Part shown: piece after piece, positions 1 to 64,000 of the stretch | How positions within the stretch are numbered: the stretch's first letter is position 1 | How the letters are laid out: the number at the start of each line of letters is the position of its first letter | Origin: Owenia fusiformis | Lineage: Eukaryota > Annelida > Polychaeta > Sabellida > Oweniidae | DNA: 64,000 nucleotides | NCBI GenBank assembly: GCA_903813345.2 | Contig: CAIIXF020000004.1 | Coordinates: 17,591,513-17,655,512, forward strand | Direction: 5' to 3' | Program-made: the position numbers and the translations under genes | The notes under the pieces: generated by a model | What the model was told of the DNA's origin: nothing | Seen by the model: the letters and a program-made list of their open reading frames with translations, nothing else | Databases searched by the model: none

Positions 1-1058
1 TATGGAAAAACTATGACATCAACATGACCTGTGTCTGCACAAAATAATCCTATTATTTTGAGATAATGGATCCTAGGAAGTAAGTTGAAGAGATTTTTTA
101 TCAAAAGGAGTTATTTTTGTACTATCTTGGCTCAGAAATATCCTTCATAATCTGTGTTAATGACTTTCTTATTTTTGGTCAAATATTTTATGTTGGCTTC
201 AGCTGTGTACTGCTGAAATGGTAGAGAAGGGGGGGGGGTATTCATCTCTATCTCTATCAATTATGCTTACTTTGTAATGTGCATATTCCATCTTATATTT
301 CAAGTACATCTAGATAATACTCGGTGTAGAATTTTACATGTAGATATTATTATTTAGAATTTGTGGGCAACTACCTAATGCCACCTATTTTGCAGTTAAA
401 CCTTGCCTGTTCTCGAAAAGGCAATAAGCTGACATATATTACTTTTTACATTTAAATACAACTGACAAGATAATAAATGTTTTAATATAAAGTTGACGTA
501 GTTATAAATGTTTTTAAGCGTAGAATCAAAGCCAACAATATAATTAGAATAAAAAATTAGAAATATTCAAAAAACAAATGCCCGGCTGATCATCCGAGCA
601 ATAGAAGGACCAGTCATCATAATAACACCTTTATCATAAGTATTTTTGCACAGCATTTTCCCCATTTGTTTATTATTGTATATTCTCTCATTATAGCTCA
701 AAATATCACTCGGGACCCGGGAACAACCCAAGATTGCGTTTTTTTCGAAAAAGGCAGCTTTAAATGGTTTTAGTATGATGACAGATCTTAGCCAATTATA
801 TGTGTGCTTGTAATAACATGAGCCTCAAGGGCCCATTCAACATTTCCTCATGGAGAGATTTGAGAGAGTTTCGGGAGAACGGGGCCCTAATGCAACATAT
901 GATGCTTCATAACAATGTAACAATATTATTTGTGGAACTAATTCTGTTATGGTAAAAGGGAGGAGGGTTTGAATTCAGGTTTCATTTGAGAATTACATGT
1001 AACCTTAACCAATGTGTAGATGATAATGTATATTCGGTGTTTGATGAACTAATGACAG
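1..1058. other. AT-rich noncoding DNA
   Basis: No open frame resembling a protein and no RNA gene was seen. There is a G homopolymer near 228-238 and otherwise unremarkable AT-rich sequence. It may be intergenic or lie in a long first intron of the arrestin gene, whose first exon was not found. Confidence 0.5.
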
Positions 1059-1940
1059 AAGGAGATGAGTCTAAGGAGAGAGGGAGAAACTCAAAGATCA
1101 GAGGTAGATGGGTATAATGAAGAAGAGGGAGATTGGTCTAAGGAGAGAGGGAGATGGGTATAAGGAGAGAGGGAGAATTGTATAAGGAGTAGTGTTGTCG
1201 CGATGTGCCATGATCGTACATCGATGCATCAGCAATTTTCAGTAGTAAACATCGATGCACATCGCGATGTACATCGAGAAAAAGTCCGAGAAAAGTGCAC
1301 TGAAATACTAAACGCTAATGCACTAAATTACTGAACAGAACAAATTAATAATAGTACGCTGGCACATCCGGGAACTTCTACTAACGGTGAAATGAAAATA
1401 AAGTAATTTTTTAGATTAATGGTTCATTTCGACTAGCTAAAACAGTTTTAAAGCAAAAATATCAGAAAAATTGGAAAATGAAATAAGATATGAGAAAGGT
1501 AAGCGATTTGCGTCAAAATAAGATAAGAAAGGGGGATATATTTAGCATATTAAATTTTTTTTAAAACATCGATGTTTTTTTTCAGACATCGATGCATCGC
1601 CAGAATCAGCTTTGGCGATGTATATCGCGATGTATCGATTAATCGCAACAACACTAATAAGGAGAGAGTGAGAAATGTATAAGGAGAGAGGAAGATTGGT
1701 CTTAAAGGATAGAAGGAGATGGGTATAAGGAGAGAGGGAGAAATGTATAAGGAGAGAGGGAGGTTGGTCTAAGGAGAGAGGGTCTAAGGAGAGAGGGAGA
1801 TTGGTCTAAGGAGAGAGGGAGATGGGTATAAGGAGAGAGGGAGATTGGTCTAAGGAGAGAGGGAGATTGGTCTAAGGAGAGAGGGAGATGGGTATAAGGA
1901 GAGAGGGAGATTGGTCTAAGGAGAGAGGAAGATAAGGTTT
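1059..1940 (+). repeat. GA-rich minisatellite (about 20-22 bp units), split by a MITE
   Basis: Repeated purine-rich units of the form AAGGAGAGAGGGAGAT followed by TGGTCT or GGGTAT run from about 1059 to 1190 and resume from about 1657 to 1940. The interruption is a separate 467-bp transposon at 1190-1656. The strong purine/pyrimidine strand bias could allow triplex or other non-B DNA. Confidence 0.85.
1190..1656. mobile_element. hAT-type MITE with exact 8-bp target duplication
   Basis: The element begins TAGTGTTGTCGCGAT and ends ATCGCAACAACACTA, terminal inverted repeats with one mismatch in 15. It is flanked on both sides by the same 8 bp, ATAAGGAG (1182-1189 and 1657-1664). Subterminal regions are rich in ATCGATG words on both sides. 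An 8-bp duplication and a TAGNG-like TIR are typical of the hAT superfamily. There is no transposase frame, so it is non-autonomous. It landed inside the GA-rich minisatellite. Confidence 0.85.
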
Positions 1941-2202
1941 CTTTAAAAACATTGATATTTTACCCAGTCTGAAGAAGCTGACAACGAGAAAAAGTGTTCC
2001 ATTACTTCATACCTAAGAGGTTCAATTAATAAAGCCCAGTGTCACATTTGATTAACCAAAAAACTAATCTGCAGAAAATAATCAGTTGCCATGGTAACAT
2101 ACAGGTAATTCTGACTGATTGGACAAATGTCTTGAGATTGTATCATCTTCAGACAACATTAATATTTGGTACATGTTTTCACACTATGACCTGCAATAAG
2201 AA

Positions 2203-2388
2203 GGCAAGGTAAATATGAATAGGTGAGGCAAATATGAATATGTGAGACAAATTTGAATAGGTGAGGCAAATATGAATAGGTGAGGCAAATATGAATAGGT
2301 GAGTCAAATATGAATGGGTGAGGCAAATTTGAATAGGTGAGGCAAATATGAATAGGTGAATTTGAATAGGTGAGGCAAATATGGATTA
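2203..2388. repeat. 20-21 bp minisatellite
   Basis: About nine units of the type GGTGAGGCAAATATGAATA occur in tandem, with unit variants (ATTTGAAT, AGTCAAAT). A minus-strand open frame through the array is only a by-product of the repeat period. Confidence 0.85.
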
Positions 2389-3210
2389 AAAACAATATAA
2401 AATTATTATTTAGACTTGATTTTTAGAGTTTCAATTGTCTGGTAGTGCATTTATACTTTTCTTTCACACGTGGCTATTTTTTATTAATCATTTATATTAC
2501 AAGTTCATATATTATAACATTTAATATGCGTGGCTATTCAATGCCCAATGTAGTTCCAAGTTTTTTGCCCCCTCAGAAACACCATATTTAAGAATGGTAG
2601 CTGATTAAATAGACTTTAATTGGCAGTATTGCACATGTTTTTTAATAAATCTATGTAATATACCTAGGTGAGGTGACGATGAACTTATACTGGCTATTGG
2701 CATAGTAACTGATTTCTCAATTTAATTAAAACACAGCACATATCACACATAAACATAGGAGATAATTAAGGCCAATCAATGGTTGATTCATCGTTTACTG
2801 TCAAGCTAAAGCTAACAGTGAAAATACTTTTTTAATAAAAAAACACAGAAAACGTTGGCAACATTTTGTTACCTCTGCATTATATGCTTTAGGAAGGCAT
2901 GCATGTATTTTTGGTAGCTTATTGAAGAAGCAAAATGCCTTATATTATATATACGTAAATGGATGGTAAACATAAAGTGGTAGTTCATTGGTCTAATAAT
3001 CTCTAAAGTTCATTTACCCTACTGTCTTCATATATGATAATTAAGTCTTTCCCTGATAAGTTTCTCTTTTCTTTCTATAATTTAACCATCTCCAAGTGCT
3101 CAAGATCTAATTAAAACTTCTAACATCTTTGTAGAAAAAGTTAACAACCGTATTCTCTCTAATGAGATCACAGTTCCAGTGAGCACACATGTGACTTTTA
3201 TGTTAAGTTT
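2389..3210. other. AT-rich noncoding DNA
   Basis: No gene, RNA or repeat structure was recognised here beyond AT-rich sequence. Confidence 0.4.
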
Positions 3211-3220
3211 AATGCATTAC

Positions 3221-3596
3221 AACCCTGCGTGCAGAGTCTAGTTAAACTACACTCTGCCTAGTAGAGACCATATTACAGTTAGTAGCCCCGCCCCCACGAC
3301 GGGTACCGGTGACAGTTTGGGTAATAAATCACTTTTGACCTACGCACTGACCTTTCTTCCACCAATCAGCGAGCTTGAAGAAACATATGCCAAATGCGTT
3401 CTAATTAAATATGCGCATGTCATTGGTCAATTCCGGGCTCAACGATGACGTCAGAAGGAATAAGCATATATAGAACATCGGTCAAATTTGGGCGACGAAC
3501 ACTGATTGGCGCGGTGAGTTCATAGGTTTATTTTAGTTTGAAAGAGTGAAGACGAAGCTCTCTTTTAAGAAGTGAAGTCAAACGAATGCAAAGGGT
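3221..3596 (+). mobile_element. Promoter-like MITE, copy 1
   Basis: The ends are near-inverted (ACCCTGC at the left, GCAAAGGGT at the right) and are flanked by the same 10 bp, AATGCATTAC (3211-3220 and 3597-3606), fitting a DNA transposon with a 9-10 bp target duplication (Mutator-like, uncertain). Inside are two CCAAT-type boxes (near 3361 and 3421), a CRE TGACGTCA (3446-3453), a TATATA box near 3466, and a GGTGAGT donor-like word near 3511. A shorter copy lies at 11826-12016. This repeat identity is why it is not called the arrestin promoter, although it could act as one. Confidence 0.65.
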
Positions 3597-3898
3597 AATG
3601 CATTACTAGTTTTAGTAGTTTTGATTATTGATATAGCAAGATATCCATTGATGATCTATTAAATGCAGAGAAATAAATATAGGATCTGTAGAGTATTTAA
3701 CAACTAAAAAGATCATCAGTGATATTTATTTTTCTAATTTTTTTGGCTGTGCACTACTATATGGATGCAGTTAACTGATCTATAGCATTCTGACAGGGAT
3801 TCTAAGATCTATTCTTAAGGTAGATTGAAGGCCGGGGGTCCAATATTTCACTATGTTGCCCGCTGAAATGGAGGTTATTAGTATTATTGTTCAGTGTT

Positions 3899-5032
3899 GA
3901 TAGGTGTTTACTACATACAGAGAGTGTAATTCACACTGAACTCAATAGAGTATGTGCAGGGGAAGGGTGTTCACTAGAGACAGGTGTTTACTACATACAG
4001 AGAGGGTAATTCACACAGAACTCAATAGAGTATATGCAGGGGAAGGGTGTTCACTAGAGACAGGTGTTTACTACATACAGAGAGGGTAATTCACACAGAA
4101 CTCAATAGAGTATGTGCAGGGGAAGGGTGTTCACTAGAGACAGGTGTTTACTACATACAGAGAGGGTAATTCACACTGAACTGAATAGAGTATGTGCAGG
4201 GGAAGGGTGTTCACTAGAGACAGGTGTTTACTACATACAGAGAGGGTAATTCACACAGAACTCAATAGAGTATGTGCAGGGGAAGGGTGTTCACTAGAGA
4301 CAGGTGTTTACTACATACAGAGAGGGTAATTCACACTGAACTCAATAGAGTATGTGCAGGGGAAGGGTGTTCACTAGAGACAGGTGTTTACTACATACAG
4401 AGAGGGTTATTCACACAGAACTCAATAGAGTATGTGCAGGGGAAGGGTGTTCACTAGAGACAGGTGTTTACTACATACAGAGAGGGTAATTCACACTGAA
4501 CTCAATAGAGTATGTGCAGGGGAAGGGTGTTCACTAGAGACAGGTGTTTACTACATACAGAGAGGGTAATTCACACAGAACTCAATAGAGTATGTGCAGG
4601 GGAAGGGTGTTCACTAGAGACAGGTGTTTACTACATACAGAGAGGGTAATTCACACTGAACTCAATAGAGTATGTGCAGGGGAAGGGTGTTCACTAGAGA
4701 CAGGTGTTTACTACATACAGAGAGGGTAATTCACACAGAACTCAATAGAGTATGTGCAGGGGAAGGGTGTTCACTAGAGACAGGTGTTTACTACATACAG
4801 AGAGGGTAATTCACACTGAACTCAATAGAGTATGTGCAGGGGAAGGGTGTTCACTAGAGACAGGTGTTTACTACATACAGAGAGGGTAATTCACACAGAA
4901 CTCAATAGAGTATGTGCAGGGGAAGGGTGTTCACTAGAGACAGGTGTTTACTACATACAGAGAGGGTAGTTCACACTGAACTCAATAGAGTATGTGCAGG
5001 GGAAGGGTGTTCACTAGAGACAGGTGTTCACA
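3899..5032 (+). repeat. 80-bp satellite array with a 160-bp higher-order period
   Basis: About fourteen near-identical 80-bp units (landmark CAGGTGTTTACTACATACAG recurring every 80 bp from 3981). Units alternate between ACACTGAAC and ACACAGAAC from about 4171 to the end, so the array is built of 160-bp pairs. Open frames across it are periodic artefacts. Confidence 0.95.
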
Positions 5033-7610
5033 AGAGAGAGGTATTCAATAATACAAATTTTAGTTTCAGATTGGTTAGTTTGTGAATTTGTTTATCTTTA
5101 TGATGAAAATGAAATAATGTAACATTCAATGATAATGTATAATGTATTATCTTTCTTTCATGATAGATGGCATTGTAGTCATCACTATATATTATCATCT
5201 TCTCAATGTATGAAAATCCAAATTATTTCCATAATCCAAGTTATTTCCATTAAAATACAACAGTTATCCAACACATGCAATATCAGACTTTCTTTTTGAA
5301 ATTTGAAGATTAGAAGAGGTTTTCTTGAGCTTCTTTGAGATTATAAAACGTTAGGGCCTGTACTATTTTATGCCTCACTTATTCCACTTATTCTTGTAAT
5401 GATTTAAGAAAAGATGAGTCTAAGAATCAATTTATACACAATAGAAATAGCAGACATTAGGTTCAAGTGTATGTTCCTGTTATTACAGTTTGACGTCAGC
5501 GTGATCTTTTGTCTAGTCACAATCTGCAAGATTTTTTCTAAGGGAAAACTGGATATCATAGGATATAAGAGAAGGAGAATTAGCGATTGTTTTAATTAAA
5601 ACACAGTGGTATTGATAATCTATCCGGTGTAGTCTGTATGTACATACGCTTCTGTACTAATATAGATTAATGTTTGACACATTTCCTCTTGCTAAAAACA
5701 CTCTCGCAGTTGAACCATAACATCATTAGACATAAACTCACCATTTTTATCAGGTCCTTCCATGACCCCTACCCTACTATGAAAAACAGGTAATCCAAAT
5801 CTACAAGGAAAGGTCAGATAAAGGTGTTATTCTATGAAAATTTAGAGTAGGTGTCCATAAGTAAATCCGCATATGGCATTTCAAGAATAGGCCATTCTAT
5901 AAACTTACAGACATTTAGCTAATGAAGAATTCCAAACAACAGCAATAATTCAGACATGACAACGAATCAAGATCCAAATATATTTACACGGTAAGTGCAT
6001 GAGATTATTCATTTTCCTCATTTCCTGGAATAGAGGCTGATATTTGTTAATCAAGAGGGCTCAGTGAATAAAAATTTAGTTTGTGGAATAACATTTTTGA
6101 GAGTTACAAAAAATCTAAAATTATAGTATTTAGTCAAGAATAGCGACAAAAATAGGAGAAATATAAAAGAGTTAGGTCTAACTGTCTAATAGCGTGAGCT
6201 AGGGAGAAGGTCAAATGTGCAATTACTGTTTATAGATCTATCCATCATATAGATCATTAATATTATATCTTGACGATATAAGTCGAGACCACGTGCCGAG
6301 TTTTATAGTGGAATTAAATATAAGGTAATCTAGGTGAGTAGGAACCATGTGGAAATAAGGAAATAATATCCCAAGGGTTTGAAAATGAATTTATACCAAA
6401 TAAGAGATGAGGACCTTTTGACAGATGTGATGGGATATTCATTTTGTCCAAATTCACTGATGTTACTATCGAAATATTGTTTTAAACCAATCTTAACCTT
6501 ATAGTATAAAAGCTTTGAATACTTATATTTGAATATATATTCCATCTTGTCTACAATCTATCTGGCTTATTATTATGCTTATATCATATAATGTGTAAGT
6601 GGTTGCACCACTGTATGTTAATGTATTTTCATAAATGGCTGTTAGAAACTGGATAGAAACTGTATGCAATTTTTATATCAAAACCAGCAAATCAGGCTTG
6701 ATTATAATAAAGTAGTTTCCTTCTGTATTCAATTAATGTATACTGAATGATGAAATACTGTGTGACCTATATGAAACAATTGTAGGGCAGTAAATGAAAT
6801 GACTAATTAATTCATACTCGTATATGTTTTATGTCAGCTTTAAAGTTTTTATACTGGTATACTGTATAAATGGTAATTTTGCCTAATCATTTAATTTGCC
6901 AATTGCCTAACTTTTGCCAGGTTCAGAAAATTAAATGTCAGAAATGTTATAAATGTTATCGAATGGGTTGTTTCTTGTCATTAAGAAAATTAAAATAAGG
7001 AAAATGATCAAATTTGACCATTCGGCAAATTGACCACTCAGATTAGATATCACTTATACAGTAGTTTTATGTCAGGTATAAAGTTTTGCTGATGCTCAGT
7101 AGAATTATAGATAATATAAGGTTTAAATTATATGATATTGTAATTCTATCACTGTTAAATTATATATCTGCTTGAAATGGGATTATTAGCCTTTTGCAGA
7201 TTATTATTGATGATATAGACAATAAGAGAATCGATTATACAAGGATCTGTAATAGAAACAATTCTCAATCTCATACAGTTTTGTTCCTGATGTTTTGTCT
7301 CATGGTGTATTTATTGAAATAGGTTTTATTGCCACTAATTCAGATCTTAATTCATCCTACTGAAAATTCACTATTATGAATCAAAAGAGTGGTAATACTT
7401 CAATAAAATCTAAATGAATATCGAAGGCAGCCATTGCTCTTCACAGTGCGATTTTGTCACTTTCATGGCATTCTGATTTAGCAGAGCCCTCTTTATCTTA
7501 CTTGAGAGAGTATAAGGCAGTAGATCCATTAGAAAGCTTTCATTACCTTTTATAGCAGTTTGACTGTGAAATGTATGTTAACGTACTGACGAGGTAGAAA
7601 GTTTTCCAAT
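5033..7610. other. AT-rich noncoding DNA
   Basis: No recognisable gene. Short open frames near 5414-5599 and 6330-6545 show no family features. One consensus CRE (TGACGTCA) lies at 5491-5498. A short ATG followed by a good donor, ATGAAAAACAG/GTAATC at 5779-5791, is phase-compatible with arrestin exon 2, but such matches are expected by chance. Confidence 0.4.
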
Positions 7611-7808
7611 TACGGTGAAGCCTGTAAAATGGAACACCTCAAGAAGTGGAACACCTCAAAAAGTGGAACACCTCTGTTAGTTTAACACCATCAGTGTCCT
7701 AAGACCACCTGACTTAATGTGAAATGAACCTCTATAAGTAGCACCCCACCAAAGTAGAACACTTTTTAGAGATACCAAAGGTGTTTCACTGAGACAGGTT
7801 TAACTGTA
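7611..7808. mobile_element. MITE of the TACAGTAAAACCTGT family
   Basis: The ends are related inverted repeats (TACGGTGAAGCCTGT at the left; ACAGGTTTAACTGTA at the right). The interior has repeated AAGTGGAACACCTC words. Relatives with the same ends occur at 24862-25072 and 40479-40650. No coding capacity. Confidence 0.65.
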
Positions 7809-9934
7809 TGTGTTTTGAATATTGGTTAAATCAAAAAATTATTTTAAATGCAAAAAATAGATAAAGGTTGTCTCTTTCAAAAGGTAAACTAATTCATTAA
7901 TGCTATCTATATTCTATGTATTATTTAGAGGCAATAGAAAAACAGTTTCCAAGTACCAACAATAAGATGAATACAAAGTTTCTCATTATTCATCTCAATA
8001 CAATGCGTTATCAGCAATGGATATTCATTGAGATGAAAACATTATTTGTGTTCAGAAATTGTTATTAATTACTTGCTTTCTATCCGATGTATCTAGGCAG
8101 AGTCTGGGATGAATACCATGTAAAATAATTAATGTGTGTACAATATATAGAATTGGCTGGGTGGTCCTGTTGTCCCATTGTAAAAATGGATGATATAGTA
8201 TGGAACTGAGGTGTGTAGCAGGAGAGGGGGGGGGGGGTGCATAAGGACTTGAATCAACACTGGATGGTTAAGAGAATAGCATTGAAGTTGAGCAATGCAT
8301 GGGTTTGAAAGATTATATAAAAATGTAATTCTTTGGATTCATTATTTTTTATTCAAAGTGGGAGCCCCAGAGAATACAGAAAGGAAATAACTGTTAAATC
8401 CCAGGGCACATGGCTTTAGAAATATATAAAAGACAAAATGTTTGCCAATTACTCTTTTTAATTATTTTCTATTGCACAACAAGGGAAAATCCCTATCATC
8501 TACGTACATGATCGATATCGACTGTATAGCAGATTATGTATGACGTAAACAATGACATTTAAGTGACACATTTATATATCGTACAGTACATACATTAATA
8601 ACGCTACAGAGAGATGGATGGTGAAATTAACCCATTTGAGAAAGTTTCTGAATTACATCTATGACATCATTACATCGATGAATTTAACTTAAAATTTCCA
8701 CTCATGTTTTAAAAAATATAATTCATTATATTTCAGATATAAGCCCCTCCCCAAAAACTATATTGATTTTTCTCAAAAGTCTCTTTCTCTCAAGATTTAT
8801 TTATTTATACCAGCAAAAAATAATAGACTTTGTCCCCTCCTCCAAATGTAATAATTACATTTGTAATAATTACATTTGTGCCTGTATATTAGTGTATTCA
8901 CTTCGATAAACTTAAGTCTTAAAGACTCAAATTATTCCTTGTTTTTCTAGCTGGGTTTGATTGATGAAGATGGGCACCAGAAAGTGAAAGTTGGGTCCCT
9001 GAGAAAGATCTATCATCCTCTGCCTAAAACTCACTCTGTAAACTATTATTTCTTGTGATTTATCATGAAGAAGAACCTGAAGTCTTACATTTCTCTATAT
9101 CAATTTTAAAGCATTTAGATTTGTCCCAGATATGTATTATTCTCAGCTATTCCCCTCTCTTTCTCAATTATTTCTCCTCTATAGCATGAACTTCAAGATG
9201 ATACATTTTGTGTGGGTGTTTTTATGGGGGCAAAAGGCAAAAGAAAGTTCATTGACTTTAATGAAAAGTTCACACTTTATATGGTCCATTGGTTTTGAAT
9301 ATAACATGTAGTAAATGAGCCCTCGGGGATGGATTTCTACCATTCTGACCATGTTCAGAGATATTACAGAAAGATTTATTCATTTAAAAAGTGGTAGATA
9401 ATTCTATGATGTAACTGGTGGTATATGACGGAAAACAGGCTATATGTGACGGAAAAGAAAATAGTCTGATTGTTGACACTCTGGAATTCAGATGAAAAGA
9501 CAAAAATACAAGATTTAGATAAACAAATGATTGAATACCACCATGAAGTATAACTGGGTTAAGATGAAATTAAGGTAATGCAAAGTTTAAGATTAATGCA
9601 AGGTTAATATATTATTATGCAAGGTTTATCAGATAATGCAATGTTTTAGGTTAATGCAAGATTTATAAAAAAATGCAAGTGTTTATTTATAAAGCTGTTA
9701 TGTTAAGAATTGGATGGTTAATTCAACATAATGCATTGTATTTAAGTAATACATGGTTTGGTACATAACATAATACACATTGCACAGTATGAGTGATGTG
9801 ATGTAATATATATAATTAATTAAGTGCATTGTTTCTAATTAATGCATGGTCTGGTACATAATGCATGTAGCAATATAGGGTTCACAAAGTACTATAATTT
9901 AATGCTAATATCTTGTTTTTTCTGTGTATTTCAG
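7809..9934. other. AT-rich noncoding DNA upstream of arrestin exon 2
   Basis: No recognised gene or RNA. There is a G homopolymer at about 8226-8237. Very short ATG-plus-donor candidates for the missing arrestin exon 1 occur near 8200 and at 8970-8983, but none is distinctive. Confidence 0.35.
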
Positions 9935-12900
9935 AGTATTCAAGAAGAGCAGTCCAAATGGAAAGGTAAGCAAGAAAACATATATTAAGAAAACAATAGC
10001 ATTAATAAAACAACATTATGTTGATTGGATTTTAAAGTGTAGGCTACTCTACTCTAAAAACAGAAAGGCTTGTATTAAACTATGAATGTAAAAGTTCTCA
10101 ATTGTTTATACTGTAAAATGCATGATATTCACAAATGAGACTTTTTAAAAGGCTTGAAAAAGATGGATATAGGGAGTGTAATAAAAAGCATATGTATTTT
10201 GATAAAAAAGAAATGAAGATATTAAGCAAATAGAATGAATGCTACTCTTCTAAGATCACATATTACAAAAGGCAAACCTTCCATAAGAATGAGATTCTCT
10301 GTTTTATGTTATATTAATGGGTAAATTAGAAAAATAAACATCCAAATATCATGAATATGAAGTCAAATAAAAAATACATTATCCTTGTCAGTGCGAGTCG
10401 GCACATTATTTTAGTGTTCATATTTTGTCTCTATTATTTCCTGCTTTAAGAATGTCATGATAGCATTAAGTAATCTCAGATTAGAGGCAGAACTTGAAAA
10501 ATGACAAGAAATTTGAAATGTGGGGCAAGACTGATGTGATATTTGAGACATCAAGCATCGAATATAATTCTTATCTTTTGACTGAAAAATATCCTTGCCT
10601 ATATATTATTAGCTTTTTATACCAAACTTCTATTATTTATTTTTGCCATATCTTTTCTTATCTTACATATTGTATTAAGTTATTTAGTATCACTACCAGG
10701 TGACCGTGACATATTTATATCTTTTATATTTTTTATTCATATAAATGACATATCAGTCACTACAGTATACGAAAGCTCAACTATAACTACAAATCTACTT
10801 TACATCAGTTTCACAAGTTATTGTTAATTAATAGTGACTATTTTTGTATATGCATTCAGTGTTTGGTATTCACTGTTTAGTATTCTGTGTTTGGCATTCA
10901 GTGTTTGGTATTCAGTGTTTGGCATTCACTGTTTAGTATTGATGGTTGACATCTGTAACAGATTGTTACACGTTTGTAACCATTTTATCATTTTAATATC
11001 TGTGTATAGTAGTTGCTTTAAGAAATAACTAATATGATTTGGCATCGTGGTAAGCCACGCCCTCTCCATCTCTTCCTTCTGGTGATGCAACAGAGAGAGA
11101 TGCTATGAGTATCAGAATGATGATCACTGCAAACACTAGAATTGTTATATTCATGAACTCAGTCTGATTCTGAATTAAATCTTGCTGAGACAATAGGCAG
11201 TTTATATTATTGAAGTACATAGCTATGTCTATGAGTCTCCTTTATGGATTATATATAAAATGTATATCAGTCAATAACATCATTTCATGGTAGTCAAGTT
11301 TTAAACATGAAATACTCATTGAAAGAGAGGAATATATGAAGAAGAAAATAAACTGGTTCAGAGACTGTATTCTCCATGATATGGGAATCTCAGAAAGTTA
11401 GCAACTTTATTCAAATTTTGAAGAGAAATGTTTGAAATAAGTACAAGCAGGTGGCATTTTAAAGATGGGTTGAAATAGGAATACTGTAGGATGAAAACAC
11501 CTGTATGTAAGTTCATACATCACAGATATCACCGTGGCGATTACTCCCACTTGAAAACAAACAGGAAAATGAGAGATAACCAGAGAATGTAATAAAGTAT
11601 ACCAAACATGAATATTTCACTTTACATTCTTCAGAAATTAGATGAATTTTAGAATTTAATTCAGACCTTATGAGAGATTTTTGAACACTGTGAAATTAAT
11701 GAATTTTTTTATAAGGGGTAGTCTTGTCCCAGACAATGAAAGAAGATCAATTGAATGTCCTTCCCAGAAAACAAATAGTATTGTTGAATTTTATCAATTT
11801 GGTGTAAGTAATACTAAAGTAATATACCCTGCTCACAGACAGAGTCTACTTTGAAACTACCCTCTACCTAATGTAGATATATCCATATATAGAAAGCTGT
11901 CCATATTTCTATGACGATCTCTGATTGGCTCGGTGAGTTCAGAGATTTATTGAAAACTGAAAGGATGAAGACAAAGCTCATTTTTGAGAAGCGAAGTCGA
12001 AGCAAATGCAAAGGGTAAAAGAAATGTAATCATGTTGGATTTTTATTAAGCTTGTGTCAAGGTACCCTCTTATGGTAAAATATGTATCATTTTGAGAAGA
12101 TAAACAGAGAAATAGGTAGCTATGGTGATGCGATGAAAGATTGAGTGATTGATTGGTTATTTCAACAAACATTATCTGTACCTTACAAAATATCAAATAA
12201 CGACTTTTAGGATGAATTGAATTGGAATAGTAAGAAATAAGTTTAAGAACTCAGTTTAAGAGTATGGTGTCTCAGGGGTGCATTGTAATATTACAATGGT
12301 CTTGTTCTGAATTTCAGAATGTACTTGTTATGAAAAAGTAGTGAATCATGAAAGAATTAAGTAAATAGTCATGTCGGTGTCACTGCAATTATATCAGGGA
12401 ATATAAATAATTTATGTCTCTGATCATACACATGGGTAATAATAATAATAGAACACACTTACCAATCCCTTGTCTATATATTATACCATTCCATTACATA
12501 CTGTTTTTATGTCACCATCAACTAATACTCATTCAATTTTCATACCAATATTTACACTCAACTAGTTTTCATACCAACATACACACTCAACTTAAGTTTT
12601 CATTCCAATATTTTCACTCTACTAGTTTTCATACAAATATTTTCACTCTACTAGTTTTCATACACATATTTTCACTTGACTAGTTTTTGTACCAATATTT
12701 ACACTCAACTAGTTTTCACACTAATGTTTACACTCAACTAGTTTTCCTTCCAATATTTACACTCAACTAGTTGTCATACCAACATACATAGTCAACTATT
12801 ATTCATATCAATATTCGCATTTTCACAAAGATGCCATGACATTCTCTTATATTTTATTGGTCAATTACTGAGATGTCATTTATGTCATATAATCATCACT

Positions 12901-15900
12901 GATTGATGACATTGCTAAGAAACAAAACGAATGATTCAAAATTTTGGAAACATGCCTTTGAACAGCAAAATGTTAGGTTCTGGTGTTATTAAGCAACATT
13001 TGGACTTTTGATAGTTTTGGGGTATTTTAAGAAATAAAGAATATGCTTATGTTGATTAAACATCACATAAAAGATGTCTAGAACTCATATGATATGTGGA
13101 TGAATTGCAAAAAAGGAAAAGCTGCATTGAAGAGGTTACATTATAAGGTCAACTATGAACTATGGCTGATCGCTTCTTCATTCAGCATTTATTCTTCATA
13201 GGTGTTAGTTAAGGTATCTTCTTTTTTTGCTGCAAGCTGGTGAAGGATATAATAATGGATTTAACCCCAAGACTCAATGCATTGTTTGCTGAATCATACC
13301 ATGAAGGTGTTGTTTCCAAACCTTTGCATGACCGCGCAGGGTGAATACAAAGTTAAGGAAACAACGCCTGAATGGAATGAAGCAGCTACAATGCATTGAG
13401 TCGTGGGCTTAAATTCTTTTCACACATTGCAAATTTTTTCTATAAAATCATCTAAAAGGAACGAAGTCACTAAAAGAACACATTTTCAATGACATTTTTT
13501 GCAAGGGTCAAGTTGGCAAGTCATCAAATCCAATGTGAAAAATCCATTCATCACCATGACAACTGTTTAACTATTGAGCTTGCATGTGTTATTGATATTT
13601 CACACACTGTTCATTATGTGAATACTCTGTTCGGATTGGCTGGAATCGGACACACCTTGCCTAGCTATGTGTGAATGTAATTTAATCCCCTCGTGCACAT
13701 TCAATCCCCAATGACATCCACAATAGACACATATATCTACTATTATAACATAGCTTTGCTGATGTATAGTGCAAAGTGTACACAAGACAGCGGGCCAATA
13801 TAAGTTTTGAAAAGCCCGCGCCTGATTACTTTCTGATTGGTCAAGGCGCTGACGTCATAACCAATCAATCGAAGATAAAACTGCGCGAGCAATTTTTCTA
13901 AACTCATTTCAATCATTTTCAAACCATTTGTTTGTCAATTCTATAAGAAAACTGTAATCTCTGACCAGTCTACATCATCATAGGTATGTTATAAATCGTT
14001 TATGTCACTATCGTGGCACATATGCCCTCGGTTCTCAGAGATCAATGTCCCTCCCAAGGTCGGGCCATATATCACTGAGACCTCGGGCATATATGCCACG
14101 ATAGTGACATAACCTCTAATTACAATCACTTGTTCATGCTGTCTTCAATTTGTGTCCATCATCTTTGTCAACATTCACACAACTAAAGAATAATTGAGCA
14201 TCCATATGTCATCTTGGGGCACTTAACATTCTGCATGATAATGTCAGGAGTGTAAAATTATATTTATAATATACGAGTATCGGATCACAAATATACTTTT
14301 AATAATTTGGTGAAACAAAATGTGTTGAAACACTTAAGGTGGTCATCGTGTGATGGCTTTTGTCCCTCTCTGTAATGAACACCTACCTACAATGAGCACA
14401 TCTTTGTGGCTCTATAGGTGTTTACTGTATACAGGTTTTACTGTATATATTATATTTGCAGGCAGGGTAACTAATTTATGCCTTTTAATTGAATATTTCA
14501 GATTACAACATATTTAGGAAAGAGAGATTTCATAGACCATCTGTCTCACATAGATCCTGTTGGTAAGTTATATTGTTTATTTCATCATCTAGAATGCTCT
14601 AAATGGTATCATTTCAACTACAGTTATTTCAAGGAATTTACTGTTGAGAGTATGGAATTCCTTTATTGTTGAATTTGAGTTGTATTTTCCCCGTATGAAT
14701 TGCAACTCTAATCTTCAATATACATCTGTTCCATCTCAACCTTTTAGGAAGTGGTGAGATCAAGCAAGGGTTAAGTTCTTGAGAATATTCTATGAGGAAA
14801 ATGTTTTATATCTTGTTTACTACATTTTGAAAGTATTGACATGTATGTATGTATGTGTTAAGTCTCAGTCACATTTGCTCTATGGCGAGTGTACAGCTGC
14901 CGTAGCTTTACAAAATTGATATACTGTAGTATTTTACATCATACTCATGCGGTACTAACTCAGCGGGGCGTATCGAAACCAAAACGCCCCGCAAAACCGT
15001 TAATTTGAAATTCAAAACCTACCCTGTCTTTGGAAAATCAATGATTGTGAGTCTCACACTACGCCGTTTTTCTTCAAACTTGTTCCATTAAAAGAAACAC
15101 CTTTCAGTCGAGACATTGCTTTTGTTTACAAAGTCCCTCGTTTTAGCTGCGTTTTGGTCCCCAGATGTCAGAAGTTGCAAATCCTCAGAGATTTCAACCA
15201 CAATCCTTGATATTTCGCCAGTTCTTCTATCACTCTCCCCCATATTCTGCGCAAGGACTCTTATTACAACCATCCATCGCTGCATCAACATATTTATTAC
15301 ATGAAACGCATCAATTTTGAAAAGTCCTACGCAACTGTTCGAAATTGACCAAAACACCCCATTGTCTTCCAAAACGCCCCGCAGAGTCTATGACTACTGA
15401 TAAGGTGTATAGATCCAACAGGGTGTTTTGGAATGGAACAAGTTTGAAGAAAAACGGCGTAGTGTGAGACTCATAATCATTGATTTTCCAAAGAAAGTGT
15501 AGGTTTGAAATTCAAATTAACGGTTTTGCGGGGTGTTTTGGTTTCGATACGCCCCGATGAGTTAGTACCGCGTGATACTACTTATCCCTATATTTTATGC
15601 TACATATTTCTCTAGATTTTGGAAAGCTACGGCCGTGGTATGGTTGCCGTAGATTAAATGTGACTGCGGCATTATATGCAACATTGTAAGGGTTAAGAGA
15701 GTCTGTAGCTGTAGGTACCAGACCCAAAAGGGTTAAACTGGAACCATATTACTATATGTACACCTCTCTAATACGAACATCTCTTAATATGAACACCTTC
15801 TCTTGATCCCAAATTTGTTATCTCCTAATGAGCCACATATTATTATTATCCCAGTAGTGTTCAAATTAGTGAGGTTTTACTGTATTAACAGAGATGTAAC

Positions 15901-18900
15901 GTTTTCCTCAAATTCCTTTTCTTGTTTTTACACTTCCAACATTTGTATACATGTCTAATTGCAAATTTGGATAATATGGAACATTTGTTTTGACTAAAGG
16001 TATGCCCAAACCAATGAACCTGCTGGTTCATGTTTTAGTAAAGCAATCAGGGTGCAGAGTGAAAGCATCAGTGCATGAAGTGAACAAGCTTGTGATCAAT
16101 TCTCTAAACTGTGTGCCAGAAAATAGTTACTTTGTTCAGAGCATTTGAGTGGAAATTCATGGACTGAGATAAATCGGTATAGGATTTAGTATCATAACAT
16201 GTGCAGAGACAGTTGCTCTAATATGTAAAAATCATGAAATACATCATCACTTCCCCTTGTTGAAGGGCCTGTTTACCTTGTTGAAAGGCTTCCTTACCCT
16301 ATTGAAGAGTCTCCTCTTTCACTCTGTTGAAGGGGCACTCAGGAAGGGGTCTCAATGGGTCTCTAGGTATGTCTTCCATTGGTAAGGGGGATGCATATTT
16401 CAAATCATATTAAAGAGATATACGAAATATGATATCATATAAAATTGAATTGTTCTTGTTCTGTAGCTTAGCATTTTTCTCCCCATGTAGCAATGAAGAA
16501 CTGCTTCCCCAATCTCTTCATTTATCCATGAAAAATAATTTGAAAAGAAGTAAAACACCTGTATGCATGCTATGAGCAGGTTTTAGTATATAATTAATGA
16601 ATTCGAAGTTATGGCGGAAGAATGTAATCTGAAAGGACATTTGTTTTATAGATGGCGTTATCCTGGTAGACCCTGATTACCTTAAGGAGCGCAAAGTGTT
16701 TGCACATATTCTAGCTGCCTTTAGATATGGCCGCGAAGACCTGGATGTCCTGGGCCTCACTTTCAGAAAGGACCTCTTTCTGGCATCAGTACAGGTGGGT
16801 CACTGCTTTTCATACTGGGATTGTTTTATGAATATCATAAGTTTAATTATTCCTAAAATAGGTTTCTAAATCAGCTTTCATGTTTTAATTTACATGCAAT
16901 CGACTTCTTCAGCAGAATTAACAAAAATCTTCAAAAGATCTCAAAAGACCCTATATCCAAAACCGACCATACATAACTGTTGTATCTCATACTTGAGTGA
17001 ATTTGGGGTAGATCCTCTTCCACCTTTTTCAAATGACATGGCACATCGTAAAAGCACAATTTATATTTAAACATTTTCTTAATATTCCTTCAGTTCAATA
17101 CAATGAAATTGTAACATTTAAACTTTTTAAAGAATTTTAAACTTTTTGAAACTGAAAACTTTTGAAAACCTTTGACTTTTAAACTTATGAAAAATTCTCG
17201 GGAGCGGGATGGATATATAATATCTGCCCGCATTTGGCCTGGAGTGGGACATATACAATATATCCTGCCTGCTCCTCAGATATGACATATATTCTGTTGT
17301 GATATCTACCCCAAACCCACTCAAGTATGGGATACACATATTTATTCCCCTTGAATTACCTGTTGAATATATCTATGATTTAATATTGCAGGTGTATCCC
17401 CCTGTCCAAGAACAGAAGAAGGACCTGACAAGGTTGCAGGAAAGGTTGATCAAGAAACTGGGGCCAAATGCCTATCCATTCTTCTTTGAGGTATATAGTG
17501 TAGTTATAAATATTAGGAGCTCATCTTTAACCTTTTGAATACCACAGGATTTTAAGTATTTTGCTTGCTTTTTCTGTATCTCTATCTTAATATACAATGT
17601 TTGATGTTTATTTTGGAAATATACTTGAAGATGGAGAATTACATATTTTTATACTGTAGTAATGCATAATGTTTGAGCTGTTTTAGTGAGAAAGTTATCA
17701 TTTGAATACCGTAAATCTGTCATATATTATACTGTAGTTCTGTCACATATTTCAGCTACCACCCAATGCTCCAGCTTCAGTCACTCTACAGCCTGCTCCT
17801 GGGGACACCGGCAAGGTTAGTACTTTTATACAATACTGTATCCTCTATAGGATACTATACCTGCTACACAATACCATACCCTCTGTATCATACTATACAC
17901 TCCTTACAATAACACAAACAGACCCTCTCTACAATACCATACCCTCTATACAATACTATACACTTCATACAATAACAGACCTTCTATACAATACCATACA
18001 CTCCATACAATAACAGACCTTCTATACAATACCATACACTCCATACAATAACAGACCTTCTATACAATACCATACACTCCATACAATAACAGACCTTCTA
18101 TACAATACCATACACTCCATACAATAACAGACCTTCTATACAATACCATACACTCCATACAATAACAGACCTTCTATACAATACCATACACTCCATACAA
18201 TAACAGACCTTCTATACAATACCATACACTCCATACAATAACAGATCTTCTATACAATACCATACACTCCATACAATAACAGACCCTCTATACAATACCA
18301 TACAATAACAGACCCTCTTTACAGTACCATACCCTCTATACAATACGTTACCTTCTCCACAATACCATACCCCAATCTACTTTAACTCTAGCCTGTAGGG
18401 CATATGTCCTGGGGTCTTATTAGGCTTTGTCATGGAAGCGGTGTTTGGAAATGAACAAATTAACATTAGAGCAAAAAATACAAATGAATCAAATATGTAG
18501 TGGAAATAATGATTGATAAAGCAAACAGGCATGAGATAATAAGTCTTAATTTCCTATGAATAAGAAATGAGATTCGGAAATAGAATAATTAGTCTCACCT
18601 GAAATGCACAAATTGCCAGACAACCAGGCGCTTGCTTCAAATGAAAGTATGAAATGAAGCATCAGATTGTGTTTTGCCTTGATAGACCCATAACTCTTAT
18701 TATACAATGAGGAGTACACAGTATGTCATTGCAATTAAGTCGTATATTATTATTAAATATTGGTTTTTCTATGTTTCAGCCATGTGGTGTTGATTACGAA
18801 CTGAAAACATTTGTTGGAGACAGTATTGATGAAAAGCCACATAAAAGGTGAACCTTCTATCATGAGAAGCCACATAAAAGTTTTTTGATGTATTCAATCT

Positions 18901-21900
18901 GATCAGCTATTGAATGATGAGTTCAAAAACACTTCAATAATTTATCAATTGCATCTGTTGGAATATCATAAATAACCAAAATGGAGGACTACACAGGCTT
19001 AGCCTTATCTTTCTAAAAATGAGGATGATAATGAAAGGCTTTGCTCATTTTTGCATATTTTAATAAGAATTTTGTTTGAATATTTAACCTTCAGCCATTA
19101 TTAAATCATCTTCATCTATTTCAGGAATTCCGTCCGGTTGGCTATTCGTAAGTTAACATATGCCCCTGAGCAACCAGCGCCACAGCCCACAGCGGAACTC
19201 ACTAAGGACTTTATGATGAGTCCTGGGAATCTGCGCTTAGAAGCCAGTTTAGACAAGGAGGTGAGTACATATTGACATTACAGTGGTCTTAGCATAAATC
19301 AAGTGGGCACTGAGCACATTTATGTTACGTGTAAATAACTTGCAAGGAAGTTTTTATGCACCCCGAGATATCTTGGGGTCAGATATGATTATGACGTCAT
19401 GGACGAGATATCTTGGGATTGGTCAGCAATGAGTTAAGACATTATGAATGAATATATTGATTGTTTCAATAATTATGATTTCAAAAAATTATCATAAGTT
19501 ACCTTACACTTTATGATATTATTTAATCAATTGACAGATTGTTTTTGATAATTTCTATTTCAGAAATACTACCATGGGGAGAGTATAGCAGTCAATGTCC
19601 TGGTGGATAACAATACAAACAAAACAGTGAAAAAAATCAAAATCTCAGGTATGGCATTTTTTTGTTGTTTGCCATCTGCCAAATAATGATTTCTGAAATA
19701 CCTTTTTGCAAAACAATTCTCTTTATGTCTTTTTGAATTGAAAAATGAATTTCATTATCAAGTAAACATTTTCAATTGTCTAAACGTAAACTATTTTTAT
19801 GTAAAATTTTGGTTTTTATGTTATGTATATATATGTTTTGAAATTGAAATAATTAATTTTTGAAATTGAGAATTGTCATGAATGTAAATATAAAATCATA
19901 ATATTTGCTTTGTGACAGTATTTACAATAATCAGCCATGTTTGAAACTTCTGAAACAAAGAAACTTACATAAACCTTTGAATTTAAATGAATTTCAATCT
20001 AAGTTTGAAGATTTTAATACCACATCCAGTTGTATTTGCTGATGTGATTGGGACTAGAAACATGACGTCATGAATGTTTTAATTCTAAATGAAGTATTTA
20101 CGAAGTTTCCAATTGACCTAATTTATTATCTGCTTGCGTGAAGTGACCCAAGTGGCGGACATTATGCTCTTCTCTAAGGCCATGTATAAATGCAACGTCG
20201 CAGAGCTAGAGTCTGAGTAAGTCACAGCCCTTCTTGAAGATCTTGTGGTGGTGCCATCTGCTTAAATTGTCACGCTGGTCACATGCATTTTATCAAATTT
20301 CTTTCTAAAATTTGAATGAAGTGTCTGATTTTTTGGCAATTCTGTACAATTTAGAGTATCATATAACTTTTATTGACATCTTGTATCATAACATGATTAC
20401 ATTAGTCATAACTATGAAAAAACTAAATATCTAAACTACAAATACTAACTAAGGCAAAAGTACAAAAATATATACGAGATATACAAAAACCCAAAATAAA
20501 GGTAGTATACATCATGATGAAAGGACAAGGTTACATTTAAAGTGTGGTGCACATACTCTGCATTCTGACTACAAATTCTTAAATGAATGATAAATGAATT
20601 TTCCAATGTGTCTTTGTAATGTTAAGTTAATATATCAACTACATGCCTGTTTACTTTATTCCTTGCTTATTCCACTCTTTTCCACTCTATTTTGCATTTT
20701 AAAACATGACCACCATGAAACTTCACATGTCAGAATAATATCTTGGACTGGTCAAATTTATTTAAATCAGAGTGGAAAATTGGGTCGAAAACGCTGTTGG
20801 ATACAAGGAAAAATGCTGTGGCATTGAAACTAATGAATTTATGGAAGAGTCAAAAATGAAATCACTGTTCAAATCTAAGAGAAAGATAAGTTATGTGTGC
20901 CCAGAGTGACTTCAAGCTAAGAATATTTTTGAAATGTATAAAAGAGAGGTAACCTCAAGGAATGTGATGAAATTGCATGGGGGCTTACATTTAAACTGTA
21001 CCTTTTTGTAATCGGTTAAATTTTCAAATCAATTCTATTATATATTGTCTTTTTCTTTTAAAACAATCAACTTTAATGTTTTACATTTGGTGTAAATTAT
21101 GCTTTTCTCACCATTCCTTGTTTTCCTCTCTTTTTCCATTCCATGTTCAAAAATCACCACAAGGTTTTGGTACAGGGTATCTCACTTTTACCTCAATGTA
21201 TTTTGTTATCTATGCCATTTTAGTTATATAGCTCTATGTGCTGTTGATAGGTGTCACCCCAAGTTGCTGTCCCGCCATTTTGCTTCAGGAAAAGGCGGCA
21301 AAACAAAAATAGCCAATTGTATTTTAGGAATTTTATTTTTGAATGTTATATTAAATAAGTTGTATGTTAGTCTTATTGTTTATTGTGATTTGAGAAAATT
21401 ATTGTCATTGTTCACATCAAAAGGGGATTCATTCATACTACATTCTAGAAACATTTTGGGCTAAATACCACCTGGTAGAAATAAACAAATATACAAACAA
21501 ACAAAATAAAATATTGTTCTTAATTTGAACATTTTATAACTGCATGCATCATTCAAAAAAATAATTTTTCAAACAATTTTCATCATGAATTATATCATTA
21601 TCATAAGACTATCATCCAACATCTATGTACAGGGTGGGCCAAAAAAAGTTCCACCCTTTTCACTTTACTCTCACTTTATCATTTTTGATGCAATCCCTTA
21701 AAATTGATATGTATATAGCTGAGACAATGAAAGGGTGGAACTATTTTTGGCCCACCCTGTATATATCCAGTAGCTAGTGACTGCCAATATGGCTCTCCCA
21801 GTCTGACACCTAAATGCATAGCTCTTAAGCTAATCACATTTCAGCCACAGCAGTTTGTTCAGTCACATTTCAGAAGCACAGCTGCACAGCTGTAGAGTCT

Positions 21901-24900
21901 CTCCCATAAGTATATAATAAGTTTTAATGGTGAAGCTGTATAATGAAATCATCTGTATTGGGAACAGTCTAAATTAACTTTCACATTTATGTCCCTACAT
22001 CAAATTCAAAATTTCACAATTGTTAAACCAAGTATATCTGGATATATGACAAACTGTCTTATTTGCTACAATATAAAATTATTAAGACAAAAACCCAAAT
22101 ACAAGTGCCTCAGTTCATTCCTTATGGCTTCAATATTAACGTTCTTGGGTTCCAATTTCATTACTAGCCCCAGTTTCCATTTTCCAGTGATTATATTCAG
22201 AATCGAAGAAGCTTTATCCTATAGTTCTTTGTCCTCAATAAACCAGTCTGCCTTGTTACACAATACAATAAAACATTAAATTACATTCAAATCCTCATTC
22301 CAAAATCCTGCTTGTACCACTAATTCAAAACCCAGTGCTAGCACCATCAAAACTTGTTATAGAAACCTCTGCCGCAACAACATCAATTGTAAATGGCGTC
22401 AATATTGTGTATAGCATAGCATAGCGTAGCATTTCTGCTTGAAATATTGTTTTAGATTTTTGTTTTTTGTTTTCTATATAAACAGTACGGCAGTTTGCGG
22501 ACATCTGTCTATTTAGTACCGCTCAGTACAAATGCACAGTAGCTGATATAGAGTCCGAGTAAGTTGAAAAAATAAAACAAAAATGTCATTTTGGTTATGT
22601 TTGGGCACTGAGCAGAGAGAGGAGTTACATCCTGATGAAGTGTGTTCTGGGGATGCTTTAGTTGGGGGTGTTATTGGGGAGAGGTGGTATTTTAAGAGAG
22701 GTGTTTGGAATAATGTTCACAGGGGAGAGGTGTTCACTAGAAATGGATGTTTTAAGGGGGATGCATGTTCACAAAGAGAAGAAGTCAGCAGGAAGAGAAG
22801 TATTCACTTGAGTAGATGTATTCATTAGGGAAAAGGTGTTCATTAATTCAGAGTTATTCACAGAGGAATGTCTACACAATTCGGGGAAAGGTATTCACAA
22901 TGGGAGGGGTGTTTATTCATTTCCTCTGTTCTGCATCATAAACAAACATAAACATTATGACACATTTTGTTTCTGGGGACAACAACACAGTTCTTGCCAG
23001 TTTTGTGTGAACTAATAGTTTTTATGCTTCAAATATTGTCACTTTTCTCACAATTTAAATAACACCTCTCTTTAATCTGTTGATGCTGAATATATACTTT
23101 TACCTTAAACATTAATATTGCCTTTGTGAGCTGGTTCATCCCAAAGAAGCTTCTCAAACCAAAATTATTACTGTGTGTGAGAAGAAGGACAATGTATGTT
23201 TAAAAAGTGTTTGTGATAATCTTTAAGCTTATTTTATGTAATGTTTTGTGGGCTTTAATTATTGTGAATGATAGCATGATTTGTCAATTAAGAGTAATCC
23301 ATTTTGCGTATATCGTTATGGAGTCTGTTTTGAAAATTTGGAGAGTGAATCATCAGACTAGATACTCTCATGTAGGTGTCCCCGGTGCTGTCATATAAGC
23401 AGCCCCAATGCTCTCAGATTAAAGCAGCCCCAGTGCTGTCATGTAAACAACACCAGGGCTGTCATTGGTTGCAGAGATGCATATCAGCATGTTTGATCCT
23501 GTATATTGTTACCATGTTTAAGACAGACATGGATGGGGAGACAAGAGACTAGAATCGTACAATAACTCCATTTGGATACACTTTATTTAAACAATCATTA
23601 ATCCAGATCTATTCGAACTTGTTTCTTGAGATTTATGCATTTATCTCAAGAAACAAGTTCGAATAGATTTGGATTTATTGTCATTCTTGTATTTGGATCC
23701 ACAAACAAAATCCATCACAGATATTGACAGAATTGATATAAATAGAAGTTACATTCAATTGTTTTTATTCGTGGAGTAAAAAGTTATTTATTTATATAGA
23801 ATGAATATAGAGGTGCTTGATATTGTCTAAGGAAAATGCCTTTAAAATGTCCTGAAATTTTTTCAGTGAAAATATCTGATTCAAATATTGTTTTTGTTGC
23901 TATGGGATCAAATGCAGGGTTCAAAAATGTTATTAGATTTAAACTGTTATACATTTTAAATGGACTGTCAGTGACAGTGACACTTGCTCATAACAGTGAA
24001 GGAGAAAAGAGTGACTGTATTTTAATGGTAAACTTTGATTAGATGTTTTGCTTTTATCATGAGTCTTGTTACAAGACCCTGCCCACTATTTTCTTCACAT
24101 TGTTATCAAGTCCTACTCATCTTTATCTATCCTACTTATTAACCTTTTACTGAAGCATTGGAATTCTATTTCAAATATTAATGCATTTACGAGAAACCTA
24201 CTTCAGTGCAAATAAATGTGAATTTGCATGGTTGTCAAAGATGAGGATCATTGATCAACTTCTTTTGCTTTTTTATTTATTTCAAACCTAATAATCGTGT
24301 ATCTATTACGATCAATAATACATTTTTATAACATACCTATGATGATGTATAGTGCAAAGTGTACACAAGACAGCGGGCCAATATAAGTTTTGAAAAGCCC
24401 GCGCCCGCTAACTTTCTGATTGGTCAAGGCGCTGACGTCATAACCAATCAATCGAAGATAAAACTGCGCGAGCAATTTTTCTAAACTCATTTCAATCATT
24501 TTCAAACCATTTATTTGTCAATTCTATAAGAAAACGGTACTCTCTGACCAGTCTACATCATCATAGGTATGTTATAAATCGTTTATGTCACTATCGTGGC
24601 ACATATGCCCTCGGTTCTCAGAGATCAATGTCCCTCCCAAGGTCGGGCCATATATCACTGAGACCTCAGGCATATATGCCACGATAGTGACATAACCTCT
24701 AAATAGTAAACAATGTTAAAATTATAAATATTGAACTCATTTTGAAAGCACAATTTGACATATTCACAAAACTCATGCTTGTTCTGCCTCTGGATATTGA
24801 GATTTGAATTTGAAGAAATTGCATGGTTTCTAGAACATGTTTTGACTGTTCTACATATAATTATAGTAAAACCTGTCTAATCCAAACATCACTTGGACAT

Positions 24901-27900
24901 ACCTAAAGTCATCTGTTATAGCAGGTGGTCATATATCAAGGTTTCTCAATATGTAAGTCAATGGGAGATCATATATCAAGGTTTCTCAATATGTAAGTCA
25001 ATGGGAGATAACAAAATTGGGATCAAAAAGTGTTTGCCTTGAGCATTGTTTTGATATACATGTTTTACTGTAAATGTTTTGAATTTTTAATATGTTTAAT
25101 TAATGCATGTTGCTTTGTTTTCCATTTGCTGCATGTGTTGTCCTGGTGAGCAGTAGGTATGTATCCATTTACATAGCAACCAATTACATTCATAGGAAAA
25201 AATAGTACCTTAGTGTAAAAATCTTTACATTTCCTAAAATAAAGTATACACTTTGGGGATTTATAAATAAAAATATTTTAAAATTGAAACAAATTTTTGT
25301 TTAGCTTGCTAGCTAGGTCTGATACACTCTTTAAAAATTAACAAATAAAACTAATATTTCTATGAAATATTGAAATACAATTGTAAGTTGATACCCATCT
25401 TACAGTTATTCAACAATTCTATCAATTCCATCAATTAATACCGTATTAATGTTTTATGTTATATCCTTGTATTGCCACCTAGATACATGTATACTCCATA
25501 GATATGAAAAGCATGTGTGTTGACATATTTTAGGGAAGGTTTTCCAATACAGCCCAGCCAAACTGGATTCTGCAAAGTCTACTATATGGTCCCTTTACTG
25601 AGCAACAATCGAGACAAACGGGGACTTGCCTTGGATGGCAAACTTAAACATGAAGACACCAATCTCGCATCATCAACAATGTAAGAAAACATCAGTTTTT
25701 ATTTACTATTTATTCTGGGAAACCATACTGATGGTATAGATACACTTAAGATGTGTTTAGTGGGAATTTTTCTGATGAGTATAAAGAAAATCGCATCACA
25801 TGCTTATGTGTATCTATGTCAACACCATTGATTTTGTATAACTTTTTACAAGTTCACCTAATTTCACCACTCACGTCCTTCTTACCAAATAGCCAATTCC
25901 TTTAAGTAATTTGATTTTGGGCATCAGTTTCACTTTGGTTAAGGCTACATGCTTTTGATGTGATTTTGCTGGATTATCATTGCTTGATATATGCTGATTA
26001 TACCCCACCTTAATTAAGTATATCTTGTTTAGTTAAGTCACCCTCCCCATCTTCTTTGGTTAATGGAACTTATAAGATTGTGTGATGTCATCTTAAGATT
26101 TTATGATGTCAACTTAAGATTTTGTGATGTCATCTTAAGATTGTGTGATGTCATCTAATGAGAATTATAATAAAAATAGTGAAATGAAAAATATGCTTTT
26201 TAGAAAAATCATCTTTAAAAGGAAGCATATTAAAAATAATTTTGAGTAAAAAATGGTGATTAAGCATTGACATTACATGACCTTATACCATATTCACATT
26301 TGTTTTTAAAAAAAATTTATTATACATTTATTATGTTAAGAATAGCACTCTTGGTAAACTGCTTTGGAACTAAAATATTGTTCAGATAGTCGATCACAAA
26401 ATTATTTCTGTGTACATTATGTAATAAAAGTACATGTTGTATACTTTGAATCCTTCAAATCAAATCAAATGTACAATAAAGTTTCCATACTTGTTACCAG
26501 GAGTGTACGCTTTGTTATGCATTGTGAAGGAAATATTTTATATTTATTTTAGATTACCAAAAAAGTCTGGTTCCTCGGGCAGTTCAAGGTCAGAGTTTGT
26601 GCATGTCATGTTTTCTTAGAAATGAATTACTATACCCTGCCTCATTGGTCAGTATCAAAATGGCGGTTGAGAATCGACAATTTCGAAATTTTACCTTTCC
26701 ATCAATTTTAAAACACTTTTCTATGTTTTGGCTTTATGTAGTATGAACGGTAATTTCAAACCCAAAACTCCATGGGAAAATGGTTTAAAAATGAGATGAA
26801 AAAGTTTGAAATCATTGATTTCTTTCCACCATTTTGAAAGGCAACGCAAAGACTGTCAGTGTATACTTGCAGTCATTGCATCCTGATACCTGCCTGTGAA
26901 CCTTAGTTTCATTATATCCTTCAACTTATGGAGTTGTAAAAGAAAATACTTTGACATTTAAGGATTAATGAGTAAATATATTAATGTTATTTTGTTGAGG
27001 AAAATGGGTTAAGACTGGCTTTATAAAAAGTGAAAATAGGAATTATCATGTACGTCTATAAACTGTTAAACTATTTTGGAAAAAATGATATTTAAGTATT
27101 TTGACAATGAATGATATTTAGAGAGCTGTTATTTTCCTCAAAAGTCAAGTATTACTTCTTGTTCTTCAAATGTGTAGAATCTAAAATGCCTGGATAGTAC
27201 CATTAAGTAATCTAACATGTTAAAGAGAATGGTACTTGGATTATCATTAGTACCATTAAGTAATCTTACATGTTCAAGAGAATGGTACTTGGATTATCAT
27301 TAGTACCATTAAGTAATCTAACATGTTCAAGAGAATGGTACTTGGATTATCATTAGTACCATTAAGTAATCTAACATGTTCAAGAGAATGGTACTTGGAT
27401 TATCATTAGTACCATTAAGTAATCTAACATGTTCAAGAGAATGGTACTTGGATTATCATTAGTACCATTAAGTAATCTAACATGTTCAAGAGAATGGTAC
27501 TTGGATTATCATAAGTACCATTAAGTAATCTAACATGTTCAAGAGAATGGTACTTGGATTATCATTAGTACCATTAAGTAATCTAACATGTTCAAGAGAA
27601 TGGTACTTGGATTACAATGGGTGATGTAACTCTAATCTTATATATGTAAATAGTAGATCAGGTACACACTAACTGTAGTTATTTGAAGCGTTTAGTACTG
27701 TAGTTCGATTCGTTAGCATGTAGGTGTTTAATATTTGTGTACTATAAACAATTAAACATACATCAACTGTCTAAGTGGATCATCTTTGAGATAAAACTAC
27801 AAGAATTACTTTGTGAATTCATTTGTTCAGTTTAAAATACATTATTTTGTGATTTCATTTGTGAATTTATATGTATGAGAGTAGTGAGTGGTTTACTTCT

Positions 27901-30879
27901 ATGTGGATGTTACTCTAAAATGCAAAGAAGTAAAATTCATCTGAACAGAACGTTCAACTTGTTTCATAAAATGGCATCTCTTGATAAAATAATTTATTCT
28001 GCTTCATTCAAATATTACTATTTTTGGCGAAAGGAGTCTGCAAATGTGCCGCAAAAGCAATGAATGAAGAAATATAATCGGATTAGCTAATTAAGCAAAT
28101 CCACCTAATTAAGCTAATTAGGCAACTTTAATTAGCCTATAATAGCTTATTTCTTAAAGTAAGGTTGAAATAACTCATTTAAATGGTAAATGTTTAACAT
28201 ACTTACATAAATTGCTGGTCAGTTGTATTTTCATACTAAACCTGATGAGGTGAAAGGGGCTGGGTAGGTGGGTTTTTGCAATGCTGCTTGACGGTTTGCT
28301 GGCTCTAGCTAGTCTAACTGAAGTTCTAACATGTGCCTATGTTCTGATGTCTTCATCGCAAATTACCTGTATAACTACATATTAGCTAATTGGTATACTG
28401 CAAGTAAATTCAAGCATGAATAAAACTATGCATATTGTAAGCTTAATTAAAGGAATATTCCTTGCCAGACCCTTTCTCTCTTGATATGGTAGCTATAATC
28501 TTGTGTATAGTTTCCATATTTAGCAAAACATGGGAAAATGTTTTAATATGGTCAATATTGATCATTTAAAAATCTAGTGCTTATTTCCAGTGAGCTGCCA
28601 TCTTTTAAGATTTCTTGCAGGAAGTGATGTCATCAACTCTCAACATCTATAACCTTGCCCATAACAGTATAGGAAAGTAGCACAAAATCACTTCTAGACA
28701 AGTGATCATTACTTTCTGTGCAAAAATATTTTCAGGGCTTGTCAACTTAGAATAAAAGAAGAGATTTTCAGAATGATTAAATAAGATACAAAGTTGAAAA
28801 AGAATATTTAGCTGGTTTTGTAATTCTTAATAGCTCCTCACCTAATGCTATATGCAAAGTTGAGAGTCGATGACATCACTTCCTATGTGAAATTTTAAGA
28901 GATGGCAGCTTACAGGAATTGAGCATCACATTTCTAAGTGATCAAATTTGACCATATCAAAACATTTTTGCGTGTTTTGCTAAACATGGCAAGCATATAT
29001 ATGGTTATAGCTACCATATGAGGAGAGAGATGGTTTGGCAAGGAATATTCCTTTAACTAAAGGTCAGCATTGGGCACTGACCTAAGAGAGATAAATAAAA
29101 CTTAAAGGACCTGTCCAATTTTATATGCCATTTTAGGCAAAACAAGCTAAAGCTTTACGGCACCAATTTCAAACTCCTTTTCAATGCTTTTAACTTCATT
29201 CAGTTCATAAATCAAATTATTTCATAATTTTCATACATCTATATTGGTTGGGGGACCAAAAACCAAAACATACTTTTCTGGACTACCCTGTATACATGTA
29301 TACTTAAGACATTGGGAAAAGACAAAAGGAATTATATACATCCAGACATTATGAGCTGAAGATTCTGAAATTGAGTTGAATGAGTTCCCCACTTTCTCTT
29401 ATACACCCTTTACAGAGCAAATTAATGTTGCACATGCATTTACTGTATGTGTTACGATACATGTGTTTTTGAACTTTTCAATTTACAATCTTTCTGCTTG
29501 ATTTCAGTGTGCAGGATCCCAACTCTACAGAAAACCTTGGAATTGTTGTACAATATAAGGTCAAGGTCAGACTGATTCTAGGATTTGGGTCAAGGTCAGT
29601 TAATTTCTAGTCATTTCTCACAAGTGTTACATGCCTTATGTTTACATGTAGAAAAAATATGATATTTGGCATTGATCAGCAAAAGAATTCCCTTCAATAC
29701 ATTTATCAATAGTTGGTTTAGAGTTTATATTTTGATACACATTTATTTTAAATACAAATTTTTATAAATATTTATTATTTTATTTACTCACTATGTGACT
29801 TTCAGTGATCTAGCAGTTGAGTTGCCATTTACGTTGACGCACCCTAAGCCCCCAGATTCCCCTCCCCCTAGTCGACCCGCCAGTGCTGTCATACGACCAG
29901 ATGGGGATGCACCAGTCGATGCAAATCTTATCCAGCTTGATACAAAGTAAGATATTATTGAGAACTGATTTTCATGTCACTGCCACAAGTGATGAGTGAT
30001 AGTCTCCAACTTTTTTGTGATCGCATCAGGTGGTCAACCTTTGGAGTTTGGTGTCTGTAACAAATGGCAGGTGGTGACATTTTGCATGTTAATGCCTTGT
30101 AATTTGGTACAAAAATGTCATATTGAATGTCACATGTGAAGTAAGCTTGGAATAAATTATGCTGGGGCCAATTTCTAGAAAAAATGGTGATTTGTGAATT
30201 AAGATGTATTAGAATGTTGCCAGGGTTCAATCACTAAGAGTATTTCATATTTCATCAATTGATCTTTTTCCATATAAATGGAAAATAGATGGCATCATGG
30301 GTAAATGTAATTTCTTGATTCAAGAAGTAATTCCATTTGGATCAACTTAAAACACCATTGGAATGTTACTTTATGATCTTATTGACATGTGGATTGTGAT
30401 ATCACATTAAAATTGTGATCCTTGGAGTAAATGAACTTTAAAGGTTTTTCAGCATTGTGTCAATGAGGATTTAGCCCGATCTTTTTTAGACAACTAGAAA
30501 ATCATTAGAATTTTGATAAAGGTAAATAATGATGCAAATCAAAGTTGTTTAGATAGAAAATTACACACAGAATTCAAATATGCCATCAAATAGAAGAAAA
30601 TGTTAGTCTTTAAAATGGTTAAAAATGAAGATCTCCTAAAATCTCATTAAAAACGAGACTTTAATGAGATCTCAAAGCTATATGAAAAAAGGACCATTTC
30701 AATAATTTAGTGGAGTGGAGACCATATAGTATAATGTAACATTGACTGAAATTTAATAAACTATTTTTGTATTTTTCAGTGGAGAGGGTTACTATGCCAA
30801 CCAAGATGATGATTTTATATTCGAAGATTTTGCCCGGTTGAGATTGAAAGGTCATGATGGAGATGATACAGAAGCTTAA
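9935..30879 (+). CDS. ARRB: Beta-arrestin (all but first coding exon)
   Basis: Cytosolic adaptor that binds active phosphorylated GPCRs, uncouples G proteins and links cargo to clathrin and AP2. Exons: 9935-9965, 14502-14562, 16652-16794, 17392-17490, 17756-17815, 18780-18847, 19125-19260, 19564-19648, then either 20144-20216 or 22486-22558, 25534-25680, 29508-29594, 29806-29946, 30780-30879 (stop TAA). They encode about 409 residues, so with the missing start the length fits the roughly 410-420 of the family. Visible motifs: [10 protein letters not shown] and YLGKRDF near the start; [20 protein letters not shown] (finger loop); SVRLAIRK with the phosphate-sensing Arg; [14 protein letters not shown] (polar core and lariat loop). 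Tail motifs are the clathrin box LIQLD (exon 13) and the AP2 motif [11 protein letters not shown] (exon 14). The initiating exon, ending in two bases of an Arg or Lys codon, is not identified. The duplicated exon 10 is described separately. Confidence 0.97.
10855..10945 (+). repeat. Short minisatellite
   Basis: Repeated TATTCAGTGTTTGG and TATTCACTGTTTAG words in arrestin intron 2. It looks like simple local duplication. Confidence 0.7.
11826..12016 (+). mobile_element. Promoter-like MITE, copy 2 (shorter)
   Basis: Related to 3221-3596: it begins ACCCTGC, shares CAGAGTCTA, CATATATAGA, TGATTGGC and GGTGAGTTCA, and ends GCAAATGCAAAGGGT. It lacks the GC-rich CRE segment of copy 1. It lies in arrestin intron 2. 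Confidence 0.65.
12525..12800 (+). repeat. About 30-bp minisatellite
   Basis: Some nine diverged units of the form ACTCAACTAGTTTTCATACCA followed by ATATTTAC. It lies in arrestin intron 2. The open frame across its first half is an artefact of the period. Confidence 0.85.
13743..14114. mobile_element. Double-palindrome element, copy 1
   Basis: About 370 bp, nearly identical to 24325-24694. The first segment carries inverted CCAAT boxes around a CRE (TGACGTCA, 13850-13857) and ends with TACATCATCATAGGTATGTT, the (here degenerate) inverse of its left end. The second segment is a hairpin with arms starting TATGTCACTATCGTGGCA and closing TGCCACGATAGTGACATA. No coding capacity; superfamily not determined. 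Confidence 0.8.
14865..15667. mobile_element. MITE containing a nested fold-back element
   Basis: The outer ends are inverted (CAGTCACATTT with GCTGCCGTAGCTTT at the left; AAAGCTACGGC with AAATGTGACTG at the right). Removing the insert at 14946-15574 plus one 5-bp duplication gives a sequence that aligns with the uninterrupted relative at about 51108-51285. It lies in arrestin intron 3. Confidence 0.75.
14946..15574. mobile_element. Fold-back element with arms of about 145 bp and 5-bp target duplication
   Basis: The left arm starts CATGCGGTACTAACTCA and the right arm ends TGAGTTAGTACCGCGTG; the arms match over about 145 bp (shared GGGGCGTATCGAAACC and AAAACGGCGTAGTGTGAGA in opposite orientation). 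ATACT flanks both sides (14941-14945, 15575-15579). The spacer holds a 94-codon minus-strand frame (15088-15372) of no recognised family, probably fortuitous. Confidence 0.85.
17825..18375 (+). repeat. 38-bp minisatellite
   Basis: Units containing CATACACTCCATACAATAAC and AGACCTTCTATACAATAC repeat every 38 bp, with the most regular copies at about 17960-18290 and diverged copies at both ends. It lies in arrestin intron 6. Confidence 0.9.
19340..19440. repeat. Small palindromic repeat with CRE and CCAAT motifs
   Basis: Two copies of CGAGATATCTTGGG flank a CRE (TGACGTCA, 19392-19399), followed by ATTGGTC. The arrangement is similar in kind to the MITEs at 13743 and 24325 but the sequence is different. 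It lies in arrestin intron 8. Confidence 0.5.
20144..20216 (+). CDS. ARRB: Arrestin alternative exon 10a
   Basis: A 73-bp exon with acceptor GTGAAG (weak pyrimidine tract) and donor GAGTAAGT. Read in phase it begins [17 protein letters not shown] and ends ELESE. It corresponds to about residues 235-259 of vertebrate beta-arrestin 1 (VRQYADICLFNTAQYKC). Relative to exon 10b it replaces Arg by Thr at the position equivalent to Arg236 and changes the C-loop (STAQ to SKAM). It is the more diverged member of the pair. Confidence 0.9.
20217..22485. other. ARRB: Intron between the two alternative arrestin exons
   Basis: 2.27 kb of AT-rich DNA. A 121-codon plus-strand frame (21099-21464) and a 96-codon one (21989-22279) show no family features and are not called genes. 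It contains the mariner-type MITE at 21630-21759. Confidence 0.6.
21630..21759. mobile_element. Tc1/mariner-type MITE, 130 bp
   Basis: Ends CAGGGTGGGCCAAAAA and its inverse TTTTTGGCCCACCCTG, about 30 bp TIRs including GTTCCACCCTTT and AAAGGGTGGAAC. The element is flanked by TA on both sides (21628-21629, 21760-21761), the mariner target. No coding capacity. Confidence 0.9.
22486..22558 (+). CDS. ARRB: Arrestin alternative exon 10b
   Basis: A second 73-bp exon, 2.27 kb downstream of 10a, with acceptor ATAAACAG and donor GAGTAAGT. It reads [17 protein letters not shown] and ends DIESE, nearly the canonical beta-arrestin sequence. Exon 9 ends in phase 1 and exon 11 enters in phase 2. Including both copies (146 bp) or neither therefore shifts the frame, and only one-at-a-time use gives arrestin. 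Confidence 0.93.
23600..23675. repeat. Near-perfect inverted repeat (about 33-bp arms)
   Basis: AATCCAGATCTATTCGAACT and the rest of the left arm are mirrored by the right arm ending AGTTCGAATAGATTTGGATT. There is one mismatch and a loop of about 10 nt (ATGCAT core). It lies in the intron after arrestin exon 10b. In RNA it would form a long stable stem. Confidence 0.85.
24325..24694. mobile_element. Double-palindrome element, copy 2 (better preserved)
   Basis: Palindrome A: TTTATAACATACCTATGATG and five further bases (24325-24349) are exactly inverted at 24554-24578. Between them are a CRE (24433-24440) and CCAAT boxes in both orientations. Palindrome B: arms at 24584-24614 and 24664-24694 starting TATGTCACTATCGTGGCA. 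Same family as 13743-14114. It lies in the arrestin intron before exon 11. Confidence 0.85.
24862..25072. mobile_element. MITE of the TACAGTAAAACCTGT family
   Basis: Ends TATAGTAAAACCTGT and ACATGTTTTACTGTA. The interior contains a 40-bp direct duplication (units starting GATCATATATCAAGG). It lies in the same arrestin intron as the element at 24325. Confidence 0.55.
27188..27612 (+). repeat. 53-bp minisatellite with palindromic junctions
   Basis: About eight units, each beginning AGTACCATTAAGTAATCTAA and ending ATGGTACTTGGATTATCATT. Across each junction ATGGTACT pairs with AGTACCAT, so every junction can form a small hairpin. It lies in arrestin intron 11. Confidence 0.93.
28451..29052. mobile_element. 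Palindromic TTAA-flanked MITE, copy 1
   Basis: The two halves are diverged inverted copies: left end AGGAATATTCCTTGCCAGAC, right end GTTTGGCAAGGAATATTCCT. TTAA lies on both sides (28447-28450, 29053-29056), the piggyBac-type target. A relative lies at 56677-57257 within PANK4. This copy is in arrestin intron 11. Confidence 0.75.
30061..30106. repeat. Fragment of the TGTCACCACC element
   Basis: AGGTGGTGACATTTTGCATG followed by TTAATGCCTTG matches the terminal segment of the large element at 38267-40037. A second match (ATCTCCTAAAATCTCATTAA) lies at about 30630 and again at about 38174. Dispersed pieces of one family lie in arrestin intron 13. Confidence 0.6.
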
Positions 30880-31367
30880 AGTGTTACCATAGCAACACTC
30901 TACTCATCAATGTTATAATGCTATTATTACCATAGTCATGCTATTGTCATCATAGTAACAGATTGGTAAAGTCACATTATTATGACTATTGCCATAGCAA
31001 CAATTTAACTTTGGAATTGTTGAGGACCTTGGATACTACACTAGTAGAAAGCTAATGAGGATGCAAAAGCTACATTTATATAGAGCCTACAGTGGAGAAA
31101 GGATGCATTATACAACTGACAAAATCATGGGAATAGTAGCAGTTGCTATGGTAACCTGAACTGATTGGTGTCCATGACAACAGGAACAAACAAACAGTTA
31201 GAGACAAACATATATTTTGGCAAAATGTGTAATACCCAGCTGTCATCATTGTGTATACCAACCAAATACTTGAATATACAAGTGCATATATGAGAAAGCC
31301 CTACTTATGGCAATCTATCATCACATAGATTGATTTGTAGCAAGTTCACTTACATGTACCGAGATGG

Positions 31368-31373
31368 AATAAA
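31368..31373 (+). other. ARRB: Candidate arrestin poly(A) signal
   Basis: First AATAAA downstream of the arrestin stop, about 490 bp into the 3' region; another lies near 31965. The choice is inferred from the motif only. Confidence 0.3.
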
Positions 31374-31563
31374 AATGAAATATTTAAAGGGGATTGTGAT
31401 ATAACAGCATTACTTGTGATGTAATATGAGATGTGATGGAGATGCAAAATAATCACTATGGTAACTGGTTTAGTTGACAACAAATCCACCATAACATATA
31501 TTACTGGGTCTTGTTTTACAGTGAAGTACAGGAGTAATTGGTTGGTATGCAAGAGTATTCATT

Positions 31564-31690
31564 CTATGAATATTCAATAGTATATTATGAATATTCAATA
31601 GTGTATTATGAATATTCAATAATGTATTATGAATATTCAATAATGTATTATGAATATTCAATAGTATATTATGAATATTCAATAGTAAAT
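31564..31690. repeat. 21-bp minisatellite
   Basis: About six units of GAATATTCAATAGTGTATTA plus T lie downstream of the arrestin gene, possibly in its 3' UTR. Confidence 0.88.
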
Positions 31691-33960
31691 CTCGCAGACT
31701 TATAAAGCAATTGTCATACTACAGCTATTTATTTACATACATGTAGGTATATATTATATATCGTTGAGATACAGGTTGTCTGAAAAAAGTATTATGCTAC
31801 TGAATTTTTGAGTCACCCTGTATACAGTACTTTTACTTGGACCTCATAGTGGACAGATTATTGAAAGTTGTTCAGTTCATTTATATCTACTGTAATGAAC
31901 TAGCTCAAATATTTTTATGGTGCCAATAACATGTAAACGTCAATATGCCATAACTCGCAATCAATAAATGACTGTTTTATTTATACCTTACTAATATGAT
32001 TAATGTTCATTATATTTAAAGGGACGCTATCTGGTAGATTCAGTACTTGTTTAATGTGTTTTTAATGTTTATACTACTAGTATATATTGTACATGTTTAT
32101 GCATCATTTCAGCTGAGTCAAAAATAAATGTATACATCTTTTTTGAACCAATCAAAAGCAATTTTCAACCTCATAATGAACAACTTTACTATTCACATAA
32201 ATATTAGTTTTGCTATGCAATTAACAAATATTACCACCTTAAATGTAAGTTCTTATTACCCCAGCTAACAGATAGTGCCCCTTTAAATTTGAATGCATAA
32301 TTCTGTTTACTATGAGGTGCATTTGAAGGAAGAAATGTGATGTTGTATGTGTAATTCGTAATTTTGTATTGTAACCTGATGTACCTGGCAACAAGGAGGG
32401 TATAGCAATCCCATAATCCTTTACTTCAAGGTATTGACCAATCAGATCATTAAACAGTGAATGGACCATGAATTATGGGATTGTATTAGTGACTTCTTTC
32501 AACTTGCATATCAGAAATTTCCTCAATTCTTCAAAGTTTAACTAATAATGGATGAAGCTAAACAATGACAAATTTCAGAAAAAATGAATTCGAGTTAACT
32601 TTATGACCTACCTCATATTTCAAAGTCTGAAAACTAATTTGAAATTTGATTTAAGGACCACTACGTAATATCATGAATTTGCATCCACAATCATCAAATA
32701 TACACTCCCTCCATAATGGACAATGACATTACATTTTGGATGACTATCAACAATTTAGTGAAACGAAAAACTGCCAATTGCCAAACTTATGGAGGGGAGT
32801 GTACATGCATGCATATATCAGTTAGTAGCAGATCAAACATGAGTCAAACATTCATGTCTTTTCTTACCTTTGAACAGAACTAAAAATAATTCCCGTTACT
32901 TTTAGAATCAGGAATTTTTCTGAAAAAATGTAATGCAGGAATTTTAGATTTTAGTAATGTTTCGTAAATTGCTAGAGTGGAGGAACCTAGATACTCAGGG
33001 TTCAAAAGAGACCCCTTGATGTAGTAAAAAGCTGTGTTCCACATTTTGTTGAATTGAAAAATTAGAGCATTTTAGTACTAGGTATATTAAGAATTTGAAC
33101 CTGAGATGTAATGAATTTAAAATTGATATAATAGCCAAATGGGATCTACTCTGAAATGCCTTCATGTGTTGTGTGTGAACTGCCACTTTCTGTTCATAAA
33201 TGTATAAGAATATATGTGGTATTCTAAATCTCTTGTATATTTTTGTCAATAGTCTTATGAGTGCAATACTTCAATAATGATTCTATACATGCATTTTCAT
33301 CCAGCCATTTTTTGCTCACAAAAAATTAGGCTCTCAAAAAGACAGGTCTTTGCTCTGATGGGATTAAATCAAAAAGTTCAATATGACAGGTACGCTCCTA
33401 GATTTGCGGAACATATTTTATCTTAAGTACTTCTATATGCCTACGCACTTGATATCATCAACTATCACATGTACACGTACAAGCCGAGATATTGGCTTTT
33501 ACTACTTTCTTCCTTCTTCATAATCTTGAAAATCATTACCATATAAGGTCAAAGTTAAAAAGTACTGCCAATTTTGAAATTTTAAACAGATTAATGCACC
33601 GTGATATAAATGCAAATAATGGAGATGAGACCAATAAGTGAGACAAAGAAAACTGCCAAAGAGTGAACGCCACTCCTGATTGTGACAGTGGAGTTCCTTT
33701 TGATACAATCGTGACTTACGATTGTCATTGTCAAATTGTAACATGGTACAGTCTCAATACATAGTACATGTACTTACCCAAGGTCTGTACAAGTGTCAGC
33801 AAATATACAGTACAGTATCGCTACCTTTCAAAATCCAGGAGTTATTGTCAGTGTTTAGTATTGAGCCAGTATATACAGTGTTGGCCCCATGTAGATCAGT
33901 GATTGTATACCTGTTTTCGTCCAATCAGAATAGAGTATCTAGACGGAAGCTCTAATTATT
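31691..33960. other. Intergenic DNA between convergent arrestin and PANK4
   Basis: No gene recognised. Several 60-80 codon frames have no family signature. The segment contains a CACCCTGTATA mariner-like end near 31812 and the small MITE at 32701. Confidence 0.5.
32701..32803. mobile_element. MITE, about 100 bp
   Basis: TACACTCCCTCCATAA at the left is inverted as TTATGGAGGGGAGTGTA at the right (one extra G). No coding capacity. Confidence 0.65.
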
Positions 33961-34945
33961 ATCCCATCGAACGAAGTTCGGAGGGATAAAGGGAACGCCT
34001 CCGTCCGTCCGTCCGTACGTACGTCCGTCCATCCGTACGTACATCCGTCTGTCCGTACGTACGTCCGTCCGGGCAATAACTCAAATACCGTTGGCCCGAT
34101 TTTGTTCATATTTTGTACACATATACCCTATGGGGGTAGAAGTTCTGCTCGAAAGCCGATTTTCAAAATGGCCGCTCATTTTAAAATGGCGGCCATTTTA
34201 GTGCCGAATTTACAGTAATTTGTAAAACTGTAATAGCAATATGTTTGAGATGTAAAAAAATTATATAGGACATTAATAAAGCTAGAAATGTAGATATTAA
34301 AGAAGCACATGGCAGCCATCTTGAAAAATGGCGGCCTTTACTCGTTATTTTACGATTTTTGCTGTAACTTGAAAAGTAGTGGAGCGATTTTGTTCATATT
34401 TGGTATGTGAATACTATAAACATTGCACACTGCTTAAAGACACTTTTGGTAGAAGGCGGCCATTTTGAAAAATGGCCACCATTTTAACGTATTTTACTAT
34501 AACTCGAAAAGTAGTGGAGCGATTTTGTTCATATTTGGTATGTGAATACTATAAGCATGACACACTGTCCTATGACATTTTTGGTAGAAGGCGGCCATTT
34601 TGAAAAAAATTTTGAAAAATGGCCGCCATTTTAACATATTTTACTATAACTCGAAAAGTAGATTTTGTTCATATTTGGTATGTGAATACTATAAGCTTGG
34701 CACACTGTCTAATGGCACTTTTGGTAGAAGGTAGCCATTTTGAAAAATGGCCGCCATTTTAACGTATTTTACTATAACTTGAAAAGCAGTAGAGCGATTT
34801 TGTTCATATTTGGTATGTGAATTCTATAAGCATGGCACATGGTCTAATGACACTTTTGGTAGAAGGCGGCCATTTTGAAAAATGGCTGCCATTTTTGCTA
34901 TATACTTTGTTTGTAAAAATGCCATCCATGGCTGTTCGATGGGAT
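33961..34945. mobile_element. TIR element with internal tandem units rich in GCCATTTT
   Basis: The left end contains ATCCCATCGAAC and the right end its inverse GTTCGATGGGAT. A GTCC/GTAC-rich stretch (34006-34071) follows the left end. Then come about four diverged units of about 140 bp carrying GCGGCCATTTTGAAAAATGG and GATTTTGTTCATATTTGGTA. No transposase. Same general build as the element at 38267-40037. Confidence 0.75.
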
Positions 34946-35036
34946 TCGCTACGCTTTGGCGTTGCCGTTGTTCTGGTTATACAATAGTCTAACGTTATTC
35001 TGGAAGGTCAGTAATATGTATATTCCAATGAAGGGG

Positions 35037-35175
35037 CAGGCCTGTAGCCAGCTTTTGCCAAGGGGGTTCACTTCTAAAAATTCCAGGGGGATCAAATTTG
35101 ACACCTTTGGCCCAAAATCACTTGAAGAGTGCTCAGAATATTTGGCAAGGGTGGGGGTCCCTGGCTACAGGCCTG
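35037..35175. mobile_element. MITE, 139 bp
   Basis: CAGGCCTGTAGCCAG at the left end is exactly inverted as CTGGCTACAGGCCTG at the right end. No coding capacity. Confidence 0.75.
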
Positions 35176-35566
35176 AAGGGGTGTTCAGATATTTCATGGA
35201 ACATCTGAGATTATTTCTTAATTGTGAAACTTTATGTCAAATCTCAATAAGCAAGTGTAAGCTGTAGGAGATATTATACAAAATGAAAACAAAACTGTTT
35301 TATCTGAAACTTTGTGAAAATCAAAATTCTTGTGTGTTAATTCAGTTTAAATGTGTATTCATGTACTTTTAAAGAAACATTAAAGTCTTAAATGTTTTAT
35401 GGAGAGCTAGAAATCGGGGCTAAATACTGAAATATTGGTGTATGGGTGAATATGAATGTTTGTTAAAAGTGGAACATTGAAATATAAAGGATCTAAAAAA
35501 ATATGATTATTATCATTTACTTGTCTAGATTTAGTACTCTCAAATGTAATGAAGAACTGTCAATAA

Positions 35567-35915
35567 ATGTTATTCAGAAAGACCATAAAAGTTTGTTGTT
35601 CAGACATTTTCAGACAGACCGTGCCTAAAAGTATGATGTTCATAAAGACCATACATAGAAGTTTGTTATTCAGACAGATAACATACATAAAAGTTTGTTT
35701 TTCAAAAAGACCATGCCCAAATGTTTGTTGTTCAGAAAGACCATGCCTAAAAGTTTGTTATTCAGAAAGACCAAAAAGACCAGGCCTAAAAGTCTCCTGT
35801 TCAGAAAGACCATGCTTACAACTTTGTTGTTCAGAAAGACCATGCTTAAAAGTATGTTGTTCGGAAGGACCATACATAAAAGACTGTTGTTCAGAAAGAT
35901 AACATACACGAATGT
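35567..35915. repeat. About 30-33 bp minisatellite
   Basis: Repeated TTCAGAAAGACCATGCCTAA with AAGTTTGTTG, about ten diverged units. Long frames on both strands and in several phases are a consequence of the repeat, not of a gene. Confidence 0.88.
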
Positions 35916-36891
35916 TTGTTTTCTGTTCCATCTAAATGTGTTCTTATGTTAATGGGCAATGATAAAATTAATGCATTTGATTGCTATACCAATGATAACT
36001 CTCACTATCATACTGACATACACAAAATGTTGTGATTCATTAATATAATTTATTTGATAAATAACATGTAATTTCAGCAAGCTTAGAGCTCTGAAACAGT
36101 GATGACTGCAATCATGTCCACTTCATCTGTGAAAGCCCAAATTTTCAAGGTGCCCTAATTTTCACTATTTTCCCCTGAAGAGGCTAGACCATGAAATTAA
36201 AGGCACAGTGAAAATAAGATCTAACATTGAATTCAATTGGATTTTTCTTTAAACAGTGGAATTTAATGCCCATGAAACATTTCAGATTGACAAAATAGTG
36301 AATTTTTTTTGTCAACGAAAATTTGGGCTTTTACAGTATATGTGAAATTTCTTTTTCTAAAATCGTATGACAAACTAGTATGAATACAATTTGGAGTGTT
36401 GGCTAATGCCTGTTTACTTTATTTCTTACTGGTGCCATTTTATTAACTTTTCATTCTAAGAATGATCACTACACAACAGGTACTGCAAACAAATATATCA
36501 GTGGTCTCCACAGGATTTTTCGTCAACTGGGTGCAAAATTCTAGCAATTTGGTCAAAATATGCCTATTTTCAAAATTTTTCTCATTTTCAAGTTGGTGCA
36601 AATGATTCTCAGGTGGGTGCAAGCCTATTAATTATTTAAATCTCAAGAGGGTGCATCACCCATTTGCTTTAATGCTGGGGAGATCACTGTATATAGTGGT
36701 AGAATAATTCTGTAGAAGTCTCATATAGTCACCAATTGTCACAAAATGAAGATGATCAAACATACATTACATGTGTGTTTTACACAACCATAGTTATTCT
36801 TATATTTATATTAAATCAAAAGTTACTCATACTCAAGACGGTCTTGGCACTATAAACTGTGAACCTTTGTAAAGCTAAAATAAGTCCATCA
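35916..36891. other. Intergenic DNA / PANK4 3' region
   Basis: No gene. On the minus strand this is downstream of the PANK4 stop codon. A candidate minus-strand AATAAA (TTTATT at 36418-36423) lies about 470 bp beyond the stop. A possible dispersed repeat with GGTGCA words lies at about 36500-36690. Confidence 0.4.
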
Positions 36892-39800
36892 TCAAGTGCT
36901 AACTTGAACTTTTTTTGAGCGTTCATATTTGAACATAATACTAAACATTTCTCCACCGAGTCTTGCAGCCAGCCAGCGGTTCTTTAAGACGGCAATTTTT
37001 ATAGAATCACACGAGAACGCAGAGTGGAGGTTGGTGTGAACAGCACGTCCCATACCTTCTATGACCACTAGGTCTGTCTCGTTTTGTTTTAGTGTCTCAG
37101 CCAGGTCGTGGTCAATACATCTAGAAATACAGGATGTTCACAAAGTAATAACACTATAAATATGTTGTGACGAATTGGTTTAATAGTGCAGGATACCAGT
37201 ATTTTCTATCATGAAAGGCCAATCATGGTTTCAAAGTGTTCAGTCACACTTTGATATACTGGTACATGTAATAGATAAATTCTGTAGCTCAGAAGTTGAT
37301 CCCCAGTGGGATGAACTGACCTTTTTAGCCCTTATGAGTTAAGAATTTTATGCTGTGTTTTCATTATCTAATATAAATTGAGTTATTTGAAAGAGTTGAA
37401 TATCATGAATATGATCTTGACTGGTCCCTTGATAAAAAAGTAATTGCTTAATGGATGATTATACTGGAGTTTATTTTGAAGCATTGATTGATTGTTTGAA
37501 CAAAAGTTCATTAATCATATTTTGGAGATTATTTATGGAACAGAAATTTGAAGTTAATTTTTGAACATATTTTAGAATTTATTTATGGAAGGTTGTTCAC
37601 GGACTATGAAGCGAGTTTTCAAAAACTTTCGTACATTTAGAGGAAATGGAGGAAGGAGTAGCTCCAATAATTGGAGTGGCCTCCATTTTCATCTCCAATG
37701 GGTTGCAGCCTCGTTTTGAAAAGACAAAATGGCTGGGCCTGGGTTATCTCTATCCACCTTGCAAATGAAGTTTGATTCAGCAAACATGTTTTCATAATGA
37801 CACATCAGGCACAAGTCAATGACCATACATATACATTTTTTAAAAGCATACAATGTACCTTAAATCCAAGCAAGGTGACCCTTGTCCAGAGGCAAGAACT
37901 TGCAATTTCTGATCTTGCAAGGCACCTGCAATGACACTGGATATCTCTGCCACTTTCTTCATGAGGATGATTAGTTCACTGTGTGTCACATCATTCAGGG
38001 CAGGTCTTGAATTAGCACACAGTAGAACCTGCAAAGTTTGCGGGGTGTTATTTTTCAAAATATGGATAATTGAAGGTTTTGTGGTCAGATTTAAATGAGT
38101 GGTGTGCACAAAATTGCATTTAGAATTCAAATACAACATGAAAGTTATAATCTTGATGGTTAAATCTGTATATCTCCTAAAATCTCATTAAAACCATACT
38201 TCAATGAGATTTCAAAGCTATAATCAAAGCCTCTATTTATAATTGGGAAAAGGAGACCAATTTTATTATGTCACCACCAAAAGTGGTGACATATTGTTAT
38301 GGTCTCCGTTTTTTTATGTCACCACCAAAAGTGGTGACATATTGTTATGGTCTCCGTTTTTTTTTGCGACGGCGGTTGGCGTCCGGCGGTTGGCGTCCGG
38401 CGGTTGGCGTCCGGCGTCCGGCGGTTGGCGTCCGGCGTCTGTAACAATTTCTTACAACTTCCTATAACTTAACAAATACTGTTTGGACTGACTTCAATTT
38501 TTTCCTAAATCATCTACATGTTCTCAGAAGTTCAAATCTGACTTTAGATTTGACATTTGACCTTCAATGACCTTCTCAAGGTCAAAAAGGTCTTTTTTCA
38601 ACTTGCTTCACATTGACTAAATTTTTTTTCAAAATCATCTACATGTTCTCAGAAATTCAAATCTGACTTTAGATTTGACTTTAGATTTGACATTTGACCT
38701 TCAAATCTGACTTTAGATTTGACATTTGACCTTCAATGACCTTCTCAAGGTCAAAAAAGGTAAAAAAGGTCTGTTTTCAACTTGCTTCAAATTGACTAAA
38801 TTTTTTTTTCAAAATCATCTACGTGTTCTCAGAAATTCAAATCTGACTTAAGATTTGACTTAAGATTTGACATTTGACCTTCAATGACCTTCTTAAGGTC
38901 AAAAAAGGTCAAAAAGGTCTGTTTTCAACTTGCTTCAAATTGACTAAAAAATTTTTTCAAAATCATCTACATGTTCTCAGAAATTCAAATCTGACTTTAG
39001 ATTTGACTTAAGATTTGACATTTGACCTTCAATGACCTTCTCAAAGTCAAGAAAGGTCAAAAAGGTCTTTTTTCAACTTGCTTCAAATTGACTAAATTTT
39101 TTTTTCAAAATCATCTACATGTTCTCAGAAATTCAAATCTGACTTTAGATTTGAAATTTGACCTTCAATGACCTTCTCAATGTCAAAAAAGGTCAAAAAG
39201 GTATTTTTTCATCTTGCTTCAAATTGACTAATTTTTTTTTTCAAAATCATCTACATGTTCTCAGAAATTCAAATATGACTTTAGATTTGACTTGAGATTT
39301 TACATTTGACCTTCAATGACCTTCTCAAGGTCAAAAAAGGTCAAAAAGGTATTTTTTTCAACTTGCTTCAAATTGACTAATTTTTTTTTTCAAAATCATC
39401 TACATGTTCTCAGAAATTCAAATCTGACTTTAGATTTGACATTTGACCTTTAATGACCTTCTCAAGGTCAAAAAAGGTCAAAAAGGTCTGTTTTCAACTT
39501 GCTTCAAATTGACCAAATTTTTTTTTTAAAATCGTCTACATCTTTTCAGAAGTTCAAATTTGACTTTACAAGTTCTCAGAAGTTCAAATCTGACTTTAGA
39601 TTTGACCTTTGACCTTCAATGACCTTCTCAAGGTCAAAAAGGTCTTTTTTCAACTTGCTTCAAATTGACTAATTTTTTTTCAAAATCATCTACATGTTCT
39701 CAGAAATTCAAATCTGACTTTAGATTTGACATTTGACTTTCAATGACCTTTTCAAGGTCAAAAAGGTCTTTTTTTAACTTGCTTCAAATTTACTAAATTT

Positions 39801-42800
39801 TTTTTTCAAAATCATCTACATGTTCTCAGAAGTTCAAATCTGACTTTACATTTGACCTTCAATGACCTTCTCAATGTCAAAAAAAGTCAAAGAGGTTTTT
39901 TTTCAACTTGCTTCAAATTGACGATTTTTTTTTCAAAATCATCTACATGTTCTAAGAAGTTCAAATCAAACCTTCTTAAGGTCAAAAGGTATTTTCCAAC
40001 TTGCTTTAAATTGACCAAATTGTTTTAGGTGGTGACATTTTGTCATGTTAATGCCTTGTGTTATAGGCATTAGCCTTTCCTACCTTTGTTCCATTCATTA
40101 ACAACTGTCTTGCAAAAGGAACCACTCCAAGTATGATATCCATACCAGAGTTATCACAGAATATAATGGCACATTTATGTGGTGGACCCTTTAGTCTTTC
40201 AGCCCAGGCATCATAATCATCAAATAACCAAGGACGCACTGGAAATATGGGAAATACATATCATATTATGACATAGAATATAATGGCACATTTATGTGGT
40301 GGACCAATCAAACAACTGCTGAAACTGCTGAAACTGTCATTGTCATTTAGGTACACTGCTAAATCTGCACATCTAAGATGCAGTCTTTCAAAATATCTCT
40401 TTACCAATATGCATTCTGTTCTTCAATCTGTATTCTTCAAATATTGACCTTTTGGTATGACATATTCAGATAGTGAACTACACTGAAACCTGTACAGTGG
40501 AACACCTCTGTTACTGGAACACTTTTCAGCGTCCAAAGACAAACTGACTCAATGTTAAATTAACAAATGAACATCTATCAGTGGAACATCTCCAAAGTGG
40601 AACATTTGTAGAGGTACCAAACGTGTTCCACTTAGACAGGTTTTACTGTACAGAGACTTTTTGTATTTAATCATAACATCTACCTTGCAATTTTTTCTTT
40701 GCTTGTTCAAAGCCAAAGTTTCCTGTAGCCATAATGTCTGCAATCTCCTTTGCTCCCCAGTCAAACACATTGCCTGCAAGGAGACCTTCAATGAGTGACA
40801 GGTTGCGATTGTCCAAATCCATCTTGTCCAATGTATCGAGGTATTCCTTCAGTTGTTTCAATGCGTGTTCGTTCTCCTTCTGCTTTTGCTGGAAATATAT
40901 TGAGCCAAGGATAAGAATTATCTATTCAATCATAGAAATAGGATCGTGAGAAAGAACTCATCATTGTATTAACTTTAGTTAGCTAATGTTTTAACTTTTA
41001 GGAAAACTATAAAATGACGCAAACTCAAATGTCTTGGCAATTAACTGTCAACCTCGTTTTGAGTCAAGTAGCAAAAAAACATAATCCATAGGATACGGTA
41101 CCATATAGTTTAAAAACTGTTTTTGATGGTTTAGTGAAAGAGTTGAAAAATCTAGTTTTAGTTTGATATTTTTAAATCAACTGAAACATGCAACTTACAA
41201 GGTTTTTATGCAAAAAGATGAGCTTATATGTAACTCAGCCTATATAAAAGGAGAAACCACAAAGGGGGGGGGGGGTCATTTGACACCCTTTCCTGCATGA
41301 AGGAAAATGAGACATTGTGTATAAAATCACCTCTGAGAAGGGGTCCGAGAAATTAAATTCCTCCATACATTGCTCTCTCGTGTCTAGTAAACTCCTCACT
41401 GTTAGCGACCCATGAGATCTGCAATCACATTTATGTTCATGTAGAGTATAGATATGGCCGTGAGAGTCGTACATGTAAAATTATTAATATAAAATTAATA
41501 TAAATAAATATTGAGCCAATTAACACAAAACACAATACCTTGGAAAATAATGGCTAATTTAAGTTAATTAGCTACAAGAGTTTACAATTTGACATAACTG
41601 TTAATTAGCTCAATTGGATATATTATAATACCATCTCCAACTCATCTTCTTGGGCGAAAATAAATCTCCAACTGGTGGTGTAAGCTGGGGAAGGAGGTGA
41701 GGGAAAAGAATCGAAATGTATAACTTACATTGATGTTAATGGATTTTGTACGCACCTAGGGAGAAAACCCTCCAACTACAATCCTATCGATATCTCGTCT
41801 AAAGTCTCATCTCGTACTCTCGAGATCTGAAGCTTGATGTTTCGTTCAGTGTAACTTACCAGAAACATTTACCTGGGATAACCGGGGAATGGTCTTCTTA
41901 GGGCTTGTTCATACCTAAACCTTAACCGACTCTCACATTGCCATAAATGAAATTATTGTCAATAATTTGAATTTATGTTCATGTAGAGTATAGATATGGC
42001 CGTGAGAGTCGTACATGTAAAATTATTAATATAAAATTAATATAAATAAATATTGAGCCAATACTCCTATTCGCGATAAGAGTTCAGGTGGTAATTTACA
42101 TAAATATCTCCCATGATGCATCGCTTTGGAAGGGACAAATTTTCATTGGCCCGCCGAACGAGTCGATTACTCTGAACGTTTCTCAGCTTCTGATCTTCCA
42201 TCAGCCCTCAAGCATAGTTATATAATCCAATCTATTCAATAATCAGAAAGATTATCGGAGATTCAAAGTAACATTATTTATATTTTTCGATCTTCGATGG
42301 CGTCTGAGCAATCTCTGGGATATCAGTGACGTCACTGGAATTGGACGGCATTTTCAACTACAGATTTCTTCGGATTTGGGGATTATAGCTCAAAAAGCTT
42401 TGTCATATATCTTAATTACATACATACCTATCGTTTGTGCAAATGAAACTCTACATAAATGTTTAATAGAGCCGCAATGCGGTATTGAAAATAGCACCCC
42501 TGTGTAATCCAATGGGAAAGAACCCGGATGTAGACGAAGTTGTACCATACATGAGAGCTCTTCAAACGAGAGGTAACGAAACTGTACGAAATTAAACGTT
42601 ATCGCGTATTGGTATATTAACACAAAACACAATACCTTGGAAAATAATGGCTAATTTAAGTTAATTAGCTACAAGAGTTTACAATTTGACATAACTGTTA
42701 ATTAGCTCAATTGGATATATTATAATACCATCTCCAACTCATCTTCTTGGGCGAAAATAAGGCCATGCGCGATCTCTCGCGAGAGCCCAAAAGAAAAGAA

Positions 42801-45800
42801 GATTAATTAGAAAGTAGTTAAATCATTTAATGATACACACAAATCAATACATGAATACCAAATTATAAGAACATCATAGAAATGAACTAAAGTAAATCCG
42901 CAAATTCTGAAATATGGATGGACAAATTAATGTAATGTAATGTAATATGCTGTCAATCTCAGGTAAGATAAAGGAATTAGAATTGAATGAAAATTTTTGA
43001 ATTCAGAAAGTGCGGGTTTATCTCAATTAAATTTCTAGTACATCATGAAGAAAAAACAGTAGCTACTTGAAATTTGCATGCTCGACACCTGTTTGAGCCG
43101 ACTTTGGGGTTTACATGAAAATTGAATACTCGACACCTGTCTGAGCAACTTTGGGGCTTTAATGAAAATTGCATACTCGACACCAGTCTGAGTTTATAAA
43201 TGTCTACCTAATATATTTTTTAATGTATGTATGTATGTCATCTCCCAATCTTTTGATAGTATAGTCATCAAGTCCAAGATTTGTGGCCCATGTAGCTCCG
43301 CCTATCCGCAAACTGTGGCAATTATAGAAGGTAGGATCTACCTGACATTAAAAAAGAGTCTGTGAAGAAAATTGTTAAATACAGAAGTCTTCACTGGAGC
43401 ATCTCTATAAATGAAAAGAGGACCTGATTTAAAGGACCTTATGTTCAGGTACAACTTCATATGTAATACTGGACAACAAGATGGTAATTGAGAATTAATT
43501 GATATCGTAGCAGGAGATGAGCTATGTTTAAAATGTGAAAAAGTAATAATGAAAAAGGCTTCATCGGGAGAGAATTGAATACTTTCTAACTGTGAGTTGT
43601 GTCCTGTGGAAGTACTTGTCAACTCACTACTTCTTAGTAAGCCAAAAAGGCTGTAGATAACATAGCTCTGTACAAGACTTGAGCAAAAGGGTCAAAATCT
43701 ACTTCAGAAGTTTTAGAAACCATTTGTTCTAACAAGGCTGTGTTGATTGGCAATCTAGTGTCTATGCTAGGATTTTGTTTACAAAAACCGGAAACTATTT
43801 GAGAGACTACATAAGAAGTAGTGGGATCTTTGAAATTGTTAATTGTGAAAATATGATAAATATGATATACCAGACAGAGCTGACTTGAATGAATTAGGGG
43901 CATAATTCTTTAAACGAAGATGTGCTGCAAAAAGGCTAGCAGAGGCTGGGGTTAGAGGAAATTCACCTATACCTGTCTGGGAGTTGGACTGTACTAATAA
44001 ATCATATGACTTTCTGGTAGACGGGGCTTGGGCAGCTTGAAGTGCTTCTAAAAAGATAAAAAGTAACATAAATTGTTTCTAGATAAAGCGTCAGCAGCAG
44101 AATTATGAATACCAGCAATGTGTTCACTTTAAACATGATATTGTTTAAGAGACATTTTAATAAATAGGAAGTAAGAGTTGCATGGACGTTTGATTGCTGG
44201 TAGAAAATTTATTTCGGTATGTTCACTACTGCTTCATTGTCAGAATGCAGGATAACTGTGTGTCCAGACATAAGTTTTGCCTATGTAAGTATAGCAGTAA
44301 CAATAGGATAAAATTCAAGAATATTGATGTCCAATTCTTTCCATTCTGATGGCCATTCCCCTTTAAACCAAAGATTATTGCAAACGGCTCCATAGCCTAT
44401 CGTAGTAGAAGCATCGGTAAAAGATGCAATTGTTCTCTTGTCTCTTGTTCTTCTGTAAGGAAAATAGATTTCCCATTAAAGGGAATAGAAACTATTTCCA
44501 CATTAATAAATCCTGCATAGATGGAGTGTTGATTAAGATTTTATAATGTAGCTTCTTCATTTTTTAGATAGATGAATAAATATTGAAATAAATGATCTAC
44601 CGAAAGGAATCACACAACAACAGTCAGACAGTAACTAAGGAATCCTATAGCAGATAAAAGTTCTCTTTTTGAGACTTTCTCTGGTTTTGGCTTAATGGTA
44701 AAGGGGTTGATGTTACATAAAGTGTCAAAGATTGTTTTGCCATTTCCATGAGCAAACAAGCTTCTAATAGTCTTACACAAGAAGCAACCTTTTCCTAAAT
44801 GTTTTATAATATCTATGGCTTGTTGTACGGTTGCATATTTAACTGTAGAAGTTTCGTCTGGGATAGTATCATTATGGATTGGCCTCTGGGATGTGATAAG
44901 TTGTGAATAACACAGAATTCACCTGGAGATTTTTAGGAACGAGAAATAAGGGTGAAATAATATCAAATGGTGGCTGGTCAAAAGGTCCAAGTATTCTACC
45001 AGCTTTAAGCTCTTTGTTTAATTTTTTGAGAGCTTCTGGGTTCTTAGATATGATGACAAATTATCATGAGTAATGTTGTAATGTTCTGGCAAATCAGAGT
45101 GAGGAAATGTAAATCCGTACTAGAAACCATGAACTGTTTCTTCTTGATGTTCATAGCCTTCAAGCCAATATCTGAGTCTTTCAGGTTTAACTGGAGTCTC
45201 CAGTACCTGAGCGCTTTTTGTTGGGGAATTGGGCTTGCCTGCCGTTGTTGCGGGAGTAACATTTTGCAAGTTGGGCAGGTGTGGTTAAAGGGACAAGGGG
45301 ATATATATTTCAAGAGGTGAGGGGTTTGATCATGAAATCTTTGGGTATAGACAGCAATAAATATACTGAATGCTCGGACCCATTCTGGAAATGAAAGGAT
45401 TTTCCCTTCTTTGAAGGGTTTAAATTCAAATGTTTTGATTCAAAAGAATTGTCAGATTACATCTCACAGAGGACATAATCATTGTTTTTGTCTTCTTCAA
45501 TACAATCATGAATCAATACATGAATACCAAAATATAAGAACATCATAGAAATGAATTAAAGTAAATCCGCAAAATCTGAAATATGGACAAATTAATGTAA
45601 TGTAATATGTTGAAAACTGGGAATTGGATTCATTGAAGCTACTGACACCTGTCCTTGTAGCATGGCATTTGTGTTGGGAATTAATCCATAAGCTGTAGAG
45701 ACGGGTTGGGAATTATGAAAAGCTGAAAGGTTAGTAGAGACTGGAGGGATGAAAGGGTAGGGTTGGATATTAGCGCTTGATGCAAAAGATGGAATAGGGC

Positions 45801-48800
45801 GAGTAATGGATGCTGTGGGTCTATTTAGAGAGAATGAAATGTTGGGTTGGAATGGAAGATGTAGTGGAATAAGAAGGGAAAGGGGATAAGGGAAAAGTTG
45901 TTGTAAAGTTGCCTCTTATTAAAGTGGGCATAGACTTGGCTGCAGTCAGGGTATTAGAAGTGTGATACTCTTCTATAGTAATACTTGGGTTAGGTCCTTC
46001 AGTTTCAGACATTTTCAGTGAAATAATTAGTAGTTATATATAGGGTAAGCAACTTCAAGACATAAAAACATTTAGATAAATATAAATAGAAGCACATGCT
46101 CCATGTTAGATGTATATAAATATGATGCCCATAAGGCTAATCATAATAAATATGATTTAGAATACACTGCATAAATAAATGCATATAATATATAAAGATT
46201 ATGAATTATCATAAAATAAATATGATGCCCATAAGGCTAATCATAATAAATATGATTTAGAATACACTGCATAAATAAATGCATATGATATATAAAGATT
46301 ATGAATTATCATAATATAAATATGATGCCCATAAGGCTAATCATAATAAATATGATTTAGAATACACTGCATAAATAAATGCATATGATATATAAAAAAT
46401 GAATTATCATAATATAAATATGATAACCTTTAAGAATAAAGGTAAAGTATACAATGCATGAATAAATGCATATGATATATAAAATAATATGAATTATCAT
46501 AATATAAATATGATAACCTTTAAGAATAAAGGTAAAGTATACAATGCATGAATAAATGCATATGAAATATAAAATAATATGAATTTTATCATAATATAAA
46601 TATGATAACATATCATGTCTAAAGGTATAGTATACACTGCATGAATAAATGCGGATGATATACAAAATGATATATATTTATCATAATATAAATATGATAA
46701 CATATAAGTAAACAGGAAACTAAATTTCCTAATATAAGTATAGTACTTATGAAGGATAACTAAGTGAATAAACTATTGTGAAAAGTTAACGACTCTCTGG
46801 CTTATGTTTGGTTAGAGAAGAGTAGCCGTCTCTTCTAATGTTAAGTCTAATTATTATTACCTAATAAATGTAATCAAGAAATCTCAGGACTGCGCCTTTC
46901 CAGGACTTGAAGAAATGCTTTTCCCCTTGCATTGAGATGTGTGGGATCGTAGGAGTCATCTATCAAATTTGACCATTGATTCTATATTGGGTGGTATGTG
47001 GGTGATGTAGGAACAAAAGTCTATTGCCCTTATGATGATGAATATCATTTAAAAATTTGAAATTGGTAGATAAAATATTGAATTATATTGAATGCATTCT
47101 GAAGCAGTATTGATCGAGGATTTGAAAGGATGCCATGAGCGTTGAAATAGTTATCCAATATAAAAGGCTTTTAATGAAGGATGGATGTATATCTAAATAT
47201 TGTTCAGCCAAAGTGATGAGATTTATTGCAACAAAGGTAGATGATCTATGAACCAGATCATTTTCTCCTAGCTGTAATATAGCCAAATCTGGATAGGGAA
47301 TTTTATATTTTACATCATCTTGAAATTGTTTAATTGTATAAACAATGGTATTATAGTTAACTATGTCTTCCTTTAATTTAAAGTCAAATTGGTTAGATTC
47401 TTCTATTTTCCGAACAAAACTGTGGCCTATAATGCTGACCCTAATAACATTAGGCATCTCTAATTGTCTTGTATAATGGGAGAAGAAAGGTAAGGATATT
47501 ATTGACTCCTGTCTTATCCTCAGAGTAAAGTTTATTATGTGCAATAAGGTGTCAGAAATATAGAAGAAAAGGAATAATTATAGCTCTCTCAAGAGATAAA
47601 TATATATAAGTAATAAAATGATATCTGTACCTTAATGGTACTATGAATAATCCCAATAACAACCAGAAATCTCTGGAATGGGATAATAAATAGAATAGAT
47701 ATATTTATTTAATAGCCTACAAGGTTACTTACACTCGTAAATAAATGAAATATCTGTTATTAGATTGGATGGAGTCTATTGAACGTAACTTGAGGACATG
47801 TATGTGATTTACTTAGGTCCAAACCTTCTCTATATTCCGGCTTTGAGTAGAAAGATTAGCTGCCTTGGTGTTGTAAATATTGTAAATCAATGTGTCACAC
47901 GCACAGGAAATACGGCATAATAATATGAAATATACCTTTATGTATAGATTTGAGAAACATCAGCACACATCTCCGTCTGAATCTATTGTTATATTTGATT
48001 TCTTTAAGCGAGAATAATTTCAAAGTTTCCTACATTATTCACGTCTGGAACCGGAAGCCATTTTTAGCTACAGCGAGAAAATTTAACCATGTGTCAAACT
48101 CCGAAAAGAAATTTTGAAATATCTAAATCCAAACAAGCAACGTTTCATCCTAAATATAATTAATATAAAATGAATTCTAGGTGCGTGTGGCAATTTTTAC
48201 ATACGAAATACGAGTACATACGAAATAAATGAAGTTACATCTAGCTGTAAGGTAGAGACTCGAGTAATATGTGACGTGTCCATATTCATCAATAAATTAA
48301 TTCTTTTGTATAAATTCAAGTTTTAAACCATATGTACGAGATATCAATTGAATACTTCAAACATAAAACTACAAAGTCATAAAGACAAAAGATAAAACGT
48401 GTTTGAAATTTTTTTGAACTTTTTAAAACTGACGTTTTTTGTGTGAAATATTACGATAAAATTTTCACAAAACGATTCAGCGATAGATAAATGTATATAC
48501 AAGAGATAAATGTCGATAAAAAGAATCGAAATGTATAACTTACATTGATGTTAATGGATTTTGTACGCACCTAGGGAGAAAACCCTCCAACTACAATCCT
48601 ATCGATATCTCGTCTAAAGTCTCATCTCGTACTCTCGAGATCTGAAGCTTGATGTTTCGTTCAGTGTAACTTACCAGAAACATTTACCTGGGATAACCGG
48701 GGAATGGTCTTCTTAGGGCTTGTTCATACCTAAACCTTAACCGACTCTCACATTGCCATAAATGAAATTATTGTCAATAATTTGAATTAATGCATGTTTT

Positions 48801-51800
48801 AAAGTACTTGAATTCCTTTGAAATAGATCATCATTTTAATGAGTACAGTATATGATATTGTTTGCAGATGTATTCCTATTGTATATTATTATCATCATGG
48901 GCTTTCAACTGGGCTTTCAACTGGACTGAAAGTCCATGGTATCATACAGGAGAACATGAAAGTACCATAATACCTTAACTAAATAGAAAGATGGTGAAAA
49001 CTGATATAGATATCATTAATAAAAAAATATATACATATATTTCAACATATATAGTTATGTACATTATAAAACACACAGGGAATGCCATATCAAAAATGTA
49101 TTTCTGAATCAACATTGGAAACAATAACAAATTGGCTGCCCAGATGAGATATTACATATACATAAATAAGATTGCAAGATACACTGTTGCTCATATATAT
49201 GGAATATTTTTTAATTTACAGTTGATTTCCTCATTCCAATGTCCTCTCAAATTTTTATGAATGGAGAACAGCCAGGAAAAATAAACAACACATTTGTAAT
49301 TAACATGACACATTAACATGACACATTAACCACATTTTTCATTTCCCAGGAACTATTCCTTCAGAATCCATTGAAATCTTGGAGAATACTAAGGTAGTAA
49401 TATTCTTGAGAGTTATAAAGGTTTCCTGGAATACCTTTTTCAACTAAAGATTTTAAAACAATCACTCCCATACTTTCAAGCAATTAAAACTTTACGACAA
49501 ATACCGATTTTTGTGAAATGCCCAATATTCCATATATTTGACCAACAGCGTACATGTATATATCTGTATTAGCCCACTGAAAGTAATTGGATTTGTATTA
49601 TTGCCAAGTGACCTATTATACCATATTAGTGAAGTGAAGTTTAGTAACCTGATAGTTATAAGCAAATATATTGAAGTAGGGCTGAGGAACAAAAATGGTG
49701 AGCTTGTTATTTATTTATAATGAATTGTTTAAAAATACTGTACTTATCTATTTATTTTCATTATGACCAATATTAAAGTACTAGCGTTGAAGTGTCAGAT
49801 TGAAAAATACTTCAACATTGAATTATAGTGTTTATGTTTGTATGTATCCATTATTTCCCAATTTGTAATTGGAGTTTTTAAACCTAAGCACATTTATATA
49901 CAAGTATACAAGTTGACATGAACATTATTTACTTTCCTGAAAAAAGCAAGGAAATTGACATATGCCTTCATACTTTATTTTGTACCAGAAAATAACATGT
50001 GCATGTATAGCAATTTTTTACCAAAATGTTATTTTCCAGCTGAACCTTAAATCAATGTCCCCCAGGTTTATAATTTTATTGATGTATTTGAAGGACTGTT
50101 CTCGGCATAGATGCAATAAGTTGTGATTTTCTAACAAATATATTTTATTTGAAGTGTAATTAGATGTATCATGGGCAACATCTCTTGAATTCCCATGGAT
50201 ATTATAGAGGTCTATTACCATTACAATGACATATCAGTCACTACAATATACAATATACAAAAATCAACTAAAACTAAACTAACTAACTACAAAATACAAA
50301 AATACTAAATAAATAGAGCATGATAAAATCCATAAAAATATAAGTCAAGATAGATCTAAATCAGTTTAATATACAGCATGACTCCATGGTAAATAACATA
50401 CAAGTGTGATGTATCTTTGACACAATATTAATCCATTTTTTGAATGAATGATAAATGAACTTCGCTAAATGTAACAAAACATTTCAAATCAAAATGCCAC
50501 TCAAATCAACCAAAAGCATTTAGATTAAGAGGTGTTTGTCCATAAAGTCAACTTTTGTAACAAAAGTGTTAGTCCATCAGAAGAAGAAACACAGATTTTA
50601 TTATACGATGTAAAATGATCTAAAAACAATGAGACTATACAGACTAATGTAAACCAGAGAAATACACCATCCAACTTTGCCAAACATACAAGGAACATGG
50701 CTAACTGAAAGGAATCACACATGCCTGATCAAATGGGCGATCGTAATATTGTTAAGTAAATAAAGTACAAAGCTGTACTTGATATTCCATTCACCCATAA
50801 AATCAGTCCAATAGGGCACTTCAAATGTGACAATTGTTCTACAAAGATCATGTCATATTACAATGTTATATTTTACAGGCTGAGAAAGAGGATTGTGAAA
50901 GGAAAAAGGTGACTTTTACTGAGAGTCAAATAAAAGGTATGAGTTTAAATTATATACATATAATAATGTAATATGTAAATCAGTGTTTCGTGTATCGAAT
51001 TGGTATATTCATAATGGAATAGAAGTAGCTAAATGTAAAAAATCGAGGTCATAATTTTTTACATTTGACTTATATTAATGACTTATTAAATCCCTAGTAA
51101 AGCCTTAGTCACCCTAGTAAAGCCTTAGTCACTTAATATGTTCTATAGCAGCTGTAGCTTCACAAAAGTGATATCGAAAATCTATTTCATTCTGCTTATC
51201 CCTACATTTTAAGCTGCATATTTCTCTTGACTCTGGGAAGCAACGGTTGCTGTATGGTTTATCAAATGTAAATATAATGCAACACACTTTCCAGATTACA
51301 AGTCCACATTTAACTTATTTGATAGTGATAATAGTGGTACCATTGATCTCATGGAACTAGGAGATCTACTGAGGGGAATAGGACAGAACCCATCCAACAA
51401 AGAAGTTGAAGAATTAATTAAGAAGCATGATGTTAATCGTGAGTACCCTCAGCCATTTTCCAACAACCACGGGGTTTAACTTTATCCCATTTTCCAGAGA
51501 ATTATTTCTGAATTAAATGTATTGCATATATTGTCTATTTTACACAATATGACAACTAAAGCACATTTCACTGTTTTATTTTGTCAGTAGAACCCCAAAA
51601 TAAGAAATCAGGAGACCACTGTGCAATAATATATGGAAAAGTATATTCATAATGTACATGAATGACATTTGTAAAAGAGATTATTTAGTTTTTTGTGCAA
51701 TAAGCCTATGCCTTCTTGTAATTTAAAGAATTTCAGTCATGTTAATCTTTTTGAAAATACTATGGCAGAGAAGCATCAAAATATTTATTAGCTAAACTAG

Positions 51801-54800
51801 AAGCAATTCAAAATATATACAAATGTCATTTATGTACAATAGGAATATATTTTTCCATATATTATTGCACAATGATCTTTTGATTTCTTGTCTTTTACTT
51901 GCTTACATATATATTTCCCAATCCATATTCAGAGAATGGCAGGATGGAGTTTGATGAGTTCCTAGAGTTGATGAGTGTTACTGTGAAACCAGAAGAAGAA
52001 GTAGAAGATGAACTAAGACAGGCATTCAAAGTATTCGATAAAGATGGAAATGGATACATATCTGCAAAGTATGACAAATAATACATTTTCAATATGAACA
52101 TAATAACAATAATACCAGCTACGTAACTGTCTGTTAAATTCAGCTAAATTAACTTTATCCACCAAAGGAAAATATCAAAAATTCATCTAAAATCCAGGAT
52201 CTCAAAATATCCATGTGGAAATTGTAATAACATCTAAAGAGGACATTTATTAGAAAACTAATAAAATCCCTATGAACAGTATTGTTTGATTTATGTATTT
52301 GCAACTGGAGAGAAAATCACCTTTCATGATAAACTTTTAGAGTCCAGATATTGTTTTTCTCTAATGAAACCTATTTCTTTTATTATTTTAGGATTTATTA
52401 TATTCTAATGTTTTCAGAAAGATGTTTAGTAATATTAACCAAAATGTTTGGTGTTTTTAGAGAGATGTTGGTAGTATTAACCAAAATGTTTGGTGTTTTA
52501 AGAGAGATGTTGGTAGTATTAACCAAAATGTTTGGTGTTTTTAGAGAGATGTTGGTAGTATTAACCAAAATGTTTGGTGTTTTTAGAGAGATGTTGGTAG
52601 TATTGACCAAAATGTTTGGTGTTTTTAGAGAGATGTTGGTAGTATTAACCAAAATGTTTGGTGTTTTTAGAGAGATGTTGGTAGTATTAACCAAAATGTT
52701 TGGTGCTTTTAGAGAGATGTTGGTAGTATTGACCAAAATGGGAGAGGAAATGTCAATGGAAGAAGTCGAGGAATACATAATCAAACCCTGTGATGTGGAT
52801 GGGGATGGACGAATAAATTATGAAGGTAATTCATTTAAGTGTGAACAACTTGGTCTTTTGAACCCTGTAAGGAGAAACTTATTATCTTACACAGTTTTGA
52901 AATGTGCAAATGCAATCAACATGGGTTTAAACTTATAATTGGCAAAATTAAACTTTGTTCAATGTGCTTTCATTCTACCAAGTGTTATTGGTCTAGCCCC
53001 AACCATGGGCTTTCAATTAGCCCAACGGTCACGATTTTATGGCCATTTTCCAAAACATGCTGTAAAATACTGGTGTTGTGTCTGGAGGCTAACTTGGACA
53101 TATCTGGCAAAGTTGTTCATTACATGAGCACAGACATCTTTTGTAATGGCTCACATCTCCCTTCTTATCTCTTGTTTCAATGTTTTAAGGGTTGTTAGTA
53201 TTGACATCAACCCCACAAATAAAACTCTGGGGTGTTTCATGTCTAGTGAGTGTGGCCTACTGTAGCTGTTGCGGCATTTAGACCATGTTTTGGAAAGGGC
53301 CATAACATTGTGACCAATGAAACTGGGAAGAAAAAGGAACAATTGAACAAGGTTTGATTGTCCCAAATATGACTCTAAGCCCATGCTGGTGACCGAGTTA
53401 TTAAGATACATTTGTTCGGATTAAATTTTTTGGCTCACCCTGTATATGATAATATATAATGGTGTAATAATCTATTTTCAGAGTTTGTAGAAAAATTCAT
53501 GGGAACCAGTTAACGATTGAAACAACGGCAATACTGTGAGGTAGACAATCCAGTCCAATAAACATTTACATTGGTTGAGAAACAGTGCCTACATGAGGCA
53601 GATGACCGAGTCAAATTTCACAATTATCTATAGAGCTACAACCAAAACTTGGACTTCTTTTTATGTATTTCTGCTACAAAAAAACTGTTTAAATGGTGCA
53701 AGGTGGCTCAAGGGTATTTACCTAAAGTATGAAATATAACAAATATGTACATACAATTTGAATTTGAAAGAAAAATAAATGAATAAATGTTATAAATGTG
53801 CTTTGGTGACTAGAATTAGAATGTCAGATTTCCTGTAATTAGCTCACCTACTTCCCACATTTTACATACGGTATGTGGAAAACAAAGTCCCATGAAATAT
53901 CTGGACCCCCTCCCCCTATCTAAATCCTGTATACTCCCTTGTGGTGTGTAGTCACATGGGCTTGCACCTACTACTGTTCTTTAAAAATACCATGCAAAGT
54001 AAAAGCGCTTTGGCTAAGCATATTTCACATGATTTGCATCATATCACATTGCATCACATGACATTGGTGTATTCATGCTTGCTGTATTTTGTACTTACAT
54101 AGGATTTTCTCTGAGTTCATTCAACTTCTGTATATAGTTGGCCTTGAACTTGTGGGCCCTTTCAACAGCATCTTTGGTATTCGGCTGACTTGATATAGCC
54201 CTCTGGACAAACTGAAACATAAGTATGGAGGCTGCTATAAGGGACAAAGCAATGCACAAGGTAATGCTAGAGCTACATCCTGGGAGCTAGCACAAAAAAA
54301 CAAACTACATGTAGCTAGCACATTTTGCTCATTACAAAAGTTGCCCAATAAATCATATGACAATAATTTCAAGCTGGGTGTATTCAGAAACACAATTGGG
54401 AGATTTTGATATTTGGATATAATTACGCTGAAACAACATTTGTAATGGAAAAACCACTGACATGGTTGCGCCTACCCCATCTATAGCATCTTGGAAACAA
54501 TTGAGCCAGTATTCCATGGCAAGGTGGTCTTGTGTGAGGTCCTCTGTATCAGGAAAGTAACTAGCTGGGTCTAACAGCAATGGGAAATGCACCTGTGGTT
54601 TCTCATAGCGATCCAACTCAAACATGTCAAACTGAAAGTACAGTATACGAGGGGTGAATCAAAAGTAATGGACACAACAAAAAATATAACCCATTTCCTT
54701 CATCATATGTATTTCTTATTTATTGTTCTACAGTATGATAAAAAATAGGATCAAATTGGATTTTATGTAATTATATTTAAACAAATTTTCCCACTGTTCC

Positions 54801-57800
54801 TGGGGTAGTTCACTGTATTGTACTCACGGTGGAGCTTCTGTCCCTGGGGAGGGGGTTTTCAAATGCACGGGGGCTAGGAAGACCCGAACTGGAATACAAA
54901 TTCTCTTTCCATCCTGTCACATCCATATCTGACCATCTCCAGGAGTACTTCTCTGAATCTGAAACATAATGCATTGTGGGTAGAGTACACAGTGAATATA
55001 ATTTGGTGCTGTTTTGGCACCATTCTGACACCAAATTCTGTTGATGTTGTTTTGATGCTGAAATTCTGCAGATTTTGGCACAGAATGTATATTGACATTT
55101 TGACACCAACATTCGGCACCATTCCGGCATCAAATTTTGTCAAAACAGCACCAAATGTATTCTAAGCTGTTTGGCACTGAAATACGTTGCTGTTCAAACG
55201 CCAACTTTCCTCACCATTCTTGCATCAAATTTTGTCGAAATAATACATCCTCATACTTGTCTGCGAAGCATGAAATGGTGTGAGAGTAATACAAACAGCG
55301 CACAGTTAATTGATTTTACATTGATTAATTTTAACTTAACTTATATTAATGCATTTTGGGTAAAATATGAGTTAATGTCCCCTCATAAAAAATATTGGGA
55401 GAGAAAACATCCTGTTGATCATTTTCATGTACAGTACTTGTATTATTTAAAATCTAAATCTATTTCTCAGAGAATCCTATTATACCTGCTTCTTCAGTGC
55501 CCTTGAGGAATGCCCCTATAGCACCAAGATAGCCTTCATGCCTCAGGAAAAGAGCATGGATGTCTCCCTGGAATTGAAATACAAAATCACAATATTATCA
55601 AAATCCATGATGCGATGTAAGTCAGTATAAGTACGTGTACATAGTTTGCCTTCAATTAACAATCAATTGGACCATGGGCTTTCAACTAGAATTGAAAGCC
55701 CATGATTGGACAGAAGAAATTTTCAAGAACGGGACACTAAATTGACACTAATTTTATTTAACAAAATTATGCAAAATTACCTTTGACCAGTAATTGATAG
55801 CAAATGTGATGGTGTGCATTGTCATAGGATGGCCCCGAATGAAATATCCTCCAAAATATATCTTTTTTAAGCCATGTAGTTTTGCATTGAGGTAGGCGAT
55901 TTGGCCAATATCATTACTGATGCCTAGGAGCAGACTCTTTGCAATGTCTTCTGGTTTGTGACTAACATCTGGAAACAGAAACAAATTAGGTTTATCACTT
56001 TGATTCAGCGCCATCTATAGCACTACTTGCGTTGCTATGCAATGATGCCATATTGGATCTTAATCAATTCATAAAAGAAGTACCTATCATCAAATTTCAA
56101 GTTGGAGCCGCTGTGAATGTTGAGCTTATAAATGTGATGTTTGCAATGAAATTTGCAGAAATTGAGATTAATCAAAGCTCTTTATTATGAATAGTAATTA
56201 ATTATGTTATTTAGACACATGAAGAAATAAAAACATTTGGAAAGACAAATCAACATTAGAAATCAGCATTAAAAATCAGACATCAGAAAATAACATTCGT
56301 AATTGGAGATCTGAACAAAGCCCTAATGCAGAATATGCCCTGCCATATATATCCTTAGTTGCACTTTAACAAGACAATAGTAGAATATTACCTTCAGTTC
56401 CTCCAGCAGATCTAGCTGCCCTACCAAAGCTACTAGCTATAAGATCTGAAGGAAGCCCTAATGCAGAATATGCCCCACCATATATATCCTTCACAAGCAT
56501 ATCAATATTGCGGTGATCTCCTTTCTCTGCCAGGTGTAGTAGATGATCAAACCCCTGGAAGATAAAAGATAAATGAACAAGATTTCCATGCATATTCAAG
56601 CACTTATGTGAAGTATACAACATATGGGTCAACAGAGAGAAGGCAGTGGTGGATTCTTCATTTAAATGTTCTTTAAAGGAATATTCCTTGCCAAACCATC
56701 TTTCTCCTCATATGGTAGCTATAACCATATATATGCTTGCCATGTTTAGCAAAACACGCAAAAATGTTTTGATATGGTCTTTGATCACTTAGAAATGTGA
56801 TGCTCAATTCCAGTAAGCTGCCATCTTTCAAAATTTCACACAGGAAGTGATGTCATCGACTCTCAACTTTGCATATAGCATTAGGTGAGGAGCTATTAAG
56901 AATTACAAAACCAGCTAAATATTCTTTTTCAACTTTGTATCTTATTTAATCCTTCTGAAAATCTCTTCTTTTATTCTAAGTTGACAAGCCCTGAAAATGT
57001 TATCACTTGTCTAGAAGTAATTTTGTGCTACTTTCCTATACTGTTATGGGCAAGCTTATAGAAGTTGAGAGTTGATGACATCACTTCCTGCAAGAAATCT
57101 TAAAAGATGGCAGCTCACTGGAAATAAGCACTAGATTTTTAAATGATCAATATTGACCATATTAAAACATTTTCCCATGTTTTGCTAAATATGGAAACTA
57201 TGTATATGATTAAAGCTACCATATCAAGAGAGAAAGGGTCTGGCAAGGAATATTCCTTTAATGTCATCTTTCTGTTGATCTTGTCCCTATGGCATCATAC
57301 ACAAAAAAAGATAATCAGCTATAACATATCCTTTAAAGGTATTTCATCTTGGAATCAATGAAAAGTCCTTGAGCGAGTGAGAGTGATATCCACTTGGTCA
57401 ATATGAGAGATATCATGAACAATTCATAAATTGATGAGTCTGACTGGTTTGCAATGTACCTTGGCTTGTGTGAGCAGAGAGCCCAGTCCCCAGAAGGTCC
57501 CGCCTCCCATGGAAGTGCCACCTATACGCTCATACTTGCTCTCTGACTCAACCTATAAATATGAATGACATAATATCTGTAATCATCTTAAGATATTGCC
57601 TTCATAATATATTTCCAGGTATATATTTACTAAACCTTTGAGTTTTAAATATTAAGACCAATGATTATATTCATGTAAACATATCTCAATTATGCTAAGT
57701 ATATCCATGAGAGTTAATATATTTTTCAATATTGAAAATAAATCTGATTGTAACTTTCCATTCGATAAACTCAGTATCCCTTACCAAAGTATTAATACAG

Positions 57801-57994
57801 TATCACTCACCTTTAGTATGCTCACTCCAGAGCCAATGTTTACTAGAAGATATGGGAAGACATTTGGATCAACTGGCTCAAATCTGTACTCAGGCATCTC
57901 ATGTCTCTGAAACATGAATGCCTCATCAGGAATGTTATTCAGGAGGAAGTTGCAGCCTTTAATCAAGCATTCCATCTCATCTTCCTTGTCAACC
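36892..57994 (-). CDS. PANK4: PANK4, C-terminal 13 coding exons
   Basis: Two-domain protein of coenzyme A metabolism: a pantothenate-kinase-like half and a DUF89 metal-dependent phosphatase half, reported to hydrolyse 4'-phosphopantetheine-type metabolites. Exons in transcript order: 57811-57994, 57460-57552, 56392-56554, 55781-55968, 55486-55567, 54828-54958, 54476-54631, 54099-54211, 41331-41418, 40684-40888, 40084-40238, 37859-38028, 36892-37120. All junctions are GT-AG and in phase, giving about 651 residues to a TGA stop. Human PANK4 has 773, so roughly 120 N-terminal residues are missing and must lie beyond the window. Kinase-half motifs: [58 protein letters not shown]. Phosphatase-half motifs: [23 protein letters not shown] (metal-binding Asp-Asn), [25 protein letters not shown]. 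The 12.7-kb intron 41419-54098 contains a retrotransposon and an antisense gene. The position equivalent to catalytic Arg207 of active PANKs is Arg (YERIGG). Confidence 0.97.
38267..40037. mobile_element. TIR element with about eleven internal ~137-bp units
   Basis: The left end TATGTCACCACC (itself followed by its inverse, GGTGGTGACATA-like, and duplicated at 38315) is inverted at the right end as GGTGGTGACATTTTG. After a GGCGTCCGGCGGTT-rich stretch come about eleven units containing TCTGACTTTAGATTTGACAT, CAATGACCTTCTCAAGGTCA and CAACTTGCTTCAAATTGACT. It fills most of the PANK4 intron 38029-40083, and its right edge lies under 50 bp from the donor of the exon 40084-40238. No transposase. Confidence 0.8.
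40479..40650. mobile_element. MITE of the TACAGTAAAACCTGT family
   Basis: Ends TACACTGAAACCTGT and ACAGGTTTTACTGTA. The interior has GTGGAACACCTCTGTTA words shared with 7611-7808. It lies in PANK4 intronic DNA, 33 bp from the donor side of exon 40684-40888. Confidence 0.65.
41430..41663 (-). repeat. Ngaro repeat B2
   Basis: Starts TTTATGTTCATGTAGAG and ends near TTGGGCGAAAATAA. It matches 41971-42063 plus 42617-42763, the B1 copy interrupted by an insertion. Its outer edge is only about 10 bp from the PANK4 exon acceptor at 41418. Confidence 0.85.
41704..41970 (-). repeat. Ngaro repeat A2
   Basis: About 267 bp, nearly identical to 48518-48787 (shared AAGAATCGAAATGTATAACT at one end and CAATAATTTGAATT at the other). 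Confidence 0.9.
42064..42616. mobile_element. MITE inserted in Ngaro repeat B1
   Basis: B2 gives the empty-site sequence (GAGCCAATTAACAC). In B1 about 553 bp interrupts it, with inverted ends ACTCCTATTCGCGATAA and TTATCGCGTATTGGT. It carries TGACGTCA (42327-42334), CCAAT-type boxes and a GC-richer interior. It is younger than the retrotransposon insertion or than its last B1-B2 homogenisation. Confidence 0.7.
43195..44075 (-). pseudogene. Tyrosine recombinase of the Ngaro element
   Basis: Three shifted frames together show a tyrosine recombinase. The SAM-like N-terminal region has [12 protein letters not shown] (near 44030). The first catalytic Arg is in RSSELTST (near 43625). The SGPLFI segment lies near 43430. 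The HxxR box reads [11 protein letters not shown] (near 43310), followed by DDYTIKRLG and the Tyr-bearing KYIR. The last part runs through a short TATG/TGTA microsatellite. Frameshifts near 43850, 43635 and 43335 make it inactive. Confidence 0.85.
44080..45320 (-). pseudogene. Reverse transcriptase and RNase H of the Ngaro element
   Basis: Fragments in changing frames: [12 protein letters not shown] and SPLFLVPK (near 44950-45010), then in a shifted frame [12 protein letters not shown], then [18 protein letters not shown] (near 44830). The RNase H-like end has [10 protein letters not shown] (near 44230) and [12 protein letters not shown] (near 44095). These match the RT-RH region of DIRS/Ngaro elements. 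The central RT core with the YxDD box was not clearly seen. Multiple stops and frameshifts. Confidence 0.8.
45325..46012 (-). pseudogene. Gag-like region of the Ngaro element
   Basis: A frame opens at an ATG (46012) with MSETEGPN and a Ser/Thr/Pro-rich stretch. Further on, in another frame, [19 protein letters not shown] (near 45365) is typical of the conserved patch in DIRS/Ngaro gag proteins. It is followed by a His/Cys cluster ([10 protein letters not shown], near 45265). Interrupted by stops. Confidence 0.6.
46095..46725 (-). repeat. AT-rich tandem repeat inside the Ngaro element
   Basis: About six units of roughly 105-120 bp with TAATATAAATATGAT, AATACACTGCATAAATAAAT and GAATTATCATAA. 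It lies between the SGNH-like and gag-like frames, an unusual position. Confidence 0.88.
46880..47544 (-). pseudogene. SGNH-hydrolase-like frame of the Ngaro element
   Basis: The 153-codon frame (47083-47544) contains [14 protein letters not shown] (block I with the nucleophile Ser), [14 protein letters not shown] (block III, GxND) and ITLAEQYLD. Further 3' in another frame is [13 protein letters not shown] with the DxxH of block V (near 46930). Some Ngaro elements are known to encode SGNH/GDSL hydrolases. Here the frame lies upstream of gag and RT, at the 5' end. Confidence 0.75.
48518..48787 (-). repeat. Ngaro repeat A1 (5' end)
   Basis: About 270 bp matching A2 (41704-41970). The boundary is at GAATT, after which the flanks diverge (AATGCATG here, TATGTTC at the A2/B1 junction). 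Confidence 0.9.
48788..49690. other. Intronic/intergenic DNA before the EF-hand gene
   Basis: No recognised gene. A short inverted repeat around CATGGGCTTTCAACTGG and CTGAAAGTCCATGG lies near 48897-48939. The promoter and 5' UTR of the EF-hand gene should lie here, but no TATA box was assigned. Confidence 0.35.
49695..53513 (+). CDS. Calmodulin/troponin-C-like protein, four EF hands
   Basis: Predicted cytosolic calcium sensor of 161 residues. Exons: ATG alone at 49695-49697 (donor GTGAGC), 50879-50936, 51295-51438, 51933-52068, 52713-52825, 53482-53513 (stop TAA). An intron straight after the initiator ATG is a hallmark of calmodulin-family genes. Loops: EF1 [14 protein letters not shown]2 [14 protein letters not shown]3 [14 protein letters not shown]4 [12 protein letters not shown]; all have Asp at position 1 and Glu at 12. 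A charged N-terminal extension ([14 protein letters not shown]) and the C-terminus KFMGTS set it apart from calmodulin itself; troponin C or a calmodulin-like protein are both possible. It lies antisense within a PANK4 intron. Exon 5 is preceded by an amplified series of in-frame acceptors (see 52418-52740). A candidate poly(A) signal is at 53774. Confidence 0.95.
51108..51285. mobile_element. MITE related to 14865-15667, without nested insertion
   Basis: TTAGTCACTTAATATG, GCAGCTGTAGCTT, GCTTATCCCTACATTTTAAG and ATAATGCAAC match the two outer halves of the arrestin-intron element in order. It ends just before EF-hand exon 3, whose acceptor is at 51294, so element DNA supplies the upstream part of that splice site region. 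Confidence 0.7.
52418..52740 (+). repeat. 42-bp tandem repeat of a 3' splice site plus exon start
   Basis: Each unit is TTTGGTGTTTTTAG (pyrimidine tract and AG) followed by AGAGATGTTGGTAGTATTAA and CCAAAATG (start of EF-hand exon 5). Possible exon starts lie at 52461, 52503, 52545, 52587, 52629, 52671 and 52713, each 42 bp apart and in the same frame, with no stop codon between them. A diverged unit starting at 52418 is out of frame. The last unit (52713) joins the rest of the exon and is taken as the ancestral start. The unit starting at 52587 and the last share a TTGACC variant. Confidence 0.95.
52950..53450. repeat. Inverted-repeat segment in the last EF-hand intron
   Basis: GGTCACGATTTTATGGCC with TTTTCCAAAACATG (53027-53059) is mirrored by CATGTTTTGGAAAGGGCC with ATAACATTGTGACC (53283-53315). 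The segment ends in GGCTCACCCTGTATA, resembling mariner-type ends seen elsewhere in the window. Probably a transposon remnant; its left edge is not defined. Confidence 0.5.
53514..54098. other. EF-hand gene 3' UTR and adjacent PANK4 intron
   Basis: AATAAA at 53774-53779 is a likely poly(A) signal for the plus-strand EF-hand gene. Nothing else recognised before PANK4 exon 54099-54211. Confidence 0.45.
54985..55165. repeat. Degenerate repeat of GGCACCA / GACACCAA words
   Basis: Repeated TTTGGCACCATTCTGACACC-like phrases with TTCTG and TTTTG spacers occur in the PANK4 intron between exons 54828-54958 and 55486-55567. Confidence 0.6.
56308..56356 (-). repeat. PANK4: Intronic copy of a PANK4 exon fragment
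   Basis: This 49-bp segment repeats 56443-56491 of the neighbouring PANK4 exon with few differences (shared GCCCTAATGCAGAATATGCC). It lies about 35 bp past the exon's donor, in the intron. Confidence 0.85.
56677..57257. mobile_element. Palindromic TTAA-flanked MITE, copy 2
   Basis: Ends AGGAATATTCCTTGCCAAAC and GTCTGGCAAGGAATATTCCT, with TTAA on both sides (56673-56676, 57258-57261). It is related throughout to 28451-29052, and its left end matches that copy's right end, so the two lie in opposite orientation. It is in a PANK4 intron. Confidence 0.75.
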
Positions 57995-58004
57995 CTGAAA
58001 GTAT

Positions 58005-58420
58005 ACGATCAACAATGAAAGTCTGTGATCAACCATGAAAGTACATGATACAACCATCCAATGAAAGTATGTGATCAACCCTGAAATAGGCTAAAAGTAC
58101 ATGATCAACCCTGAAAGTATGTGATCAACCATGAAAGTATATGCATCAACCATGAAAGTATATGATCAACCATGAAAGTACATGATCAACCATGAATGTA
58201 CATGATCAACCATGAAAGTACATGATCAACCCTGAGAGCACATGTTTAACCATGAAAGTACATGTTCAACCATGAAAGTACATGTGCAATCATGAAAGTA
58301 CATGATACAACCATCCAATGAAAGTATGTGATCAACCCTGAAATAGGCTAAAAGTACATGATCAACCCTGAACGTATGTGATCAACCATGAAAGTATATG
58401 ATTCAACCATAAAAGTATAT
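58005..58420. repeat. 18-20 bp minisatellite next to a PANK4 exon
   Basis: About twenty units of CATGAAAGTACATGATCAAC with variants, including a larger internal duplication (ACCATCCAATGAAAGTATGT occurs twice). It begins about 10 bp upstream (minus-strand sense) of the acceptor of exon 57811-57994. Confidence 0.88.
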
Positions 58421-59983
58421 ATACTTAGACAGGCCAAAAGTGTTTGGATTTTTAAGTCTTTTAAAAGATTTAATCAAAATAAATAAATAAATAATATAAA
58501 TGAAATATTCATTATTTTGTGTTTTTTAAAATTCCCTGCAGTTCAGTTTCATATAGTTTTGATATGTAGTTTATTGTTTTAGAGTTTATTGACTTTTCAT
58601 TTTTCAATCAGGCTGAAAAACCATGAGCTTTCAAGAAAAAGGGAAAAACCATCACTACAATCTACATCCTGTACATTTATTGGCAAAAAAATCAATAAAA
58701 TTTATGCAATAAAATTATGCTGTCCTCTCGTTGTTTATTTACAAGACTGCATTCAATTTCACAAACAACATTATGACTATTTATCAATTATCTAATAAAT
58801 TCCATTGAAAATTAAGTCATATTTATAATAAATTCCCAACAATATTTCTTTTTCATTTCATTTAAGGGATACGGGTATTACAGGTATTTCTCCATAAATG
58901 AGCCAAAATCTGTAGTTAAGACCAACAGAAGTAAACCCTTTAATATCAAACCTTTTTTGCTTCTATTTCCCTTCATATCGCATTAATTTAAATGATTATA
59001 TAAAGCCTGATATTTTGAAGTTTTTTAACCAAACTGGGTAATTTATTGCTCACTATTTCCACTCTTTCCACTCTATTTTGTGTTTTTAACATTAGACCCC
59101 TGTGATATTATATTTATAGGATAATCCATGTCTCAGAAAGCTATTTGTATAGCATAAATATAACAATACTAACTTTCAAATAAAATATCTATACTTAACT
59201 ACAAAAAGTGAAAATAAGTGGGATTTGTAGGCAATTTAGCAAGCCATTCATTGCATTGTGAAACAAAGACAAGAAATTATACTGAAATGGTAGACAGCAC
59301 TGTATTTCATTAGACACTTATCTGAATGAATGAAACAAGATGAACATGATTGGGGTGACATGTAAAGCAAGGGTAAACTTGAGGAATGATTCTATTAATG
59401 CGACCTTATTGAAGTTTTCCAACTAATGCAAGGTATATGCAACAGAACAAGGTCTTATAACTAATGTACCATTGTCCTAAAGCGTGGAATCTCCTGAAAA
59501 TCCAAACAGAATATGTTCTCTGGACTTTTGAATTTAGGATAGCAGACATACCAATAGGAACAACTCGACAGGTCACAAGTGATATTGGTACATTTAATCT
59601 CATATAACTACTGCAATTAGCACCAAAGCATCAGAAATCCATGTAAGTGCAAACTTTCTACAATTAAAGTGATTCATAACTGAACCATTCTCAAGTAAAT
59701 GTTTGAAATTGTTCCATTAATGAAAGAATCTGGAGAACAAATCCATGAAAGGCTTAAACATCAAGAAGAAACTGTTAAAATACAAATAAAATAAGAATAC
59801 AAACTGTAAATGAACGATGTTATCCCACTTTTATGTTACCAATATTTTAATAAATCTCAGATTTCATTTCAGAACAATATGGCAGATTATTAGCTAGAGA
59901 AACCCTCAAAAATATGAGCATGAATTTATGTTATTGTCAATACCTGATGAAATATTATATACTGTTTCAGACTTATTGACAAC
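58421..59983. other. 5' flank of DHHC gene 1
   Basis: Noncoding, with blocks matching 61600-62400 upstream of DHHC gene 2 (for example TTTTTAACCAAACTGGGT). A candidate 5' UTR intron runs from CGACAG/GTCACA (59572) to TTTCAG (59970). Confidence 0.5.
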
Positions 59984-61153
59984 ATGGCAGAAGGCAAGTC
60001 AAAATCAGAGAAGAAGTACAGTGAGAAATCCCTGGCTGAGAAGTATAACGAGATCCTTAGCAACAAAGAAAACTTCAAAGTGACTCCCAAACATGTCAAT
60101 GCACTGGCTCCCATATGGTTCATTGTAACCATGTTTTGCACATTCTATTTGGGACAGTTCTGTGTGGCCCCTGTGGTGCATGCAAGCTATGAACTCTCTG
60201 CCAGTACAGAGTATGTTCTATATGGGATCTCATACTGGGCATTTGCGCAGTTGGTGATGAATTGGTACTGTATACGCAATGTAGGAAGTATATATAGAAA
60301 CACAGCACGTGTTGTTGAAAAAAATGATAACCATGTGCATATAAGTGAAGTAAATGGATCTAATAAAGGACAAAATTATGCAACAAAGGACAGAAGTGAG
60401 GAAAATGAAAAATCATTAGAAAATAATGATGGAGAGAATGCAGGATCGTTGGTATGGAAACGCTCAAGAGGAGATGGTCAAATTTATGCTGTGAAAATGC
60501 CTGCAAGTGGAGCTAATAACCCTGATCATGGACATTCTGTAGGTCTATGCCCTGAACAACCAGTCATGTACTCATACTGGTCATGGAAACCTTGTTTAAT
60601 ATGCCAATATAATGTTCCACCAAGAACTCACCACTGCCCGCTGTGTAAAGCATGCATCTTGAAACGAGATCACCATTGCTACTTCACAGGTCGATGCATT
60701 GGACTAAACAACCAGCGTCACTTTATTGTGTTTGCATTCTGGGCCTTCTTTGCCTGTACCTTATCAGTGATATATACTCTGTTTTATACATACATTATGA
60801 TATCCCATCTTGGTCAATTATCATGGACGGATATTTTAGTACCTGTTACGTTTGTCCGTTGGTGTTTGGGATATACTGGATTCTATCATGTGATCTTATA
60901 TTTCGTGGTTAATAACCTAGCATTTTTTATGATCGTCACTTTCAGGTATGTCAAATTTCAGTTGATATTTATCAGAAAAGGCGTCACGGCATTTGAGTAT
61001 GATTACAGGATTAAAATCCAGAATACAAATTCTTTTCACAAAGAATTGAAATCAGTATTTGGTGACCATTGGTATTTGAATTTTATTTTTCCTTGCCACA
61101 ATATCTTCCCTCTTCGACAGAATGCTCTTGATTGGCCGAATATTAAACAATAA
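59984..61153 (+). CDS. DHHC palmitoyltransferase, copy 1 (389 aa)
   Basis: Predicted membrane protein S-acyltransferase that transfers an acyl group from acyl-CoA to cysteines of target proteins. The Cys-rich domain (about 204-250) has CLICQYNVPPRTHHCPLCKA and KRDHHCYFTGRCIGLNNQRH; the catalytic DHHC is residues 229-232. Hydrophobic segments at about 42-65, 76-97, 247-273 and 300-320 fit the four-TM topology. TAFE (335-338) fits the TTxE-type motif. The CRD resembles ZDHHC22/24-type proteins (RDHHC followed by FTG), but the orthologue is not certain. The coding region is one uninterrupted exon, unusual beside the intron-rich neighbours. The start ATG follows a TTTCAG acceptor by 13 bp. The stop codon lies inside AATAAA (61149-61154). 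Confidence 0.95.
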   Translation: MAEGKSKSEKKYSEKSLAEKYNEILSNKENFKVTPKHVNALAPIWFIVTMFCTFYLGQFCVAPVVHASYELSASTEYVLYGISYWAFAQLVMNWYCIRNVGSIYRNTARVVEKNDNHVHISEVNGSNKGQNYATKDRSEENEKSLENNDGENAGSLVWKRSRGDGQIYAVKMPASGANNPDHGHSVGLCPEQPVMYSYWSWKPCLICQYNVPPRTHHCPLCKACILKRDHHCYFTGRCIGLNNQRHFIVFAFWAFFACTLSVIYTLFYTYIMISHLGQLSWTDILVPVTFVRWCLGYTGFYHVILYFVVNNLAFFMIVTFRYVKFQLIFIRKGVTAFEYDYRIKIQNTNSFHKELKSVFGDHWYLNFIFPCHNIFPLRQNALDWPNIKQ

Positions 61154-62402
61154 AACAAGGACTAGTCTGAAGTATTCTGTCTATTACCAAATAAAACAAG
61201 GAACTAGTCTGTTTATCTATCAAACAATGAAACAAGGACATCAATTATTCAAAAAATGAAACAATGAAATTAGGATTCATTGTATACTAATAGAACCAAA
61301 TATTCAACAATGAAACATAAACTTGCCAACCACCCAAACAATGAATCTATCAATGAACTATATGTACATGTATTGGACAAGGACAAAAACTGACCATAAA
61401 TGTCTAAATGTGGAAGACTATACATGTACATGTATGATATTTAGTAGTTTTGAAATTAGTAACAAGAATGACTGCTTTTACAGTACCTCTATATAAGAAT
61501 TATGTAATGACATGGGTATTTAGCAGTTAAATTTAATAGAGCTCTGGTTAAGTATTTTGAGAAATTAAGATGATTATAAATTATAGTATTATTAGACAAA
61601 ATTTTTAATGAATACTCTAATACACATGCATTTATGTATTCATTTGACAACATAAATTTTACATACAACATTATGGCTATCAAATAAATAATGAGTTCCA
61701 TAGGAATTTAAGTTATATGTTATGTTATTCATTTAAGAGTCATATTCAAAATAAATTTCTTTTTCATTTTACTAAAGGGATACATGTATTAATCCATATA
61801 AATGAAGCAAATTCTAAGTTAAATTAGAATTAAATCTTTCAAAATCAAGTTGGTTATTATGCTTTGTATCACTCAATATCTCTTTAAAACTTAAATCATA
61901 TACATGTAATTGTGACTTCCTGATTTTGTGGTCTTTTTAACCAAACTGGGTGATTTAATTCTTGCTAATTTCACTCTTTTCAACTCGTTTCTTGTTTTCA
62001 ACAAGAGCTTTGTGATACTTTATTGATAGGATAATCCAAGTTTTGGAAAGCTATTATGTATAACAATACCAACTCTCAAATAAAATATCTCCATTGCCCC
62101 ATGATTAATTGCAACAAATGTGAAAAAGGTAAAAACCCATTGTTAAAATATATTGAAATAGAAAACCCTGAGTTTTATGGTGCAATTAAAGAGAAAATAT
62201 ACAAATTAAACACAAAAGGGGTGGCATATAAAGCAAGGGCAAACAATAAGATCAATTTGAATCATGTTCATATTAATTTTGTAACTGAAGGTTCAGGAAA
62301 TAAATAATACGGTCAATAAGTAGTTGGACTCTCCTTAGTGAAAGCATTGTTCTCTGGATTTCTGAATTGAAGCAGTGATACCAAGAGGGAAGGACTGACA
62401 TA
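61154..62402. other. Spacer between the DHHC genes
   Basis: Noncoding. The second half repeats the upstream flank of copy 1, showing that the duplication included 5' DNA. An 83-codon frame (62056-62307) has no family features and is not maintained in the paired upstream region. Confidence 0.5.
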
Positions 62403-63554
62403 ATGGCAGAAGAGAAATCCAAAGCAGAGAAGAAGTGCAAAGAGCAAACACTGACTGAGAAGTATAATAAGTTCCTTAGCAAGATAGACAATTTCCAAGT
62501 GACTCCTGAAGACGTCAATAGATTTGCTCCAATGTGGTTCATCATAGTCATGTTTTTCACCTTCTATTTAGGACAATTATACATTGTTCCCACTGTGCAT
62601 GCAACCTACCAACTGTCTTTTAATATGGAGTGTTTCTTATATGGGGTCTTGTACTTGGCTTTCATTGAATTGCTGGTGAACTGGTATTACATACGTAATG
62701 TGGAAAGTAAACATAGAAACACAACACAGACAGTAAAAACTGATGATAACCATGCACATAATGGTGATGAGAATGACGCTAAGAAAGACAAAAATGAAGG
62801 GACAATGGATGGAGGTGATATGGCACAGACAGACAAACTTAAATCATCAGCGAAAAGGGATAATGGACAGGATACAGGATCATTGGTATATAAACGCTTC
62901 AGAGGAGATGGTCAAATCTATGCTGTGAAAATGCCTTCAAATGGAGCTAAATCTGAACAACCAGTCATGTACTCATACTGGTCATGGAAACCTTGTTTAA
63001 CATGCAAACGTAATGTTCCACCAAGAGCTCACCACTGTCCACTGTGTAAAGCATGCATCTTGAAACGAGATCACCATTGTTACTTCACAGGTCAATGTAT
63101 TGGACTGAACAACCAGCGTCACTTTATTGTCTTTACATTCTGGATAATATTTGCGAGTACTGTATACCTAACATACACTCTGCTTTATACATACATCATG
63201 ATTTTCAATCTTGGACAATTATCATGGATGGATATCTTTCTACCAGCAACATTTGTCCGTTGGTGTATGGGTTATACTGCATTCTATCAAGTGATCTTAT
63301 ATTTTGTTGTTTACAGTTTAGCTTTCTTTATGATGCTCTCATTCAGGTATATAATATTTCAGCTGAGATTTATAAGAAAAGGTATAACATCTTTCGAATA
63401 TGAATGTAAGATCAAAATTAAGAATGCAAATTCTTTTTATGAGGAGCTGATATCAGTATTTGGTGACCATGGGTATATGAATTTCATTTTTCCTTGCCAC
63501 GATATCTTCCCTCTTCGACAAGATGCTCTTGATTGGCCAAATATAAAACAATAA
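62403..63554 (+). CDS. DHHC palmitoyltransferase, copy 2 (383 aa)
   Basis: Tandem paralogue of the gene at 59984, similar along its whole length, most strongly in the Cys-rich domain (DHHC at residues 223-226, KRDHHCYFTGQCIGLNNQRH) and C-terminus (FPLRQDALDWPNIKQ). The most divergent part is the hydrophilic linker at about 105-185, where copy 2 has a different Asp/Lys-rich stretch. ITSFE replaces VTAFE at the TTxE-type site. Single coding exon; stop codon again inside AATAAA (63550-63555). The sequence just before the ATG aligns with the copy 1 region upstream of its candidate intron, so copy 2 appears to lack that intron. Both reading frames are intact, suggesting both are functional. Confidence 0.95.
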   Translation: MAEEKSKAEKKCKEQTLTEKYNKFLSKIDNFQVTPEDVNRFAPMWFIIVMFFTFYLGQLYIVPTVHATYQLSFNMECFLYGVLYLAFIELLVNWYYIRNVESKHRNTTQTVKTDDNHAHNGDENDAKKDKNEGTMDGGDMAQTDKLKSSAKRDNGQDTGSLVYKRFRGDGQIYAVKMPSNGAKSEQPVMYSYWSWKPCLTCKRNVPPRAHHCPLCKACILKRDHHCYFTGQCIGLNNQRHFIVFTFWIIFASTVYLTYTLLYTYIMIFNLGQLSWMDIFLPATFVRWCMGYTAFYQVILYFVVYSLAFFMMLSFRYIIFQLRFIRKGITSFEYECKIKIKNANSFYEELISVFGDHGYMNFIFPCHDIFPLRQDALDWPNIKQ

Positions 63555-64000
63555 AACAAGGACATTAATTATTCAAAAATCAAACAATGAAACAATGAAT
63601 CCCTCAATGGAACTGTTGGACATTCCAACAGTACAAGTAATGTGTGAATCCAGTGTGATTGTGGCAGTTTAACCTCTTGACTACCTGGAGTGACGAAAAA
63701 TGATCTTGAAACCTTGAGTAACGAGAAAATCCGTCACAAAACTTTTCACTAAAATTGATCTTATTTGAACAATATTCATCCAATTTATACAAAAATTGTT
63801 TAATTTTCTAATTTCACTAAGTTTGGCATCTAAAGTTGTATAGGTATGTGGTTAAATGTCAAAAGGTGGCAAAAACAAAAATTCTCCAATTTCAACCGAT
63901 TTTATAGCCTGGGATTCAAGAGGTTAATACATGTACTATGTTATTTAGCATTTCTAAAATCAGAAGAATGCCTGCTTCAAAGTACTACAATAAGAATTAT
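63555..64000. other. Noncoding end of window
   Basis: AT-rich sequence downstream of DHHC copy 2 with ACAATGAAACAA words like those downstream of copy 1. No missing PANK4 N-terminal exon was found here. Confidence 0.4.

Follow-up and report, generated by a model that had tools for sequence, protein, structure and literature searches.

A 42-bp minisatellite across the exon 5 acceptor of a calmodulin-like gene in the annelid Owenia fusiformis, with similar arrays at other splice boundaries of the genome

Minisatellites that straddle an exon–intron boundary are known from amphioxus under the name of 'mirages', and were reportedly dealt with by Canestro (2002) and Yuasa (1998), as relayed by the papers that cite these two. 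In the accounts given in PMC3087553 and PMC3902484, mirages are found in the globin genes BflGb6 and BflGb9, in Adh3, in troponin C and in PGBD5. The BflGb6 array repeats the 3' end of an intron together with the 5' part of the following exon, with six and three units on two haplotypes, and RT-PCR is described as suggesting that the gene is spliced regularly (PMC3087553). Likewise, the mirages of Adh and troponin C are stated to generate no aberrant mRNAs (PMC3902484). A related situation is described for human segmental duplications, where internal tandem repeats at exon–intron boundaries have units of ~ 30 bp repeated four times on average, and where transcripts of primate-specific paralogues either keep the repeats or splice them out, novel introns also being reported (PMC2812944). 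Tandem genomic duplication, moreover, appears in PMC4974935 and PMC2891723 as a route to intron gain, in which local duplication supplies the extra splice signals.

The array considered here lies in a calmodulin-like gene within the window, i.e. the whole stretch of 64,000 nucleotides of Owenia fusiformis DNA that was analysed. Like the amphioxus mirages, it is a tandem duplication spanning an exon–intron boundary (TRF: 52409–52740, period 42, 7.9 copies, 96% matches), in which each unit consists of 14 bp of intron end (TTTGGTGTTTTTAG) and 28 bp from the start of exon 5 (AGAGATG...AAAATG). As in those mirages, an edge copy has diverged and the inner copies are homogenised, here at the 5' edge only, and the calmodulin-like gene that carries it belongs, like troponin C among the reported amphioxus hosts, to the EF-hand genes. 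The array departs from them in its spiralian host, in a 42-bp unit that is in frame and open, and in having eight copies as against three to six in BflGb6. With the human boundary repeats, as they are described, it has in common that a minisatellite has expanded at an exon–intron boundary, whereas the present gene is a single-locus one, known from genome sequence alone. The extra splice signals are also shared with published cases of intron gain by tandem duplication, but the resemblance of intron 4 to exon 4 is not significant. Engineered constructs with duplicated splice sites, such as the globin minigenes of the 1980s, place equivalent acceptors in competition within one intron; compared with these, the calmodulin-like array is natural, seven- to eightfold and contained within ~ 300 bp.

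In other words, the kind of array is already known from amphioxus, and what is new is that mirages recur in a genome outside the cephalochordates. Searches of the open-licence literature, judged by titles and the beginnings of abstracts, turned up no mirages described from annelids or other spiralians; an earthworm metallothionein gene is described as having intronic minisatellites (PMC12783039).

The host gene and its array

The host gene, on the + strand, encodes a four-EF-hand calmodulin-like protein, the loops of which are canonical in the translation when exon 4 is joined at 52713. Exon 1, which presumably holds the start Met, lies upstream of exon 2 and was not located. Exon 2 occupies 50879–50936 (TACAG^GCTGAG ... 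AAAAG^GTATGA, where the caret marks the splice junction), and its frame runs on into exon 3 (51295–51438), which encodes EF-hand 1 and the start of EF-hand 2. Exon 4 (51933–52068, donor AAA^GTATGA) supplies the rest of EF-hand 2, the linker and the EF-hand 3 loop as far as ISA plus two bases of the next codon. Exon 5 (52713–52825), placed by calmodulin homology, begins at the last acceptor of the array and ends ...INYE, and the last coding exon (53482–53513) ends in the stop; all of these are on the + strand. With a query translation that was one residue too long where exons 3 and 4 meet, Pfam EF-hand_7 was matched at 8.9e-33 in two stretches corresponding to the EF-hand pairs, and the best 60 PDB relatives shown by phmmer were calmodulins or calmodulin fusions, the calmodulin alignment being gapless across the 52713 junction.

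The closest paralogues in the genome (L003–L008, with 47–53% identity over the matched stretch) have an uninterrupted C-lobe exon, without an intron at the site of the array, and the paralogues L010, L011, L014 and L016 apparently have introns nearby, at differing positions. On sequence comparison, these differences suggest that introns may have been gained repeatedly or may have slid. The idea that intron 4 is itself a degenerate copy of exon 4 was considered and rejected: a local alignment seemed promising at first, with plain shuffles as good in 12/300 cases, but dinucleotide shuffles were as good or better in 25–946/1000, a range that depends on the scoring scheme and on the part of the intron aligned; among 194 real segments of the window, 11 or 47 aligned to an equal or better degree.

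Seven near-identical 42-bp units are found by TRF and by unit listing at 52447–52740 (+), the intron/exon border within the unit being set by calmodulin homology rather than by cDNA. Their acceptors fall at 52461, 52503, 52545, 52587, 52629, 52671 and 52713 (52461 + 42k, k = 0 to 6). The translations of all seven, joined to the end of exon 4 at 52068, are in frame and free of stops, such that 6/6 of the unit acceptors upstream of the genic one are in frame and open. An earlier note on this DNA had described this arrangement, a 42-bp unit repeated across the start of exon 5 with seven acceptors from 52461 to 52713, all in the right phase and with no stops in the units, and in these respects TRF, the unit listing and the open translations from exon 4 agree with it. 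Its placing of the added segment directly after the last ligand Glu of EF-hand 3 is also correct by translation. Its count of seven holds for the in-frame acceptors, but it missed an eighth, decayed copy at the 5' edge (copy 0, 52404–52446, +), which on alignment differs from the unit by one extra base and seven substitutions, and the acceptor of which, 52418 (TTTTCAG^AAAG), is out of frame and runs into a stop.

The inner units vary at few positions and, unlike the 5' edge copy, the one at the 3' edge shows no divergence. Point changes between units include the AAG at 52503 (TTTTAAG), a TTG in two units and GCTTTTAG ahead of the last acceptor; at the protein level, the repeated 14-residue segment has an FGVLR variant once and an FGAFR variant preceding the last copy. 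Every array acceptor is preceded, at a distance of 23 nt and within the exon-like bases of the unit before it, by TATTAAC or TATTGAC. Since each unit has its own branch-point-like motif at this distance, it comes near to being a 3' splice site in full. When a 25-base core taken from the unit was searched for in the whole assembly, seven matches were obtained at ≤ 2 mismatches, all of them in this array, and the locus is present once in the assembly. That the unit is repeated at all lies far outside chance; that it is in frame does not, as a unit simulated in a simple way on the introns of this gene is both a multiple of three and stop-free with a probability of ~ 0.22.

Arrays at other splice boundaries

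Boundary-spanning tandem arrays are present at 11/267 sampled exon boundaries from three gene families (7/187, then 4/80 in a kinase replicate), where the denominator is approximate because Ras boundaries were taken as a profile match ending inside the domain and each exon of the calmodulin and kinase families was counted as having two ends. No amphioxus estimate appears in the available text of PMC3087553 or PMC3902484 for comparison. The calmodulin sample began with 20 loci of 38 matches and was reduced to 17 by removing three that belonged to the window gene; the Ras sample comprised 30 loci and 80 short stretches chosen among 153 matches, and the protein kinase sample 40 stretches of 144 matches, hand-picked for short open frames and with three close paralogues skipped. 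A frequency of this order in a spiralian suggests that mirage formation is a wider mutational habit, extending beyond amphioxus. The Hox genes of the assembly agree with a spiralian rather than with amphioxus: a homeodomain was present in nine of ten Hox fragments, among which are a Lox5-like gene with KLTGP following the homeodomain, further central genes and a Post2-like gene.

The acceptor arrays are those of L003 (38 bp × 4.6), L099 (41 bp, with few exon bases in the unit), L119 (52 bp), L129 (65 bp), L137 (121 bp, also with few exon bases, the TRF row ending just before the AG and the remainder being matched by eye), L140 (113 bp) and L169 (51 bp). Donor arrays occur in L117 (20 bp) and L157 (54 bp), and one exon of a PAK-like kinase (L148, C5:69221–69977) has both, with an 86-bp unit at its acceptor and a 71-bp unit at its donor.

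Three further arrays stand outside the 11/267 count, namely that of the window's calmodulin-like gene and those of two genes which we take to be Rab27-like and PANK4-like; these and similar names are our recognition of the sequences, the searches having given Pfam families only. In the Rab27-like gene (L061:2160–2801 together with L055:1–1322, C7) a donor array repeats a 45-bp unit at least 38 times; the unit consists of the exon end (...LWDTAGQER) and the donor GTAAGT, and the choice of a later donor would lead to an in-frame TAA being read. The PANK4/Fumble-like gene is a neighbour in the same window, with a Pfam Fumble match on its exon in 56369–56707, and contains the window's second acceptor array, a 20-bp unit × 19.8 (TRF) at 57989–58417 on the – strand. 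This unit includes TTTCA(G/T)^GGTTGA, and the array extends 6 nt into the exon beginning at 57994. Of 18 listed intervals, six, among them the genic one, have CAG at their end (four of these TTTCAG), and the others CAT or a variant of it. All 14 arrays together comprise ten of acceptor type and four of donor type; among the sampled boundaries a bias towards acceptors (8/132 vs 3/135, Fisher P 0.13) is not claimed.

Unit lengths are divisible by three in 4/13 arrays, or 4/14 when the 20-bp PANK4-like unit is counted. Multiplication that served to make isoforms would favour lengths in threes, and 4/14 therefore indicates no phase preference. Upstream acceptor copies were called by a simple rule in the ten acceptor arrays; in the window gene this rule also caught AGs that are not unit acceptors, which were set aside. 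In the nine other arrays it yielded 20 upstream copies, none of them from L099, of which 16 are out of frame, four are in phase but stopped, and none is both in frame and open. Both upstream copies of L148 are out of frame, and L003 and L129 each have one that is in phase but stopped. Frame-keeping across similar arrays, as regulated tandem 3' splice sites would show, is absent (0/20). In L003, three of the four upstream acceptors reach the 12.56 of the genic one, with 4.15 for the outermost, and both scorable upstream acceptors of L129 equal theirs (11.98), so acceptors of equal strength at unusable positions are evidently tolerated. The window gene is the sole exception among the ten acceptor arrays in having upstream unit acceptors in frame and open. 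Given ~ 0.22 expected per array, one such array of ten is no excess.

Which acceptor is used

The array is probably a splice-boundary minisatellite of the 'mirage' type, with 52713 as main acceptor and an in-frame geometry that arose by chance. A 42-bp segment over the 3' splice site of exon 5 would have been tandemly duplicated and then expanded; the 3'-most copy would preserve both exon and acceptor, and the upstream copies would lie in the intron, such that their growth would be tolerated. Splicing would then take place mostly at 52713 to give a normal four-EF-hand protein, with the upstream acceptors used rarely or never, and it would be chance that 42 is divisible by three and that the added frame is open. 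We infer both the acceptor that is used and the neutrality of the array, 52713 being taken as the main site because of calmodulin homology and the amphioxus reports.

The strengths of the acceptors do not all point the same way. With a scoring matrix derived from the acceptors of 70 Ras-family exons in this genome, the array acceptors score 7.2–9.9, which places them at the 27th to 44th percentile of that set. Against the mirage reading, the genic acceptor 52713 scores 8.27, slightly under five of its copies (8.88), and each copy has a branch-point-like motif of its own. In this regard, the scanning rule, by which the first AG after the branch point is preferred (PMC1431707), would together with such a motif in each copy favour the upstream acceptors.

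On the reading put forward in the earlier note, the gene would use several in-frame acceptors, generating isoforms in 14-residue steps after EF-hand 3 over a range set by an individual's copy number. This is possible from the sequence, yet less likely than the mirage reading and, in our estimation, unlikely. The seven acceptors are all in frame and open, with an AG and a branch-point-like motif; their scores are nearly equal and the genic acceptor is no stronger than its copies; the array differs from the nine other acceptor arrays; and the human repeats at exon–intron boundaries are described as able to alter splicing (PMC2812944). The earlier note describes the acceptors as equivalent; 52503, an AAG site, is the weakest of the array on the own-genome matrix. 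On the other side, an in-frame open geometry arises by chance about once in five, so that a single case in ten is no excess, the units of most other arrays are not multiples of three, and added copies would presumably double the hydrophobic F-helix inside the C-lobe. By analogy with amphioxus BflGb6, copy number plausibly varies between individuals.

A broader proposal is that the splice boundaries of this spiralian are hot spots of minisatellite growth, perhaps through mutation targeted to exon edges, such that a few percent of introns would have arrays and an in-frame minority would give a copy-number isoform spectrum varying between individuals. The 11 observed arrays compare with 1.53 expected from the repeat density of exon flanks (P 7e-7), 2.75 from the pooled density (P 1.4e-4) and 6.35 when the denser repeats of the window serve as background (P 0.06); without L099 and L137, whose units take in < 10 nt of exon, nine are observed, with P of 3e-5, 0.002 and 0.19 under the same three nulls. 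A placement test within ± 200 bp flanks gave P 0.01. A strong claim of enrichment was dropped, since P swings from 7e-7 to 0.06 with background density; enrichment at splice boundaries is likely, to an extent dependent on the null chosen. Two mechanisms fit, the tolerated growth of ordinary minisatellites and a mutational preference for exon edges, and of these we favour the first; the hot-spot proposal as a whole we regard as rather doubtful. If it were true, the genome would be a natural series of experiments in competing splice sites. Arrays of near-identical splice sites offer natural genes in which to ask which copy the spliceosome picks, and why, and a wider mutational habit of this kind could feed changes of intron boundary, allele-specific isoforms and errors of gene annotation.

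The best-scoring acceptor of intron 4 lies outside the array, and was missed in the earlier note. It is the AG before 52392 (+, TTCTTTTATTATTTTAG^G), and its score of 12.83 equals the 90th percentile among the 70 acceptors. Were this the true acceptor, the array would be wholly exonic, and the protein would contain the 14-residue segment about eight times; the join is in frame and open, and an open frame extends from 52333 to 52938. However, the position-12 Glu of EF loop 3 would become Ile (ISAKE to ISAKI), and homology speaks against 52392 because this ligand would be lost. The first copy is also shifted by 1 bp relative to its acceptor, and a wholly exonic array is accordingly judged highly improbable. 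Inflation of the repeat number by the assembler, for which one could cite the single copy of the locus in the assembly and the lack of a second haplotype as confirmation, can hardly be credited, given that the units differ by point changes and that unrelated arrays of like design occur at other splice sites.

Other features of the window

Rfam gave no matches on the 64-kb window, and mitochondrial COX1 gave none in the assembly. At 3902–5028 there is an 80-bp × 14.1 array, the copies of which are 98% alike, as in a young large minisatellite. Beyond the PANK4-like gene, two adjacent long open frames on the + strand (59951–61150 and 62379–63551) encode DHHC palmitoyltransferase domains and are apparently intronless.
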